Origin: an uncultured Saprospiraceae bacterium | GTDB taxonomy: Bacteria > Bacteroidota > Bacteroidia > Chitinophagales > Saprospiraceae | Direction of reading: 5' to 3' | NCBI GenBank assembly: GCA_937929945.1 | Contig: CALFUK010000097.1 | Location: 1 to 64,000, forward strand | Length of the DNA: 64,000 nucleotides | In this document: positions 1-64,000 of the stretch, one piece after another | Position numbering within the stretch: position 1 is the stretch's first letter | Layout: the number at the start of each line of letters is the position of its first letter | Translations under genes and position numbers: made by a program | The notes under the pieces: generated by a model | What the model was told of the DNA's origin: nothing | What the model saw: only the letters and a program-made list of their open reading frames with translations | The model's database searches: none

Positions 1-224
1 AGGGCTCTGACGGAAGAGAATCCGCCATTATTTTCTAATGAGACGCTGCCTTGGAAAACACCAAAGCCTTCTTCATTAATTTGGAACTCACCAGCTGATC
101 TGCCGCCCATCACTACATCATCCACCACTCTCCACTGGTCAGTGCGAGTCTCATCTGAAAAATCTATGAGGGTGAAATCAGCTTCTGTCGGCATCATAAA
201 GAGAAATATTAACATGAACATCAT
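1..224 (-). CDS. CIA30-domain protein, N-terminal part (cut by window edge)
   Basis: The reverse strand is open from an ATG at 224 to the window edge (74 codons). A short hydrophobic start (MFMLIFLFMM) is followed by a stretch matching the start of the CIA30 (NDUFAF1-like, galactose-binding-like) fold: DQWRVVDDVVMGGRSAG at about residues 30-46 and GSVSLENNGGFSSVR near the edge. DDVMGG and SLENNGGF are the family hallmarks as I know them. Bacterial CIA30 proteins have no firm function; they are often called NADH:ubiquinone oxidoreductase intermediate-associated-like. It lies 89 bp downstream of the CDGSH gene in the same direction. Two adjacent ATG codons (224, 221) make the exact start uncertain. 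The C-terminal half is missing. Confidence 0.7.
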   Translation of the reverse strand, partial: MMFMLIFLFMMPTEADFTLIDFSDETRTDQWRVVDDVVMGGRSAGEFQINEEGFGVFQGSVSLENNGGFSSVRA

Positions 225-313
225 GAGCTACCTAACAATGCATAGACAACACTTGTTTGATGAAAGCTAATATTCCTCTATGTCGTATTTTATCGCAGAA
301 AAACTGCTGTTAG

Positions 314-562
314 CTATTCTAAGCCCTTGTGGCTGCCATCGCAGTACGGAGGATTTTTAGTTTGCTTGCAGGTGCAGAGCCATACATCCTTAGATGTTTC
401 TTCAGCTACTTTTAGATTAGTCATCTCGCTGTCTCTGTGTGCGCCATTGCAGAAAGGCTGCTTATCTGATAGTCCGCAGGTACACCAGGCATAGGTTTTT
501 CCTGCTTCTGCTTCATGTTTGATCGGTGCTTTTCCAGCTATTTTTGGTAAATCCATATTCAA
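314..562 (-). CDS. Double CDGSH iron-sulfur protein
   Basis: This 82-residue protein carries two CDGSH zinc-finger-like motifs that each bind a 2Fe-2S cluster through three Cys and one His. The first has C27, C29, C38, H42 in CTCGLSDKQPFCNGAH, with Asn in place of the usual Asp. The second has C63, C65, C74, H78 in CTCKQTKNPPYCDGSH. Tandem motifs in a short soluble protein resemble the CISD3/MiNT class rather than membrane-anchored mitoNEET. The likely role is electron or cluster transfer in the cytoplasm; the partner is unknown. No signal peptide is visible. It may be read together with the CIA30 gene downstream. Confidence 0.9.
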   Translation of the reverse strand: MNMDLPKIAGKAPIKHEAEAGKTYAWCTCGLSDKQPFCNGAHRDSEMTNLKVAEETSKDVWLCTCKQTKNPPYCDGSHKGLE

Positions 563-627
563 TATTTTATCGGCTTATGTAAAATGAAATCAATGCAATA
601 ATCGGGCAAAGAGTTCTTAGACCAATT

Positions 628-1548
628 CTAAATATGGCTGATGAGGTGGCCAGCACCAAAAGTAATGACAAAAAGTATCGTGGTCAGGACCATTTGCTTC
701 AGATAAGGATCCAACTGCATGGCTTCAGTCTTATATTTCACAGACTTTCCATTGATGATTAGTAAAGGCACAATGATCAAAAACAGAAATTGATAATACT
801 GGCGAAAGTCCAAGCAAACGAACACTACTGAAAGAGCTAATCCAAAAGCCAATAAAAACCAGTGATAAAGCACAGCTTTGCTCCGCCCTAATCTTACTGG
901 AATGGAGTACTTTCCAGCCTTCTCATCAGAATAGATGTCTCTAATATTATTCACATTGAGCACTGCCGCCATGAAGAGCCCGCAGCTGGTAGCTGGCAGA
1001 AGGTATCGCCACTGGAATGCCTGCGTCTGCAGATAGTAGGCTCCTAAGATGCCCACCCAACCAAAAAATACCAGCACAGATAGATCCCCCAGACCAGCAT
1101 AGCCGTAGGGATTGTCCCCAGCTGTATACCTGATCGCAGCTATGATGCAGACAATACCCAACAATAAAAAGAGTCCAATGAGCTGCAGGGATAGGCCAGA
1201 GATATAGAGCAAAGTGATGCCTGACAGCAATGTCAGACCCACCATCAGCGTGATAGCCAGTTTCATCTGCTCAGCAGAAATCACAGCTGTTTGAGTTTGT
1301 CTGTCGGGCCCTTCTCGGTATTCATTGTCAGCACCATTAATGCTGTCACCATAGTCATTGGCCAGATTGGAAAGTATCTGCAATAAGACTGTAGTCAGAA
1401 GCGTCAGCCCAAATATCAAAGCACTGAACTGCCCGTCAGCATAAGCAAATATGCCTGACATAGCTATCGATGCCACCCCAAGAGGCAGGGTACGCAGGCG
1501 AAAAGCTGTAATCCAATGTTTGATCATAGGTCTGTGTAACAATTCCAA
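628..1548 (-). CDS. menA: 1,4-dihydroxy-2-naphthoate polyprenyltransferase MenA
   Basis: MenA is a UbiA-family membrane prenyltransferase that attaches the isoprenoid tail to 1,4-dihydroxy-2-naphthoate, giving demethylmenaquinone. The 306-residue protein has about eight hydrophobic segments and both Asp-rich prenyl-diphosphate/Mg sites: NDYGDSINGAD at residues 64-74 and NNIRDIYSDEKAGK near 200. Family members usually begin MxxWIxAxRLRTLP, so the true start is probably the internal Met at 1527 (MIKHWITAFRLRTLP) rather than 1548. It is transcribed away from menC, and the 66-bp gap between them must hold both promoters. Confidence 0.93.
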   Translation of the reverse strand: MELLHRPMIKHWITAFRLRTLPLGVASIAMSGIFAYADGQFSALIFGLTLLTTVLLQILSNLANDYGDSINGADNEYREGPDRQTQTAVISAEQMKLAITLMVGLTLLSGITLLYISGLSLQLIGLFLLLGIVCIIAAIRYTAGDNPYGYAGLGDLSVLVFFGWVGILGAYYLQTQAFQWRYLLPATSCGLFMAAVLNVNNIRDIYSDEKAGKYSIPVRLGRSKAVLYHWFLLAFGLALSVVFVCLDFRQYYQFLFLIIVPLLIINGKSVKYKTEAMQLDPYLKQMVLTTILFVITFGAGHLISHI

Positions 1549-1614
1549 AAGTATGATGTTTCTCCATAAAGCATTTTCTTTGACTAATAAATATGAGGCA
1601 GCCTTAGTCTAACT

Positions 1615-2664
1615 ATGATAAAAGCAAAATTCAAAAAACACCGCCTGAGCTTCAAAATACCCTCCGGCACTTCACGTGGAATTCTGAGGACTAAAGACAG
1701 TTGGTTCCTTGAAATACGAGATGAGACGTCGGGACGCAGCGGCATAGGCGAGTGCTCCATCATAGAGGGGCTGAGTCTGGACGATCCGCAGCAGATAGAG
1801 GCCGAGCTATCCGGATTTTGTAAGCATCCTACTAACAAGATCAATGACTACGAAGAAATATACCACAGCTTCCCCGCCATCCAGACCGCTATCGAGATGG
1901 CGATGCTGGACATGGAGGTAGACGGAGCTCATATATTACAGCCTTCAGCATTCACCAATGGCGATGCAGGCATCCTGATCAATGGCCTCATCTGGATGGG
2001 AGAGAAGAGCTACATGTTTGACCAGATCAAGGCGAAAATAGAACAGGGATATCAGTGCATAAAACTCAAAATAGGAGCCATCGATTTCCAAGAGGAACTT
2101 GCACTCCTGAGCTATATCAGATCACACTTCAGCCCCTCGGACATAGAGCTGCGTGTGGATGCTAATGGCGCCTTCGCTCCTTCAGAAGCCCTGGAAAAAC
2201 TCAAGCAACTATCTGAATACCAGCTCCACTCCATAGAGCAACCCATCCGCCAGGGACAAGCTGCAGAAATGGCCCGACTGTGCCAGCTGACGCCCCTGGA
2301 TATCGCTCTGGATGAAGAGCTGATCGGTGTCAGCAGTCTGGCTGATCGGAAGAAGCTGCTCCAGGAAATCATGCCCCAATACATCATCCTTAAGCCAAGC
2401 CTACTTGGTGGCTTAGGCCAGGCTGATAACTGGATCGAGATCGCCAAAAAATTGAACATAAAGTGGTGGGCCACCTCCGCACTGGAGTCCAATGTAGGCC
2501 TCAGCGCCATCAGCCAGTGGGCCTACCAGAAGCAGCCTGACATGCCTCAAGGCCTAGGTACCGGGCAGCTCTACGAAAATAATATCCAAAGTCCTCTCCA
2601 CCTCAGAGGTCAATACATTCACTACGATCCCCGTGCTACATGGGATACAATCTTTGATTTATGA
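1615..2664 (+). CDS. menC: o-succinylbenzoate synthase MenC
   Basis: MenC dehydrates SHCHC to o-succinylbenzoate in menaquinone synthesis. The 349-residue protein is an enolase-superfamily member with all expected catalytic positions: the KLKIG lysines (K150, K152), metal ligands D182 (VDANG), E208 (SIEQP) and D233 (ALDEE), and K260 (ILKPS). The C-terminal part WWATSALESNVGL is also typical of MenC. The gene heads a plus-strand cluster menC-menE-menF-menD. Its stop overlaps the menE start by 4 bp (ATGA), so translational coupling is likely. Confidence 0.93.
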   Translation: MIKAKFKKHRLSFKIPSGTSRGILRTKDSWFLEIRDETSGRSGIGECSIIEGLSLDDPQQIEAELSGFCKHPTNKINDYEEIYHSFPAIQTAIEMAMLDMEVDGAHILQPSAFTNGDAGILINGLIWMGEKSYMFDQIKAKIEQGYQCIKLKIGAIDFQEELALLSYIRSHFSPSDIELRVDANGAFAPSEALEKLKQLSEYQLHSIEQPIRQGQAAEMARLCQLTPLDIALDEELIGVSSLADRKKLLQEIMPQYIILKPSLLGGLGQADNWIEIAKKLNIKWWATSALESNVGLSAISQWAYQKQPDMPQGLGTGQLYENNIQSPLHLRGQYIHYDPRATWDTIFDL

Positions 2665-3716
2665 AGCTGACCATAGACCGCCATAGCTACACTACTGAGA
2701 CGACAGATCAGCTTTGCACAAAGCTGCTGCAGTCTGATCAAGCATGGCAGCGTGATGCAGGGAGTCTGCTGCATGACTGGCACAATGATGAAGAGACCAT
2801 CAGCGTGACCACATCTGGATCCACTGGCACACCACAGCTCATATCACATACCAAGTCAGCCATGCGAGCCAGTGCTCAGAAGACGGGCACTTACTTTGGC
2901 CTGGGCTCGGGCACCACAGCTTTGGCCTGCCTACCCTACTCCTTCATTGCGGGGAAGATGATGCTGATCAGAGCCATCACATTGGATTGGGACTTAATCG
3001 TCACCAGGCCCAGCAGCAACCCCATCAGTGGTCTTGATCGGGCCATTGACTTCATTGCCTTGACGCCCCACCAGCTGAGCCAGATATTGACAGAAACACC
3101 TGACAAATTAGAATTCATAAAAAACATACTCCTAGGAGGTGGGCCAGTATCCCCTGCCCTACAGCGACAGATAGAAGCTTTAGAAAACCAGATCTTTATT
3201 GGCTACGGGATGACAGAGACCATCACCCATATAGCGGTCAGAAGACTGAATGGAGCCGACGCATCAGAGGCCTACCAAGCCCTTCCAGGGGTGAGCTTTA
3301 GGCAAAATGAGCATGGCTCTCTGATCATTGATGCTGATCATCTGCCCGATGTGCTTCACACCACTGATATCGTGGACCTGCATTCTGATCAATCATTTTC
3401 ATGGTTGGGCCGACAGGATAATGTCATTAATTCTGGCGGCATCAAGATTCATCCCGAGTCACTGGAGCACTTACTATCCACTGAGATTCGGGTGCCATTT
3501 TTTGTATACGGAGTCCCTGATGATGTCTTGGGCGAAAGAGTAGAATTATTCATAGAATCCAGCGATCCTTCCATTAGAAACGAGGTATTACAGCACTTAG
3601 CTAAGTTGACAGGCGCAAAAAGGCCCAAGCAGGTCCATCTTTGCCCCGTTTTCCAATACACGAGCACAGGAAAAATTAGGCGAAATGAAACAGTTATGCA
3701 AACTTTGAAGTCTTGA
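2661..3716 (+). CDS. menE: o-succinylbenzoate-CoA ligase MenE (short form)
   Basis: MenE adenylates o-succinylbenzoate and links it to CoA. The AMP-binding P-loop TTSGSTGTPQ is at residues 50-59, the GYGMTET adenylate motif is mid-protein, and the C-terminal TGKIRR carries the catalytic lysine near residue 338. At 351 residues it is shorter than the roughly 450-490 of proteobacterial and Bacillus MenE and lacks much of the N-terminal region. Short MenE of this size occurs in other Bacteroidota as far as I recall, so it need not be a truncation. It overlaps menC by 4 bp; menF starts 16 bp downstream. Confidence 0.9.
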   Translation: MKLTIDRHSYTTETTDQLCTKLLQSDQAWQRDAGSLLHDWHNDEETISVTTSGSTGTPQLISHTKSAMRASAQKTGTYFGLGSGTTALACLPYSFIAGKMMLIRAITLDWDLIVTRPSSNPISGLDRAIDFIALTPHQLSQILTETPDKLEFIKNILLGGGPVSPALQRQIEALENQIFIGYGMTETITHIAVRRLNGADASEAYQALPGVSFRQNEHGSLIIDADHLPDVLHTTDIVDLHSDQSFSWLGRQDNVINSGGIKIHPESLEHLLSTEIRVPFFVYGVPDDVLGERVELFIESSDPSIRNEVLQHLAKLTGAKRPKQVHLCPVFQYTSTGKIRRNETVMQTLKS

Positions 3717-3732
3717 TCGTTGTTTAAAGAGT

Positions 3733-4758
3733 ATGGCAAAAGAGAAGTATAATTTTAGCGATGATGATTTATTTGTCATGTGTAGTATGCCAGGTAGTCG
3801 TAGCATCGATCTTTACAGACATGATGACAATGCATCTCAGCATGAGTTCGTCATCCACCCCTTCATAAGACACCAGATTCCGACCACGATTATCAAGACT
3901 GATCAAGTCATTGCGGATCCTGAGGTAGAATTTTCTACGTCCAGGACATGCACTCTGAGCGCTACATCACAATCAGCCTACATGCAGCAAGCCCGCGAGC
4001 TGCACAGCACACTCCAAGCTGGCAAGCTGCGCAAAGCCATCCTATCCAGAATCAAAATAGAATCAGTAGAGCGTCCTAACTACGTGAACATCTATCAGCA
4101 GCTGGTGGATACCTACCCGAAAGCCTTCTGCTATTTTTTTAACGTGCCAGGCGAAGGAAGCTGGATGGGTGCCTCACCAGAAGTCTTATTAGAAAGTAAT
4201 CGGTCAGGATTCAGCACTGTCGCCTTAGCGGGTACTCAGGCTGTGCCCGATGTCCACCATGACACGGTAGAATGGGGCCAAAAAGAGATCGAAGAACAAG
4301 CCATCATCGTAGACTACGTAGCCGCTAAGCTCACAGAAAAAGAGATCAGCTACACGCTATCTGGCCCTAAGACATCCAAAGCAGGAAATGTCTATCATCT
4401 AAAATCAGTCTTCAGCTCCACAGAACAGATAGACCCAGTAGATGTAGCTCTGAGCCTTCATCCTGGACCAGCCATCTCTGGATATCCCATCGATCAGGCC
4501 TTAGCACTCATACAATCCATTGAGAGCCACGACAGAGACTACTACTGTGGTTTTCTGGGGCCTCGCAGCTCACACAGGACCAGGCTCTTCATCAATCTGA
4601 GGTGCATGCAGCTCTACTCAGATGCCGTAGCACTTTATGTGGGTGGAGGGTACACTGCCGCCTCCGTGCCAGAGGATGAGTGGAGAGAGACAGAACTAAA
4701 AAGTAAGACTCTCCTGCAAGTGATTGAAGACGCTCATATCACGGCTGATGGTATCTGA
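3733..4758 (+). CDS. menF: Isochorismate synthase MenF
   Basis: This chorismate-binding (anthranilate/isochorismate synthase) family protein of 341 residues converts chorismate to isochorismate, the entry step of menaquinone synthesis. Recognisable blocks are LRKAILSRIK, the WMGASPEVLLE loop, VALAGTQ, EIEEQAIIVDYV and the C-terminal LHPGPAISGYP then DYYCGFLGP. EntC-type enzymes of siderophore synthesis share these blocks. The position between menE and menD, with overlap into menD, supports the menaquinone assignment. Confidence 0.9.
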   Translation: MAKEKYNFSDDDLFVMCSMPGSRSIDLYRHDDNASQHEFVIHPFIRHQIPTTIIKTDQVIADPEVEFSTSRTCTLSATSQSAYMQQARELHSTLQAGKLRKAILSRIKIESVERPNYVNIYQQLVDTYPKAFCYFFNVPGEGSWMGASPEVLLESNRSGFSTVALAGTQAVPDVHHDTVEWGQKEIEEQAIIVDYVAAKLTEKEISYTLSGPKTSKAGNVYHLKSVFSSTEQIDPVDVALSLHPGPAISGYPIDQALALIQSIESHDRDYYCGFLGPRSSHRTRLFINLRCMQLYSDAVALYVGGGYTAASVPEDEWRETELKSKTLLQVIEDAHITADGI

Positions 4759-6433
4759 CAAACCAGGCGTCCAGCGTCTCGTCCAAATCTGCAAGCACAA
4801 GGGAATCACAGACGTGGTCTTTTCTCCTGGCTCGCGTAACTCTCCTTTGGTCATCACTTTTGCTGGCGATCCAGATTTTAATTGCATCACCATACCAGAC
4901 GAAAGAGTCGCTGGATTCTTCGCGATGGGCATGGCACAGCAGCTGCAACGACCTGTCATGATCTGCTGTACATCAGGCAGCGCCGCGGTGAATTATGCTC
5001 CCGCTATCGTAGAGGCCTACTACCAAAAGATACCGCTACTCGTCATCACCGCTGACCGACCAGTAGAAAAAATAGACCAAGGCGCAGGCCAGACCATGCG
5101 TCAAAAAGATGTCTATGCTAACTACATTAAAGCCAGTTATCAGCTGCAGCAGGAGGCAGTAGAAATAGCGGACTTACAGGCAAATGATCGACTGATCTCA
5201 GAAGCCATTGATACTTGTAGCCTAAGCGCCATGGGACCTGTCCACATTAATTTTCCTCTGAAAGAACCCCTGTATCAACAGGTAGAATACACCGCCTATG
5301 ATGATCTGGACCTCACAAGCGCAAAAAATGACAACACTTTATCACAAAGCGAAATCATAAAGCTTATCTCTACAAAGTGGGACCAGTACGAAAAGAAGCT
5401 GATCATCTATGGACAGTCCATGCCCAGTGACCAGATACATCAAGTGCTCAGAGAACTCGCTGGGCGAAAAGATATAGCCATCATTTCAGAGAATACTTCT
5501 AATGTAAAATCTAACCAAGTAAATCCCTGTATCGACAGGATGATTACCACCTTCTCCGATGCGGCAGTGGAGGAAATTATCCCAGACCTGATCATATCTT
5601 TGGGTGACGCCATTATATCGAAAAAAATAAAACAACTCTTCATCAATCATAAGCCTAAAGCGCACTGGTTTGTTAATGAGCAAGACTATGCATTAGATAC
5701 TTATGAGAGCCTCTCAATGCACATTCAAACCTCTGCATTGAACTTCCTTTCAGTCATCCAGCAACTGCCTGCGCGTGCTTCTGAATACCAGCAGCGATGG
5801 AAGAGTCACCATGAGTCCACCAGCAGCAGTCATGATGGCTTTCTTGAAGGATGTCCCTGGTCTGATCTGAAGGTCTTCGACCATGTACTTCGCAGCGTAC
5901 CCGCTAATTCAGATTTGCACGTCGCCAACAGCTCTCCTATCCGATACACCCAGCTTTTCAATCAAAGAAAGGATATACATTATTATTGTAATCGAGGTGT
6001 AAGCGGTATCGATGGATGCACATCCACAGCTGCAGGTGCTGCTCACGCCAGTAAGAGGCTGACTACGATCATCACGGGTGACTTAGCCTTCATGTACGAC
6101 TCCAATGCATTATGGAATCAATACCTGGAAAATCAACTGAGGATCATCGTCATTAATAATGGTGGTGGGGGCATTTTTAAGATTATACCAGGGCCTGGCA
6201 GCACAGCACAGTACAAAGAATTTTTTGCCACAGAGCAATCATACACAGCTGAGCACATTGCTCGCGCCTTTCATTCTCCGTACCGACAGGCAGGCTCTGA
6301 GACCGAACTTATTTCAGCACTCGACTGGCTCTACACCACTAGCTTTGAACGGCCCGCTATTTTAGAAATCATGACCCTGCATGAAGCGAATGAAGCCATT
6401 TTGCAGCAGTATTTTGATTTTTTGAAAAAATGA
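4724..6433 (+). CDS. menD: SEPHCHC synthase MenD
   Basis: MenD is a thiamine-diphosphate enzyme that joins isochorismate and 2-oxoglutarate to form SEPHCHC. The N-terminal GVQRLVQICKHKGITDVVFS and SPGSRNSPLV blocks are typical, and the C-terminal ThDP-binding GDLAFMYDSNALW followed by VINNGGGGIFK is clear. The longest reading is 569 residues and overlaps menF by 35 bp. MenD proteins usually begin a few residues before the VQxLV block, so the start is more likely the Met at 4748 (MVSDKPGVQRLV), which reduces the overlap to 11 bp. menB and menH do not follow; the cluster ends here. Confidence 0.93.
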   Translation: MKTLISRLMVSDKPGVQRLVQICKHKGITDVVFSPGSRNSPLVITFAGDPDFNCITIPDERVAGFFAMGMAQQLQRPVMICCTSGSAAVNYAPAIVEAYYQKIPLLVITADRPVEKIDQGAGQTMRQKDVYANYIKASYQLQQEAVEIADLQANDRLISEAIDTCSLSAMGPVHINFPLKEPLYQQVEYTAYDDLDLTSAKNDNTLSQSEIIKLISTKWDQYEKKLIIYGQSMPSDQIHQVLRELAGRKDIAIISENTSNVKSNQVNPCIDRMITTFSDAAVEEIIPDLIISLGDAIISKKIKQLFINHKPKAHWFVNEQDYALDTYESLSMHIQTSALNFLSVIQQLPARASEYQQRWKSHHESTSSSHDGFLEGCPWSDLKVFDHVLRSVPANSDLHVANSSPIRYTQLFNQRKDIHYYCNRGVSGIDGCTSTAAGAAHASKRLTTIITGDLAFMYDSNALWNQYLENQLRIIVINNGGGGIFKIIPGPGSTAQYKEFFATEQSYTAEHIARAFHSPYRQAGSETELISALDWLYTTSFERPAILEIMTLHEANEAILQQYFDFLKK

Positions 6434-6516
6434 ACTTTTGATGTGTTGAGGCGATGATTTATTGTTGCGGTGATCTCTAAAGCAAAAGCGCTGAGTCATG
6501 TTGATTCTGCCTTACT

Positions 6517-6612
6517 GATCGGCGGGCTTGTTTCAGCATCTGGTAGTATCGTAATGCTGATCTTGTTTCGGCATCTTACGGCACTGTGTCAAGCCGAACT
6601 TGTTTCTGCATC
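6517..6612. repeat. Three tandem CTTGTTTC-centred palindromic repeats
   Basis: Three related units with the core CTTGTTTC lie at 6527, 6562 and 6599 (spacing 35 and 37 bp). Each is followed by a copy of GCATCT. The middle unit is an imperfect palindrome: ATGCTGA at 6554 pairs with TCGGCAT at 6567, with one G-T pair. Similar palindromes with the core CTTGTTTCAGCAT occur in intergenic DNA of many Bacteroidota as I remember them, resembling REP/BIME elements. They sit just downstream of menD. The small open frame across them looks like a by-product of the repeat. Confidence 0.6.
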
Positions 6613-6633
6613 TGGCCTCGTGGGTATGGCGTC

Positions 6634-6879
6634 TTACCCAAATTGTTGGACCAGAAGGAAGTAGAAAGCCCAGATAAAAATGGCAGCTACGATTACGTGA
6701 TTGATAAAGTCTTTGTGATTGATTAGTGACTTGACTTTTTCGGTGAGCGGAGAGTCCATGATCCAGCCGATGGATACTGATTGAGAGGTCAGCGAATCGT
6801 TGTTTTCATATCCATTTCCAGACTGCTGTAGCCTGTCAATGATGTCTTGCAATGCGTTGATGATGATCTTCTTTCCCAC
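6634..6879 (-). CDS. Small tail-anchored-like membrane protein, paralog A
   Basis: Not a recognised family. The longest reading (GTG start at 6879) is 81 residues; the only internal Met, at 6759, would give 41 residues. The C-terminal 25 residues form one hydrophobic helix, FINHVIVAAIFIWAFYFL, followed by LVQQFG and the stop. Two smaller genes just upstream on the same strand end almost the same way (see 7077-7187 and 7227-7331), which supports real coding. The 40-residue N-terminal part of the long form is polar and has no counterpart in the paralogs, so the short start is plausible. Function unknown. Confidence 0.5.
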   Translation of the reverse strand: MGKKIIINALQDIIDRLQQSGNGYENNDSLTSQSVSIGWIMDSPLTEKVKSLINHKDFINHVIVAAIFIWAFYFLLVQQFG

Positions 6880-7076
6880 AATTCTTTTCTTTAGTTCACA
6901 CGATATACTTCAGGAAATAGGAAAGGTTCGACAACGGCCTGTGGTGATAAGGTGGGGAAGCAGTGTTAGATTATAAAAAGTGAATCGAGGCGCCAATAAA
7001 ACAGAACGCTGTCTTACTTATCCTTGGCGGATATCTTTTAGCGTAGCTGTGTGTTTGTGGTAATGACCACCTGCGT

Positions 7077-7187
7077 TTACCCAAAAGTCTGAGATAAGAT
7101 AAAGTAGACTGACATACTGAAGATGGCAGCGAGCTGTAGGTGATTGATAAATTCTTCTTTGTTGAGGATGGCTTGGATTCTGGTCAT
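7077..7187 (-). CDS. 36-residue single-helix membrane peptide, paralog B
   Basis: ATG at 7187, TAA at 7077-7079. The peptide starts MTRIQAILNKEEFINHLQ and continues into one predicted transmembrane helix, LAAIFSMSVYFIL, ending SQTFG. It shares FINHxxxAAIF-YF-L-Q-FG with paralog A and LQLxxIFxMxVxFIxxQTFG with paralog C. Conservation of both the polar entry (INH/INT) and the last three residues, across three adjacent genes, argues for coding. A short hairpin, GTGGT-CATT-ACCAC, follows the stop at about 7058-7071. Function unknown; a small membrane-protein modulator or a toxin-like peptide are both possible. Confidence 0.6.
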   Translation of the reverse strand: MTRIQAILNKEEFINHLQLAAIFSMSVYFILSQTFG

Positions 7188-7226
7188 CTTGTTTGGGTAT
7201 GAATGGTGATAAAGTAAAAATGAGGA

Positions 7227-7331
7227 CTATCCGAAAGTCTGAGTAACGATGAAGAACACACCCATAGCGAAAATACCAACTAATTGAAGTGTGTTGATGA
7301 TGGCAGGAAGATTGAATTTTGAAACTTGCAT
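7227..7331 (-). CDS. 34-residue single-helix membrane peptide, paralog C
   Basis: A longer frame extends up to 7463, but the start at 7331 is chosen. It gives MQVSKFNLPAIINTLQLVGI followed by FAMGVFFIVTQTFG, matching the length and layout of paralog B. A Bacteroidota-type promoter (7393-7424) lies inside the longer frame, which argues against the longer start. The protein is a short amphipathic N-terminus plus one transmembrane helix with the shared QTFG end. It is the first of the three paralogs in transcription order, so B and A may be read from the same promoter (39-bp gap to B). Function unknown. Confidence 0.6.
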   Translation of the reverse strand: MQVSKFNLPAIINTLQLVGIFAMGVFFIVTQTFG

Positions 7332-7392
7332 TGTTATTGAATTTTGAATTTGACAAAAACAACAACGCCCACGGTAAGTAATAATGACACTA

Positions 7393-7424
7393 CAAATATA
7401 TGACAGATTTACTACACGAGTCAA
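7393..7424 (-). promoter_or_regulatory. Bacteroidota-type promoter for the small membrane peptides
   Basis: On the minus strand TTGAC (7420-7424) is followed 21 bp after its TTG by TATATTTG (7393-7400), matching the Bacteroidota -33/-7 pattern (TTG, TAnnTTTG). The start codon of paralog C lies about 62 bp downstream of the -7 box. Confidence 0.55.
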
Positions 7425-7575
7425 GGGCTTCTCTACATTATCTACATATTTCCACAAAAACACTACAATTACAAATCAATCAAATTGGCAAAATTAAGCC
7501 TATAAATCACTGACTATCAGATACTTAATAGCTGTATTTGATACTTCCAGCTAATGTAGAGTATTTGTAAATAGT

Positions 7576-8640
7576 TTACAATTGTATATAGCTTATGCCA
7601 GTATCCACCAGAGATCCCAGGTAAATTTTGTCCTTGTAAGGCTGTACACAGGTGATTTCTACGAAGGCAGGATCAGAACTTTGGAAGTTATACTTCACCT
7701 CACCATCGCCTGTGATACCGACGATACAGCCATAATGTGTTGCTGCAGGCTGTATAGACTTTGGCAGCTTCATGATTAGATTTCTCATCCCTGGCTTTGG
7801 CATCAGGTCATCGAGCGCTGGGTCTCTGGGAGAGACTAAGGTCAACCAAAATATGCCATCCCCACCAGTCCTGATGTTATCAGGGAATCCTGGTAAATTA
7901 TCAAATACATATTCTCTTGTCCCCTTCTTGGCACCCTTCAGCCAGTACTTAGATACGCTATAGAGACCAGTCTCATTAAACAGGAGATACGATTCGTCCT
8001 CTGCCAGTGCCACACCATTAGCAAAATATAAATCGTCCAATAACCTAGAAGTAGTCTTAGTCGCGGGATCATAAGCATAGAGCGCACCGTGAGCTTGGTG
8101 CTCCATAAGGTCATGTATCACTTGATCATATCCATACTTCTCAGATGCATCAGAGAAATAGATGACGCCAGAAGAATCAATATCAAGATCATCCACAAAA
8201 CCCATCTGCTCATCCTGATAGGCATTCGTCAAGATTTCCATATCTCCTGATTGTAGATCACATCGTAATAATCCACGCTTAGCATCCGCTATGATCAGAT
8301 CACCATCAGGACTAAAGTGTAGCCCCAGGGGTCGTCCCCCAGTGTTATTAATCAGTGTCGAGGCACCTCCGCCAATGTCAAACCTCAAGATGTCTCCATC
8401 ACTCTCCCCTGCATAAATGTACTTTCCGTCAGGACTGATCACCGGTGCTTCGCAGCCAATGCATTCATCCTGCACCAAAAAGCGCATCTCATCCAAGCGC
8501 TCGTTCTTTTCAAAAGGCCCAGTGAATCCCTGACTCACAGGAGGCGTCCAAGCTACTGCGGATATGGGAGAAGGCCAGAGAACAAACAATAGAATAGCCA
8601 GTAACAATATCAAGAGTAATGCAAAGAAGATTTTTTTCAT
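7576..8640 (-). CDS. Strictosidine-synthase/SMP-30-like beta-propeller protein
   Basis: The 354-residue protein begins with a strong hydrophobic segment (residues about 3-22, then WPSPISAV), a signal anchor or signal peptide, so the domain is periplasmic or membrane-tethered. The rest resembles the strictosidine-synthase-like/SMP-30 six-bladed propeller: CEAPVISPDGKYIYAG, DDLDIDSSGVIYFSDAS, HGALYAYDP, LYFANGVAL and PGFPDNIRTGGDGIFW. Bacterial members of this fold are mostly lactonases or hydrolases, and the substrate cannot be told. It follows the SusCD pair on the same strand, but a terminator at 8829-8866 separates them. Confidence 0.8.
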   Translation of the reverse strand: MKKIFFALLLILLLAILLFVLWPSPISAVAWTPPVSQGFTGPFEKNERLDEMRFLVQDECIGCEAPVISPDGKYIYAGESDGDILRFDIGGGASTLINNTGGRPLGLHFSPDGDLIIADAKRGLLRCDLQSGDMEILTNAYQDEQMGFVDDLDIDSSGVIYFSDASEKYGYDQVIHDLMEHQAHGALYAYDPATKTTSRLLDDLYFANGVALAEDESYLLFNETGLYSVSKYWLKGAKKGTREYVFDNLPGFPDNIRTGGDGIFWLTLVSPRDPALDDLMPKPGMRNLIMKLPKSIQPAATHYGCIVGITGDGEVKYNFQSSDPAFVEITCVQPYKDKIYLGSLVDTGISYIQL

Positions 8641-8828
8641 GTGTTTAAATTCTGAGGCGAAATGCCAATCAGCAAATAACTAAGTTTACTCATCCACTTG
8701 GGTGTCTTCATTATTTACGTGATAGACTGTCAAACGTGTAGCTCTGATAAGGGACTTAAAAGAAAACAACCAACAAGTTTCTTGCTCGAATGATAGCACT
8801 GGCCAAAAGCTACTGGTCAAATTAAAAA

Positions 8829-8866
8829 TAAAAAAATCTCTCATCTACAAGACTTAGATGAGAGAT
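8829..8866 (-). terminator. Intrinsic terminator after the SusCD pair
   Basis: An 11-bp perfect inverted repeat (ATCTCTCATCT at 8836-8846, AGATGAGAGAT at 8856-8866, 9-nt loop) is followed on the minus strand by a run of seven T. It lies 27 bp past the susD-like stop. Confidence 0.9.
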
Positions 8867-8892
8867 GTCATATCATTTTACGCCATTACCTT

Positions 8893-10326
8893 TTATTGGT
8901 TGACGGGTGTCTTTGTGAATATGCCAGGATCTTCTCCCGGAGCATTTTCATTTGCATTGAGCTCTCCATCTGCATAGGGGTAGCGCTCTGGATGTACAGA
9001 TGCTGTAGCTGTATTTAATGGAAAAGGTACCAATACATCAGTATCGGACTTTCTCAATCGTCTGGCATCATCAAAGGGCATGTACTGACCAAATCCAGAT
9101 ACATATCTCTCTTCAACAATCTCTCTTAACAAGGCTCTGTCATCTGCGATTCCATCGGCATTCTCCATACCACCCGCTGCAAAATCTGCCGCTTCATAGG
9201 CCTCATAGAGATACTCCAGATCAGAGAAATTAGCATTCAGGCGACCACCACCATTGAGCCAAGCTCTGAATTCATTCAAGTGCTGTAAGCCTGTATCGAA
9301 GCCAGCAGTTCTGGCGCCAGCTTCTGCGAGAATGAGATGATTCTCTTCAAAACTGACTAATTGGTGAGCTTCTCCAGCTTCTATAATCCCTTGATTATTA
9401 CTGGCCGTATTTTCATCAATGGTGTAATACGCTGCTCTTGCAGTCTCTACCGTCTTAGCATTACCTCTGTATACCTCCGTCGAGTCTGCCAACATGAGAG
9501 ACAGATAACTTCCGACAGAACCAATATCACCAGCTCTCGAACCATCAAGGATCGTATAAAACAAATTTTGATCTCCCGTCTGAGAGTTTAAGGGTTCATA
9601 GCTCATGGTATTATCAGAACTGGAAATGCCACTCAGCGCAGCAGCATAAGCTGATGAGTAGTCACGCTTATACATGTGGTAGCGTGCCTTCAAGGTATGC
9701 GCCGCTTCCAGCCACTTTGCAGAATTACCATTGTAATAGATGTCTTGAGAAAGGCCTCTTCCAGGTGTCGAATTCAGATCACTGATGCCACTATCTAACA
9801 GACTGATCGCAGCATCTATCACAGTAATCTGCCCATCAAAGACCGGATCATCTATCTCTTCTTGATTCACTTGTGAGTAAGGTACATCTCCAAACAATGA
9901 GGCTGCTGTACCAATCGCATGTGCTTCCAAAACTTTAGATATCCCTTTTAATAGCGGATCAGCATCAGAAATATTAGCAATATGTCTGACCTGTGGGATC
10001 ACACTGATGTAAATTCGATTCCATGTCGTATTAGCCTCGGCTGTCGAGATATTATAGCCGTAAGCATTACCATAGACAGAAGCATAACCAATCAGCTGAC
10101 CGCTCCACATACCTGCCATTCGATTCGCATGTCCGGCTTGTGCCAGTGCATTAGCTAACTGTGCACCTGTCAAAAATAAAGCTGCATCTACCTCTTCTAT
10201 GACCAGACCATTTGGGTCATCATTGATATCCTCTACAATGCTCTCACAAGAGACCATCAGCAATGCTATCGCAAAGAATAATCCTTTATATATATTTTTT
10301 ATTAGATTCATTTTAAGCAAATTCAT
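8893..10326 (-). CDS. SusD/RagB-type outer-membrane lipoprotein
   Basis: This 477-residue protein is the surface lipoprotein partner of the upstream SusC-like channel and would bind an oligomeric nutrient before import. A lipoprotein signal ends in LLMVSC, with Cys near residue 27. The following INDDPNG and GAQLANALAQAG are typical of the SusD-like group with TPR-like helices. The pair is spaced 2 bp from the TonB receptor. The nearby Met codons at 10326 and 10311 are both possible starts. No glycoside hydrolase, peptidase or regulator is linked, so the substrate cannot be named. Confidence 0.9.
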   Translation of the reverse strand: MNLLKMNLIKNIYKGLFFAIALLMVSCESIVEDINDDPNGLVIEEVDAALFLTGAQLANALAQAGHANRMAGMWSGQLIGYASVYGNAYGYNISTAEANTTWNRIYISVIPQVRHIANISDADPLLKGISKVLEAHAIGTAASLFGDVPYSQVNQEEIDDPVFDGQITVIDAAISLLDSGISDLNSTPGRGLSQDIYYNGNSAKWLEAAHTLKARYHMYKRDYSSAYAAALSGISSSDNTMSYEPLNSQTGDQNLFYTILDGSRAGDIGSVGSYLSLMLADSTEVYRGNAKTVETARAAYYTIDENTASNNQGIIEAGEAHQLVSFEENHLILAEAGARTAGFDTGLQHLNEFRAWLNGGGRLNANFSDLEYLYEAYEAADFAAGGMENADGIADDRALLREIVEERYVSGFGQYMPFDDARRLRKSDTDVLVPFPLNTATASVHPERYPYADGELNANENAPGEDPGIFTKTPVNQ

Positions 10327-10328
10327 GA

Positions 10329-13300
10329 TTAATAATTGATCGTTAATGAGAACACGAATGAGCGTGTACTCGGATTGGTGAAATAATCCAGCCCTGCGCC
10401 ATTCCCGACACCAGTCTGGTTAATCTCTGGATCCACTCCAGGAATACTATCCCAAAGCACGAGATTACGTCCGGCAAATGCAAGATCCACAGAGCCTAAT
10501 TTGGCCTTGTCTTGTAGCCAGTCACTCTTAATAGAGTAGCCTATAGAAAGCTCTCTGAATCTGGTGAATGTGGCATCATACAAAGAAAAATTATAAGCTT
10601 GTCCATCACCAAATCCTCCTCCAATACCTGTGCGATACCAGCTTTCGTCTAAAAGCACATCGCCACCTCCAAAATTTTGAATGTTGCCTCTGACAGTCGT
10701 ACCTGATGGTATCACATTTCCACCATAATTCACTAAGTCTTGTGTCAATGTGACTCTATTCGCCGTAATCGCTGTCGTGCCAAATCTATTTAAGACGTGT
10801 AAAGTTCTAGGCATAAAATCACCTCCTTGAGAGTGCTCGACCAGCACATTGAGGGCAATGCCTTTATAGTTAGCTCTGATACCAAGACCTCCTCTCCAAT
10901 CAGGATTAGGATCTCCCAAAACGATAGGACTAAGCGTGATCTGAGGGAATCCATTGTCATCTAACATGAATGAACCATCGGCATTAGTCTGAGACCCTGT
11001 CCCATACAATACGCCAATGGGATGTCCCTCTATTGCTCTCGAGCTAACAGATCCTCCCGAGAGATCGATGGTTTCTGTCCCGGCGAGATTCGTGACTAAA
11101 TTTCGGTTAGTCGCCCAGTTAGCGTACATGCCTATGTCCCAATCGCTATTTCTCAAAATAGAATAATCAATATCTGTTTCAAATCCTTTATTCTCCATAT
11201 CGGCCGAATTAAGCCTTTGTGAATCATAGCCGAATGATGGTGTCAACTGTGCTGGGATAATGATACCATCAATCTTATTTTGATAGTAGGTCATCCCTAC
11301 TGTCAGTCTGTCCTGAAAGAACCTAAGATCAGCTCCAATCTCCCATTCTGTCTTAATCTCTGGTTGTAAATCCGGATTACCTCGATCATCGTCTAGTCTA
11401 AATCCACCACCAAATAAACTAATGTCGAGCGGATCACTATACGTACTGTAAGAGAATCCACCTTCTGCTAATGTCTGTGCCACATGTACAGGTGGCGCTA
11501 TACCCACCTTACCGAAAGAGGCACGAAGTTTTCCAAATGATATTGGCCCGTCACTACTGAATCCTGCCATTTTAGTGAACTGCCACGCAACGTCTGCCGA
11601 CGGATAAAAGAAAGTCTTATTAGCTGTAGATGAAGCTTCGAGTGCTCCACCGAGATTCACAAACAACTGATCATACAAGTCAAAGTTAAATGATCCATAA
11701 CCTCTATTGGTCCTTCTGTTGGATAAGAATCTACCTACTGTAGACGATTCAGCAGCAGAGTTAAGGTCAAAGGTTTGCTTATCAGTATTCACTTGGAAGC
11801 CATTGATCCCTTGCGAATTTCTTCGGTATCGACGATCATTCAAATTCCAACCGACTGTGGCCTGTAAGCCGATGTCAGATGTGAGGTCAAAATTACCTCT
11901 CACGATCGCATCAAAATTGATTTCTTGATTTCTGATCAAATCTTCTCCTAAATCACCAACCGATCCATTGCCAGCAGAACCGATGGGATAATAATACAGC
12001 CTCTTATCACCATATGTATCTATACCTCCTCTAAGGGTCACAGTCAGATTACTAGTCGGCAGAATATTGATCTCGGGAGCAAATATGAATCGATCCACTG
12101 CTGTCGATGATTCTTGCTCGAAGATGGTCCACAGCGGATTATTGTAAATTGGGTTTGGGTTATTCCCCAAGTATCTTCGATAAGACCTATGACGATTAAA
12201 TGTGGGAACACCTGGCTCTGCAAAATAAGTACCACGGTAATCTCTGGTATCAAAATCTGGTGGAGTTCTTAACAGTCCTAACAGAAGTCCAGCCGTGTTT
12301 GAACTTTGCTGTATCCGATTCGATTTGATGTTAGAATAACTTGCTTTTGATGATACGTTCAGCCATTCAGTGAAAAAATATTTATTGTTTAATCTAAGGT
12401 TTGTCCGATCATAGTCAGAGTTTTTAATGATTCCTTCCTGATCCAATCTTCCCATGCTAAAGAAGAAATTAGACTTGTCATTACCGCCACTGATAGACAA
12501 GTCATGCTGTAAGAATCCGCCCGTCTGAAATGCTGCATCCCAGTTAGAGTCTACGAAAATGTCTCTGGAGTTTTTCGATTCGTAAGGATAGTATCGCGTA
12601 CCATCTTCTGCTTCAAAAAATTGACCAGATTCATCAAATGCATCTGCGCCTCCTGCTCTATCTGGAATGTAATCGCCCCATGACTCTGCCCTTGTCGCTG
12701 AGTACGATCCGCCTCTACCTTGCCCCCAGGTGGTCTGTAGTGGATATCTCTTATTCACTTCATCCATTGACATGGTCGCCTTATAGCTGATCTTAGGCTT
12801 ACCTGCTTTACCACTTTTTGTCGTGATCACTAACACTCCATTAGCAGCACGTGAGCCCCATAGTGCGGCTGCTGATGCACCTTTTAGGACTTGCACGCTC
12901 TCAATGTCATTCGCATTGATGTCATTGAGTCTGGACTGCTGTGATACACCTCCGAATCGACCAGCACCTCTGACCCCACTGCTGTAATTAGTCGAATTAC
13001 TGATGGGGATACCATCGAGTATGATCAGTGGTGAAGAAGATCCAGTGATGGTGTTAGCTCCTCTGATCTTAATTGTCGAGCCAGCTCCAGGATCACCATT
13101 AGATCTGTTGATTTGGACATTAGATGCTTTTGCACCTAGTGAGTTTAGTAAGTTGACCTCTCCCGATCTTTGAATATTTGCAGGATCGACCGATACTGAT
13201 GTCGAGCCAGTCTCATCTTTCTTCTGGGTAAAGCCTAAAGCAGTGACAACAACTTCATCAAGAATCTGACCATCTTCACGTACAGTGAAATCGATTGTTG

Positions 13301-13562
13301 TTCTCGCACCAACGATCTCTGTCATTGTCTCATAGCCGATGTAGGAAATTTCAAGTACAGATTCTGTGCCTGCTACCATGAGGCTGTAGTTTCCATCGAT
13401 ATCGGTGACTGTCCCATTAGATGTTCCAGCTTCAATAACATTAGCCCCGATCAAGCCGATGCCGTCCGAGTCAGTGATGTTGCCTTGAATGGTCATCTGA
13501 GCATACATGCAGGTGCTCATAGCCATTAAAAAGACAAAGCAAATTTGAATTTTACTCTTCAT
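10329..13562 (-). CDS. SusC/RagA-type TonB-dependent outer-membrane transporter
   Basis: A 1077-residue TonB-linked outer-membrane protein. In order: signal peptide (to about residue 21, ending MYAQ), a carboxypeptidase-regulatory-like domain (TIQGNITDSDGIGLIGANVI, about 23-105), a plug domain with the SusC-type block AALWGSRAANGVLVITTKSG near 235-255, and a long beta-barrel ending in an aromatic residue (FSLTINY). It imports ligand captured by the adjacent SusD-like lipoprotein. The length is normal for the family. Confidence 0.95.
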   Translation of the reverse strand: MKSKIQICFVFLMAMSTCMYAQMTIQGNITDSDGIGLIGANVIEAGTSNGTVTDIDGNYSLMVAGTESVLEISYIGYETMTEIVGARTTIDFTVREDGQILDEVVVTALGFTQKKDETGSTSVSVDPANIQRSGEVNLLNSLGAKASNVQINRSNGDPGAGSTIKIRGANTITGSSSPLIILDGIPISNSTNYSSGVRGAGRFGGVSQQSRLNDINANDIESVQVLKGASAAALWGSRAANGVLVITTKSGKAGKPKISYKATMSMDEVNKRYPLQTTWGQGRGGSYSATRAESWGDYIPDRAGGADAFDESGQFFEAEDGTRYYPYESKNSRDIFVDSNWDAAFQTGGFLQHDLSISGGNDKSNFFFSMGRLDQEGIIKNSDYDRTNLRLNNKYFFTEWLNVSSKASYSNIKSNRIQQSSNTAGLLLGLLRTPPDFDTRDYRGTYFAEPGVPTFNRHRSYRRYLGNNPNPIYNNPLWTIFEQESSTAVDRFIFAPEINILPTSNLTVTLRGGIDTYGDKRLYYYPIGSAGNGSVGDLGEDLIRNQEINFDAIVRGNFDLTSDIGLQATVGWNLNDRRYRRNSQGINGFQVNTDKQTFDLNSAAESSTVGRFLSNRRTNRGYGSFNFDLYDQLFVNLGGALEASSTANKTFFYPSADVAWQFTKMAGFSSDGPISFGKLRASFGKVGIAPPVHVAQTLAEGGFSYSTYSDPLDISLFGGGFRLDDDRGNPDLQPEIKTEWEIGADLRFFQDRLTVGMTYYQNKIDGIIIPAQLTPSFGYDSQRLNSADMENKGFETDIDYSILRNSDWDIGMYANWATNRNLVTNLAGTETIDLSGGSVSSRAIEGHPIGVLYGTGSQTNADGSFMLDDNGFPQITLSPIVLGDPNPDWRGGLGIRANYKGIALNVLVEHSQGGDFMPRTLHVLNRFGTTAITANRVTLTQDLVNYGGNVIPSGTTVRGNIQNFGGGDVLLDESWYRTGIGGGFGDGQAYNFSLYDATFTRFRELSIGYSIKSDWLQDKAKLGSVDLAFAGRNLVLWDSIPGVDPEINQTGVGNGAGLDYFTNPSTRSFVFSLTINY

Positions 13563-13808
13563 AGATTGATAGTTTTTATTAGTAATGCACTCAAAATTTA
13601 GTCATAAATATTCAAACCAGCAGCATCATACCTGAATTGATGCAAAGGAACTTATCTAATGTAATCATATAGGATTGATAAAGCTTTAGGCAAAATGAGG
13701 ACTCTACATGCCATTAAGATGAAAACTAAATGAGGTGATTTCTATAAGGGTATACTTACAAAGTCAACACTATCCGTACTTTTAGTTTGTACTAAATGTA
13801 AATCTTGA

Positions 13809-14574
13809 ATGATAGCTTCAACCTTAAAAACCATTCTATTAAGCATAGCTTGCTTAATAAGCTTTGAGTCCTTCTCCCAAACGATTGCCACTCCTAAACG
13901 CATACTGTTCGTCGGTAACAGTTATACCTATCAATGGAGTTTGCCACAAACGGTCGAGGATATGGCTCGCAAAACAAATCAGTCATTGATTATTCAACAT
14001 TCTACAGCGGGTGGAGCTAACTGGGGCCATCATTGGCGAGGAGAGCGAGGACTACAGACAAAACAAATCATCAAAGAGGGCAAGTTTGACATTGTCATCT
14101 TACAGAACCACAGTCTACGGGCGATAGAAGCACCTGATAGTCTTCATCACTATGGAGAAAAATTCAATCAATTAATCAGACGATCTGGGGCAACCCCTAT
14201 GCTCTATATGACCTGGGCCAGAGAATGGAATCCTTTGATGATCGAGACCATAGCTAAAGAGTATGAAGCTCTGGGTAAAGAGATTGATGCCTTCGTCGTA
14301 CCTGTCGGTAGGATCTGGCAGAAAGCCAGGCTCCTCAGACCCGATCTCAATCTGTATGCCAAAGACGGCAGCCATCAGTCTCCGACGGGTATGTATCTGA
14401 ACTGCCTGTGCCTTCTACTCGGCGGTGACAAGTGAGAGCCCTATAGGATTGACGAGCCGAATCTATACAGAGGATATCAATGGTCAGAGAGTCTATCTGA
14501 ATATCCAGGACCCGCATGATGCAGCATTTTGCCAAGAACTATCACATAGCTTTATGAATAAGTTATTGGACTGA
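13809..14574 (+). pseudogene. SGNH/GDSL-like hydrolase with a one-base frameshift
   Basis: The open frame 13809-14435 encodes 208 residues with a signal peptide and SGNH blocks: FVGNSYT (nucleophile Ser38), GGANWGHHW, ILQNHS and DGSHQSPTGMYL (Asp/His pair). After MYL the frame runs into NCLCLLLGGDK and stops. Reading from 14401 in the +1 frame gives TACAFYSAVTSESPIGLTSR, then about 38 more residues ending HSFMNKLLD before a stop at 14572-14574. SPTGxYLxA..FY.A is the normal continuation of this family. One extra A in CTGAACT (14397-14403) explains it. The full product would be about 254 residues. All catalytic residues precede the shift, so the short form might keep some fold. Confidence 0.75.
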
Positions 14575-14714
14575 CCTTTCATTCACTCTAATTTTTAACC
14601 GCGAGTAAAATGAAAATTTCAGTATTTGCTACTTTCATTATCTTGAAATAAGCTATATATTTGAAAAAACTATACTCAGAGTTAAATTTTTGAAAAACCT
14701 AAATACATAGACAC

Positions 14715-16523
14715 ATGGCAAAATATATGAGCATGGAGAACCTCAGGTTCTTACTAAATGAAGTTCATGATATCAAAGAAGTCCTGGCATTTGATAAATA
14801 TGAGGACTATGATGAAGAGTCAGTCAATATCTTAATGGACTCCATCAAGGATTATTGCGACAAAGAATACTATCCTGTCTTCAGAGAAATGGATGAAGAT
14901 CCTGCCAGAATGGATAATGGTGGTATCTATGTCCACCCTGCCGTGGGTAAAGCCATCAAATATGCCGGAGAAAATGGAATGATCGGCGCACAATTCAGCT
15001 ATGATGACGGCGGCCAGCAGATGCCCATCATGCTATATACGTCTCTATCACACATCCAGGCAGCCGCGAATAATAACATTGGAGGCTACGCAGGACTGAC
15101 AGCTGGTGCTGCAGGCCTCATTCTCTCCTTCGGCTCACAAGAACTAAAAGATAAATATGTACCTAAGATGCTCTCAGGAGCCTGGGGTGGCACCATGTGT
15201 CTGACAGAGCCACAAGCAGGTAGCTCTCTCTCTGACATCAGCTCATCAGCCACTCCACAAGAGGATGGCTCATACAAGATCAAAGGACAAAAGATCTATA
15301 TTTCAGGCGGAGACCACGAGTACTGTGATAATTTCGTCCACCTTTATTTAGCCAGAATCGATGGTGCTCCAGAAGGGACAAAAGGTATATCACTATTCGT
15401 CGTACCTAAGTTCAGAGAAGATGATCAAGGTAATCTCGAATCCAATGACGTAACGACTGCAGGTGACTTCCAGAAAGTAGGTCAAAAAGGATATTGCACC
15501 ACTCATCTTATCTTGGGAGAAAAAGACAGCTGTCAAGGATGGCTTGTCGGAGCCCCAAATAAAGGTTTGAGCTACATGTTCCAAATGATGAACGGAGCTA
15601 GAATCGATGTCGGTATGACAGCAGCATCTGTAGCTACAGCAGCCTACTATGCCTCTTTAGAATATGCTAATGAGAGACCACAGGGCAGAAAACTCAGCTC
15701 TGATGGATCTAAGGATGCTAACCAGGAGCAGACCATGATCATCAATCATCCTGATGTCAGAAGACTACTACTCTCACAGAAGGCACTGGCAGAAGCATCA
15801 GTGAGCATCTTACTACGATGCTCCAAACTGGAGGATATCATTCTGACATCTGAAGGTGAAGAAAAAGAAAATGCCCACGACCTTTTAGAATGGCTCACAC
15901 CAATCGCTAAGACTTATCCAAGTGAATTCGGAATCAAGTCCGTCAGTAATGGCCTCCAGGTACTTGGTGGAGCCGGATTCTGCAGTGAGTATATCCTCCA
16001 GCAGTATTACAGAGACATCAGGATCATGTCGATCTATGAGGGGACCACTGGTATCCAGTCGTTAGACCTGCTCGGCAGAAAGTCCACCATCAAAAATGGA
16101 AAAGCACTTCAGCTGGTCGCTGCAGAAATCAAGGAAGCGATAGAAGCAGCCATGACCTATGATGAACTGAAGCCATACGCACAGACCCTCGGCTCTAAGC
16201 TACAGGAGATGCAGGAAATCATCATGAATTTGATGCAGTACGCTATGAAAGGTGACTATGAGAGATTCTTATCTGATGCGACTATATTCATGAACTATGC
16301 CAGCCACGTGGTTGTCGCATGGCACTGGTTGGAGATGGCTACTAAAGCTAAGCAAGCCCTGGTAACCGGTAACCTGAGCTTCCAAGAAGAGTTCTATCAG
16401 AGTAAAATCCATACCATGAAGTACTTCTTTAAGTATGAGCTGCCACTGACAGCAGGATGGAAAGAGACCTTGCTCAGCCAAGAAGTCGTGACAATTATGA
16501 AAGAGAAAGAACTGATCTCTTAG
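14715..16523 (+). CDS. Acyl-CoA dehydrogenase (600-residue class)
   Basis: This 602-residue FAD-dependent acyl-CoA dehydrogenase catalyses the first step of fatty-acid beta-oxidation or a related acyl-CoA oxidation. Visible blocks are MCLTEPQAGSSLSDI (FAD/substrate binding), IKGQKIYISGG, the C-terminal RDIRIMSIYEGTTGIQSLDL with the catalytic-base Glu in YEG, and a helical extension of about 130 residues typical of the long AcdC-type members. Substrate range cannot be judged. The SCP2-like gene 40 bp downstream is probably co-transcribed and may supply lipid binding. Confidence 0.9.
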   Translation: MAKYMSMENLRFLLNEVHDIKEVLAFDKYEDYDEESVNILMDSIKDYCDKEYYPVFREMDEDPARMDNGGIYVHPAVGKAIKYAGENGMIGAQFSYDDGGQQMPIMLYTSLSHIQAAANNNIGGYAGLTAGAAGLILSFGSQELKDKYVPKMLSGAWGGTMCLTEPQAGSSLSDISSSATPQEDGSYKIKGQKIYISGGDHEYCDNFVHLYLARIDGAPEGTKGISLFVVPKFREDDQGNLESNDVTTAGDFQKVGQKGYCTTHLILGEKDSCQGWLVGAPNKGLSYMFQMMNGARIDVGMTAASVATAAYYASLEYANERPQGRKLSSDGSKDANQEQTMIINHPDVRRLLLSQKALAEASVSILLRCSKLEDIILTSEGEEKENAHDLLEWLTPIAKTYPSEFGIKSVSNGLQVLGGAGFCSEYILQQYYRDIRIMSIYEGTTGIQSLDLLGRKSTIKNGKALQLVAAEIKEAIEAAMTYDELKPYAQTLGSKLQEMQEIIMNLMQYAMKGDYERFLSDATIFMNYASHVVVAWHWLEMATKAKQALVTGNLSFQEEFYQSKIHTMKYFFKYELPLTAGWKETLLSQEVVTIMKEKELIS

Positions 16524-16563
16524 TAATTGCGTTATTTTTAATACACAAAAAAATATTACAAAC

Positions 16564-16857
16564 ATGATAGATACCATAATAGCAAAAATCAAAGAGCAAG
16601 CTATAGCTGCAGCTCCAATCGGTGATACACTTAAGTTTGTCTTGGATGATAAGACGGTCTTTCTGGACGGGACAGGAGATGCGAATGTAGTGACAGAAGA
16701 AGATAAAGAAGCATCTTGCACCATTACTACTTCCGCTGATACCTTCGCAGAACTTCAGAGTGGAGATCTTAATCCTATGGGAGCCGTGATGTCTGGTAAA
16801 GTAAAGATTGCTGGAGATATGGGACTAGCGATGAAGCTGCAGTCTCTTCTCGGATAA
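16564..16857 (+). CDS. SCP2 sterol-binding-domain protein
   Basis: A 97-residue protein made only of an SCP2-type lipid-binding domain. Markers are LKFVLDDKTVFLDGTG, CTITTSADTFAELQSGDLNP and the end GAVMSGKVKIAGDMGLAMKL, where the SGKxKIxGD block is characteristic. Such stand-alone domains are thought to carry acyl-CoA or other lipids. The gene follows an acyl-CoA dehydrogenase and ends just before an intrinsic terminator, which suggests a two-gene lipid-oxidation operon. Confidence 0.9.
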   Translation: MIDTIIAKIKEQAIAAAPIGDTLKFVLDDKTVFLDGTGDANVVTEEDKEASCTITTSADTFAELQSGDLNPMGAVMSGKVKIAGDMGLAMKLQSLLG

Positions 16858-16884
16858 TCACCAACAGAAACATACAGAAATAGA

Positions 16885-16914
16885 AGCCAGAATCTTACCG
16901 TTCTGGCTTTTTTT
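16885..16914 (+). terminator. Intrinsic terminator after the acyl-CoA dehydrogenase operon
   Basis: AGCCAGAA (16885-16892) and TTCTGGCT (16901-16908) form a perfect 8-bp stem with an 8-nt loop, followed by a T run to 16914. Confidence 0.9.
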
Positions 16915-17039
16915 ATGGCCTAAAGTCACATTCCAATACAAATAGCGGAAATTTCACAAGTCTAAGACCATAGTTTGCACCATCTTAGCGTTAGAATATG
17001 TATCGGTTTGATATCTTAGTATTCAAAAAAATCATCATA

Positions 17040-17322
17040 TGAAACGCCTATTATGCAGATAAGTAACAATCCCAAGTGCAGGATTACATATACTTAGTTG
17101 CAAATTGGCATTTCATCTTGACATTTAAATAGATGAAGCGTCTATGATGCGGGTGATTATGCTCCTCAAGTGGAGGATAAATCTTAGTTATCTACTGACA
17201 GTCATTCAGTTATATAATTTAAACATATGAAGCGTCTTTGACGCGGATAATTATGCCTCCTAAGTAGAGGAATAAAACCACGTTATCTGCTGATAGTCAT
17301 TCAGTTACACAATTTATACATA
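17040..17322 (+). repeat. Three tandem 94-bp repeat units
   Basis: Units start at 17040, 17134 and 17228, each with TGAARCG, and run 94, 94 and 95 bp; the last ends at the start codon of the surface-protein gene. The units at 17134 and 17228 are close copies. Shared landmarks are GCGTCTWTGAYGC near the unit start, a CCT..AGG pair, then CTGAyAGTCATTCAGTT and AATTTAWACATA at the end. The first unit is more diverged and is closer to the unit at 21267. Short inverted repeats occur in each good unit: GCGTC/GACGC (G-T pair kept as GATGC in one copy), CCTC/GAGG, and CTGA/TCAG. This fills most of the 400-bp space between the terminator and the next gene. Confidence 0.8.
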
Positions 17323-20045
17323 TGAACACGCTTAAGCTTTTAGTTATTTTAGTCGTATCGACGGTATTGTGTCTGCCCATAATCGCACAGCAGAATGACA
17401 TCGATATATATGACCGGATCTACAGGGTGCCAGCTGACAGATCCATGTACGGACAGAGTGTCCAGCAGACGGAAGGCGGCGCTTATATAGTCCTGACTAC
17501 TGTAGATACCTTAGATCCTGCCATACCAGATATCACGGCGACTAACTTGACACAATTCGATGCGAAGGGAAATGTGAACTGGAGTGTGGATTACATCATA
17601 GAAGACACGCTAAGTCTGATGCCCTATGGTAATGTCATCATTGACAGCGAAAGTGGCTATGTATTCTGCGCAAAAAGTAAAGGTGAATCTGACAATCAGA
17701 ATTTCGTCATCAGAGTGGATGCTCAAGGCGCCATCCTCTGGTCCAGACGTTATGCCTCTGGCGCTACTGCGGACGACGTCGGAAGAATCGATATCGTCAG
17801 CCCTGTAGAAGGCGAAATCGTCATGCTGGCGTCCATCGAAGCCAATGGCAAAACTGAAACTAAACTGACGGCTCTCGAAGAAGAGACTGGCAATATCATC
17901 TGGGACAGGATCATCACGATCAATGACCAAGCGAACAATACGATCAGTCCAGATGCCAGGAATATGAGCGTCACACAGGACTCTAACATCGTCATCACGG
18001 GTAGTGTCCTCGATGAAGAATACATCTTCGTGACTAAGCACAGCCAAATGACGGGGAATGTCATGTGGTCCAGAAAATATGAAGTCCCTAATGTACCAGA
18101 CGTTAGAATCGTAGCGAATGACATAACCGTAGATCAGGACTCTAATCTGCTGATCACCGGGCTAGTAGATTCAGACATATTGGGCAATGCTGCAGGAGGC
18201 CGACAAGGCGTCTCAGATGCCTATGTGCTCAAGCTTGATCGAGACGGACTGGTAGATTGGTCTGGCTTTTTTGACTTCGGTGCCTCGGTGAAATCCAATG
18301 GGATATCCTTAGCAGTGAATGAAAGTGATGGTCCAATCGTCATGATCGGCGGCCAGAATAACATAGCAGGAGCCTTCTTTCCCATCCAAGCCGTCTTAGA
18401 TACAGCTGGATCGTTCGTCACGGCGAGAGACTACTCCATATTTCTGAACAGTACATCCAATAATGCTGAAATCATCTCGACAGAAGATAATGGCAGTATG
18501 CTGGTCGGGACTGGCATAGAGCATGGTATTGATTCTCCTGATGGAGCGGACTTGGGGTTCTTTTACCCCAGGCTGATTAAGACTGACCCTATGGCAATGA
18601 CTCTCTGTGACACCGCGATCAGTGCTTCTTTCGTCCCTATCATCATCGAAGCAGACACGCTACTCTGGAATGTAGCTAATCGACCTGGTGCATCTGGCGA
18701 CACACTAGAAGTAGAAGCTTTTATCTTTAGCGATTATACGGCACCCATCCTCTCGTTAAGGGATACCATGTTTTGCCCAGGCGATCCTGTGTCTTTCTTA
18801 TTAGATGCGACTACGCCCGGTGCTACCGCCTATCAATGGTATAAGGCAGATGAGCCAAACATGATCCTCAGCGATGACTCAACGTTTATAGCGACCGAAC
18901 TGGATGTCCAATACGTTGCACAAGTTAGAGTCGATGAAGACATGTGCTATATCATGTGTGATACGACGATACTGACTGAGATCATGCCACCTATGGTAAG
19001 CCTGACTCCACTCTTAGAGCAATACTGCGTAGATCGCAGCATTGGAGTCGGAGCTCAAATATCTGGAGCACAGATCACATCAGTCGTGTGGTCTACTGGT
19101 GAAGAAAATGTAAACATAATATCGCCAAATAACTTTGGAAGCTACAGTATCACAGTCACTAATGTCTGTGGTGACGAAATGCAAGCCTCCGTCAATATCA
19201 CCGAAGCCGATCTTCCTACAGCGCAAGAACTCGTGCTGATCAAGGACAATCCGAATCAATGTACTACAGGAGCGGTCACCCTCACAGCGCAGAACCAAGG
19301 CTTAACGAATCTACTGTGGTCTACCAATGAACAAACCACCAGAATAGAGGTGACGGAGACTGGTACATACACGCTCATGGCCACTGATTTCTGTGGCTTT
19401 GAAGTGGAGAACTCAATCCAGGTCGTCGAGACTGATTTTCTCCCTGAATTATCTGTTTCATTAGAGAATGATACTGATGATTGTACTAATGGATTAGTCC
19501 CTATCGTGGCTGATATTACAGGTAATATTAACCTCATTACCTGGACTACTGATGATGGCGAAGCAGTGCCTATGAGTGTACAGGTAAATCCCCTTAGAGT
19601 TGACAGCGCTGGCACATATACCATTAGGGTCGTGGATGTCTGTGATAATGTGGAAGAAGCTAGTATTGCTGTGAGTGCTGCCGACTTAGTAGACTGCGGC
19701 CGTACGTCAGATGCCTGTTTAGAATTTCCCAATGCCTTTATTCCCTCTTCTGAGCTTCAGCTGGAGGAAGTAGCCATGGGAGAAGCTGCTATGTTCCCTA
19801 ATCGCCAATTCGGTCCGCACAGCACCTGTGATGAAGATGACATAGAAAGCTACAGCTTGCGTATATTCAATCGGTGGGGCCAGCAGGTCTTCAGCACCGA
19901 AGAATTTGGAGAAGAATGGAATGGCCGATCCGGTAACGAACCAAATGGTAAAGAGTATCCAGGAGATGTGTATGTCTTCGTAGCTAAATATACCGTGGAT
20001 GCAGAAGAATTTAAAGTGAGAGGCGATCTAACGCTTATTAGATAA
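17322..20045 (+). CDS. Large secreted protein with gliding/T9SS C-terminal sorting domain
   Basis: The 907-residue protein starts with a signal peptide (hydrophobic residues 4-22, ending IIAQQ). Residues about 30-450 contain repeated WSxxY/ITG-type strands resembling a PQQ-like or Kelch-like propeller (NVNWSVDY, AILWSRRY, NVMWSRKY). A cysteine-containing Ig/PKD-like region follows. The end is a CHU_C-type gliding-motility C-terminal domain: CLEFPNAFIPS, YSLRIFNRWGQQVFS, WNGR, YPGDVYVFVAKY and the final RGDLTLIR. That domain directs export through the type IX secretion system and attachment to the cell surface. Ligand unknown. Its start codon sits exactly at the end of a 94-bp repeat array. 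Confidence 0.85.
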   Translation: MNTLKLLVILVVSTVLCLPIIAQQNDIDIYDRIYRVPADRSMYGQSVQQTEGGAYIVLTTVDTLDPAIPDITATNLTQFDAKGNVNWSVDYIIEDTLSLMPYGNVIIDSESGYVFCAKSKGESDNQNFVIRVDAQGAILWSRRYASGATADDVGRIDIVSPVEGEIVMLASIEANGKTETKLTALEEETGNIIWDRIITINDQANNTISPDARNMSVTQDSNIVITGSVLDEEYIFVTKHSQMTGNVMWSRKYEVPNVPDVRIVANDITVDQDSNLLITGLVDSDILGNAAGGRQGVSDAYVLKLDRDGLVDWSGFFDFGASVKSNGISLAVNESDGPIVMIGGQNNIAGAFFPIQAVLDTAGSFVTARDYSIFLNSTSNNAEIISTEDNGSMLVGTGIEHGIDSPDGADLGFFYPRLIKTDPMAMTLCDTAISASFVPIIIEADTLLWNVANRPGASGDTLEVEAFIFSDYTAPILSLRDTMFCPGDPVSFLLDATTPGATAYQWYKADEPNMILSDDSTFIATELDVQYVAQVRVDEDMCYIMCDTTILTEIMPPMVSLTPLLEQYCVDRSIGVGAQISGAQITSVVWSTGEENVNIISPNNFGSYSITVTNVCGDEMQASVNITEADLPTAQELVLIKDNPNQCTTGAVTLTAQNQGLTNLLWSTNEQTTRIEVTETGTYTLMATDFCGFEVENSIQVVETDFLPELSVSLENDTDDCTNGLVPIVADITGNINLITWTTDDGEAVPMSVQVNPLRVDSAGTYTIRVVDVCDNVEEASIAVSAADLVDCGRTSDACLEFPNAFIPSSELQLEEVAMGEAAMFPNRQFGPHSTCDEDDIESYSLRIFNRWGQQVFSTEEFGEEWNGRSGNEPNGKEYPGDVYVFVAKYTVDAEEFKVRGDLTLIR

Positions 20046-20079
20046 TAACAGGCCAAAAGTAAAATTACACATAGTCATC

Positions 20080-21057
20080 ATGCAGCAGCTGGATGTCTTA
20101 ATCATAGGGGCTGGGCCCACAGGCATCAACTGTGGTATATCAGCGAAGAAGGCGGATTTATCATGTAAGCTCATCGAAAAAGGAGTCTTGGTGAATTCAT
20201 TATTTCACTTCCCGACTAATATGACCTTCTTCTCCACCTCCAAGCTACTGGAGATCGGAGACATACCCTTCATCTCTCATAATGATAAGCCGACACGTAA
20301 AGAGGCGCTGGAGTACTACCGCAGGCTGGCACGCAGCTACGAGCTACCCATCCACTACTACGAATCAGTCATCAAGATGTCTCCTTTGAAACAAGGAGGC
20401 TATCTGGTAGAGACAGATAAATCTCAGTATACCGCTCAGCATGTGATCATTTCGACTGGATTCTACGATGTCCCAGTGAAGCTGAATGTGCCAGGTGAAG
20501 ACTTACCCAAAGTGAGACACTACTATGAAGAGGCACATCCATACATCGGACAGAAAGTCCTGGTTATAGGAGCCGCTAATTCTGCCTGTGACGTCGCACT
20601 GGAGACCTGGCAAAAAGGTGCCAGCGTGACGATGGCCGTGAGAGGCCCAGAGCTCTACGAGAAGGTCAAATACTGGATCCTGCCAAACATCAAGAATCGC
20701 ATCAAAGAAGGATCCATCCACGCCTACTTTAAGACCACCGTCAGAGAAATCAAAGACACAGAAGTCATCCTGTACAATGAGTCGCAAGGAGAATTCAGCA
20801 TAGAAAACGACTATGTGCTGGCCATGACTGGCTACTCACCTGACTATGACCTGCTCCGCCGCTTAGGCATCCAGCACAAAGACGATCAGCTAAAGACTCC
20901 CGAGGTAGACCAAGACACATTAGAGACGAATCTGCCCGGTGTCTACATGGCTGGTGTCATGAACGGAGGCCTGAAAACCAATAAATATTTCATCGAAAAT
21001 ACGCGCGAACACGGCGATATCATCATAAATCAGATCAAAGAGAGTCTTTCAGACTAA
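20080..21057 (+). CDS. ypdA: YpdA-type putative bacillithiol disulfide reductase
   Basis: A 325-residue FAD/NAD(P)H-binding protein. The N-terminal FAD site is VLIIGAGPTGINCG (residues 6-19) and the second dinucleotide site is VLVIGAANSACDVALE near 165-180. The stretch LVNSLFHFPTNMTFFSTS is typical of YpdA. In Firmicutes YpdA reduces bacillithiol disulfide; many Bacteroidota also make bacillithiol, so the same role is likely. The N-terminal region lacks the CxxC of thioredoxin reductase, which separates it from TrxB. It starts 34 bp after the surface-protein stop. Confidence 0.88.
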   Translation: MQQLDVLIIGAGPTGINCGISAKKADLSCKLIEKGVLVNSLFHFPTNMTFFSTSKLLEIGDIPFISHNDKPTRKEALEYYRRLARSYELPIHYYESVIKMSPLKQGGYLVETDKSQYTAQHVIISTGFYDVPVKLNVPGEDLPKVRHYYEEAHPYIGQKVLVIGAANSACDVALETWQKGASVTMAVRGPELYEKVKYWILPNIKNRIKEGSIHAYFKTTVREIKDTEVILYNESQGEFSIENDYVLAMTGYSPDYDLLRRLGIQHKDDQLKTPEVDQDTLETNLPGVYMAGVMNGGLKTNKYFIENTREHGDIIINQIKESLSD

Positions 21058-21266
21058 TGTATCTAGAAAGCTAAGATCTGTGAGCTCCCAGAGATCACTG
21101 AGCTGAAGCGAAGGCCCATTCAATACGAAAGCAACAGCTGACTCCTCATGGTAACATTTATTTATGAGTCTGTACCACAGCGATTGGAGATCTGAATTCG
21201 TATTCACATTGTATTAGAATTGATAGCTGATTAATATATCTTTGCCGCTCGTAAGCGAAATAACCT

Positions 21267-21453
21267 TGAAACGTTGATGACAGAGATGACAGAGGCAGCC
21301 AAGCGGAAGAGTAAACGAACTAATTTGCAAACAGGTATTTTCGCTAAAATTTAAACCACTGAAACGTCTATGACGCAGATAATTAAGACACCCAAGAGGA
21401 TGATTGAAATTAGTTATTTGCTGACAGGCATTCAGTTCCAAAATTTAAACATA
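21267..21453 (+). repeat. Two further tandem copies of the 94-bp repeat
   Basis: Units begin at 21267 (93 bp) and 21360 (94 bp), and a fragment of a third begins at 21454 (CGAAACCTC). The unit at 21360 matches the good copies at 17134 and 17228: GAAACGTCTATGACGCAGAT, then TAGTTATTTGCTGACAGGCA, then TTCAGTT and AATTTAAACATA. The unit at 21267 is diverged and shares TTGCAAA..GG.ATTT with the unit at 17040. Same orientation as the other array, about 4.1 kb away. The rest of 21058-21266 shows nothing I can name. Confidence 0.75.
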
Positions 21454-21488
21454 CGAAACCTCAGTTTATTCAATCCTATGAGGCGAAC

Positions 21489-21899
21489 TTATGATTCGGA
21501 TAGGTACATGTCACGAAGTTTTGCTAGCTTCTCGGCATCAATCGGTTTTTCCCAGAAAAGGTCTATGGTAGAATAGGTTTTGGATTTTTCGATGTCCACT
21601 GGATTTTGCGAAGTGGAGAGTAGCACGACTTTGTAGCCTTTGGCCTTCAACTCATCGAATTGTTTTTGATTTCGTTCGATCAGTTCGAAGCCTGTGAATC
21701 GTGGCAGATTTATATCTAAGAAAATAATGCTGTTTTGCTCTACAACAGTCTCGTATCTTTTATTGATTTCCGCTTCTGCATCGATGACATTATTACGCAC
21801 GACCAGGTCCTCTGCGACATCTGCCTCTTCGATCATCAGTTGGTGGAGAAAATTAGTCGGACCATCGTCGTCGATCAGTATAATTAAGTCAAATTTCAT
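21489..21899 (-). CDS. Single-domain response regulator (Rcp1/CheY-like)
   Basis: A stand-alone receiver domain of 136 residues with no output domain. Asp10-Asp12 form the acidic pocket (ILIDDD), Asp62 is the phosphorylation site (FLDINLPRFTG), and Lys118 is the conserved lysine (WEKPI). The frame extends upstream to 21956, but the Met at 21899 gives the normal receiver start and overlaps the kinase stop by 11 bp, so the two are translationally coupled. It most likely takes phosphate from that kinase and acts by protein contact, as Rcp1-type regulators do. Confidence 0.9.
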   Translation of the reverse strand: MKFDLIILIDDDGPTNFLHQLMIEEADVAEDLVVRNNVIDAEAEINKRYETVVEQNSIIFLDINLPRFTGFELIERNQKQFDELKAKGYKVVLLSTSQNPVDIEKSKTYSTIDLFWEKPIDAEKLAKLRDMYLSES

Positions 21900-22842
21900 G
21901 TAGTGATTTCTCTTTCGGGATATTGATAAAGAAAGTACTGCCAGTACCTTCTTCACTCTCTACCCATATTTCTCCATGGTGGAGGTCAATTATTTTTTTA
22001 CAAATGGCAAGACCGATACCGGTGCCTTCGTATTCTTCTATAGTGTATAATCTCTTAAAGATGACAAAAATGTTATCAAGATATTCTGGTGGGATGCCTA
22101 TACCATTATCAGAGATGCTGCATTGCCAGTAGTCGCCATGTTCTACTGCATTGATGTTGATGGCGACATCCTGATTTGGGTTTATAAATTTTGTCGCATT
22201 TAAAATGATATTTTGAAAGACCTCTTGGGTTAATACAGGATCGGCATAAAGGTAAATGTCAGGGTTATTGATGGTTACCTTGGCATTGCAGGATTTGATC
22301 TGGGTATCTATATTGAGTAAAACCTGCTTGAGCATTTTATCTAGCGAAAATGTTTGTTTCGTCAGCTTTGTGTTAGATGCTTTTGAAAACTCAAATAGGC
22401 CCTTGATGGTATTACTCATACTTTTAGCCGACAGGGAAATGTGATTGAGCAATTGTTTTTCAGCCGAATCCAGTTTGTCATTTGATTTTCTCGTCATCAA
22501 CATCGTCAGCGACATGATGTTAGTCAGTGGTGCTTTCAGATCATGGGAAGCGATATGAGCAAAGTTTTCAAGCTGCATATTACTTTCTATGTATTTCTGT
22601 TTTTGGACATTACTTTTAGCTAACTCTTTAATGGTATGTTGCAGGGATCGATTGATGTCAATTTTCTCTTTGCTTAAAGCTCTTATGACTGATTTTTGTT
22701 TGTGGTTTTCAACGGTGAGATCTTTGTGCATCAATAGGACTGCTTCGATCTGTTTACCAGAAAGGCCCATCGATTTCAGTCGCTTAGTATATGAGGAATT
22801 TGGCTTTCTCTTAGTTTCTGTGCTTTGTTGGTAATCACTCAT
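21889..22842 (-). CDS. Soluble sensor histidine kinase
   Basis: A 317-residue kinase with no transmembrane segment. Residues 1-90 are polar and probably coiled-coil. HisKA has His100 in FAHIASHDLKAPL, the N box is NIILNATKF near 220, the G1 box is DNGIGIPPEYL, and the G2 box is GTGIGLAICKKI. This arrangement resembles the kinase module of phytochrome-like and PAS-linked kinases, but no PAS or GAF domain is visible here, so the input must come from the N-terminal helix region or a partner. It is followed directly by its single-domain response regulator. Confidence 0.9.
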   Translation of the reverse strand: MSDYQQSTETKRKPNSSYTKRLKSMGLSGKQIEAVLLMHKDLTVENHKQKSVIRALSKEKIDINRSLQHTIKELAKSNVQKQKYIESNMQLENFAHIASHDLKAPLTNIMSLTMLMTRKSNDKLDSAEKQLLNHISLSAKSMSNTIKGLFEFSKASNTKLTKQTFSLDKMLKQVLLNIDTQIKSCNAKVTINNPDIYLYADPVLTQEVFQNIILNATKFINPNQDVAININAVEHGDYWQCSISDNGIGIPPEYLDNIFVIFKRLYTIEEYEGTGIGLAICKKIIDLHHGEIWVESEEGTGSTFFINIPKEKSLHEI

Positions 22843-23009
22843 ATCAAAGATTTGTATGAGAAAATACCTGCCGTGTAGTTGGTATGCTGCATAATGACAA
22901 GTTTTAGCTTAGAGTAAGTCTATAAGGTGCTAAAGTGCAATATGCTTAAAAGGAGGCAACTTAAATCAAAATTACCTTTTTAATTAATTTCAATATACAA
23001 TTTTCTTAT

Positions 23010-23029
23010 AAAAAAACCTCAAAAGGCTT
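23010..23029 (-). terminator. Probable terminator after gyrB
   Basis: On the minus strand AAGCCT-TTTG-AGGTTT (one G-T pair) runs into seven T, about 30 bp past the gyrB stop. Confidence 0.55.
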
Positions 23030-23058
23030 CATGAAATTACAAATTCTGCATCTATAAC

Positions 23059-25086
<2,028 letters not shown>

Positions 25087-25137
25087 TTATGAGGAACTTT
25101 TGTAATCTTAATTTTAATTATACACGGATTAAATGAG

Positions 25138-25560
25138 ATGGGTGAATCAAGTCTAATCATAGCATCAGAATCTGAGCTAAATCAAGCAGTTGGCTTGCTT
25201 TTAGATCATGCGGGATCTAGTAAAATATACTGCCTGGAAGGCGATTTGGGCGCAGGAAAGACCACTTTAGTCAAGTCAGTCGCTGAAGCACTCGGTGCGG
25301 AGGATATTATCTCCAGTCCGACCTACTCGATCATCAATGAATACACCCTACCTGACGGTAAAATGTATCACATGGATCTGTATCGATTGAAGAGTCTGGA
25401 AGAAGCCCTGGATATTGGAATTGAAGACTATCTGTATTCAGGAGAATATGTATTTATAGAATGGCCAGAGATCGCTCATCAGCTGCTGCCTGCTCACCAT
25501 CGCGTAAATATCGAAGTATTAGACAATTGCGCGCGAAATATTGTATTTTTATGGGAGTGA
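25138..25560 (+). CDS. tsaE: tRNA threonylcarbamoyladenosine synthesis ATPase TsaE
   Basis: TsaE is the P-loop ATPase that works with TsaB, TsaC and TsaD to make t6A37 in ANN-decoding tRNAs. The 140-residue protein has Walker A GDLGAGKTT (residues 35-43), the SSPTYSIINEY block, HMDLYRL, and the end motif VFIEWPE. Length is normal. It is 36 bp upstream of the alanine dehydrogenase gene on the same strand, an adjacency I recall from other Bacteroidota. Confidence 0.95.
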   Translation: MGESSLIIASESELNQAVGLLLDHAGSSKIYCLEGDLGAGKTTLVKSVAEALGAEDIISSPTYSIINEYTLPDGKMYHMDLYRLKSLEEALDIGIEDYLYSGEYVFIEWPEIAHQLLPAHHRVNIEVLDNCARNIVFLWE

Positions 25561-25596
25561 TATCTACCTTAAGCATTGACTTAGAATATATAGACC

Positions 25597-26823
25597 ATGG
25601 ACGAATCAGTTAAGAATTATCGCTTCTCCACCTTCTTCTCCAAAGGTCAATATGAGACTCAGGTAGAAACCCTCGAAGTGCAGCAGGGAGACAGTCATCT
25701 CTCCATTGGGATTCCGAAAGAATTAAATGACAATGAGCATCGGGTACCAATCGTGCCACCATCAGTCAGGACCATCGTCGGCTATGGGCACCGCATATTA
25801 GTCGAGCAGCACGCAGGTAAGGAGTCTAACTATGACGATCACCATTACTCGGAGGCTGGGGCTGAGATCGTCGATGTGAGACAGGTGTACGAATCAGATA
25901 TCATCGTCAAGGCGTCTCCGCCTACACTGGAAGAACTGGACTATCTCCGACACAACCAGATACTGATCACACCGCTGCATATGCCCAATCTATCTCAGGC
26001 CTATCTGAATAAGCTGATGAGTAAGAAAGTAGTCGCTATGTCCTTCGGATTATATCGTGAAGAGAACGGCTCATATCCCATCGTCAAGATACATAGTGAG
26101 ATCGCTGGCAAGAGTGCCATCCTGACGGCGGCAGAACTACTCAATAACATCAATGGAGGTAGAGGCTCACTGCTGGGAAGTGTGGTAGGCGTGCCGCCGG
26201 CTAAGGTCCTAATCCTTGGTGCTGGTGTGGTAGGTGAGTATGCGACAAAAACAGCCATCGCTCTCGGCGCATCAGTCCGCGTCTTCGATAATGACATCAA
26301 TAAGCTCAGTCGCATTCAGGCCCGTGTAGGCAGGCATCTACACACTTCATCGATCAATCCGGAATACCTCGCCTACCAGCTGATGAGTGCTGATGTAGTT
26401 ATTGGAGCCATCCACTCTAAGACGGGTAGGTCGCCGGTCGTGGTCACAGAGGAGATGGTATCTCACATGAAAGCAGGAGCGGTCATCATCGATGTCTGTA
26501 TCGATCAGGGTGGATGCATCGAGACATCTCGAATGACTTCTCACTCTGAGCCGACATTTGTGATGCATGATGTGATCCACTACGCTGTCCCTAATATTGC
26601 CTCTAAGGTAGCTCGGACAGCATCTCAGGCTATGAGTAATATACTGACTCCACTCTTGCTCAAGATCGGTAGTCACAAGGATATTAATGCACTCTTGTAT
26701 AGTCATGGAGGCATCAGAAATGCCATCTATGCCTACAAAGGGCGCATGACGAATGAATATTTATCTAAGCGATACGAGTTAAAATACACCGACTTAGAGC
26801 TATTACTCACAGCAAGTATTTAA
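25597..26823 (+). CDS. ald: Alanine dehydrogenase
   Basis: An NAD-dependent alanine dehydrogenase/PNT-family enzyme (L-alanine to pyruvate and ammonia, reversible) of 408 residues. GIPKELNDNEHRVPIVP is the N-terminal substrate-site block, HAGKESNYDDHHYSEAGAEI follows, and the Rossmann motif is VLILGAGVVGEYATKTAI. HYAVPNIASKVARTAS near the C-terminus is also typical. About 38 residues precede the GIPKE block, longer than the roughly 370-residue enzymes of Bacillus; this N-terminal extension seems common in Bacteroidota. Confidence 0.9.
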   Translation: MDESVKNYRFSTFFSKGQYETQVETLEVQQGDSHLSIGIPKELNDNEHRVPIVPPSVRTIVGYGHRILVEQHAGKESNYDDHHYSEAGAEIVDVRQVYESDIIVKASPPTLEELDYLRHNQILITPLHMPNLSQAYLNKLMSKKVVAMSFGLYREENGSYPIVKIHSEIAGKSAILTAAELLNNINGGRGSLLGSVVGVPPAKVLILGAGVVGEYATKTAIALGASVRVFDNDINKLSRIQARVGRHLHTSSINPEYLAYQLMSADVVIGAIHSKTGRSPVVVTEEMVSHMKAGAVIIDVCIDQGGCIETSRMTSHSEPTFVMHDVIHYAVPNIASKVARTASQAMSNILTPLLLKIGSHKDINALLYSHGGIRNAIYAYKGRMTNEYLSKRYELKYTDLELLLTASI

Positions 26824-26837
26824 TTAAAACTTAATCT

Positions 26838-27560
26838 ATGGCTAAGTACTACAGGTTATACCTCGTAATAAGTATTATTCTATTGTATGGGATGCTGTCG
26901 GCTCAGAGCCTCATCGGCGCCTGGGAAGGACATCATACATCTGAGACAGGTACCCCACTGCACAGCGTGCTTATTATTGCTGATGGCTACCAAGTGATCA
27001 CGACCTATGATTCGCTCACTGGCAAGTTTATACATACGAATGGGGGGAGCTGGCAATTGGATGGATCCTTGATGACCGAGATTGTCGAATTTGATTCTCA
27101 AGATCCTGATCGTGTCGGAGAAATCGTCCAATTTAAAATCATATTGGGAGACAGCAGCTTATCCATCGTGGGCAGCGATCGAGTGATGAAGCGAGTCGAT
27201 GATGGGAGTCCGGGCGCGCTGCAAGGGGCCTGGCTGATGTCTGGAAGAGTCCGTGATGGCCAGACTCAGAATAGAGATGTCAATCGACCGCGTAAGACGA
27301 TGAAAATCCTATCTGGTACCAGATTTCAGTGGATCGCCTATAATACAGAGACTAAAGAATTCAAAGGTACTGGAGGTGGTACGTACACCACTATAGATCA
27401 GCAATACACCGAGTCCATAGCTTTCTTCTCTAAAGATGAGACCAGAGTCGGCAAGAGCCTGCAATTTGATTATGAGTTACGAGATGGTGACTGGCATCAC
27501 TCAGGACTGTCGAGCAAAGGGGCGCCGATCTATGAGATATGGAGTAAGAGAACTGATTGA
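26838..27560 (+). CDS. Secreted protein of two lipocalin-like repeats, unknown function
   Basis: Not a named family. A signal peptide (residues 1-22, ending LSAQS) precedes two related halves of about 100 residues. The first is LIGAWEGHH..TYDSLTGKFIHTNGGSW..DSQDPDRVGEIVQFKI; the second is LQGAWLMSG..AYNTETKEFKGTGGGTY..SKDETRVGKSLQFDY. The shared order (GAW, then T/F-x-x-TxGG, then D/RVGxxxQF) shows an internal duplication of a beta-rich domain like small extracellular lipocalin-like proteins. Probably periplasmic. It starts 14 bp after alanine dehydrogenase. Confidence 0.75.
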   Translation: MAKYYRLYLVISIILLYGMLSAQSLIGAWEGHHTSETGTPLHSVLIIADGYQVITTYDSLTGKFIHTNGGSWQLDGSLMTEIVEFDSQDPDRVGEIVQFKIILGDSSLSIVGSDRVMKRVDDGSPGALQGAWLMSGRVRDGQTQNRDVNRPRKTMKILSGTRFQWIAYNTETKEFKGTGGGTYTTIDQQYTESIAFFSKDETRVGKSLQFDYELRDGDWHHSGLSSKGAPIYEIWSKRTD

Positions 27561-27607
27561 GTCGCCTTATTCATCGAAACATTAAATAGAGATTCTAATA
27601 CCTTCTC

Positions 27608-28105
27608 TTAAAAGAAGTAAGGCCATATAAGGCCGTCTAAAAATAAGGTATGGGCTATGAATCCGTACAGACCCCAGTAGGCAGCTTTCACACTACCAGT
27701 CTCCCTACCTCGATGCTCCTGCTTCAGCCCATACATCAGCATGATGGCTCCGATCGGAACAAGAATCAACACCAACCTGATCAACATCCAGATGTATCCA
27801 GATGGGTCCTGAATGTAATGCACGGTCAGTGGCATCCACGCCATGGAGGGAATCAAGATAAGCAGGTAGGGTAGGATGAATCGTTTGTGATGTTCTGATC
27901 TGAATACAGCTGCGTAGGTAAATGGAAAAAACCCAATCGTAGCGATGAGCATACCGATCGGATAGTAGACTTTGAGTTGTTCAGGGATGCCACCCCAGAG
28001 TGCCTCCATGCCTCCCGTATTATATAGGGCGGCCAGATAGTAGCTGAGCAGTACGCCAGGACCTAACAGCAGGATGATAAGTATGAGTTTGAGCTTATTC
28101 GACAT
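27608..28105 (-). CDS. Five-helix integral membrane protein, unknown function
   Basis: A 165-residue protein with about five hydrophobic segments: near 5-27 (LILIILLLGPGVLLSYYLA), 45-68, 77-96, 104-125 and 143-163. It has no charged residues inside the helices that suggest catalysis and no motif I recognise. It converges with the secreted protein upstream and is 42 bp upstream of ilvA's stop-side end on the same strand pattern, but not part of the ilv operon order, since it lies downstream of ilvA and could be read as its last gene. Confidence 0.65.
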   Translation of the reverse strand: MSNKLKLILIILLLGPGVLLSYYLAALYNTGGMEALWGGIPEQLKVYYPIGMLIATIGFFPFTYAAVFRSEHHKRFILPYLLILIPSMAWMPLTVHYIQDPSGYIWMLIRLVLILVPIGAIMLMYGLKQEHRGRETGSVKAAYWGLYGFIAHTLFLDGLIWPYFF

Positions 28106-28146
28106 GCCATACTAAATGGCATTTAACTATGGATTGTTCAGCCTGA

Positions 28147-29409
28147 TCAGACCATCATCTCAAAGAGAGTGGGATTTTGATTTAGGTGTTCGAATTTAAT
28201 ATCGGCCTTTTCCATGCGCTTCAGGAGCGGTTCGAAGTCGGCTTTGGATTTTAGCTCGATGCCGACTAGTGCCGGTCCGCTCTCCCGATTCGTCTTCTTC
28301 GTATACTCGAAGTGCACGATGTCATCATCTGGGCCCAAGGACTCTAAAAATTCGCGCAGAGCTCCCGATCGCTGCGGAAATCTGATGATGAAGTAATGCT
28401 TCTTTCCCTCATAGATGAGCGATCTTTCTTTGATCTCCTCGGTGCGTGTGATGTCATTATTACCACCACTTAATATAGCGACTACATTTTTGCCTTTGAT
28501 CTCGTGGGCGATATCATCCAGGGCTGCGATGACGCTGGCGCAGGCGGGCTCTACCACGATGGCATCTTCATTGTACAGTTCTAGTATCTTCGTACACATC
28601 TTCCCTTCAGGAACCAAGATGATCTGATCTACGACCTCTTTGCATATCGCATAAGTGATATCACCGATGCTCTTAGTCGCTATCCCGTCTGCGAAGCCGT
28701 CAATTGACTCGAGGACCTTAACTCCGCCATGCTCCATCGCTGCAGAAAGTGAGGGTGCTCCAGCCGCTTCTACAGCTATGATCTGGGTATGGGGGCTGAC
28801 AGCTTTCACATAGCTGCCCACACCTGAGATGAGGCCACCACCTCCTACCGAGACGATGATGTAGTCCACTTCTTCTTCAGCATCTTCCAGGATCTCTGCA
28901 CCTACGGTGCCCTGCCCAGCTATGATCTGCTCATCATTGAATGCGTGGATGTAGGGCAGGCCTTTAGATTCTGAGATCGCATGAGCGAAGTGTGAGGCAT
29001 CGTCATAGGTATCACCCTGCAGGATGACCTCTACATAGGCCCCTCCGAATTGCTCTACCTTTTTTATTTTTTGACTGGGCGTGGTGCTCGGCATATAGAT
29101 CGTACCGTGTACTTTCAGCCGCTGGCAAGCCATGGCTACTCCTTGGGCATGATTCCCAGCACTGGCACATACCACACCATGCTTCAGTTCTTCCTGAGAC
29201 ATGCCTTTCATCTTGTTGTATGCCCCTCTGATTTTGAAGGATCTGACTACTTGCATGTCTTCTCGTTTCAGGTATACATTGCAGTCGTACTTCTGAGACA
29301 AGTTGGCATTAATCAGCAAAGGCGTCTTGATTGCGACGCCTTTGATGCGCTGTCTAGCAGCGATGATTTCCTCTACTGGGATGAGGACTTTGGAATTTCT
29401 GTAATCCAA
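28147..29409 (-). CDS. ilvA: Threonine ammonia-lyase IlvA
   Basis: IlvA converts threonine to 2-oxobutyrate, the committed step to isoleucine. The PLP-binding lysine is K59 in RSFKIRGAYNK, and ASAGNHAQGVA and SVGGGGLISGVGSY are the phosphate-binding and glycine-rich blocks. After about residue 325 an ACT-like regulatory region follows (HYFIIRFPQRSGALREFLE to the end). The 420 residues match the biosynthetic short form with one ACT-like domain, which is feedback-regulated by isoleucine in characterised enzymes. It is the last gene of the ilv operon, 3 bp after ilvC. Confidence 0.95.
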   Translation of the reverse strand: MDYRNSKVLIPVEEIIAARQRIKGVAIKTPLLINANLSQKYDCNVYLKREDMQVVRSFKIRGAYNKMKGMSQEELKHGVVCASAGNHAQGVAMACQRLKVHGTIYMPSTTPSQKIKKVEQFGGAYVEVILQGDTYDDASHFAHAISESKGLPYIHAFNDEQIIAGQGTVGAEILEDAEEEVDYIIVSVGGGGLISGVGSYVKAVSPHTQIIAVEAAGAPSLSAAMEHGGVKVLESIDGFADGIATKSIGDITYAICKEVVDQIILVPEGKMCTKILELYNEDAIVVEPACASVIAALDDIAHEIKGKNVVAILSGGNNDITRTEEIKERSLIYEGKKHYFIIRFPQRSGALREFLESLGPDDDIVHFEYTKKTNRESGPALVGIELKSKADFEPLLKRMEKADIKFEHLNQNPTLFEMMV

Positions 29410-29412
29410 TGT

Positions 29413-30459
29413 TTATTTATTTTGCGGCCTTAGCCCTCTGACAGTTCTTCCAGCTCTCCACATCTCAGATTCTCTTAGTTCTTCCAGCTCCTTTTCCAGT
29501 TTGACTCGGTAGTCGGACTGGCTGTTACTATCGATGGATAGCTGTGCTTCATTACCTGACTGTACGCTGTCATAGAGCTCTTCGAAGACGGGTCTCGTGG
29601 CATCTCTGAATTTTTTCCACCAGTCCAGGGCGCCTCGTTGTGCTGTGGTCGAGCAGTTAGCATACATCCAGTCCATGCCATTCTCTGCGATGAGTGGATA
29701 GAGTGATTCTGTGGCTTCCTCTACCGTCTCATTGAAGGCTTCTGAAGGGGAGTGTCCTCTGCTTCTGAGTAGGTCATACTGGGCGGCAAATAGGCCTTGG
29801 ATAGCACCCATAAGTGTACCACGCTCACCAGTGAGATCACTGAATACTTCTTTTTTGAAGGTAGTCTCGAAGAGATAGCCTGAGCCAATACCGATACCTA
29901 GTGCAATAACACGATCCATTGCCTTACCAGTGGCATCTTGGAAAATGGCGAAGCTGGAGTTCAGCCCTTTGCCCGCTAAAAATAATCGACGTAGACTTGT
30001 ACCACTTCCCTTAGGAGCAGCAAGGATCACATCTATATCATCAGAGGGTATGATGCCCGTCCGATCTTTATAGGTGATGCCGAATCCGTGTGAGAAATAG
30101 AGTGCCTTACCAGCCGTTAGATATGGCTTGAGAGTCGGCCATACTTCTATCTGGGCAGCATCAGACAGCAGGTATTGTATAATGGTACCTTTCTCTGCAG
30201 CTTCTTCAATAGAAAATAATGTCTCCCCTGGGACCCAGCCATCAGCCACGGCTTTGTCATAGGTCTTGGAGGGACTCCGCTGGCCGATGATGACATTGAA
30301 GCCATTGTCTCTAAGATTAAGTGCTTGGCCTGGACCTTGCACGCCATAGCCAATAATTGCAATTGTCTCGTCTTTCAAGACTTCTCTTGCTTTGTCTAAT
30401 GGGAATTCTTCCCTCGTCACCACATTTTCTTCTACGCCGCCGAAATTTAGTAATGCCAT
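29413..30459 (-). CDS. ilvC: Ketol-acid reductoisomerase IlvC
   Basis: A NADPH-dependent enzyme that isomerises and reduces acetolactate or acetohydroxybutyrate in valine and isoleucine synthesis. The Rossmann block is IAIIGYGVQGPGQALNLRDN, and LAAPKGSGTSLRRLF and the C-terminal ENGMDWMYANCSTTAQRGAL follow. The APKGSGTSLRRLF stretch resembles the fungal Ilv5 type more than the E. coli-like APK blocks (comparison from memory). The 348-residue length fits the short class-I form. Confidence 0.93.
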   Translation of the reverse strand: MALLNFGGVEENVVTREEFPLDKAREVLKDETIAIIGYGVQGPGQALNLRDNGFNVIIGQRSPSKTYDKAVADGWVPGETLFSIEEAAEKGTIIQYLLSDAAQIEVWPTLKPYLTAGKALYFSHGFGITYKDRTGIIPSDDIDVILAAPKGSGTSLRRLFLAGKGLNSSFAIFQDATGKAMDRVIALGIGIGSGYLFETTFKKEVFSDLTGERGTLMGAIQGLFAAQYDLLRSRGHSPSEAFNETVEEATESLYPLIAENGMDWMYANCSTTAQRGALDWWKKFRDATRPVFEELYDSVQSGNEAQLSIDSNSQSDYRVKLEKELEELRESEMWRAGRTVRGLRPQNK

Positions 30460-30495
30460 TGTATTAGTATTTTAGTTTTGTTTTGCTTTTTATAT

Positions 30496-31047
30496 TTAGT
30501 TCAATTCGCTTTCTCGATTAGCAGTTTGCTCCAGAGATTTTAAGTAATTATTGAGTCGCTCCATTGGTTTCACAATGGCCACTCTGCCAGATCTGACGAA
30601 TTCATAGATCCCTATTTTCTTTAGCTCTTTGAGCAATGCTTCTGTCTCTTTCGGATGCCCCGTTTTCTCGATCACAATATAATCAGATTCTATGGATAGG
30701 ATGCGAGCGCTATGATTACGCACGAGTTTCTCGACTTCATTGCCTTTATAGAAAGCCGCACTTGGTATTTTATAGAGTGCTATTTCTTGGTGTACGATCT
30801 CATTATTCTTATAGTAGAAAGCTTTTAAGACTTCCACCTGCTTATCGATCTGCGCTACGAGTTTTCTGATGTTTTCCTCTGTCTCTTTGATGACTATGGT
30901 AAACCGATGGATGCCCTCGATCGATGACTTAGATACAGTCAGGCTTTCGATATTCATGTGTCTTCTGGTGATGACAGCTACGATGCGTGCCATCAGTCCC
31001 GTGACATTTTCCGAGAATACGGTTATGGTGAATTCTGTTTTTCTCAT
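30496..31047 (-). CDS. ilvN: Acetolactate synthase small (regulatory) subunit
   Basis: A 183-residue protein with an N-terminal ACT domain (TVFSENVTGLMARIVAVITR, then RRHMNIESLTVSKS) and a C-terminal ALS_ss_C region. It binds the large subunit and confers valine feedback. Length is within the normal IlvH/IlvN range. It sits 20 bp after ilvB and 36 bp before ilvC. Confidence 0.93.
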   Translation of the reverse strand: MRKTEFTITVFSENVTGLMARIVAVITRRHMNIESLTVSKSSIEGIHRFTIVIKETEENIRKLVAQIDKQVEVLKAFYYKNNEIVHQEIALYKIPSAAFYKGNEVEKLVRNHSARILSIESDYIVIEKTGHPKETEALLKELKKIGIYEFVRSGRVAIVKPMERLNNYLKSLEQTANRESELN

Positions 31048-31067
31048 CCTAATTTCTATCTATTGAT

Positions 31068-32822
31068 TTATTCGAGGACTATTTCATCCACTGCTTTACC
31101 AGCGGCAATCATCGGAAATATATTTTCTTCTTTTTCGCAGTCTACGTGTAGCAGGTATGCGCCCTTATGGTTGAGCATTTTTTCCAGACCTGCTGTAACA
31201 TCTTTGGCTTTGGATACGCGATGACCAGCCACTCCAAATCCTTCTGCTATCTTCAAGAAGTCAGGATTCATCAGCTCTACTGATGAGTAGCGCTTATCGA
31301 AGAATAGCTGCTGCCACTGGCGCACCATACCTAGGTGATTGTTATCCAGCAAGACTATCTTAACTGCTACATCATACTGGGTACATACGCCTAATTCTTG
31401 CAGTGTCATTTGGAAGCCACCATCTCCCACGAAGAGGACCACTTCCTTTTCTGGCTTGCCCATCTTAGCTCCAATGGCTGCTGGAAGTCCAAAACCCATC
31501 GTGCCGGCACCACCTGATGATATCCAGAGATCGCGTCCGAGATAATCATAATAACGGGCAGCTGCCATCTGGTGCTGACCCACATCTGTCACGACGATCG
31601 CATCACCATCAGTCATTTCTGATAGTTCTTTGATCACCCGGCCCATTTTGATCGGTCCAGTCTTCAGTTTCTTCGTGTCTTTCTTGATGACTTTCTTTTG
31701 TTCTTCTTTTTCACATGCTGCGAAGCCTTCGAGCCACGTCGGGTATGTCTTCTCTTCGATCAGCGGCAGCAGAGCTTCCAAGGCTTCGCGGGCATCCCCC
31801 AGAATCGGTACATCTACCTTGACATTTTTATTGATCTCTGATGGATCTATTTCGATGTGTATTTTTTTGGCTTGTGTCGCATATCGACTCAGATCACCCG
31901 TCACCCGATCATCGAATCTCATGCCGATCGCAATCAGAAGGTCGCATTGATTGGTCATGACATTAGGCCCATAGTTACCATGCATCCCGAGCATGCCTTT
32001 ATGTAGCTCATGGTCATCAGGTAGGGATGATAGTCCGTGGATGGTACACCCGATAGGAATGCCACTTTTCTCTACAAACTCTTTAAAAATATCTTGTGCT
32101 TTGGCGATGTGGATGCCATGTCCTGCCAGAATGAAAGGCTGCTTCGCCTCATTGATTAATGCTGCTGCTTCTTTCAGTGATTCTCTGTCCAATCTACGCT
32201 TTGGCACGTAACTTCTTATGGTGTTTATCTTGCTGTATTGGAAATCAAACATTTCCAGCTGTGCATCTTTGGTGATATCGATCAGTACTGGACCTGGCCT
32301 TCCTGAATTAGCTATGAAGAATGCCTTGGCAAAGACTTCTGGAATCTCGTCCGCATCAGTGATCTGATAGTTCCACTTAGTAATCGAGTTAGTACAGCCG
32401 ATGACATCTATCTCCTGAAATGCATCTGACCCGAGTAGCTGCGAATAGACTTGACCTGTAAAGCAGACCAGCGGCGTCGAATCCATCATTGCATCAGCAA
32501 GTCCTGTAAAAAGATTGGTGGCACCTGGGCCCGATGTCGCTACACAAACCCCTGTCTTTCTAGTAGCTCTGGCGAAGCCCTGCGCTGCATGAATGGCACC
32601 CTGCTCGTGTCTGGTGAGTATGTGAGTGAGCTTGTCACTGTAGTCATACATAGCATCATAAAAAGGCATGATAGCCCCTCCTGGATACCCATATATGATG
32701 TCTATATCTTCTGCGAGCAGACATTCTAAAATGGCCTGAGCACCGCTCATTTTCACTGACTTTTTCTTCTTAGCAGCTGCCTTTTTCCTTGGCTTCGATT
32801 TTTGTACCGTTTTTGTTGCCAT
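31068..32822 (-). CDS. ilvB: Acetolactate synthase large (catalytic) subunit
   Basis: A ThDP-dependent enzyme that condenses pyruvate with pyruvate or 2-oxobutyrate. The N-terminal catalytic block [14 protein letters not shown] and the glutamate in [18 protein letters not shown] are present. The ThDP motif is [20 protein letters not shown], followed by [15 protein letters not shown]. The first 24 residues are extremely basic (about 14 Lys/Arg, including [10 protein letters not shown]) and precede the usual start of the fold at MSGAQAIL. This tail is unusual for IlvB; a start at the internal Met25 is possible. Confidence 0.95.
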
Positions 32823-32834
32823 ATGTTTTATTCA

Positions 32835-34505
32835 TTATAGATCCGTGACACAGCCTTCGCTTGCTGTTGATACTGATCTTCTGTATTTTTTCAATATGCC
32901 GATTAGTTCGTCTTGGGGCTGTTTCCAAGCAGCTTTACGTTGGCTGAGTTCTTCTTCACTGAGATCTACATTGAGCTTATTATTGACTGCATCAATGGTG
33001 ATGATGTCTCCGTCTTGGACCAAGGCCAGATTTCCACCGTCATAAGCCTCAGGAGTGATGTGGCCTACGACGAAGCCATGAGTTCCTCCTGAAAAACGCC
33101 CATCCGTGATGAGTGCCACCTCTTTACCCAGGCCGATGCCCATGATCAGGGAGGTAGGCTTGAGCATTTCTGGCATACCAGGTCCACCCTTAGGCCCGCA
33201 GTATCTGATCACGATGACTTCTCCTGCTTTTACTTCTTTGCGCTGGATTGCTGCATTGGCTTCTGGTTCAGAATTAAAGACTTTTGCTGGTCCGCTGAAG
33301 TATTCTCCTTCCTTGCCGGTGATCTTTGATACGGACCCTTCTTGCGCCAGATTGCCATACAGTATTTGTAGATGTCCCGTCGCTTTCACTGGTGATGAGA
33401 TGGTCTTTATGACATCTTGGCCTGCTGTCAGTCCGTCCACTTCTGCTAGATTCTCTGCTATGGTCTGGCCCGTGACTGTCATACAGTCTCCGATCAATAG
33501 GCCTTCTTCCAGCATCATTTTCATAACGCCTGGTACTCCGCCTGCAAGGTGCAGATCCTCCATTACGTATTGGCCACTCGGCTTGAGGTCTGCCAAGAAA
33601 GGTGTCTGATCACCGATCTGCTGGATGTCATTCAGGCTGAGCGGTATCCTGGCTGCTTTCGCCATAGCGAGTAAGTGCATCACTCCATTAGTGGAGCCGC
33701 CAAGGACGGTGACGAGCCTGATGGCATTCTCGAATGACTCTCTGGATATGATATCACTTGGTTTGAGGTCTTTTTCTAATAGGTTTCTGATGGCTTTACC
33801 GATCCGATCACAGTCACCTTTTTTATCGTCGCTGACTGCGGGTATGGATGAGTTGTAGGGGAGGCTCATACCCAGTACTTCTATGGCTGATGCCATGGTG
33901 TTAGCAGTATACATACCGCCGCATGCACCAGCTCCAGGACAAGCATGCCTGACTACTTTTTTGAATTCTTCTTGATTGATTTCTCCCGCATTTTTCTGGC
34001 CTAATGCCTCGAAGGCGGAGACGATGTCTAATTTTTTATCATCGATACAGCCAGGCTTGATGGTGCCACCATAGACCATGAGTGACGGTCTGTCCAGTCT
34101 GCACAGTCCCATGATGGTGCCAGGCATATTTTTATCACAGCCTGCCACGGCGACGACTGCATCATACCATTGTGCGGAAGCTACCGTTTCTATGGAGTCC
34201 GCTATGATGTCTCTGGATGGCAGTGAGTATCGCATACCCGTGGTACCCATAGACATGCCATCACTCACACCGATGGTATGAAAGATCAGTGGTATCAGAT
34301 CTTCTACCGCGATGGATGCTTTGATATCTTTCGCCAGATCATTGAGATGCATGTTACAAGGATTGCCTTCCCATCCTGTGCTGACGATGCCGACCTGAGC
34401 TTTATGTAGGTCTTCTTCTGTCAGGCCGATGGCGTGAAGCATCGCCTGTGCCCCTGGCTGAGATTCATCTTGAGTGATGGTGCGGCTGTATTTGTTTAGA
34501 CTCAT
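32835..34505 (-). CDS. ilvD: Dihydroxy-acid dehydratase IlvD
   Basis: An Fe-S dehydratase common to isoleucine and valine synthesis, 556 residues. Cluster-ligand and family blocks are [25 protein letters not shown] and the C-terminal [16 protein letters not shown]. It is the first gene after a leader region that carries an Ile/Val-rich leader peptide and a terminator (34519-34617), so its expression and that of the genes behind it is probably set by attenuation. ilvB follows after 12 bp. Confidence 0.95.
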
Positions 34506-34518
34506 TTATCCTTATATT

Positions 34519-34545
34519 AAAAAAGCCATCCTAAAAAGAATGGCT
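34519..34545 (-). terminator. Attenuator terminator upstream of ilvD
   Basis: On the minus strand AGCCATTC (34538-34545), loop TTTTTA, GGATGGCT (34524-34531) form an 8-bp stem with one G-T pair, then six T. The T run ends 14 bp before the ilvD start. A competing antiterminator is possible: AGAATGG (34560-34566) is the exact complement of CCATTCT (34537-34543), which overlaps the 5' arm of the terminator. Confidence 0.85.
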
Positions 34546-34575
34546 ATATATTTTAGACTCCATTCTGTTGGATGC

Positions 34576-34617
34576 TTATGTCACGGCTACAATAATATTA
34601 ATGTCTACAATTATCAT
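34576..34617 (-). CDS. Ile/Val-rich leader peptide of the ilv operon
   Basis: A 13-codon frame (ATG at 34617, TAA at 34576-34578) encodes MIIVDINIIVAVT, of which 5 are Ile and 3 Val. It ends 30 bp before the terminator hairpin. Translation stalling at Ile or Val codons would leave the AGAATGG segment free to pair with the terminator 5' arm and allow readthrough into ilvD-ilvB-ilvN-ilvC-ilvA. This is the logic of the enterobacterial ilv attenuator; here it is inferred from sequence only. Confidence 0.8.
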   Translation of the reverse strand: MIIVDINIIVAVT

Positions 34618-34622
34618 GCTTC

Positions 34623-34673
34623 TTATCTATTGTGAGTGAAAGGTCTGGCTATTATCCCAATAAACAAAAGCAT
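34623..34673 (-). CDS. Possible second leader peptide, Leu/Ile-rich
   Basis: ATG at 34673 opens a 16-codon frame MLLFIGIIARPFTHNR with 2 Leu and 3 Ile in the first 8 residues. It lies 5 bp upstream of the Ile/Val leader frame. It could be an upstream leader sensing leucine or isoleucine, or a chance frame in the space after leuB. Confidence 0.35.
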   Translation of the reverse strand: MLLFIGIIARPFTHNR

Positions 34674-34685
34674 GTACAAGATATT

Positions 34686-35810
34686 TTAGATGATACTCGA
34701 ATTACTTTCTTTTAGACCTTTTAAATTAATCCCTTCTTCTTCTGCTACTAAGGCTTGTATGACATCACCGAGCTGAGAGCACGTATAGTCTACGTCTGGC
34801 TCCAGATCATTCGTCAGAATGCTCTTCACCATGCAGTAGTCCACGGCATCGTAGACTGACTTAGCCTCTGCGTGCATGTCAAAATATTCTAGCAGCATGG
34901 CGGTAGACAAGATTGCACCCATTGGATTAGCGATGTCTTTTCCAGCTGATTCTGGATACGATCCATGCACAGGTTCGAATAGACAGTAAGTCTCTCCGAT
35001 TGACGCTGAGGGCAGTAAGCCCAGTGAGCCAGCGATGACACTACCTTCATCTGACAGGATATCTCCGAATATATTGGAGGTAAGCAGGACATCGAAGCGT
35101 ATTGGATTCGTGATCAGCTGCATGGCCGCATTATCTACGTAGAGATAGTCTAATTCTACATCCTGATAGGATGCTTTGTGGATATTTGTCACTGTCTCTC
35201 TCCACAGTCTGGAGGACTCCAGGATGTTAGCCTTGTCTACGAGGCTGACCTTATTGCGCCGCTTACGAGCCTCCTTAAATGCCAGATGTGCCACCCTCTC
35301 TATCTCTTCCTGGTAGTAGCTGCATATATCATAGGCGAAGCTGTCATTCTCCTTACGGCCATGATCCCCAAAGTATATGCCTCCAGTCAGCTCTCTGATG
35401 ATCATCAGATCCACACCTTTTATTCTTTTATTCTTTAATGGTGATAAATGGTGTAGCCGCTCGTAGGCTTTGATGGGGCGGAGATTGGCGAACAGCTTCA
35501 ATTCTTTTCTCAGACCTAACATCCCATCTTCTGGTCTGAATTTGTCAGCGTATTTTTTGTATTGTGGATCGCCTATGGATCCCATGAGTACGGCATCCGC
35601 AGCTTTGCATCGTTCTATGGTGGCTGCGGGTAGTGGATGGCCCGTCTTCTCTATTGCATCCACGCCGATGAGGCAGGTCTCAAAGTGAAATGTGTGCCCG
35701 AAGGAATCAGAAATACCTTGCAGTACCTTGACAGCCTGATCCATGACTTCTGGTCCAATGCCGTCACCTGGCAATACTGCAATATGTAATTCTTTCTTCG
35801 TCAGAGTCAT
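34686..35810 (-). CDS. leuB: 3-isopropylmalate dehydrogenase LeuB
   Basis: An NAD-dependent oxidative decarboxylase of leucine synthesis, 374 residues. LPGDGIGPEVMDQAVKVL opens the fold, LMGSIGDPQYKKY and MIIRELTGGIYFGDHGRK are substrate-site blocks, and TSNIFGDILSDEGSVIAGSL with FEPVHGSYPESAGKDIANP give the metal-binding Asp residues and NAD site. It lies between leuA (43-bp gap) and the ilv leader. leuC and leuD are not in this window. Confidence 0.95.
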   Translation of the reverse strand: MTLTKKELHIAVLPGDGIGPEVMDQAVKVLQGISDSFGHTFHFETCLIGVDAIEKTGHPLPAATIERCKAADAVLMGSIGDPQYKKYADKFRPEDGMLGLRKELKLFANLRPIKAYERLHHLSPLKNKRIKGVDLMIIRELTGGIYFGDHGRKENDSFAYDICSYYQEEIERVAHLAFKEARKRRNKVSLVDKANILESSRLWRETVTNIHKASYQDVELDYLYVDNAAMQLITNPIRFDVLLTSNIFGDILSDEGSVIAGSLGLLPSASIGETYCLFEPVHGSYPESAGKDIANPMGAILSTAMLLEYFDMHAEAKSVYDAVDYCMVKSILTNDLEPDVDYTCSQLGDVIQALVAEEEGINLKGLKESNSSII

Positions 35811-35853
35811 TGCAAATCTTTGTGCCAGAATGTTACTCCAGCAGATAGCTCAA

Positions 35854-37017
35854 TTAGACGACGGCTGGTAGCGTCTTTTTTAATAATACTTCGAGGTCAT
35901 CGACTGATACATATTTTTTAGAATCAGCTAATGAGATAAAGTTATGATAAATGATGTCTAATTCATCTTTGGATAGGTCATAGCCTATTTGCTTCGCTTT
36001 GTAGGCTACTGCTGCACGGCCGCTTCTGGCAGTCAGAATGATCTCTGAGTGCGTCAGTCCTACATCGATGGGGTCGATAATCTCGTAGCTCTCTCTGAAC
36101 TTGATGACACCGTCTTGGTGTATGCCTGATGAGTGTGCGAAGGCATTCTCTCCGACGATCGCCTTATTAGCCTGTACCTGTACGCTCATGCTGTCCGACA
36201 CCAGTCTGCTCGTTTCGGTGAGTCCTTTGGTGTTGATATCCGTATGGTAGACGCCTTTGAATTTTTGTCTTAGGACCATGACGACTTCTTCCAGTGAGGT
36301 GTTACCTGCTCTTTCACCGATGCCATTCATCGTGCACTCTATCTGAGTGACACCGTTCATGACGCCTGCTATGGAGTTAGCCGTAGCGAGTCCGAGGTCA
36401 TTATGACAGTGGGTGGAGATTGTGGCTTTGTGGATGCCTTTGACATTTTCTACGAGGTAGGCTATTTTTTCGCCATACTCATGTGGTAGACAGTAGCCAG
36501 TCGTATCTGGTATGTTCACTACCGTAGCTCCTGCAGCGATGACAGCTTCGATGACTTTAGCTAAGTATTCATTATCTGTTCTGCCAGCATCCTCTGCGTA
36601 GAATTCTACATCCTCTACGAATGACTTGGCATAGCTGACGGCATCTATCGATCGCTCAATGATTTTATCTTGAGTGGAGCGCAGCTTATGCTGAATGTGT
36701 ATGGGTGATGTGCCTATGCCTGTATGGATTCTTGGTCTGGCTGCATACTTCAGTGCTTCTGCTGCGACTTTGATATCTCCCTCTATCGCTCTGGACAGTC
36801 CGCAGATGATCGGCTTTCTGATTTCCTTAGAGATCATTTCGACCGCCTTAAAGTCTCCTGGGCTGCTGACTGGGAATCCAGCTTCGAGCACATCCACACC
36901 CAATTCTTCGAGCTGTCTGGCGACAATCATCTTTTGAGTGTGATTGAGTTTACAGCCGGGTACCTGCTCTCCATCTCTTAGTGTCGTATCGAAAATTTCT
37001 ATTTTTTTGCTTGGCAC
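35854..37017 (-). CDS. leuA: 2-isopropylmalate synthase LeuA (short form)
   Basis: A DRE-TIM metallolyase that joins acetyl-CoA and 2-oxoisovalerate. The metal and substrate blocks are [14 protein letters not shown] (residues 8-21), [16 protein letters not shown] and [15 protein letters not shown]. At 387 residues it has the catalytic domain and a C-terminal subdomain but is shorter than the roughly 520-residue enzymes with a full LeuA-dimer allosteric domain, so leucine feedback may be weak or absent. Related short enzymes include homocitrate and citramalate synthases; adjacency to leuB supports LeuA. An ATG is not present at 37017 (the start codon on this strand is within GTGCCAAGC), so GTG or ATT use is likely. 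Confidence 0.85.
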
Positions 37018-37055
37018 AATTTGTGTTTTTGTTTATCCTTTATAAATGTATTTCT

Positions 37056-37138
37056 CTATTCCTGTTGTTTCGGATGAATAATCATTATCATTCCGATGAG
37101 TAAATTCAATTTGGTTGATCTAAAATGTTGATTATCAT
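37056..37138 (-). promoter_or_regulatory. Ile-rich mini-frames upstream of leuA
   Basis: Two short frames precede leuA on its strand: 37106-37138 encodes MIINILDQPN, and 37056-37091 encodes MIMIIHPKQQE. Both begin ATGATAAT, as does the ilv leader peptide. No terminator hairpin is visible between them and leuA, so ordinary attenuation is not supported; a translational leader is possible. CGGA-TGA and TCA-TCCG arms around 37070-37098 could form a small hairpin. Confidence 0.3.
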
Positions 37139-37202
37139 TGCATTGAATTATGAAGTATTCCGATAAATAAGCTGATTTTTGCAATGAATTTATCTTGCCA
37201 TT

Positions 37203-38771
37203 ATGCCTAAGCAGACCACTGACCATTTGCTTGATTTGATCAAGTCTCTGACGAAGGGCGAAAAGCGTCATTTCAGACTCTTCGTAAATCGGACGAATAC
37301 GAAAGAAGAGAAATTATTTATCCTGCTCTTCGAGTACCTGGATAAGTACGGAAGTTATAATGAAGCACACATCTTAAAGAAGATACCCAATATCAAAAGG
37401 CGGCAGCTGTCTAATCTAAAGGCGCACCTTTATAAGCAGCTACTGATCAGCCTGCGACAGCAAAATCGACAGCACCATCTGGATATGCAGCTGCGAGAGA
37501 ATCTGGATTACGCCAAGATCCTCTACTCCAAGGGGATGTACCGTGCGAGCCTGCAGATTCTGGATAAGACAAAGAAAATAGCACTGGAGAATCAGCTATA
37601 CAGCGAGGCACTTACGGTCATAGAATTCGAAAAGCATATAGAGTCACAGCACATCACGGGTAGCATGTATCCCAAGGCGGAGCAGCTGACTAAAGAGACA
37701 CAGTCAGTCATCAAGCGCATACGACTGCGCCATAAATTATCAGATCTGTCACTCTCTATGTACGGGCTGTATCTGCAGTTTGGTTATGTCAGGGATCAGA
37801 AGGATCGTCATTTCATCACTGACTATTTCGAAAGGCATCTGCCTGAATACCATTTGGATCAGATGGATTTTCATGAGAAGATGTTCTTGTTTCAATCATT
37901 CGTGTGGTATCACTACATGTCTCAGGACTTCATTAATTTTTACCGTTATGCCCAGAAATGGGTGGATCTCTTTGATGAATATCCTGCGATGATCGGTGCT
38001 AAGATGCCTCTATATCTGAAAGCGATGCACAATCTGCTGACGGCTTATTTCACGGCGGCTAGATTAGATAAGTTTTTGCCCGTATACCAGAAGCTGCTTC
38101 ACTTTAATCAGGAGGGGACCTACGTGCTGACTAAGAATGAGAAATTTCTTCACATCCTATTCAAGCACATTCAAGGCATCAATAAGACCTTTCTGTCAGG
38201 AGACTATGAGAAAGGAGTCCTTCAGATGCCAGAGCTTGCAGCGCTACTTAACTCTCAAGAGTATCAGTGGGATCTAAATCGAATGATGAACTTCTACTAT
38301 AAGATGGGCTGCGTCTACTTCGCATCAGGAGACCTGGATAATGCCATAGACTGTCTCAATAAAGTGACGAATCAAGTCGTGCCTAACTTTCGAGAGGACA
38401 TCCAGTGCTACGCCAGAATACTCAATCTGATCGCACACTTCGATCTGGGCAATGATCTGCTGGTCAGCTACCAGATCAAGTCTACTTATCGATATCTGCT
38501 GAAAGCGAAGCAAGATCAAATGGTATTGAAGGAGATCTTCGCCTTCCTCAGAAAGACCACGCGCATACTGGAGTCGGAGCTCAAGAAGGAATTCATTTTT
38601 CTCAAAGAGAAGCTGGAAAAACTGGAAAATGATCAATATGAGCGGCGACCTTTCCTCTATCTCGATATCATCTCCTGGCTGGACAGTAAGATCAATAATA
38701 GGAGCATGGCAGAGAGTATACGCTGCAGGCTGAGCCAGAAAGCCATAGATAAAGAGCTGATGTCCTCATGA
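37203..38771 (+). CDS. Large helical cytoplasmic protein, unknown function
   Basis: A 522-residue protein I do not recognise by name. It has no signal peptide or transmembrane segment, starts PKQTTDHLLDLIKSLTKGEKRHFRL, and is rich in Lys, Leu, Tyr and Gln. Paired helices such as YAKILYSKGMYRASLQILDK and YFASGDLDNAIDCLNKV look like TPR repeats; one ends at the C-terminus in a charged region. The opening SLTKGEKRHFRLF resembles a conserved group of Bacteroidota hypothetical proteins as I remember them. It diverges from the leu/ilv operon and may be a scaffold protein. Confidence 0.75.
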   Translation: MPKQTTDHLLDLIKSLTKGEKRHFRLFVNRTNTKEEKLFILLFEYLDKYGSYNEAHILKKIPNIKRRQLSNLKAHLYKQLLISLRQQNRQHHLDMQLRENLDYAKILYSKGMYRASLQILDKTKKIALENQLYSEALTVIEFEKHIESQHITGSMYPKAEQLTKETQSVIKRIRLRHKLSDLSLSMYGLYLQFGYVRDQKDRHFITDYFERHLPEYHLDQMDFHEKMFLFQSFVWYHYMSQDFINFYRYAQKWVDLFDEYPAMIGAKMPLYLKAMHNLLTAYFTAARLDKFLPVYQKLLHFNQEGTYVLTKNEKFLHILFKHIQGINKTFLSGDYEKGVLQMPELAALLNSQEYQWDLNRMMNFYYKMGCVYFASGDLDNAIDCLNKVTNQVVPNFREDIQCYARILNLIAHFDLGNDLLVSYQIKSTYRYLLKAKQDQMVLKEIFAFLRKTTRILESELKKEFIFLKEKLEKLENDQYERRPFLYLDIISWLDSKINNRSMAESIRCRLSQKAIDKELMSS

Positions 38772-38831
38772 GTTGATGCTCCTGATTTTCGTGCCTTTAC
38801 GGGGCGAGCTGTTATTAATCAGAAAAAAGTA

Positions 38832-38839
38832 TATATTTG
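38832..38839 (+). promoter_or_regulatory. -7 element of the rpsF operon promoter
   Basis: TATATTTG fits TAnnTTTG and lies 80 bp upstream of rpsF, leaving a structured leader of about 75 nt. Confidence 0.55.
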
Positions 38840-38869
38840 CAGCCCGATTTGAAATTTTTGTAATTTTTT

Positions 38870-38907
38870 GATGAAATCAAGTCGATTTCGTCTGATCCAA
38901 TAGGGTC
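38870..38907 (+). promoter_or_regulatory. Structured leader of the ribosomal S6 operon
   Basis: Two adjacent hairpins: GATGAAATC (38870-38878) with GATTTCGTC (38884-38892), 9 bp with one G-T, and GATCC (38894-38898) with GGGTC (38903-38907). They end 12 bp before the first rpsF Met. S6:S18 binding leaders are known in other bacteria; I did not find a clear CCG box, so an autoregulatory role is only a suggestion. Confidence 0.35.
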
Positions 38908-38918
38908 AACCAAAAAAA

Positions 38919-39473
38919 ATGTATATGAATCAGTATGAAGTAACTTTCATCGTAGATCCAGTGTTATCTAATGATGAAATAGAAGCCACATCTAAATCTT
39001 ACCAAGACCTTATTTCCAACGAAGATTGCACCATCGTGCATGTCAATCGCATGGGACTCAAACAATTAGCCTACCCGATCAACAGAAGATCATCAGGTGT
39101 CTATTACTGTGTCGAGTTTAACGGCGATAAAGGTGGCATTATACCTAAGATGGAATTGGCACTCAGAAGGGATGAGAGAATCATGAGATTTTTGACCGTG
39201 AAGCTCGATAAGTATGGAGTGAAGTACAACGAAGATAAGCGAGCTGGTAAGATAGGTACGGTGAAGAAGAAGGAAGAGAAGAAGGATGATAACAGAAGAG
39301 GCGGTCGAAATGACAGAAATAAATCAGCCTCAAAGCCAGCACCTGCTAAGCCAGCAGTGGATAAGCCAGCTACACCTGCTCCAGCAGCTAAGCCTGCACC
39401 AGCGGTGGCAGCAGCCCCAGTCGCAGCTACTCCAGTCGCAGCAGCAGCTACAGCAAAATCAGAAGAAGAATAA
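38919..39473 (+). CDS. rpsF: 30S ribosomal protein S6 with Ala/Pro-rich tail
   Basis: Ribosomal protein S6 of the small subunit platform, pairing with S18. The core fold is clear: YEVTFIVDPVLSNDEI, VHVNRMGLKQLAYPI, SGVYYCVEFNG and RRDERIMRFLTVKLDKY. After about residue 110 comes a basic linker (KKKEEKKDDNRRGGRNDRN) and then some 60 residues rich in Ala and Pro, ending KSEEE. Core S6 is about 100-115 residues, so 184 is long; such low-complexity tails occur on S6 in some Bacteroidota. The start is either the first Met or the Met two codons later (38925). Confidence 0.95.
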   Translation: MYMNQYEVTFIVDPVLSNDEIEATSKSYQDLISNEDCTIVHVNRMGLKQLAYPINRRSSGVYYCVEFNGDKGGIIPKMELALRRDERIMRFLTVKLDKYGVKYNEDKRAGKIGTVKKKEEKKDDNRRGGRNDRNKSASKPAPAKPAVDKPATPAPAAKPAPAVAAAPVAATPVAAAATAKSEEE

Positions 39474-39506
39474 TTGATAATATTTTTTAACTACCAAACT
39501 TAAGTT

Positions 39507-39776
39507 ATGGCAGCTACAAGAGATGAAATAAAATTTTTAAGCAATCCCAATATCGGCGGTAGAGAAAAGAAGTATTGTCGATTCAAGAAGTACAATATTA
39601 GACATATTGATTACAAAGATCCTGACTTCTTAACTCAGTTCGTCAATAGTCAAGGTAAGATCTTACCTCGTCGTATCACTGGCAACTCATTAAAGTACCA
39701 AAAGAAAGTAGCTGTGGCTGTCAAAAGAGCAAGACACTTGTCTCTGATGCCTTATGTGACTGACCTTTTAAAATAA
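39507..39776 (+). CDS. rpsR: 30S ribosomal protein S18
   Basis: An 89-residue S18 that binds S6 in the 30S platform. Markers are KKYCRFKKYNIRHIDYKDPD, FVNSQGKILPRRITGN and KYQKKVAVAVKRARHLSLMP, the last being the signature of S18. Position between rpsF and rplI is the standard operon order. Confidence 0.97.
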   Translation: MAATRDEIKFLSNPNIGGREKKYCRFKKYNIRHIDYKDPDFLTQFVNSQGKILPRRITGNSLKYQKKVAVAVKRARHLSLMPYVTDLLK

Positions 39777-39783
39777 TAGCGCA

Positions 39784-40230
39784 ATGGATATTATCTTACT
39801 AAAAGACATGGATAAGTTAGGGTATAAGCACGAAGTCGTCACTGTAAAAAATGGCTTTGGACGCAACTACCTGATACCGAAGAAGCTCGCCGTGATCGCC
39901 AATGCGGTCAATATGAAGAAGCTCGACAAAATCAAAGACGAAGAAGCTGCTAAAGAAGCGGCAAGACTCGGAGACTACCAAGAAATCGCTAAGCAATTAG
40001 AAGGTAAGACACTGAAGATAGGTGTGAAAGCTGGTACATCTGGTAAAATATTTGGTAGTGTGACTAACGTACAAGTCATGAATGCGATCAAAGAACAATT
40101 CGATATTGATATCGAAAGGAGAAAGATCGGCATGCCTGATAATGTAAAAGAGATAGGTAGCTATGCTACGACGATTCAGCTTCACCCAGAAGTTGCCGTC
40201 GAGTTACCATTTGAGCTCATACAAGAGTAA
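39784..40230 (+). CDS. rplI: 50S ribosomal protein L9
   Basis: A 148-residue L9, at the L1 stalk base of the large subunit. The N-terminal RNA-binding lobe DIILLKDMDKLGYKHEVVTV with GFGRNYLIPKKLA is typical; a long helix and the C-terminal lobe KAGTSGKIFGSVTNVQV follow. It is 7 bp after rpsR. Confidence 0.97.
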   Translation: MDIILLKDMDKLGYKHEVVTVKNGFGRNYLIPKKLAVIANAVNMKKLDKIKDEEAAKEAARLGDYQEIAKQLEGKTLKIGVKAGTSGKIFGSVTNVQVMNAIKEQFDIDIERRKIGMPDNVKEIGSYATTIQLHPEVAVELPFELIQE

Positions 40231-40240
40231 CATAATGATA

Positions 40241-40273
40241 TTCTGGATCGTTCTATAGCAGTACGATCCAGAG
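40241..40273 (+). terminator. Strong hairpin after rplI, no T run
   Basis: CTGGATCGT (40243-40251) and ACGATCCAG (40263-40271) are perfectly complementary, with flanking bases extending the stem to 10-11 bp around an 11-nt loop. It is not followed by T residues and ends 2 bp before the next start codon. It may end or stabilise the ribosomal mRNA, or hide the downstream start. Confidence 0.45.
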
Positions 40274-40274
40274 T

Positions 40275-40811
40275 ATGATTAATCCTATAAGACAGCTTTC
40301 TTTATTTATCATTCTGCTAGGCCTATTGAGCTTAGCGACTCCCACTCAAGCACAAGTTTACCTCCAAGTCGAAATCTTTAATTCAGCGAAGACCATCAAG
40401 TTTGTGCCCGGTGATCTCATCAGATTTAAGACGAAAGCATTTCCCAAAGACTGGCAGACAGGAGTCTTGGAGCAAATCTTACTGGAGGATAATGCCGTGG
40501 TGCTCCCTGGTGTGATATTCAGCTTAGATGACTTCAAAGAGCTAAAAATACTTCGTGGCTGGGCGCATACCTCCAGCTACATGCTTAATCGCTTTGGTAT
40601 AGCCTGGTTTGTCTTCGCAGGTATAGCCGATCTCGCTAATCTGCCAGCGGGGCCTACGACATTTAAGATCGGCCCAGACACGGTGGCGATCGGTGGTGCT
40701 GCCTTTGGGCTCGCTGCGATCATCAAATATGGATTCGGAAAGAAGCGCTACAAGCTGGGTAAGAACTCTAGGCTGCGCTTAGTCGACCTAAGGTTTTCAG
40801 TTGATGAATGA
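40275..40811 (+). CDS. Secreted or inner-membrane protein, unknown function
   Basis: A 178-residue protein with a clear signal peptide (residues 8-26, ending PTQAQ). The middle (VFAGIADLANLPAGPTTFKIG, then AIGGAAFGLAAIIKYGF) has two hydrophobic stretches that may be membrane segments. The end is basic (GKKRYKLGKNSRLRLVDLRF). No family recognised. It is in line with rplI but set apart from it by a stem-loop that overlaps its upstream region. Confidence 0.7.
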   Translation: MINPIRQLSLFIILLGLLSLATPTQAQVYLQVEIFNSAKTIKFVPGDLIRFKTKAFPKDWQTGVLEQILLEDNAVVLPGVIFSLDDFKELKILRGWAHTSSYMLNRFGIAWFVFAGIADLANLPAGPTTFKIGPDTVAIGGAAFGLAAIIKYGFGKKRYKLGKNSRLRLVDLRFSVDE

Positions 40812-40844
40812 GGCAGAAAGATGATTGAAAGAATTCGTTTATCA

Positions 40845-40865
40845 ACACACACACACACACACACA
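40845..40865. repeat. (AC)10 microsatellite
   Basis: 21 bp of alternating A and C in the convergent space between 40811 and the recQ stop. It lies in no gene and near no start codon. Confidence 0.95.
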
Positions 40866-40961
40866 GATCATTAATCCAGCTTTCACTGGTATAGTCTAAG
40901 CTTTATAGAAGAATACAACACAAGTATGTGGCTGTCTCCACCTTTGATTAGCTCAGCAGTT

Positions 40962-43166
40962 CTAATTCACATTCTCAGTTAAGAATTTGATTTTGACCAG
41001 CTGGATCTCTTCCAAGGTGATATCATCCTCTTGGAGTTCCGCTAGGGCATCATCTACTGAGTCAGAATCAGCATCGGTAAAATAGTCTACGATATCTTCG
41101 ACGACACCCTCATCTACATTTTCTTCTAAGTAATAGTTGATGTCTAGCTTAGTACCAGAGTTAGCGATGTTATTCATATCATCCAGGAGCTCTGACAAAG
41201 TCATCTTAGCCGTCTTGGCTATGTCCTCCAGAGGCATTTTCCTATCGATGCCTTGTATAATGGTAATTTTTGATTTTGACTTATTTGCCACTTGCTTGAT
41301 GACAAAGTCTGCAGGCCTCTCGATGTTATTGTCTTCTACGTATTGCTTGATTAGGCTGATAAAGGGCTTGCCGTATCTCTCGGCTTTGCCAGCGCTGACA
41401 CCAGATATCTGCACCATGTCATCGATAGAGATGGGGTAGTAGGTAGCCATGTCCATCAGTGAGGGCTCAGAGAAGATGATCCAGGGCTTCACATCTTTGG
41501 CTTCTGCCTCGGTGATCCTTTGGTCTTTCAGTAGATTGAATAGGGTATTGTCCAGAGCACCACCACTGGACTGCATCGATGAGACGATCTCCTCATTAGC
41601 TGCTTCGGAGTAGTCATGATTCAGCGTGATGTGGACGCTGGTTGGTTTTTTGAGAAAGGCTCTGCCTTGCTCAGTGAATTTCAGGATACCATATTGCTCT
41701 ATCTCTTTGAATAAGTAGCCTTGTAGTATGGCTTGGCGTAGGATAGAGTGCCAGTAGAGTTCACCTTTTTCTTTTCCTTTTCCATAGCCTTCTAATCTGT
41801 CAAACTTGAAGTCTAAGACCTCTTTACCTTTCTTGCCGACTAAGAAGTCTACGATGACCTTGATGCCAAAATTTTCTTTCAGTAAGTCCACAGCCTTAAG
41901 CGCGGCGTGCATCTCTGACTGTGCCTCGATCCGCTCTTTCGGATTTTTACAATTGTCACACATGCAGTTACAGTCATTCGCATCATAGGTCTCGCCGAAG
42001 TAGTGCAGTAAGAAGGTGCGGCGACAGGAGCTGGTCTCTGCGTAAGCGATCATTTCCTCCATGAGCTGAGTACCGAGTTCGCGCTCTGATACTGGCTTAT
42101 CACGAAGAAATTTCTCTAATCTTAGAATGTCTTTATAGGAGTAGAAAGCGATGCACTTACCTTTAAGTCCGTCTCTACCACCTCTGCCTGTCTCTTGGTA
42201 ATAGTTCTCGATACTCTTAGGTATGTCATAGTGTATGACGAATCTCACATCAGGCTTGTCTATGCCCATCCCAAAAGCTATGGTAGCCACGATGATATCT
42301 ATTTTCTCCATGAGAAAGTCATCCTGCGCTTTTGATCTCGTTTTTGCTTCCAGACCTGCGTGATAGGGAGCGGCATTGATGCCATTTATTTTTAGCAGGT
42401 TGGCTATTTCTTCCGTCGTTTTCCTGGCCTGTACATAGATGATACCAGATTCTCCTGGCACGGTCTTGATGTATTGTACGATGCCTTTGACAGCAATTTC
42501 TTTATTGGGCTTTGGTCTGACTTCGTAGAAGAGGTTGTCTCGATTGAATGAGGATACGAAGGTATTCACATCGATCATGTTCAGATTCTTCACAATGTCA
42601 GACTGGACTTTCGGTGTCGCTGTGGCCGTAAGCGCCATGATGGGTATCGTGTCATCAATTGCCTTGATCATCTGTCTGATTTTTCTGTATTCTGGTCTGA
42701 AGTCATGACCCCATTCTGAGATACAGTGTGCCTCATCGACAGCGATGAATGATATTTTTACCGACCTGAAAAATTCTTGATTTTCATCTTTGGTCAGGGT
42801 CTCAGGAGCGATGTAAAGCAGTTTGGTTTTACACGCTACGATATCGGCTTTGACCTCTCGCATCTGAGTCTTAGAGAGTGAAGAGTTGAGGAAGTGTGCT
42901 ACACTGTCATCTTCTCCGAAGCCTCTGATCGAATCCACTTGATTTTTCATCAGAGCGATCAGAGGAGAGATGATGATTGCGGTACCTTCCTCCATGAGGG
43001 CAGGTAGCTGATAGCAGAGAGATTTACCTCCACCTGTCGGCATCAAGACGAATGTGTCTTTACCTTGAAGTATGCTATGCATGATGTCTTCTTGATTCTC
43101 TTTAAAAGAATCAAAACCAAAATATTTCTGTAGTTCATCCTGCAGATTCGCTGTAGCAGCTACCAT
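40962..43166 (-). CDS. recQ: ATP-dependent DNA helicase RecQ
   Basis: A superfamily-2 3'-to-5' helicase, 734 residues. Motif 0/I is FGFDSFKENQ and MPTGGGKSLCYQLPAL (near 43-58), motif II is VDEAHCISEWGHDFRPEY, and motif VI is YYQETGRGGRDG. The RQC zinc site CRRTFLLHYFGE..CNCMCDNC follows. An HRDC-like region lies around 520-620, and the C-terminal 100 residues hold an HTH_40-like part and an acidic tail (DADSDSVDDALAEL). Length is typical of Bacteroidota RecQ. Upstream is a 363-bp space. Confidence 0.95.
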   Translation of the reverse strand: MVAATANLQDELQKYFGFDSFKENQEDIMHSILQGKDTFVLMPTGGGKSLCYQLPALMEEGTAIIISPLIALMKNQVDSIRGFGEDDSVAHFLNSSLSKTQMREVKADIVACKTKLLYIAPETLTKDENQEFFRSVKISFIAVDEAHCISEWGHDFRPEYRKIRQMIKAIDDTIPIMALTATATPKVQSDIVKNLNMIDVNTFVSSFNRDNLFYEVRPKPNKEIAVKGIVQYIKTVPGESGIIYVQARKTTEEIANLLKINGINAAPYHAGLEAKTRSKAQDDFLMEKIDIIVATIAFGMGIDKPDVRFVIHYDIPKSIENYYQETGRGGRDGLKGKCIAFYSYKDILRLEKFLRDKPVSERELGTQLMEEMIAYAETSSCRRTFLLHYFGETYDANDCNCMCDNCKNPKERIEAQSEMHAALKAVDLLKENFGIKVIVDFLVGKKGKEVLDFKFDRLEGYGKGKEKGELYWHSILRQAILQGYLFKEIEQYGILKFTEQGRAFLKKPTSVHITLNHDYSEAANEEIVSSMQSSGGALDNTLFNLLKDQRITEAEAKDVKPWIIFSEPSLMDMATYYPISIDDMVQISGVSAGKAERYGKPFISLIKQYVEDNNIERPADFVIKQVANKSKSKITIIQGIDRKMPLEDIAKTAKMTLSELLDDMNNIANSGTKLDINYYLEENVDEGVVEDIVDYFTDADSDSVDDALAELQEDDITLEEIQLVKIKFLTENVN

Positions 43167-43529
43167 ATTTTTGTGTGTGTTATTATGAATTCAACCAAAA
43201 AATTTTGAATTGGCAAGGTTGAAAGGAATTCTTAGTGGTTACTAAGTTTAAGTTACAATTAATTGCGCAACAATGCTATAGATAGGTTTGTAAATATCGA
43301 CAAAATAAGGGAATATCTCAAGTGCGAAAATTAAATAATTCAGCTTTAACTTATAATTCTATTATAGTAGTAGCGCATTTACATAGAGCTGAGCTGTGAC
43401 CTTCATGCTGTTTGACTGATTGATGGTTTTAAGACATAAAGGTCTTTGAAAAAAGACGCACCTAAGAATTTATTTTGATCAGTGCTTTAGAAGTCCAATT
43501 AAGGTTAGAATAGAAGCATCTGACACAGA
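43167..43529. other. Intergenic space between recQ and the glutamate-synthase-domain gene
   Basis: No gene-sized frame is supported. Two small structures are visible: a 6-bp inverted repeat CTTAGT-GGTT-ACTAAG at 43231-43246, about 65 bp upstream of recQ, which could be an operator; and GTCTTT-GAAA-AAAGAC near 43442-43457, downstream of the glutamate-synthase-domain gene. Neither is a clear terminator. Confidence 0.5.
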
Positions 43530-45146
43530 CTATTCTGTATACACCTGCTCGAAGGCGGGAACAAAACTATTCATGTCTGCGAGCGACATATCGCCCCTCC
43601 AGATCTCTGGTATCAGGTCTGGATCAAGCAGCGAACCCTTTGGGATGTAGGGGAATATCTCATCATACCTTTGATTTGTATTCATGATGATTCGCTTATG
43701 CACGTGTGATCGATTGATCCTATCAGGATCATCCAGCCCGGCTGCCGCTAATAATTCTATGAAGCTTTCCATTGTCTCTTTGTGGTAATTAGCGACACGC
43801 ACTTTTTTATCATCGACATTCAGGCCCTTCACTAAAGAGGCGTCTTGTGTAGCCACACCGACAGGACAGGTATTCTTATTGCACTCCAGAGCCTGGATGC
43901 AGCCGACGGCCATCATCATGGCCCTGGCGCTGTAGCAGATGTCAGCTCCGATTGCGATGGCTCTGAGAATGTGGAAGCCAGTGATGATCTTACCAGAAGC
44001 AATGATCTTAATGTCTTTTTTCAGGTCAAAGCCGATCAGGGCATCATATACGAATGAGAGGCCTTCTTTGTAGGGCGTCCCGACAGAATTAGAGAATTCT
44101 AAGGGCGCAGCACCTGTGCCACCTTCTCCTCCATCTACCGTGATGAAGTCGGGTGTGATCCCCGTGTGGACCATGGCTTTGCATATGGCGAGAAACTCGC
44201 TCTTATGGCCTACACAGAGCTTAAAGCCCACAGGCTTGCCCTCTGATAAGTCCCGCATGCTTTTGATCAGCTGGAGCAGCTCTAAGGGGTTGGAGAAAGC
44301 CTTGTGATAGGGTGGGGAGAGGACATCCTTACCCATCTTTATGCCTCTGATTTCTGCTATTTCTTTTGTCACCTTACCTGCAGGAAGTATGCCGCCGTGG
44401 CCGGGCTTAGCACCTTGGGATAGCTTGAGTTCTATCATCTTGATCCTGGGGTCTTTAGTCAATTCTTGAAATGAATGTGGATCAAAGTTTCCATCATCTG
44501 CCCTGCAGCCGAAGTAGCCAGTCCCTATCTGATAGATGAGGTCACCGCCGTATTTTGTATGGTAGGGAGATACGCCTCCCTCACCCGTATTATGTGCAAA
44601 GCCACCGATCGCGGCACCTCCATTAAGCGCCATGATGGCATTCTTACTGAGGGACCCAAAGCTCATCGCTGCCACATTGAAGAGACTGCAGGAGTATGGC
44701 TGTAGACAGTGAGGTCCACCCACCATCACTCTGGGATCAGGATTGATATCGTGATGGTCTTTCGCAGCAATGCTGTGATTCATCCATTCGTAGCCTTCTG
44801 CATAGACGTCTAGCTGGGTGCCAAAGGGTGTGGTATCTCTGACATTTTTAGACCGCTGGTATACGATATTCCTGAATATTCTGGATATCGGTGTGCCATC
44901 CGTATCTGACTCGATGAAATACTGAAACATCTTAGGCCTGAGCCACTCTGCTGCGTAGCGTCCGTGACCCACGACTGGAAAATTTCGCCTGATGCTCTGC
45001 TTCTTCTGTAGCATGTCGATGATGCCTATGATAATGATCGGGATAATCGGCAGAAGAGCCCATAAAAACGAAGTCGAAATAAAGTAAGATAAGCAGCCGA
45101 TAAGCGCGAGAGAGAGGACAGAAATAATGATGAACATGGACTTCAT
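43530..45146 (-). CDS. FMN-binding glutamate synthase-domain membrane protein
   Basis: A 538-residue protein with two N-terminal hydrophobic segments (residues 3-25 and 28-45) and then the FMN/2-oxoglutarate-site domain of the glutamate synthase large subunit: NTGEGGVSPYH, KPGHGGILPAGKVT, GGEGGTGAAPLEFSNSVGTP and NTCPVGVATQD. It lacks the N-terminal glutaminase and the central domain of full GltB. Such short GltS-like proteins may oxidise other amines or act in membrane electron transfer. The substrate cannot be named from sequence. It is monocistronic, divergent from xerD. Confidence 0.85.
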   Translation of the reverse strand: MKSMFIIISVLSLALIGCLSYFISTSFLWALLPIIPIIIIGIIDMLQKKQSIRRNFPVVGHGRYAAEWLRPKMFQYFIESDTDGTPISRIFRNIVYQRSKNVRDTTPFGTQLDVYAEGYEWMNHSIAAKDHHDINPDPRVMVGGPHCLQPYSCSLFNVAAMSFGSLSKNAIMALNGGAAIGGFAHNTGEGGVSPYHTKYGGDLIYQIGTGYFGCRADDGNFDPHSFQELTKDPRIKMIELKLSQGAKPGHGGILPAGKVTKEIAEIRGIKMGKDVLSPPYHKAFSNPLELLQLIKSMRDLSEGKPVGFKLCVGHKSEFLAICKAMVHTGITPDFITVDGGEGGTGAAPLEFSNSVGTPYKEGLSFVYDALIGFDLKKDIKIIASGKIITGFHILRAIAIGADICYSARAMMMAVGCIQALECNKNTCPVGVATQDASLVKGLNVDDKKVRVANYHKETMESFIELLAAAGLDDPDRINRSHVHKRIIMNTNQRYDEIFPYIPKGSLLDPDLIPEIWRGDMSLADMNSFVPAFEQVYTE

Positions 45147-45256
45147 ATACAGTGGTATTAGTACGAAATATGAATATAGTCATCTTCACTCTTTCTAACG
45201 AAGAGATGATGCGCGAATGGAGCGATTTTTGGTATATAGATGTTTATACTATGTAA

Positions 45257-46162
45257 ATGGACTGGAAATCAACAATTCACGGATTCGAATCTTATCTCCT
45301 CTTAGAAAGATCATTATCATCACACTCGATAGAAGCATACCAGCGAGATGTCCATAAGCTGAGCGAATTTGCCGTGCTCTCTCTCTCGGTCACTAGCCCA
45401 TCGCAGATCACGACCAGGCACCTGGAGGACTTCGTACAGCAGAGCTCCCAGCTGGGGATATCTGATCGAAGCCAAGCGAGAATGATCTCGGGTATAAAAG
45501 CATTTTTTAAATACCTGCTGATCGAAAATCTCATACTTGATGACCCGACCGAACTGATAGAAGGTCCAAAATTAAGCCGTAAAATTCCTGAGTTTCTGAC
45601 CGTAGAAGAAATGGAGCGCGTGCTATCAGCCATTGATTTTTCTCAGGAGCAAGGCCAGCGTAATCGAGCCATACTGGAGACACTCTATTCCTGTGGACTC
45701 AGAGTGACGGAGCTGATCAGTCTTAAGCTCTCACACTATTATCCCAAAGACGGCATCATCCGAGTGATCGGTAAAAATGATAAGGAGAGAATCTGCCCCA
45801 TCGGGAGTGAGGCCATCAAGCACATCGACTATTATCTCGAGGCTGTCAGACGACATATGACTAAAATCCAAAAGGGCAGTGAAGATATCCTCTTCCTGAA
45901 TCGCAGGGGAAGAAAGCTGACTAGAGTCATGATATTTCACATCGTGAAGCAGGTCATCAGAGATGCAGGCATCAAGAAGAATGTGAGTCCTCACACCTTC
46001 CGACATTCATTCGCCACCCATCTGGTAGAAGGAGGGGCAGACCTGAAGGCGGTGCAGGATATGCTGGGGCATGAATCGATCACCACGACAGAAATATACA
46101 CTCACTTAGATACGAAATACCTGCGGGATACGATATTACTATATCATCCGAGAAATAATTAA
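45257..46162 (+). CDS. xerD: Site-specific tyrosine recombinase (XerD-like)
   Basis: A Xer recombinase for resolving chromosome dimers at dif. The 301 residues contain an N-terminal SAM-like core-binding domain (MDWKSTIHGFESYLLLERSL) and a catalytic domain with the full set: Arg149 (CGLRVTEL), Lys173, His246 and Arg249 (PHTFRHSFATHL), His272 (LGHESI) and Tyr281 (TEIYTHLD). Length and MLGHESITTTEIYTHL are typical of XerC/XerD. Bacteroidota genomes usually annotate this as XerD; the XerC/XerD choice is not decisive here. An intact housekeeping gene rather than a phage integrase. Confidence 0.85.
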   Translation: MDWKSTIHGFESYLLLERSLSSHSIEAYQRDVHKLSEFAVLSLSVTSPSQITTRHLEDFVQQSSQLGISDRSQARMISGIKAFFKYLLIENLILDDPTELIEGPKLSRKIPEFLTVEEMERVLSAIDFSQEQGQRNRAILETLYSCGLRVTELISLKLSHYYPKDGIIRVIGKNDKERICPIGSEAIKHIDYYLEAVRRHMTKIQKGSEDILFLNRRGRKLTRVMIFHIVKQVIRDAGIKKNVSPHTFRHSFATHLVEGGADLKAVQDMLGHESITTTEIYTHLDTKYLRDTILLYHPRNN

Positions 46163-46180
46163 TCATGAATCAGGATTTCT

Positions 46181-47803
46181 TTGGCAGCTAATCGACCACT
46201 ATTATTGCTCTTGTTTCTAAGCTCACTGCTGTGGTGGTCATGCGCTCAGGAGTCCAGGCCCCAAGGAGGGCCCCGAGATGAGGCGCCACCCGTCATAGAT
46301 GAGTCCAGATCCACCGATAACTATCAGGTCCACTTTGATGAAAAGAATATCCGCCTGGCTTTTGATGAGTTTGTGACCATTGATAAGCCAGTGCAGAGTG
46401 TGATCATCTCCCCACCAATGTCGCGCAATCCAAGAATATACGCCAGAGGCAAGGAGATCAGAATAGAGATTCCTGACGAAGAGACGCTCAAGCCAGACGC
46501 CACCTACCTGATTAACTTTGGCGAATCCATCAGAGACTTTACAGAGAGTAACAAGCTAAAAAACTACAGTTTCATCTTTTCGACGGGAGCATACATTGAT
46601 TCTCTGACGGTGAGTGGTCGGGTAGTGAGTGCTTTTGATAAGGAGCCTGTGGAGGATGTCTTGGTGATGCTCTACGATACATTTCCTGATTCGATCGTAT
46701 ACGAGCAGCGGCCTTTTTACTTCGCCAGTACGGAGAAGGATGGGAGCTTTATCATTAATAATGTGAGAGCTGATACCTTCAAGGTCTTCGCCCTCAAGGA
46801 TGAAAACGTCAACTACCTGAATGACTTGGATAATGAACTGATCGGCTTTCTAGACTCACTCATCGTCGTAAGTGATGACTCCACCAGCTTATCTTATGAG
46901 TTGGAAGTGTTTTTACCAGAGCAGGCCTATGCGCTGAAGGAATATGATGCGAAGACCTACGGTAAGATCGATTTTCTTTTTACTCAGTCTCCTCAGAATG
47001 TGGTGGTGACTAACAGCCTTGATCGAGGTGACTTTTATGCTGAAGTGAGTGGGGATAGTCTGGTCTACTGGTATCAGCTAGAGCGGGATACGAGCTTTAA
47101 GGTATACATTCAGGACAGCAGCTTTATCGTCGACACAATAAATATCAGGAAGCTATCCAGCTCAAAATTCCGTCAAGAAAACAGCCTAAAAGTATTGAAT
47201 ACTAATTTGGAACCTAAGGATTTATTGCGACCTAATACAGCCTTGTCAGTGCAGTATAATTTCCCATTGGTAGAGATAGATGAGTCGGCATTCAGATTGG
47301 AGCAGGACTCGATGGAGCTTACAGGATATATGGTCAGCATTGATTCGATTAGGCCGAGCCGAGTGCTGGTCAGCTACCCGTATCTGCCTGACTCTGCCTA
47401 CACGCTCACACTGGATAGTGCTGCTCTGATTAGCCTCCATGGATTAGCGAGTGATAGTCTCTCGCTCAGCTTTCAGACGAGTAATATGGCTAACTATGGA
47501 TCCATCACCTTGAATTATGACTCGCTCGATATCATGCAGGACTATGTGGTCTATCTGCAGCAGGGTGAGAGACAGATAGAGAAGAGAATCATTCAAAATA
47601 GTCAGGAAGGGAGTCTCAGTTTTGAGCAGCTACTTCCTGGAGAATATAATTTCGAATTCATTAGAGATGAGAATAAGAATGGAAGATGGGATCCTGGTGT
47701 ATATTTGTCTAAGACCTTCTCAGAAGAGATCATCAGAGTCAAGACTGAGGCGGTCAAGCCGAGCTGGGAGATAGAAGCAACATTTTATGGATTTGAAAAA
47801 TAA
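46181..47803 (+). CDS. Ig-like (SbsA-type) domain lipoprotein
   Basis: A 540-residue outer-envelope lipoprotein. The signal LLLLLFLSSLLWWSC ends in a lipobox Cys near residue 21. An SbsA Ig-like region follows: NIRLAFDEFVTI, VIISPPMS, PDATYLINFGESIRDF. A carboxypeptidase-regulatory-like segment (TVSGRVVSAFDKEPVEDVLV) comes next, then strand-rich repeats. The reading starts with TTG at 46181; the ATG at 46165 is in another frame. Similar proteins are widespread in Bacteroidota with unknown function. It starts 18 bp after xerD. Confidence 0.8.
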   Translation: MAANRPLLLLLFLSSLLWWSCAQESRPQGGPRDEAPPVIDESRSTDNYQVHFDEKNIRLAFDEFVTIDKPVQSVIISPPMSRNPRIYARGKEIRIEIPDEETLKPDATYLINFGESIRDFTESNKLKNYSFIFSTGAYIDSLTVSGRVVSAFDKEPVEDVLVMLYDTFPDSIVYEQRPFYFASTEKDGSFIINNVRADTFKVFALKDENVNYLNDLDNELIGFLDSLIVVSDDSTSLSYELEVFLPEQAYALKEYDAKTYGKIDFLFTQSPQNVVVTNSLDRGDFYAEVSGDSLVYWYQLERDTSFKVYIQDSSFIVDTINIRKLSSSKFRQENSLKVLNTNLEPKDLLRPNTALSVQYNFPLVEIDESAFRLEQDSMELTGYMVSIDSIRPSRVLVSYPYLPDSAYTLTLDSAALISLHGLASDSLSLSFQTSNMANYGSITLNYDSLDIMQDYVVYLQQGERQIEKRIIQNSQEGSLSFEQLLPGEYNFEFIRDENKNGRWDPGVYLSKTFSEEIIRVKTEAVKPSWEIEATFYGFEK

Positions 47804-47815
47804 AACGCGAACGGA

Positions 47816-48556
47816 ATGAAACTGTGGACTCAAGGCTTGGTAAAGATATATGGTAAACGAGAAGTTGTCAAGTCTGTGTCCATAGAGGTCAGCCAGGGAG
47901 AGATAGTCGGTCTGCTCGGGCCTAATGGCGCCGGAAAGACCACTACCTTTTATATGACTGTGGGATTCATCAAGCCGAATAAGGGCTCTGTGTACTTGGA
48001 TGAGGAGGAGATCACACACCTCCCCATGTTTAAGCGAGCACAGAAGGGTGTCGGCTATCTGCCTCAAGAAGCCTCGGTATTCAGAAAGCTCAGTGTCGAG
48101 GACAACATCCTGGCTGTACTAGAAATGACCAAACTGAGCAAGGAAGAGCAGAAAGACAGATTGGAGACGCTCATTGACGAATTTGGTCTGGATAAAGTGA
48201 GGAAAAATGCTGGTGACTCATTATCGGGTGGCGAGCGGAGGAGGACGGAGATCGCTCGCGCTTTAGCCACAGATCCTAAATTTATATTGCTGGATGAGCC
48301 GTTCGCAGGCATAGACCCGATCGCGGTAGAAGACATCCAGTCAGTGGTCGTGAAGCTCCAGCAGAAGAACATCGGCATCCTCATCACAGATCACAATGTA
48401 CAAGAGACTCTTTCGATCACTGATCGGGCCTATCTGATGTTTGAAGGAAATATACTGAAGCAGGGGACTGCTGAAGAATTAGCTGCGGATGAGACAGTCA
48501 GAAGAGTGTACTTAGGGCAGAATTTTTCATTGCGTGATAAGCGAGAATCTACCTGA
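47816..48556 (+). CDS. lptB: LPS export ABC transporter ATPase LptB
   Basis: The ATPase that drives LptFG extraction of LPS from the inner membrane. In 246 residues: Walker [10 protein letters not shown] (35-43), Q loop [17 protein letters not shown], signature [16 protein letters not shown], Walker [14 protein letters not shown], and the H loop ITDHNVQET. The string [12 protein letters not shown] is characteristic of LptB. It starts 12 bp after the lipoprotein gene and overlaps the next gene by one base. Confidence 0.95.
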
Positions 48557-48813
48557 TGAGTACGAAGGCACTGACTCGAACCCTTGGTCTGTGGATGGTC
48601 ATCTGCTGCATGAGCTGTCTGGAGCAGCCTGAAGTAGAACTGGTCAAGCGTGACTTAGACCTTATCGATTCGCTGTACTCACTGCATCGAGATAGCCTCA
48701 CAGCATTATCAGATTCGATCTGCGCTCATGAACGAGAGCAGCTGTACCAGCATCTGGTAGACTCCATGCTGCTGCGCCAGCGGCAGGATATTCAGAACAT
48801 ATTAGAGCGCTAA
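48556..48813 (+). CDS. Small lipoprotein, unknown function
   Basis: An 85-residue protein whose start overlaps the lptB stop (TGATG). Its signal ends in CCMSC, a plausible lipobox with Cys near residue 21. The rest is a charged helix with repeats of D-L-x-x-x-x-S-L (LDLIDSLYSLHRDSLTALSD) and is rich in Glu, Asp, Arg and Gln. It is coupled to lptB and to the next gene, so a role in the cell envelope is likely but not shown. Confidence 0.6.
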   Translation: MSTKALTRTLGLWMVICCMSCLEQPEVELVKRDLDLIDSLYSLHRDSLTALSDSICAHEREQLYQHLVDSMLLRQRQDIQNILER

Positions 48814-48815
48814 TT

Positions 48816-49187
48816 ATGAAGACTTCAGTCATCATCACCATATTCTTCATTGCAGTGGCTACACTCTTCTACTCGCTCTTCAAGGGTGGAGATCGTCAAG
48901 AATCTTCTTCGATCAGAGAGGCACTGATGATGGAAAGGATAGAAAAGAGAGAAGCGCAATTTCTCAAAACCAAGAAAGAGCGATGCCTAGAGAACATATA
49001 CCTGGAGGCTGAGATTTACGTGGATTCTCTTATAAGATCCATCGGTATCGAGGCAGGTATCGAGGTGGACTCTTTAGATCGTCCCTTCAGGCCTGAAGTA
49101 CCGCCCATCGATAGTACGGAGCTGGAGTATGTACCACTCGAACCCTTATTCGATACATTCATTGGAGCTGATAGCTTGCCTCGATGA
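48816..49187 (+). CDS. Small single-pass membrane protein, unknown function
   Basis: A 123-residue protein with one N-terminal hydrophobic segment (SVIITIFFIAVATLFYSLF, residues 4-22), then a basic and acidic helix (EKREAQFLKTKKERCLENIY) and a Pro/Asp-rich end. It begins 2 bp after the small lipoprotein and probably belongs to the same operon. It shares the VDSL/VDSM pattern in a helix with the lipoprotein, which may be chance. Confidence 0.6.
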   Translation: MKTSVIITIFFIAVATLFYSLFKGGDRQESSSIREALMMERIEKREAQFLKTKKERCLENIYLEAEIYVDSLIRSIGIEAGIEVDSLDRPFRPEVPPIDSTELEYVPLEPLFDTFIGADSLPR

Positions 49188-49400
49188 TCGTGTATGCAGT
49201 GGGGTACAAAGGTCAGTGCTGGTGAAAAACCAGACTGCCATGGGCGAGTAGGATATGAGCAATAGAGATAGAATAAGATGCCCATTTAATCAGTTATTTT
49301 AGCAAAATATTAAGACGCTTACTCCGTGAAAGAGCAGCCTTTTTTTTGCATTTTTGCACACTCACTTAGAGAGTTTACTTTTTTATAAAACCCCATAGTC

Positions 49401-50399
49401 ATGCAAACATCAGTTGACATAGAAGCGCTGAATAAACAGATATATCAGGACAGTGCTTTTTTAGAAGAGTTAGACTTAGAGACATCTAAGGTCATCGTAG
49501 GTCAAAAATACATGCTGCAGCGTCTACTCTTGGGCCTCTTAGCCAATGGTCATGTGCTTTTAGAAGGGCTGCCAGGTCTGGCGAAGACACTCGCGATAAA
49601 GACCTTATCTTCTTCTGTCGGTGGCTCATTCAGCAGGATCCAGTTCACTCCAGATTTGCTGCCAGCTGACATCATTGGGACCATGATCTTTAACCTGAGC
49701 CAAAACGAATTTACCGTCAGGAAGGGTCCGATCTTCGCTAACTTCGTATTAGCGGATGAGATCAATAGAGCACCAGCCAAAGTCCAGAGTGCCCTCTTAG
49801 AGAGTATGCAGGAGAAGCAAGTCACGATCGGCAAGGAGACATTTAAGCTGCAGGCACCCTTCTTAGTGCTGGCGACTCAGAATCCGATCGAGCAGGAGGG
49901 TACCTACCCACTGCCAGAAGCGCAGACGGATCGCTTCATGCTGAAGGTAAAGATCGACTATCCGACGATGGATGACGAGCGACAGATCATCAGAAAAAGC
50001 ATATCTGGTGAGACCGGTCAAAAAATAAATCCCGTAGTCACCACAGACACCATCATGAATGCGCGTGAGCTGGTCCGTAAGGTCTACATGGATGAGAAAA
50101 TAGAGCAGTACATTCTGGATATCGTCTTCGCTACCAGAAATCCGAAAGATAATAATCTGGAAAAGCTAGCACCACTCATCACCTACGGTGGGTCACCCAG
50201 GGCGAGCATCAATCTGGCAATGGCCTCTAAGGCTTATGCCTTTCTCAATCGCAGGGGCTATGTCATACCTGAGGATGTCAGGAGTATCTGCCAGGATGTA
50301 CTGAGACACCGCATCGGTATCAGCTACGAAGCAGAGGCAGAGAATATCACGCAGGAAGACATCATCAATGAGGTGCTGAATCAGATAGAGGTACCTTGA
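49401..50399 (+). CDS. moxR: MoxR-family AAA ATPase (Bat operon)
   Basis: A MoxR-type AAA+ ATPase of 332 residues thought to act with VWA proteins as a chaperone. Walker A is EGLPGLAKTLAIK near 54-66, Walker B is FVLADEINRAP, and the sensor block is ATQNPIEQEGTYPLPEAQTD. Length is normal. It is the first gene of the Bat cluster, preceded by a 213-bp space with no clear terminator. Confidence 0.93.
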   Translation: MQTSVDIEALNKQIYQDSAFLEELDLETSKVIVGQKYMLQRLLLGLLANGHVLLEGLPGLAKTLAIKTLSSSVGGSFSRIQFTPDLLPADIIGTMIFNLSQNEFTVRKGPIFANFVLADEINRAPAKVQSALLESMQEKQVTIGKETFKLQAPFLVLATQNPIEQEGTYPLPEAQTDRFMLKVKIDYPTMDDERQIIRKSISGETGQKINPVVTTDTIMNARELVRKVYMDEKIEQYILDIVFATRNPKDNNLEKLAPLITYGGSPRASINLAMASKAYAFLNRRGYVIPEDVRSICQDVLRHRIGISYEAEAENITQEDIINEVLNQIEVP

Positions 50400-50448
50400 C
50401 GATAATGTTGAATGTTGAATGCTTAATTTTTAATGTTGAAGCCTACGC

Positions 50449-51321
50449 ATGGATACTAGTGAGATACTAAAACAAGTCAGGAAAATAGAGATCAAGACCA
50501 AAGGTCTGAGCAAACATATTTTCTCTGGCGAGTATCAGAGTGCATTCAAGGGTAGAGGCATGTCATTCAGTGAGGTGAGAGAGTATCAGTATGGGGATGA
50601 TGTGCGTAATATTGACTGGAATGTCACCGCGAGATCGGGGGAGTCACACATTAAAGTATTCGAAGAAGAGAGAGAGCTGACAGTGATGTTTCTCATTGAC
50701 ATCAGCCCTTCATCATTTTTTGGGACAGTGAATAAATTTAAAAGCGAAATAAATACGGAGATCGTAGCCACCCTGGCATTCTCCGCGATCACCAATAATG
50801 ATAAGGTAGGCGCCATCCTCTTCTCAGATCATGTAGAGAAATACCTACCACCCAAGAAAGGGAAATCACACATCTTGAGAATCATCAGAGAGCTGATCTA
50901 CCATAAGCCAGTGGGTAAAAAGACCAATCTGGAAGATGCCTTAATCTACTTCAATAATGTGGTGAAAAAACGCTGCACCTCCTTTGTCCTGTCAGACTTT
51001 CTGACGGAGGGCTATGAGTCTGCGCTGACCATCGCTGCTAAGAAGCACGATGTCATCGGGCTGCACATCTACGATGAGAAGGAGATGATGCTGCCTAAGG
51101 TGGGGCTCATGAGAGTTAAGGATGCTGAGACAGGGGCGGAGCGCATCATCGATACTTCGTCCAAGAAGCTGCGTGATAAATACCATCAGTGGTTCTTGGA
51201 TCACGAACAATACTTCAAAGAAGCATTTGTCAAGACGGGATCAGATACACTCAGTATCAGAACGGATGATGATTACGTAAAATCTTTATTGAAATTCTTC
51301 AAGCGAAGGGGTAAGAGATGA
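50449..51321 (+). CDS. DUF58 protein (Bat operon)
   Basis: A 290-residue DUF58 protein. The defining block is GRGMSFSEVREYQYGDDVRNIDWNVTARSGE near residues 30-60, followed by a VWA-like fold (VMFLIDISPSSFF, DxSxS-like). DUF58 proteins accompany MoxR and Bat proteins. The stop overlaps the start of the next gene by 4 bp. Confidence 0.93.
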   Translation: MDTSEILKQVRKIEIKTKGLSKHIFSGEYQSAFKGRGMSFSEVREYQYGDDVRNIDWNVTARSGESHIKVFEEERELTVMFLIDISPSSFFGTVNKFKSEINTEIVATLAFSAITNNDKVGAILFSDHVEKYLPPKKGKSHILRIIRELIYHKPVGKKTNLEDALIYFNNVVKKRCTSFVLSDFLTEGYESALTIAAKKHDVIGLHIYDEKEMMLPKVGLMRVKDAETGAERIIDTSSKKLRDKYHQWFLDHEQYFKEAFVKTGSDTLSIRTDDDYVKSLLKFFKRRGKR

Positions 51322-52394
51322 TGAGGACAGCGACCATATCGATATTCTTATGTCTGTACTCAGTGATGATGCTCAGCGCTCAGGTCACCATCAGTGGAGG
51401 CTTTGACCGCGATAGTGTGCTGATCGGAGATCCGCTCTCTTACACACTCACCATCAAAAAGAGTCCAGCGATCAATCTGCTGAGAGTATACAGTACGGCC
51501 TTAGACTCCATTATATCAGCGGTGCAGACGCAGCGCAAGGCAGTGGCCGATAGCTTGGATGAGCCAGAGCTAGTCATCTCAGACTACACCATCACCAGCT
51601 TCGGCCGCTGGAAAGATCAAAACGGAGACGGACAGTGGGAGGGTGATGAGCTCGCATTCGATACCACAGTCGTGGGTGGAGAAGTGATCTTGGAGAATAC
51701 CTTTCAGCTGAGCTTCTGGGATCCTGGGCCGCAGATTCTGCGGCATTCGGCCATGGACTTTAGGTTTCAGGATTCCATCTATCAGTATCCCTTCTCGGGG
51801 CAGTCACAGGTATTCGTGAAGCCACCCTTCGATATGGCTGAGTTAGAATCTGACTCCATCGATATCGCACCGATTAAAACGATCATCAAAGAAGAGCGGA
51901 ACATCACAGATTTTTATTTCCTATTTGCCATTCTTGGTGTCTTACTGGCATTGGGACTGCTCTGGCTACTGATCAATCGACTGAACCGTAAGCAAGATGA
52001 AGTAGGTATAGTCAAAGAGATCGAAATCAAAAGACCGGCTCATGAGATAGCCTTGGAAAGGCTCCAAGGCCTAAGTGAGAATCAGATCTGGCAGCAAGGC
52101 GAGATCAAGGAATACCAATCACAGCTGACCTACACCATCAGAGAATATTTAGAAAATCGCTATGGCATCCAAGCCTTGGAATCCACGACGGATGAAATCA
52201 CAAGTTCGCTCAGAGAATTGGACTTTGATCCAGAGGATGAGATGTCATTGAAAGAGATACTGCAAGTGGCTGACTTAGTCAAGTTTGCCAAAGCTACACC
52301 CGAAGCAAGCATCCATGAGAGATTTTTAAACAAGGCTTTTGACTTCGTGCGCAAGACAAAGAAAGTGATGGATATAAACGAGGAAGAGTCATAG
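51318..52394 (+). CDS. Bat-operon membrane protein of unknown family
   Basis: A 358-residue protein with a signal peptide (ends MLSAQ), an extracytoplasmic beta-rich part of about 170 residues (TISGGFDRDSVLIGDPLSY), one transmembrane segment near 198-222 (FLFAILGVLLALGLLWLLIN) and a cytoplasmic helical part (ALERLQGLSENQIWQQGEIK). This is a normal member of Bacteroidota Bat clusters between DUF58 and BatA; a DUF4381-like cytoplasmic end is possible. It is coupled to both neighbours (start overlap 4 bp, then batA immediately after the stop). Confidence 0.8.
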   Translation: MMRTATISIFLCLYSVMMLSAQVTISGGFDRDSVLIGDPLSYTLTIKKSPAINLLRVYSTALDSIISAVQTQRKAVADSLDEPELVISDYTITSFGRWKDQNGDGQWEGDELAFDTTVVGGEVILENTFQLSFWDPGPQILRHSAMDFRFQDSIYQYPFSGQSQVFVKPPFDMAELESDSIDIAPIKTIIKEERNITDFYFLFAILGVLLALGLLWLLINRLNRKQDEVGIVKEIEIKRPAHEIALERLQGLSENQIWQQGEIKEYQSQLTYTIREYLENRYGIQALESTTDEITSSLRELDFDPEDEMSLKEILQVADLVKFAKATPEASIHERFLNKAFDFVRKTKKVMDINEEES

Positions 52395-53399
52395 ATGGGT
52401 GCATTCGGAAACATAGAGTTTGTCAATCCTGAGCTGCTCCTGCTGCTCTTGGCCATTCCCTTGGTGGCAGCCTGGAAGTACTGGAAAAAACGTCAGACGG
52501 AGGCGTACTTTACACTGCCCAGTCTGGACGCTATAGAGAGTCTGGTGTCTTGGCGCAGTAGGCTGGTACCTTATATGCCAGTGCTACGTGCCTTGGCCTG
52601 TGCAGCGTTCATCATCGCTCTGGCCAGACCACAGCAAGCACTGAAGGAAGAAGAGATCAAAGCAGAAGGCATCGACATCATGCTGGTCATGGATCTATCC
52701 AGTAGTATGCTGGCGCAGGACTTTAAGCCCGATCGGCTGGAAGTGTCTAAGCGTGTCGCCAGCGAATTCGTGGATAAGCGGATGCATGATCGTGTTGGTC
52801 TGGTGGTATTCGCAGGGGAGAGTTTCACTCAGTGTCCGATCACCACTGACCATCGCGTAGTGAAGGACTTCATGAGTAATCTCAGTTGTGGACTGCTGGA
52901 AGATGGTACTGCCATCGGTATGGGTCTGGCGTCCGCTGTGAATCGGCTGAAGAACAGCGAGGCAGAAAGTAAGGTGGTGATACTACTCACTGATGGTGTG
53001 AATAATGCTGGCTACATCAAGCCTAATACGGCAGCGGATATTGCGAAAGAATTTGATATCAAGGTATATACCATCGGGGTAGGGAGTATGGGACAGGCGC
53101 TCTCTCCTGTGAGCAGGCGAAGTGATGGACGGTATATATTCGGTATGGCCAGAGTAGAAATAGACGAGGAGCTCCTCCAAGAGATCGCGCAGATGACTGG
53201 AGGAAGGTATTATAGAGCGACGACGGAGCAGAGTCTGGAAGCTATCTATGCAGAAATAGATCAGCTGGAAAAAACAGAAATTGACGTGACGGTATTTAAG
53301 CGATACAGCGAAGAGTTTGGCCGATTCATGATCTGGGGGATGGGGTTCTTATTGCTTGAATTATTATTGAGACTGACAGTATTAAAGACATTACCATAA
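52395..53399 (+). CDS. batA: BatA, VWA-domain membrane protein
   Basis: A 334-residue membrane protein with two N-terminal helices (residues 12-25, 63-78), a VWA domain with MIDAS Asp100-Ser102-Ser104 in DLSSSM, and a C-terminal helix. It follows the previous gene directly. Bat proteins were named for aerotolerance in Bacteroides; the molecular role is unclear. BatB, its usual neighbour, is displaced 1 kb by an inserted pair of genes. Confidence 0.93.
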   Translation: MGAFGNIEFVNPELLLLLLAIPLVAAWKYWKKRQTEAYFTLPSLDAIESLVSWRSRLVPYMPVLRALACAAFIIALARPQQALKEEEIKAEGIDIMLVMDLSSSMLAQDFKPDRLEVSKRVASEFVDKRMHDRVGLVVFAGESFTQCPITTDHRVVKDFMSNLSCGLLEDGTAIGMGLASAVNRLKNSEAESKVVILLTDGVNNAGYIKPNTAADIAKEFDIKVYTIGVGSMGQALSPVSRRSDGRYIFGMARVEIDEELLQEIAQMTGGRYYRATTEQSLEAIYAEIDQLEKTEIDVTVFKRYSEEFGRFMIWGMGFLLLELLLRLTVLKTLP

Positions 53400-53475
53400 A
53401 TTTATTATGATCAGAGTGTTCATTTATTACATTTCGTAAAAAAATGAATTGGGAACTTTTACTTTGAAGTTTCGT

Positions 53476-53483
53476 TAATTTTG
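53476..53483 (+). promoter_or_regulatory. -7 element of the toxin-antitoxin promoter
   Basis: TAATTTTG fits TAnnTTTG and lies 4 bp upstream of the antitoxin start, so the mRNA would be nearly leaderless. TTG about 24 bp further up may be the -33 element. Confidence 0.4.
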
Positions 53484-53487
53484 AAAC

Positions 53488-53973
53488 ATGCTAAAGAAGA
53501 CATCACATAGCAATTTATCTAATTATTTCATCAGTTTATCTAATGAGACGGGTAACCTGATTTCCAATCTTAAGCTTCAGAAACTTATTTATTATGCTCA
53601 AGCATGGCACTTAGCTTATTTTGGAGTCAGATTGATTGATGGTGATTTCCAAGCATGGGTTCACGGCCCAGTATTGCCTGAGAATTACAGAGAATTCCGA
53701 TCTTTTGGTTGGAAACCCATAATAATCGAAGAATTAAATCAAGATTTTATTGAAAGGTTTTGTTCTGAAATTGTAGAGCCTAAACAGTGTGATTTGCTAA
53801 ATGATGTTGTGGATGAATATTTTGGGTTGACTGCCTTTCAATTGGAAAGAATGACGCATTCTGAGGACCCTTGGATTATTGCAAGAAGGGACCTCGCTTC
53901 TGATGTACCATCTGAGAATGTGATAACTGAGAAGTCAATGATTGATTATTACAAGCCATTCGTTCATGGCTAA
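53488..53973 (+). CDS. Panacea/SocA-domain (DUF4065) antitoxin
   Basis: A 161-residue protein matching the Panacea (SocA, DUF4065) fold: SNLKLQKLIYYAQAWHLAYFG, AWVHGPVLPENYREFRSFGW and LVxxxxHSEDPWIIARRD as TAFQLERMTHSEDPW. Panacea domains act as antitoxins for many unrelated toxins. The gene is more AT-rich than its Bat neighbours, has its own promoter signal, and stands between batA and batB. Its stop overlaps the following gene by 8 bp. Antitoxin role inferred from fold and arrangement. Confidence 0.85.
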   Translation: MLKKTSHSNLSNYFISLSNETGNLISNLKLQKLIYYAQAWHLAYFGVRLIDGDFQAWVHGPVLPENYREFRSFGWKPIIIEELNQDFIERFCSEIVEPKQCDLLNDVVDEYFGLTAFQLERMTHSEDPWIIARRDLASDVPSENVITEKSMIDYYKPFVHG

Positions 53974-54397
53974 AAATTTTTCACAACCTAAACATCTTCA
54001 GAGGTCTGATATTAGTAAATCGAGAGATTCAATAAAAGTAGATTTCAATGCTTTAATCAGCTTTTCATTTAAGTATTTCGTTACCGTTCAAGAAAAATTT
54101 GAACCCTACGCTCGGGACTCTGTCTATTTTGCAATACTAATCGAAAGACTTGTAGAGTTATCACGTTTACACGTTCAACAATTTTACTCTGATAGGAGCA
54201 AGTCACTGCGTTCACATCCTATTGATTGGGCGGATACGACAGAGAGTTCATTTGGAATACCAGGAGAAGAGCAGATAGTAGATATTCCTTATCAGTTCGC
54301 ACTGAGTGCAAACGAGTATGGAAGAGTCCATGGTTTTATAATTGGTACTGTTTTTTATATTCGTTGGCTTGATCCAGAACATAATTTATATGCTTAG
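53966..54397 (+). CDS. Probable toxin partner of the Panacea antitoxin
   Basis: A 143-residue protein, starting at the Met at 53966 (an upstream Met at 53942 lies inside the antitoxin). Its N-terminus is polar (KNFSQPKHLQRSD). The end has a strong pattern: PYQFALSANEYGRVHGFIIG, FYIRWLDPEHNLYA. An early segment contains FSFKYFV and a LVELSRLHVQQFY helix. I do not recognise the toxin class; the final GRVHGFxI..FYIxWLDPxHNLY motif is distinctive and may define it. Overlap with the antitoxin gene and low GC support a co-transferred pair. It ends 36 bp before batB. Confidence 0.65.
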   Translation: MAKNFSQPKHLQRSDISKSRDSIKVDFNALISFSFKYFVTVQEKFEPYARDSVYFAILIERLVELSRLHVQQFYSDRSKSLRSHPIDWADTTESSFGIPGEEQIVDIPYQFALSANEYGRVHGFIIGTVFYIRWLDPEHNLYA

Positions 54398-54433
54398 TTT
54401 TAACTTTATATAACCTAAAAATAAAACGATCCT

Positions 54434-55459
54434 TTGTTTCGATTCGAATCCATAGAATACCTCTACTTGCTGATCATGATCCCCATCTTGATCCTGCTCT
54501 ATGTCGGCTATAAGATGTGGGTGAATCGAGAAGTGGCTAAGCTTAGTGAAGCTGCCTTATTTAGTAGATTGAGCCCTCATTTCTCTTGGCTGCGTAAGCA
54601 CCTGAAGTTTGGCCTTTTAATGGCCGCTCTGCTCTTTTTATGTGTAGCATGGGCTAATCCGCAGTGGGGTAATCGCAAGGAGAAGGTCAAAGCGAAAAGT
54701 TCGGATGTATTCATAGCTCTCGACATCTCGCAGAGCATGATGGCAGAAGATGTGTCGCCGAATCGGCTGGAGAGATCCAAGCGGCTGGCGCAGAGCATCA
54801 TCCGAGCCCTCCGAGGCAATCGAATCGGGCTGATATCATTTGCCGGTAGCGCCTATCTGCAGATGCCACTGAGCCAAGACTATGCGGCCGCAGAAATCCT
54901 CATCGCCTCTGCGAATACGAATCAGGCAGGGACACAGGGGACGGCGATCACGGATGCGATTGATCTGGCCACCCGCGCATTTGAAGATGACAAGGACTAT
55001 CAGCGGGCCCTCATCATCATCACAGATGGAGAGAATCATGATGATCTGGCCATCGCCAAAGCCCGAGAAGCTCAGGAGAGTGGACTGGTGGTATTCACCA
55101 TCGGCGTAGGGACTGAGGAAGGTGGCTTCGTGCCCTTTACAGAGCGAGGCCGAGAGTCATATAAGAAAGATGAAATGGGCAATCCTGTCAAGAGTCAGCT
55201 CAATATCCAGCTGCTGAAGGACTTGTCAGAGGCTGGTGGGGGAGAGTATTTTCTCATTCAGGAAGGGAATAAGATCGTCCAAGACATGAAGAAAGAGATC
55301 GATCAAATCGAAAAGCAAGAGGTAGAGCAGCGATCATTTTCAGAGTATGCCAGCTATTTTCAGTACTTTCTAGGCATCGCCCTGATCCTACTTTTTATAG
55401 AATATTTAATATCTAACAGAGGAAATCTATCCAAAGCTTCCAGTATTTTTGAAGTGTAA
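54434..55459 (+). CDS. batB: BatB, VWA-domain membrane protein with TTG start
   Basis: A 341-residue paralog of BatA: N-terminal helices (residues 10-27, 58-74), MIDAS Asp97-Ser99-Ser101 in DISQSM, TDGENHDD, and a C-terminal helix (YFLGIALILLFIEYLI). The reading starts with TTG at 54434, giving MFRFESIEYLYLL, close to the usual BatB start MFRF. No ATG is available upstream in frame after the preceding stop. The TTG follows the inserted toxin gene by 36 bp. Confidence 0.9.
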   Translation: MFRFESIEYLYLLIMIPILILLYVGYKMWVNREVAKLSEAALFSRLSPHFSWLRKHLKFGLLMAALLFLCVAWANPQWGNRKEKVKAKSSDVFIALDISQSMMAEDVSPNRLERSKRLAQSIIRALRGNRIGLISFAGSAYLQMPLSQDYAAAEILIASANTNQAGTQGTAITDAIDLATRAFEDDKDYQRALIIITDGENHDDLAIAKAREAQESGLVVFTIGVGTEEGGFVPFTERGRESYKKDEMGNPVKSQLNIQLLKDLSEAGGGEYFLIQEGNKIVQDMKKEIDQIEKQEVEQRSFSEYASYFQYFLGIALILLFIEYLISNRGNLSKASSIFEV

Positions 55460-55473
55460 GACAAACATGCGCT

Positions 55474-56214
55474 ATGACAAAAGTAATTTCTTCACTCAGC
55501 ATCCTACTGTTCATGTGCTCCTCACTAATGGCGCAGGAAGCTCACAAGGCACTCCGGCAGGGTGACAGCTACTACACTAGTGGAGATTACGCCATTGCGG
55601 AAGAGGCATACAGAAAAGCCGTAGAGAAAGAAAGCACGCTCAAGACTCAATACAATCTGGGCAATACACTCTATCAGCAGCAGCGTCTTGAAGAAGCTGT
55701 CAGCCAATACGAGGCTGCATCGCAAAAGTCTGGGACGAATCTCGAAAAAGCCAATGCATACTACAACCTCGGTAACTCACTGGTAAACAGCCAAGAATTC
55801 GAAAAAGCTGCAGAAGCCTATAAGCAGAGCATCATGCTCAATCCCGACGACGAGGACGCAAGAAGAAATCTGTACCTGTCCAAACTGATGGAGCAAAAAC
55901 AACAAGAGCAGCAGCAAGAACAAGAGCAAGAGAATAACGAGCAGCAAGACCAGCAGGATCAAAATCAAGAGCAAAGCCAGGATCAAGAAAGCCAGGAGCA
56001 GCAGGACCAACAAGAATCTGATCAGGAGCAGCAGCAATCAGATGAATCACAAATAGGAGACGAAGAAGATAAAGCACAAGAGCAAGAAGCGCAAGAGATG
56101 ACTAAGGAGGATGCCGAAAAGCTCCTTCAAGTGATCGAAAATGAAGAAAAGAAAGTGCAAGAAAAACTTAGAAAAGTATCAGGCTCTAAGAATAAGCCAA
56201 AGAAAGACTGGTAA
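55474..56214 (+). CDS. batC: BatC-like TPR protein with a long Gln/Glu tract
   Basis: A 246-residue periplasmic protein: signal peptide (ends SLMAQ), then three TPR repeats (KALRQGDSYYTSGDYAIAEE, TQYNLGNTLYQQQRLEEAVS, NAYYNLGNSLVNSQEFEKAA), then about 75 residues almost entirely Gln, Glu, Asp, Ser and Asn, and a Lys-rich end. In the family the tail is variable. It starts 14 bp after batB. A longer frame of the next gene overlaps its end in another phase. Confidence 0.85.
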   Translation: MTKVISSLSILLFMCSSLMAQEAHKALRQGDSYYTSGDYAIAEEAYRKAVEKESTLKTQYNLGNTLYQQQRLEEAVSQYEAASQKSGTNLEKANAYYNLGNSLVNSQEFEKAAEAYKQSIMLNPDDEDARRNLYLSKLMEQKQQEQQQEQEQENNEQQDQQDQNQEQSQDQESQEQQDQQESDQEQQQSDESQIGDEEDKAQEQEAQEMTKEDAEKLLQVIENEEKKVQEKLRKVSGSKNKPKKDW

Positions 56215-56233
56215 CAGCATAAAATCGATTATT

Positions 56234-56782
56234 ATGATGAAAGCCACCTACCTCCATACCTTTGTTATCATGATCCTGATGTCCATCAGTGGTATGGCAC
56301 AGGAGAGCAGCTTCACAGTAGAGATCAGCAGCGACTCGTTATTACTGGGTAACTACATCGAGCTGAGTTTCACAGCGGTCAATGTGGAGGGCGAATTCGA
56401 AGAGCCAGACCTCTCGGCCTTCAATCTGATCGGAGGCCCGAATACGTCCAGCAGCATGTCTTCGATTAATGGAGATGTGAGAAGACAGATCACTTATTCC
56501 TATTACATAGAGCCGCTCGAAATAGGCAGCTATACCATACCTCCTGCCTATCTGAGCTTAGGAGAGGAAAGTATGGAGACAGCTCCGCAGAGCATCCAGG
56601 TATACCCTAATCCCGATGGTATCATAGAGAGGCCGTCTGTGCAAAGGCAAGAATTCAATTTTAATTTCAATGATTTTTTTGGAGGTAGGTCTCCCTTTGA
56701 CATGGAGTCACCATTTGATCAGTCCGAAGATCATCCAGCAGATAAACCAGTGAAGAAAAAAGCCAAGCGGCGGAAGATCTAA
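56234..56782 (+). CDS. Half-length BatD-like protein
   Basis: A 182-residue protein (start at the Met pair 56234/56237; a longer frame back to 56141 is inside batC). A signal peptide (ends SGMAQ) precedes one oxygen-tolerance-type domain: TVEISSDSLLLGNYIELSFT, NVEGEFEEPDLSAFNLIGGPN and SYYIEPLEIGSYTIPPAYL. These match the first repeat of BatD next door (VEGGVVDIEFSLKNVEGG, QVVSGPNQSTQMS, SIGSAS). It has no transmembrane helix and ends in a highly basic tail (KKKAKRRKI). Likely a duplication of the BatD N-terminal domain. Confidence 0.75.
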   Translation: MMKATYLHTFVIMILMSISGMAQESSFTVEISSDSLLLGNYIELSFTAVNVEGEFEEPDLSAFNLIGGPNTSSSMSSINGDVRRQITYSYYIEPLEIGSYTIPPAYLSLGEESMETAPQSIQVYPNPDGIIERPSVQRQEFNFNFNDFFGGRSPFDMESPFDQSEDHPADKPVKKKAKRRKI

Positions 56783-58500
56783 TGAAGTATTACCTATTCC
56801 TACCGATCATATTCTTTATGGTTTCTGTCCATTCGCTGCTGAGTCAGGCACAGTTCACCGCCAGTGCTGATGCTTCAGAAATCGTTGAAGGAGGCGTGGT
56901 CGACATCGAGTTTTCGCTCAAAAATGTCGAAGGGGGATCTTTCCAGGCGCCATCATTCAAGGGGTTTCAGGTCGTGAGTGGTCCGAATCAGTCCACCCAG
57001 ATGTCGGTCGTGAATGGTCGCATGAGTCGTAGTATGACCATCAGCTACTCCCTCATCGGTACGAAGCAGGGTAGCTACACTATAGGATCAGCATCCATCC
57101 GGGCAGGTGGTAAGACACTGCGCACCAAACCACTACAGATCAACGTGCTTAAAGGTAAGGAGCTACCAAAGGGTTCAGATGGTCAGGCGGTCGAAGAAAT
57201 ATACGTGCAGCTGGAGCTCTCTGACTCTACCGTCTATATCGGCCAGCAGGTCACAGCTAAGTACGTGCTGTATACGACTCAGGATGTCAGTTCGGCTGAC
57301 TTTCTTGCGGAGCCAGAGTTAGACGGCTTCTATGCTAAGCGGCTCAACTATGCCAATGAGAAAGCGCAGCGCGTGGTGATCGATGGAGTGCAGTACACCA
57401 GAAAAGCCATCAGAACGATAGCTCTATTTCCACAGCAGACGGGTGACTATACCATAGAGCCAGCATACATCAATCTGGGCCTACCGCTGAAGGATGGACG
57501 ACGCAGTGGCTTCTTCTTTAATACTCGTGTGAGACCGATGAAGGTGAACACCCAAGCTGTAAACGTGAGAGTGCTCCATACACCCAGTGATGCTCCATCA
57601 TCATTCTCTGGAGCCATAGGCCAGTATCAGATGACTGCCCAGATCGATAAGCGGACTGTCTCCACGGACGATGCACTGACCATCACGATGAAGATCAATG
57701 GCATCGGAGATGGTAAATTCATCGAGGCCCCGATACTCACGCACGAAGCATTCGACTTCTATGATCCTAATGTGATCCAAGATGAGACCAAGGAGCAGCG
57801 AGATAAAATATACGTGCAAAAAGTATTTGAGTACTTGGTAGTGCCTAAGCGAGCGGGACAATTCAGCATCCGGCCAGAATTCAGCTATTTCAATACAGAT
57901 AGTACAGACTACGTCACTCTCTACGGACGCCAGTATCCGATCACCGTGGTGCAGGGTAGTGGAGCCGCCAGAGAGATAGACATTGATAAGGATGGCCTGG
58001 GAGAGATGGAGGGTTTTATTGCAGATGTGAGCCTGCATAAAGAGTCTGGGTACTTCTTCGGTAGTCCAGGGCATTTGGCGCTGTTTTCTCTGCCCCTGTT
58101 TTCCATACTTGGCCTCGTATTCTACAAGCGGAAGAAGGACGAAGCGGATGGCATAGACCCTGCCTTGAAGAAGCAGACTGCTGCGCAGAAGGTCGCTATG
58201 AGCCGCTTAGAAAAGGCGAAGACAGCCATGACTGCAGGCCAGGAAAAACAATTTTACGAAGAAATCAATGCGGGCCTCTTCGGCTACGTCTCCGATAAAT
58301 ACATGATCTCCAATGCTGATCTGTCCATTGACCGAGTCATGTCTGTCCTGCATGAGCAGGAAGTGGATGAGGCTACTAGAGAAGCCTTTAGAGCGATCAT
58401 CAATCGCTGCCAGATTGCCCTGTATGCAGGTGCCTCAGGTACGGATATGCAGGAGGTCTATGATCAGGCTGTGGGTATGATTGCGGGGCTGGAGGGGTGA
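56782..58500 (+). CDS. batD: BatD, oxygen-tolerance protein
   Basis: A 572-residue BatD: signal peptide, two or three beta-rich oxygen-tolerance repeats to about residue 425, a transmembrane segment near 434-452 (FSLPLFSILGLVFY), and a cytoplasmic helical domain. The start overlaps the stop of the half-length copy by one base (TAATG), so the two are coupled. It is the last gene of the Bat cluster. Confidence 0.9.
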   Translation: MKYYLFLPIIFFMVSVHSLLSQAQFTASADASEIVEGGVVDIEFSLKNVEGGSFQAPSFKGFQVVSGPNQSTQMSVVNGRMSRSMTISYSLIGTKQGSYTIGSASIRAGGKTLRTKPLQINVLKGKELPKGSDGQAVEEIYVQLELSDSTVYIGQQVTAKYVLYTTQDVSSADFLAEPELDGFYAKRLNYANEKAQRVVIDGVQYTRKAIRTIALFPQQTGDYTIEPAYINLGLPLKDGRRSGFFFNTRVRPMKVNTQAVNVRVLHTPSDAPSSFSGAIGQYQMTAQIDKRTVSTDDALTITMKINGIGDGKFIEAPILTHEAFDFYDPNVIQDETKEQRDKIYVQKVFEYLVVPKRAGQFSIRPEFSYFNTDSTDYVTLYGRQYPITVVQGSGAAREIDIDKDGLGEMEGFIADVSLHKESGYFFGSPGHLALFSLPLFSILGLVFYKRKKDEADGIDPALKKQTAAQKVAMSRLEKAKTAMTAGQEKQFYEEINAGLFGYVSDKYMISNADLSIDRVMSVLHEQEVDEATREAFRAIINRCQIALYAGASGTDMQEVYDQAVGMIAGLEG

Positions 58501-58632
58501 TTAGTTTGAAATAATCAATTCAATACCTCGATTCTATTGACTATATGCGAGGCATTATGACCTCTGGCTCATTTACGTTATAGCATGACGATATATATCC
58601 CACAATGACTTCAATATATTAATCGAGGGTCA

Positions 58633-58640
58633 TACCTTTG
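58633..58640 (+). promoter_or_regulatory. -7 element of the asnS promoter
   Basis: TACCTTTG fits TAnnTTTG and lies 25 bp upstream of asnS, in the 165-bp space after batD. No -33 element is clear. Confidence 0.4.
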
Positions 58641-58665
58641 GCGGCTCATAGAAAATGGATCAAGT

Positions 58666-60096
58666 ATGAAGCGAGCAAGAATCAAAGCCTTATTACAATC
58701 AGGCGTCATCGGAGAGAAGACCACGGTCTGTGGCTGGGTCAGAACCTTTAGAAACAATCAGTTCATTGCCCTAAATGATGGCACCACGGTGAAGCCACTG
58801 CAGGTAGTGGTGGATCGGGAGAATACGGATGAGGCCTTGCTGAAGCGGATCACCACTGGTGCAGCGATCAAGGCGGTGGGGACACTCGTAGAGTCGCAGG
58901 GTAAGGGCCAGCGCGTGGAGATAGCAGCGGATGAGATCGAGATCCTGGGGGATAGCGACGCGGAGAGCTACCCACTGCAGCCGAAGAAGCACAGCCTGGA
59001 GTTCCTCAGGGAGATACATCACCTCAGATTCAGGACGAATACTTTTGGGGCGATTTTCAGATTGCGTAATTCGATTGCCTTCGCGATTCATAAATTTTTC
59101 TACGAGCAGGGCTTCGTGTATATCCACTCACCCATCATCACGGGATCAGATGCAGAAGGAGCGGGAGAGATGTTTCAGGTGACTAATCTGGATCTCGATA
59201 AACTGCCGCTGACGGAAGATGGCAAAGCTGACTACAGCAAGGACTTCTTCAATAAGCAGACGAATCTGACCGTCTCTGGTCAGCTGGAAGCGGAGCTGGG
59301 CGCACTGGCCTTTGGGGATGTGTATACCTTTGGCCCCACTTTCAGAGCGGAGAATAGTAATACCAGCAGACACTTGGCAGAGTTTTGGATGATCGAGCCT
59401 GAGATGGCATTCTCTGATATCCATGATAACATGGATAATGCTGAGGCCATGCTCAAGTATGTGATCAAGTACTGCCTGGAGCATCATCAAGAGGAGCTGG
59501 AATTTTTGGAGCAGCGTCTGCTGAATGAAGAAAAGCAAAAACCACAAAATGAGCGCTCTGAGATGTCCCTCCGAGAGAAGCTACAGTTCATCGTCGACAA
59601 TGACTTCGAGCGCTTAAAATACGAAGAGGCCATCGAGATCCTACTGCGATCTAAGCCTAACAAGAAAAAGAAATTTCAATTTGTCATCGAAGGCTTTGGA
59701 GCTGATCTGCAGTCGGAGCACGAGCGCTATCTGGTAGAGAAGCACTTTAAGAAGCCAGTGATCCTTATCGATTATCCCAAGGAGATCAAGGCATTCTACA
59801 TGCGACAGAATGATGATGGACGTACTGTAGCTGCTATGGACATCCTATTTCCAGGTATCGGAGAGATCGTGGGTGGCTCGCAGCGAGAGGAGCGACTGGA
59901 TAAGCTGATGCAGCGCATGGACGAGATGGATGTGTCTCAGGAGGAGATGGACTGGTTCTTGGATACGCGCCGCTACGGCACCTGTGAGCATGCGGGTTAT
60001 GGCCTTGGATTCGAGCGGCTGGTGCAGTTCGTCACAGGGATGAGTAATATCAGGGACGTCATACCGAGTCCCAGGTATCCAGGCCACTGCGAGTAG
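58666..60096 (+). CDS. asnS: Asparaginyl-tRNA synthetase
   Basis: A class IIb aminoacyl-tRNA synthetase of 476 residues. An N-terminal OB-fold ([20 protein letters not shown]) is followed by the catalytic domain with motif 2 [20 protein letters not shown], motif 3 [16 protein letters not shown], and the end [35 protein letters not shown] separates AsnRS from AspRS. Monocistronic. Confidence 0.96.
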
Positions 60097-60104
60097 TGGA
60101 GTGC

Positions 60105-60725
60105 TTATTTATCATCTGTCATGGGTGCTGTTCGACCGAAGGTATAACCCAGATTGATCTCAAAAACAGGATCTCCGCCATCCGTGGAGTAAAGTAACTT
60201 TGGCGTCAAGCTGATCAGGTTTTGCCGACTCACTGTATAGGCGAAAGCTGAGCCAAACTCTATGATGCCACGAGAGTCCAGATCATTATTTAGGTCAAAC
60301 CCATGCTGATAACCGATCATGGGTACGAGGTAGAATTGATTTGCATTGACTCTGTAAGCTATTCTTGAGCGCAGACTACCGATGCTCCCGGTGACGATCT
60401 CTCCGAATCCAGATATTCTGAAGTAATCATAGGCAGCACCAAGAGAAAGATTGATGCCTCTATTTTCTTGGCGCAGCAGGTAGTAATCCAGTGCAGTACC
60501 CAGATTAAGCACATTGACAAAAGATTCGCTGGAGTATCCGAGCTTAGCCTGTAGGTCCAAGCCTGGCCTGGTAGCGGCTGTGTAGTCTAGGGTATATTCA
60601 GGCAGTCGTCTGTCACTGTAGCTGATGTTAAGGGTGTGGCTCTGTTCTCCTTTTTGATTGAAGTAAGATTGTCCCAGTAGTGGAATGCAGATACTAACGA
60701 GGAGTAAGATTATCAGAAGTCTCAT
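60105..60725 (-). CDS. Outer-membrane beta-barrel-like protein, unknown function
   Basis: A 206-residue protein with a signal peptide (ends PLLGQ) and alternating hydrophobic strands typical of small outer-membrane beta-barrels: TLNISYSDRRLPEYTLDYTA, GLDLQAKLGYSSESF, GINLSLGAAYDYFRISGF and the end FEINLGYTFGRTAP. No named family. It converges with asnS, 8 bp apart, with no terminator seen between them. Confidence 0.65.
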   Translation of the reverse strand: MRLLIILLLVSICIPLLGQSYFNQKGEQSHTLNISYSDRRLPEYTLDYTAATRPGLDLQAKLGYSSESFVNVLNLGTALDYYLLRQENRGINLSLGAAYDYFRISGFGEIVTGSIGSLRSRIAYRVNANQFYLVPMIGYQHGFDLNNDLDSRGIIEFGSAFAYTVSRQNLISLTPKLLYSTDGGDPVFEINLGYTFGRTAPMTDDK

Positions 60726-60875
60726 GTGTTTTAGTTTTAGGGCTTGGATGTATTATTAGTGTAGATGTTCCATTTAGTAGTGTAAAATTGGTGTATATCT
60801 GGCACCTGAATCAATGATCAAGTATGATATTATAACGTTCCACAGAGGAAAACATGACTCTCTTATGAGTAATTC

Positions 60876-61778
60876 TTAGTTAGTACAGCCAGTGTAGTCC
60901 ACGGTCTCCATCATCCCGCCCAGCTCCACTGAGAATCCAGGATCAAGCAGGACGCAGTCTCCACCACTCAGGATGACCATAGAGTCAGCTTTGACTGTGC
61001 TCGCTGCTGATAGTCGTGCTGATGAGGCATACTGGTATGAGTCCAGGTCGATGTCTTCACCCAAGAAAATATTTTCTGCGCAGGCTGTCAATACTGGAAA
61101 ACTAACACTAGATATGGCATCCGGTATATTGACAATCGTGGGAACTGTCAACTGGTTGTCTGAGTAAAATTGTGACGGTAAAACGATATTAAGTGCTGCA
61201 CTCTCTACACCCGTAAGAAAGAATTCATTATCATCATTTTGGCTTTTTATGGAGTACTCATAGTCAAAGCTATAACCATCAGATGTCAATAGTAGATTCT
61301 GAGCTGTGGAAACAGATATGGTGTCTAAGCTCAAGTCAACATTAGAGGCCTCACTTTTGCTAAATGAATAAAGATTACTACCATAGTTTGCTGTAAGATG
61401 TTGTTCTCCGATACTATTAGAACTACCATTTTGATCAGTCATTACAGATACTGAAAATCCAAGCGGGATAGTGTATCCAATGTAATTTTTAATATCGATC
61501 ACTCCTGAGTGATCGATATAGGATGAGTAAGTGTATTTAGCTTCTGGCTCTCCATCTCCACTATTGATGCTGCAAAAAAACATGCTAATTTCAATGTCAA
61601 ACCCAGCAGTGGAAGACTGCAAAAACTCCACATCGGCGCAGTCGTCAGAAGCGATACCATTTCCATCATGAGGGTCTCCTACTGTCTCTGCAAAGAGGGT
61701 GAATGATTGTGCTATTTGAGCTGATGCCAGCTGCACAGCTGAGAGGAGTACGATAAAAAGTAAGCAAGAACGGCCCAT
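60876..61778 (-). CDS. Secreted protein with Bacteroidota C-terminal adhesin-like repeat
   Basis: A 300-residue protein with a signal peptide (ends QLASAQ), strand-rich body, and a C-terminal region that matches a recurring extracellular unit of Bacteroidota: SSARLSAASTVKADSMVILS then GDCVLLDPGFSVELGGMMET and a final Cys. In this unit the phrases x-G-x-x-V-x-L-x-P-G-F are typical. It is probably exported to the surface; the function is unknown. Confidence 0.65.
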   Translation of the reverse strand: MGRSCLLFIVLLSAVQLASAQIAQSFTLFAETVGDPHDGNGIASDDCADVEFLQSSTAGFDIEISMFFCSINSGDGEPEAKYTYSSYIDHSGVIDIKNYIGYTIPLGFSVSVMTDQNGSSNSIGEQHLTANYGSNLYSFSKSEASNVDLSLDTISVSTAQNLLLTSDGYSFDYEYSIKSQNDDNEFFLTGVESAALNIVLPSQFYSDNQLTVPTIVNIPDAISSVSFPVLTACAENIFLGEDIDLDSYQYASSARLSAASTVKADSMVILSGGDCVLLDPGFSVELGGMMETVDYTGCTN

Positions 61779-62003
61779 CTAAGATTCAGAATTTTATTTT
61801 TTGTGTAATAGCAGACATACCTCGGTCAGTCGCTGAGCAACTCCAGTATATGGTCTTGATGAATTAAGGGAAGAAAAGCCTGACTAAAATAAGCTAATGA
61901 AATTTTACGAACAATATTAGGCTTGCAATTATTAGCTAAGTAGATGGATTGTAGTGTGAGTCGCTTTGGGGGGCTAAGAATAGTAGGCAAATGGATGCGA
62001 CAT
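61779..62003. other. Space upstream of the secreted-protein gene
   Basis: No gene is supported. On the minus strand a CTGACCGAGGTATG stretch near 61820-61835 resembles the second arm and following bases of the LytTR-like sites at 62229 and 62638, but the first arm is poorly kept, so it is only a hint of a third site. Confidence 0.25.
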
Positions 62004-62041
62004 AAAAAAAGCGAGAATCAAATCTGTATTCGACTCCCGCT
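62004..62041 (-). terminator. Terminator of small transcription unit 1
   Basis: On the minus strand AGCGGGAGTC (62032-62041) and GATTCTCGCT (62010-62019) pair over 10 bp with two G-T pairs, around a 12-nt loop, followed by seven T. The pairing works only on this strand without mismatches, which fixes the orientation. Confidence 0.9.
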
Positions 62042-62160
62042 GGACGTTAGACTACTTGGTGTGTGTTTTTAATATGTTTGTTTCAGATGTAAAATAGAAG
62101 TCAGAAAGTCGAAGCCTTACGTTGGTTGGGCGTGCAGTTCAACTCAATGTTTCTGTCTTA
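62004..62160 (-). ncRNA. Putative LytTR-controlled small RNA 1
   Basis: From a start predicted about 6-7 bp after the -7 box (62166-62173) to the terminator at 62004, the transcript would be about 155 nt. It contains no ATG before the terminator. The 3' part has an unpaired A/C-rich segment with TTAAAAACACAC, shared with unit 2, placed just before the terminator hairpin, a common layout for base-pairing small RNAs. Expression is inferred from sequence. Confidence 0.55.
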
Positions 62161-62165
62161 CGATG

Positions 62166-62257
62166 TAAATATAATGCTGAATGCAGCGGATAAAAAGGGT
62201 CATCCGACGAACGGCAGGATTTAGGCATGAAGCGGTCAGTATTGAGGTATAAGCGGT
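62166..62257 (-). promoter_or_regulatory. LytTR-like promoter of small unit 1
   Basis: On the minus strand: ACCGCTTA (62250-62257), 13 bp, ACCGCTTC (62229-62236); then the conserved box GTCGGATG (62201-62208); 27 bp; then TATATTTA (62166-62173), close to TAnnTTTG. The direct repeat with 13-bp spacer equals the site described for E. coli BtsR/YehT (ACCGCTCA-type, N13; from memory), a LytTR regulator. The same arrangement recurs at 62575-62666. Confidence 0.7.
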
Positions 62258-62280
62258 AAGTTGGACAGCTGTAAAAGCTA

Positions 62281-62342
62281 TTTTTTTTGCAGAGTATGGC
62301 TGAATTACAGCAATCAGTATAAGGCATATTGCAAAAAAAAAA
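62281..62342. repeat. Long inverted repeat with 8-T/8-A arms between the small units
   Basis: TTTTTTTTGCA near 62281-62291 and TGCAAAAAAAA near 62330-62340 form arms of about 11 bp around 38 bp that include GCTG-AATTA-CAGC. It overlaps the T run of terminator 2 on the minus strand and may also stop transcription from the plus strand. Confidence 0.5.
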
Positions 62343-62365
62343 GAGCCAAATTTTCATTTGACTCT
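62333..62365 (-). terminator. Terminator of small transcription unit 2
   Basis: On the minus strand AGAGTCAAAT (62356-62365), GAAA loop, ATTTGGCTCT (62342-62351): 10 bp with one G-T pair, followed by about ten T. Confidence 0.92.
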
Positions 62366-62568
62366 GATAGAAACTGAGAATATTTAGATGTGTGTTAGTG
62401 TAATTGTGTTTTTAAATTGGCCATCTGTGTTTTACTACAGCGTGTTTAAAAAAGTGGAAGCTGGCCTTTTAAGTCGGATTCATTAAGACCGAATTAATTT
62501 TCTTAATTTCAAAGAGAATGGATCAACTCTGATTCAATTTCCTTAGAGTGAATCCCCATAACTAATTG
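62333..62568 (-). ncRNA. Putative LytTR-controlled small RNA 2
   Basis: From a start about 7 bp after the -7 box (62575-62582) to the terminator the transcript would be about 235 nt. It holds one 16-codon frame starting near 62559 (MGIHSKEIESELIHSL), not shared by unit 1, so it may be non-coding. GATTC/GAATC and ACTCT/AGAGT arms suggest a 5' hairpin. The segment before the terminator has TTTAAAAACACAATTACACT, partly shared with unit 1. Confidence 0.5.
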
Positions 62569-62574
62569 TACAAT

Positions 62575-62666
62575 CAAATATATAGATAAGCTTACGCTGG
62601 AACAATGACCATCCGACGAGTGGCAGTATTTAGCATACTTTCGGTCAGTATGAGGGAATGAGCGGT
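62575..62666 (-). promoter_or_regulatory. LytTR-like promoter of small unit 2
   Basis: On the minus strand: ACCGCTCA (62659-62666), 13 bp, ACCGAAAG (62638-62645); GTCGGATG (62610-62617); 27 bp; TATATTTG (62575-62582), a perfect TAnnTTTG. Distances from repeat to -7 box equal those of unit 1. The first arm lies 14 bp past the stop of the LytTR regulator gene. Confidence 0.75.
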
Positions 62667-62679
62667 AAATGAATATGGG

Positions 62680-63450
62680 CTATAACGTCGTTATTTTCTC
62701 TAAAAATTCATCTTTTCTTCTTCTGGCCAGCGGGATAGCCATATTATTTTCTAAGATGATCGAGCCGTCCTTTTGGTATTGCTTGATTTTTGATAGGTTT
62801 ATTAGGTAAGATCGATGTGCTAAAAAGAAGCCACATTTTTCTAAAATCTTTGCGAATTCACCCACATTATAGGAGCTAAATACATGTTCGCCTTCACTCA
62901 TGATGACCTTGGTGTATCTTTTTTGACCCTCACAGGCTATGATCTTATCTAGTCTGACGAAATCGATTCCATTGACCGTAGGAATGCCTATTTTCTTTTG
63001 TTGATGATGATTCGCCTGAAGATTGTCCAGTAGAATCTCGTAGTGAGTTTTGACATGCTTATAGTGTACCTGGTCTACCACTTTGCCTACTGCCTGAATC
63101 AGACTATCATCCGAGATGGGCTTCATGATGTAGTCAGAGGCAGAAATTTTGAATGCGTCGATCGCATACTCATCATAGCCTGTGACGAAGATGACATTAA
63201 AGTCTCTCTTAGAGCAGGACTCTAATAATTCAAAGCCATTCAGATGGGGCATCTGTATATCTAAAAACAGTAAGTCTGGAGATTTTTCCTCGACGGCAGT
63301 CAGCGCTAATCTTGGGTCTTGAAAGATATGGGAGACATTTACCTGAGGTGTCAGCTCTTCTAGCATACTCTTTAGCAGTATACCTGCCTTAGTCTCATCA
63401 TCTACGATGATAGCCTCGATTTTAGTATCGATAATACTTGGAGTTGTCAT
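62680..63450 (-). CDS. LytTR-family response regulator
   Basis: A 256-residue two-component regulator. Receiver domain: Asp17-Asp18 (IVDDE), phosphorylation site Asp64 (FLDIQMPHLNG), Lys110 (YIMKPIS). A LytTR DNA-binding domain spans about 155-250 (GIDFVRLDKIIACEGQKRYT, FFLAHRSYLINLSKIKQY, IPLARRRKDEF). The gene follows its kinase by 42 bp. LytTR proteins bind direct repeats about 21 bp apart; matching sites lie just downstream of this gene, at the promoters of two small units. Confidence 0.95.
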   Translation of the reverse strand: MTTPSIIDTKIEAIIVDDETKAGILLKSMLEELTPQVNVSHIFQDPRLALTAVEEKSPDLLFLDIQMPHLNGFELLESCSKRDFNVIFVTGYDEYAIDAFKISASDYIMKPISDDSLIQAVGKVVDQVHYKHVKTHYEILLDNLQANHHQQKKIGIPTVNGIDFVRLDKIIACEGQKRYTKVIMSEGEHVFSSYNVGEFAKILEKCGFFLAHRSYLINLSKIKQYQKDGSIILENNMAIPLARRRKDEFLEKITTL

Positions 63451-63492
63451 AACGTCAAGGACAAATTACTAAAAATGAATCATTCCTACCAG

Positions 63493-64000
63493 TTATGTTA
63501 GTTTAACTTTCACTGAGGTGCCCAATATCTCCCCGGTGTCTGAGGTGTGATCTTCATAATGTATGAGCTGGTCAATATCCGCATTGTTTTGGCTGATTTC
63601 TATTCTCTCTTTGATGATCTCAGTCGCTCTGGATTTATGCTTTTTGCGCTCTTGCTGGTTTCTGATGGCTGCTGCGCTCCGACCGATACCATTGTCTGAT
63701 ATCCTGCATATGACTCCTTGCTGATCATCCTCGGAGAATCGGATGTCTATTTTTCCCGATCGATTTTCTAAATGGGAGAAGCCGTGTACGATAGAATTCT
63801 CTACGAATGGCTGGATGATCATGGGCGGGACTTTGGTCAGACTATCTATTTTCGACTCGATGTGAAAGCTAAACTTATCTTCAAAGCGGAGCTGCTCTAA
63901 TTCGAGATAGAGTGTCAATAACTCTATTTCATCCGTGATGGTGATGGTCTCATTTCTCGAGGATTCGAGGAAGAGCCGCATGAGTTTTGAAAATTTTGAC
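63493..64000 (-). CDS. LytS-type histidine kinase, C-terminal part (cut by window edge)
   Basis: The frame is open through the window edge; the Met at 63981 is internal. Visible residues belong to the His_kinase/HATPase unit of LytS/YehU kinases: SKFSKLMRLFLESSRNETI, LELEQLRFEDKF, PPMIIQPFVENSIVHGF (N box), and ISDNGIGRSAA. The sensor part and histidine lie outside. It is the cognate kinase of the LytTR regulator 42 bp downstream. Confidence 0.9.
   Translation of the reverse strand, partial: SKFSKLMRLFLESSRNETITITDEIELLTLYLELEQLRFEDKFSFHIESKIDSLTKVPPMIIQPFVENSIVHGFSHLENRSGKIDIRFSEDDQQGVICRISDNGIGRSAAAIRNQQERKKHKSRATEIIKERIEISQNNADIDQLIHYEDHTSDTGEILGTSVKVKLT

Follow-up and report, generated by a model that had tools for sequence, protein, structure and literature searches.

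Tandem candidate small RNA genes with LytTR-type promoters behind a kinase–regulator pair of an uncultured Saprospiraceae bacterium

The end of the window, which here means the whole stretch of 64,000 nucleotides that was analysed, raises the question of what occupies the long space behind a sensor kinase gene and a LytTR response regulator gene. The kinase has 1010 residues in total and combines a propeller repeat with a LytS-type kinase domain (Pfam Reg_prop 9e-6 and His_kinase 9e-23). The regulator gene is separated from the next minus-strand gene by 901 bp (62679–61779), and not by the 880 bp given in a preliminary description of the locus. The 300-residue product of this next gene has a signal-peptide-like start by eye, and a Pfam search with it returned no match. 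Ahead of the kinase gene, at 9599–12326 of L192 (G000:C97), lie glgC- and glgA-type genes (Pfam), followed by a 72-bp gap; these neighbours may hint at a carbon-storage signal for the kinase. The preliminary description placed two tandem small RNA-like units in the space, and the overall observation is confirmed by two minus-strand promoter copies and their terminators (Table 1). A 72-residue open frame in the same space (62139–62357, minus strand) begins within terminator 2 and crosses the unit 1 promoter; it was rejected as a gene and is probably a chance frame.

Table 1. Features of the locus in the order of the minus strand; transcripts and promoter positions are predicted.
Feature	Position	Strand	Details
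Sensor kinase gene, 3′ part	63493..64000	-	continues beyond the window end; ORF in L192
Response regulator gene	62680..63450	-	256 aa; receiver and LytTR DNA-binding domains; Pfam Response_reg 1e-21, LytTR 2e-14
Unit 2 LytTR half-site 1, ACCGCTCAT	62658..62666	-	G at about −93; 8/9 consensus positions
Unit 2 LytTR half-site 2, ACCGAAAGT	62637..62645	-	G at about −72; 7/9 positions
Unit 2 LytTR half-site 3, GCCACTCGT	62616..62624	-	about −51; 6/9 positions
Unit 2 −7 box, TATATTTG	62575..62582	-	exact TAnnTTTG
Unit 2, predicted RNA of ~238 nt	62333..62570	-	predicted from −7 box and terminator
16-codon ATG frame in unit 2, MGIHSKEIESELIHSL	62509..62559	-	ORF reading
TTAAAAACACA in unit 2	62405..62415	-	within a 46-nt G-free stretch (43/2000 shuffles as long)
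Unit 2 intrinsic terminator	62333..62365	-	10 pairs (62365–62342), T's to 62333
Unit 1 LytTR half-site 1, ACCGCTTAT	62249..62257	-	G at about −93; 8/9 positions
Unit 1 LytTR half-site 2, ACCGCTTCA	62228..62236	-	G at about −72; 6/9 positions
Unit 1 LytTR half-site 3, GCCGTTCGT	62207..62215	-	G at about −51; 8/9 positions
Unit 1 −7 box, TATATTTA	62166..62173	-	TAnnTTTG except last base
Unit 1, predicted RNA of ~158 nt	62004..62161	-	no ATG; 5′ stem, unpaired A/C-rich stretch, terminator
TTAAAAACACA in unit 1	62062..62072	-	within a 28-nt G-free stretch (243/2000 shuffles as long: not remarkable)
Unit 1 intrinsic terminator	62004..62041	-	14 pairs (62041–62010), T's to 62004
Next gene on the strand	60876..61778	-	300 aa

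The strongest feature that the units have in common is the promoter module, of which the two copies lie 409 bp apart with repeat blocks that are 79% and 81% identical. Their local alignment scores 50, compared with 15.3 ± 2.2 in shuffles, and none of 500 shuffles equals it; the matching promoter regions noted before are thus real. Each module contains three LytTR-type half-sites with an exact 21-bp period, and the −7 box lies 41 nt past the CC of the third. The half-sites were scored against [TA][AC][CA]GTTN[AG][TG], the LytTR consensus that Nikolskaya and Galperin are said to have given. A LytTR promoter is expected to carry at least two direct repeats of ~9 bp near this consensus, and three were found for each unit. 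They are separated by 12 bp throughout, and 10 bp lie between the end of the last repeat and the −33 position, a distance that presupposes a 19-bp spacer. Repeats of LytTR regulatory systems are 11–13 bp apart, mostly 12, and lie ~10 bp upstream of the −35/−33 region, and a CCACTT-type repeat is also among those tabulated (excerpts of PMC6193735). In Flavobacterium psychrophilum, TAnnTTTG spans −12 to −5 (excerpts of PMC9723704), so the predicted +1 lies near 62570 and 62161 and the half-site G near −51, −72 and −93. A sigma-70-type promoter scan, which does not cover Bacteroidota promoters, found nothing at either unit, and the own genome shows no enrichment of triple CCGNT sites when one mismatch is allowed (15 vs 35 in the control). 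The preliminary description, which overlooked the half-sites, had proposed that the LytTR protein drives the units; the triple sites now supply a sequence-level reason for such control and would link the units to the kinase and LytTR regulator encoded next to them.

Both intrinsic terminators that had been claimed are present with their T-runs. With +1 placed 5 nt past the −7 box, transcripts of 158 and 238 nt are predicted; the earlier values were ~155 and 235 nt. A loose terminator scan of 4 kb gave four terminator-like sites compared with 1.9 ± 1.2 in shuffles, which is modest evidence when taken alone. Folding, begun one base inside the stated +1, gave unit 1 a fold that beats 198 of 200 shuffles (z −2.5); unit 2 has no excess stability (z −1.1; 34 of 200 shuffles as good). 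Outside the promoters, the sole sequence common to both units is the 11-mer TTAAAAACACA. Its positions had been reported correctly (62072–62062 and 62415–62405), but 22 of 500 shuffled pairs match such a shared segment. The genome (5.07 Mb) contains its exact complement at two places, which are the opposite strands of the units themselves (five matches in the reversed control), so this assembly holds no perfect 11-nt target. The 11-mer was therefore rejected as a perfect pairing seed, and its proposed role as a shared pairing segment is doubtful. Rfam 15 returned no family at the gathering score for the window; with permissive settings, the units produced two sub-threshold matches on the opposite strand, and BLAST found no further copies of the units in the own genome.

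Short frames within the units suggest another reading, namely that they are mRNAs for very small peptides under LytTR control, with 16 codons in unit 2 and non-ATG starts in unit 1. The 16-codon frame of unit 2 exists as described, yet it is not the only one, since further ATG frames of nine and four codons and one opening inside the terminator are present. Bacteroidota do without Shine–Dalgarno sequences (excerpts of PMC6847099), and the slot behind the boxes holds small frames of about 70–95 residues in five related loci (L195, L196, L200, L205 and L334). However, unit 1 has no ATG, as previously stated, and its longest non-ATG frame has 13 codons. Frames of such length are expected by chance, and the 298 family genomes gave no homologues by which frame conservation could be judged. 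We regard peptide-coding units as very unlikely.

Homology searches with the units themselves returned little. Besides the window, BLAST against the 298 family genomes returned four short matches (27–41 nt, E 3e-4 to 8e-4), none of them in the two congeneric genomes, and no homologues of the transcribed parts. Three correspond to the unit 2 terminator region (L332, L333 and G248); L332 and L333 were rejected as related loci because they are terminator matches in unrelated settings. The fourth corresponds to the unit 1 half-sites (L334, G243:C49), where a homologous triple module ACCGCTTAC / ACCGCTTAC / GCCACTCTC with a 21-bp period precedes a small LuxR-like HTH frame (~70 residues) and then a secreted-type gene; no LytTR gene was found within the 3 kb examined around it. 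Nine non-coding units from the window and relatives were also compared in 36 pairs with a cut of 2 in 100 shuffles. Two pairs reach it: T1/T2 through the 11-mer (2/100), and L158/L204 (0/100). L158 (G022) and L204 (G142) come from two species of one genus and have CACCCATTRACGCGCTTTCTAT in common directly before the terminator, which is the one case among such units of a visibly conserved RNA part.

To place the locus among its relatives, we surveyed the regions behind all 73 best regulator matches (to E 4e-52). One locus was too short and another has two regulators, so that 72 loci yielded 73 downstream regions. An exact CCGNT pair, 21 or 22 bp apart and at most 300 nt after the regulator, occurs in 19 of the 73 regions and in none of 73 reversed controls; the variant half-sites of unit 2 keep the window out of this count. 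Among 60 of the loci there are 12 positives, and by reading a non-coding stretch with a terminator-like hairpin follows in four of these (L198, L204, L231 and L245) and a gene in eight (L195, L196, L200, L205, L215, L221, L228 and L229). The other 13 loci add seven positives: L173, L158, L142 and L152 are non-coding and terminator-ended, and L138, L162 and L165 are coding. Beyond the 19, L172 is non-coding and L139 coding. Protein genes behind boxes (11/19) are thus at least as common as RNA-like units, and the slot after the LytTR pair appears to be often a LytTR target whose contents vary. An initial pattern scan of the 298 genomes, in which the control columns were of similar size by eye, looked dominated by chance and served only for choosing loci.

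Individual relatives show both kinds of content. In L003 (G237:C241, regulator 42% identical), two perfect LytTR repeats begin 4 bp past the regulator stop and are followed by TATATTTA and, ~120 nt on, by a terminator. The congener G002 has the best regulator homologue (59% identical), with a receiver/LuxR-type regulator gene 138 bp downstream of it and no LytTR boxes there. The next-best, G282 (48%; L195, G282:C161), is of the same genus as G243 and has a small LuxR-like HTH frame behind its boxes; as in L334, this frame of ~70 residues is followed by a secreted-type gene. Since the nearest promoter relatives drive proteins, they count against a non-coding output as the ancestral state. The preliminary description would have been refuted by relatives that encode conserved small proteins here or lack promoter–terminator pairs, and on this point the outcome is mixed: the slot is non-coding in L173/L003, L172, L158, L204, L142 and L152, and it holds proteins in L138, L139, L165, L221 and L228 and LuxR-type genes in the nearest relatives.

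Several further arrangements were observed during the survey. In the first 350 nt past the regulator, L196 and L200 encode similar proteins of ~94 residues (MTVxSIxIINF...FFNVF) behind LytTR boxes. In L154 and L155 (G082:C55 and G235:C283), CCGTT box pairs precede a conserved short unit, GCATTTGCA ... CACTATTAGAGATT ... GGCGCA(A/G)TTTCG ... T-run, which has no match in Rfam. In L151 (G175:C216), two tandem short units ~225 nt apart have similar GGGGA(A/G)AG...CTTTCTCC terminators, and the first of them sits behind a box pair. Finally, L178, L179, L180, L181 and L182, from several genera, have CCCGTTCGG-12-CCCGTTCGGCAAG-like repeats ahead of a TAnnTTTG box, which looks like another conserved regulated promoter.

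The secreted-type genes bear on a second alternative, in which unit 2 is the 3′ UTR of the kinase–regulator mRNA with an internal autoregulated promoter, unit 1 is an attenuator leader of the 61778 gene, and neither acts in trans. A search from the regulator stop to unit 2 gave no terminator, and the one at 62365, the first downstream of the regulator gene, therefore probably also serves the operon. The gene at 61778 begins 225 nt past the end of unit 1 on the same strand and by eye has no clear promoter of its own. Behind the pair in L138, L139, L165, L221 and L228, a promoter with LytTR boxes stands ahead of a gene whose start is of the secreted type. Against these points, two complete promoter modules with terminators would be superfluous for a leader, unit 2 would be left unexplained, and the one minimum-energy fold shows no competing antiterminator for terminator 1. 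Furthermore, the triple promoter elsewhere precedes stand-alone short RNAs, as set out below. We consider the leader arrangement unlikely.

A joint scan for the triple geometry together with the −7 box (half-sites at 41/62/83 nt or one less) gave 24 occurrences in 328 loci (1.83 Mb including overlaps) and none in the reversed sequence. By reading, 18 of the 24 precede short terminator-ended non-coding units: 12 RNAs with the core described in the next paragraph, three diverged copies of them (L287, L288 and L300), the non-coding unit behind the kinase–regulator pair of L172, and the two units of the window. The other matches are simple repeats (L114 and L123) or precede genes or are ambiguous (L126, L167, L183 and L215). 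This set is biased, because many loci were chosen for carrying the core, although this does not apply to L172 or the window units; L334 stands outside the count of 24. The exact geometry of the window modules recurs before other terminator-ended non-coding units beside LytTR systems.

The core in question, TTTTCTCATAGTATGTTT with at most one mismatch, occurs in 141 of the 298 Saprospiraceae genomes and in 62 of 112 genera, compared with seven matches in reversed controls over the 298 genomes. Copies are often tandem, two or more, some 170–470 bp apart, and some one-mismatch matches are chance ones inside genes (G278:C100, L280/L302). The elements of this family, modelled as R1, are mostly 60–75 nt long and consist of a TTTTCTCATAGTATG core, a hairpin with a C/U-rich loop (often CCTCC or CCCTTC) and a terminator. 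Core, G(T/C)AGG-type hairpin arm and T-run are combined in 59 distinct elements, and an alignment of 48 of these has double compensatory changes at four of eight hairpin pairs. Rfam gave no match at the gathering score for 14 related loci, five of them with the core. A covariance search of 395 genomes of the phylum, with strict filters and 12 candidates scored per genome among the matches listed, gave one match, itself a family member. The R1 loci include L146, L147, L160, L169, L176 and most of L270–L299 and L300–L319, and by eye their clusters contain three recurring sibling types.

In setting and promoter, the R1 family resembles the window units. Of 20 flanked R1 clusters, 13 follow a same-strand LytS-type kinase gene at a distance of 100 to ~310 nt, as called with a profile from three kinases and confirmed by Pfam in one of the 13 (TPR repeats); a LytTR regulator gene is in the same stretch in 10 of these. 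Six of the remaining seven lie elsewhere, and one (L302) is a chance match. The hairpin arm is present in 57 of 63 R1 elements, and in 48 of the 57 it is accompanied by a −7-like box (TAnnTTTR, with TAnnTTG and TAnnCTTG as variants). Upstream of the box in these 48, CC(A/G)YT matches 36 times at 83 nt, 33 times at 62 nt and 24 times at 41 nt, with a tolerance of 1 nt, compared with at most four at any offset in the reversed control. The distances of 41, 62 and 83 nt are exactly those of the half-sites of the window units. Tandem copies, intrinsic terminators and a frequent place beside LytTR systems are likewise common to both, whereas their RNA sequences are not: they are related through their promoters and their setting. 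The window units were rejected as R1 members, with no model match in the window; in the own genome the best match of the model has 25 bits (E 0.18), and the R1-associated kinase of ~640 residues has no full-length homologue there, matches covering the kinase part only.

These comparisons also bear on the possibility that the window modules are an operator region that was duplicated and has decayed, with terminators that arose by chance and no functional transcript. The transcribed parts do lack homologues, and the unit bodies are unrelated save for the 11-mer. However, the spacing of half-sites and −7 box is identical to the base in both copies and equals that of the conserved R1 family, and we take decay to be highly improbable. 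A further alternative overlaps our preferred reading as far as the RNAs are concerned and differs in the regulator: the units would be RNA genes, but the half-sites would serve another LytTR regulator, the link to the neighbour being positional only. The own genome has 27 matches to the regulator (E up to 1e-3, itself included), half-sites are similar among LytTR family members, and the triple module of L334 has no LytTR gene in the 3 kb examined. Adjacency nevertheless recurs in relatives, in 19 of 73 regulator regions and 13 of 20 R1 clusters, which makes control by another LytTR regulator unlikely.

We propose, with a probability of roughly 0.7, that the two units are tandem small RNA genes that form all or part of the output of the upstream kinase/LytTR-regulator pair. 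On a signal, the kinase would phosphorylate the regulator, which would bind as a row of subunits to the three half-sites on one DNA face (every 21 bp, the last at about −51) and recruit RNA polymerase at each promoter. RNAs of ~238 and ~158 nt would then be made, ending at the intrinsic terminators. Transcription, the identity of the regulator and the sign of control are inferred from these sequence elements. The mode of action and the targets are speculative: the RNAs might act in trans on translation or stability of target mRNAs via the unpaired G-poor stretches before the terminators. Counting against this proposal, the half-sites are degenerate, matching the consensus at only 6 to 8 of 9 positions, and are weaker than the L003 boxes (9/9 twice). 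A broader generalization, to which we give slightly less than an even chance, is that LytTR systems in Saprospiraceae commonly output small RNAs, with one widespread system carrying a conserved tandem set behind its kinase gene and others, the window's included, having evolved private pairs downstream of the same three-half-site promoter, so that the promoter module is conserved and not the RNA. If true, a common regulator type of the phylum would have RNA outputs that are partly recognizable from promoter geometry, and this geometry would offer a route to sRNAs that lack sequence conservation. A candidate RNA family that is present in roughly half of the genomes sampled from Saprospiraceae, a large environmental family, would also become directly testable.

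Searches of the open-licence literature found no report of LytTR-driven sRNAs in Bacteroidota and no sRNA work on Saprospiraceae two-component systems. For comparison with known systems, VirR is a LytTR-type regulator, the ComE-like family of the FasBCA regulator is of the AgrA/LytTR type, and the RNA genes of AgrCA and VirSR are not known to be tandem copies. As in the sRNA-output systems Fas, Agr, Vir and Rga, a kinase and a LytTR regulator are present at the locus (Pfam). In position, the SpoZ promoter of Clostridioides difficile is the closest match to the window half-sites. There, the VirR-like RgaR drives the sRNA SpoZ, and the authors conclude that G-51 and G-72 of the repeats are both needed for binding (excerpts of PMC10602386); the half-sites of the window carry G near these two positions, −51 and −72. 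The RgaS–RgaR/SpoZ system differs in that two half-sites are shown instead of three, the kinase and regulator genes are non-contiguous, a single sRNA is made and the promoter is of the Firmicutes type. In group A Streptococcus, the four-gene FasBCA/FasX locus encodes sensor-kinase-like proteins, a ComE-like-family regulator and an sRNA induced by this regulator (excerpts of PMC12675982). This locus, likened to the window by description and not by sequence, differs in having one RNA and a two-part site. AgrA of Staphylococcus aureus binds direct repeats centred near −60 (excerpts of PMC4227749), and both AgrCA (RNAIII) and Clostridium perfringens VirSR (VR-RNA, VirT and VirU) have regulatory RNA outputs (excerpts of PMC10602386), with two half-sites and in another phylum. 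Within Bacteroides, LytTR regulatory systems have direct repeats ahead of a TATCTTTG promoter, but autoregulation of their own operon is proposed, and the excerpted text names no small RNA or sRNA (PMC6193735). The claim of a new kind of two-component output was therefore too strong, given the Firmicutes precedents RNAIII, VR-RNA, SpoZ and FasX. The novelty here lies in the phylum, in the tandem form with triple boxes and in the RNAs themselves, and the locus looks like a tandem Bacteroidota variant of these systems.
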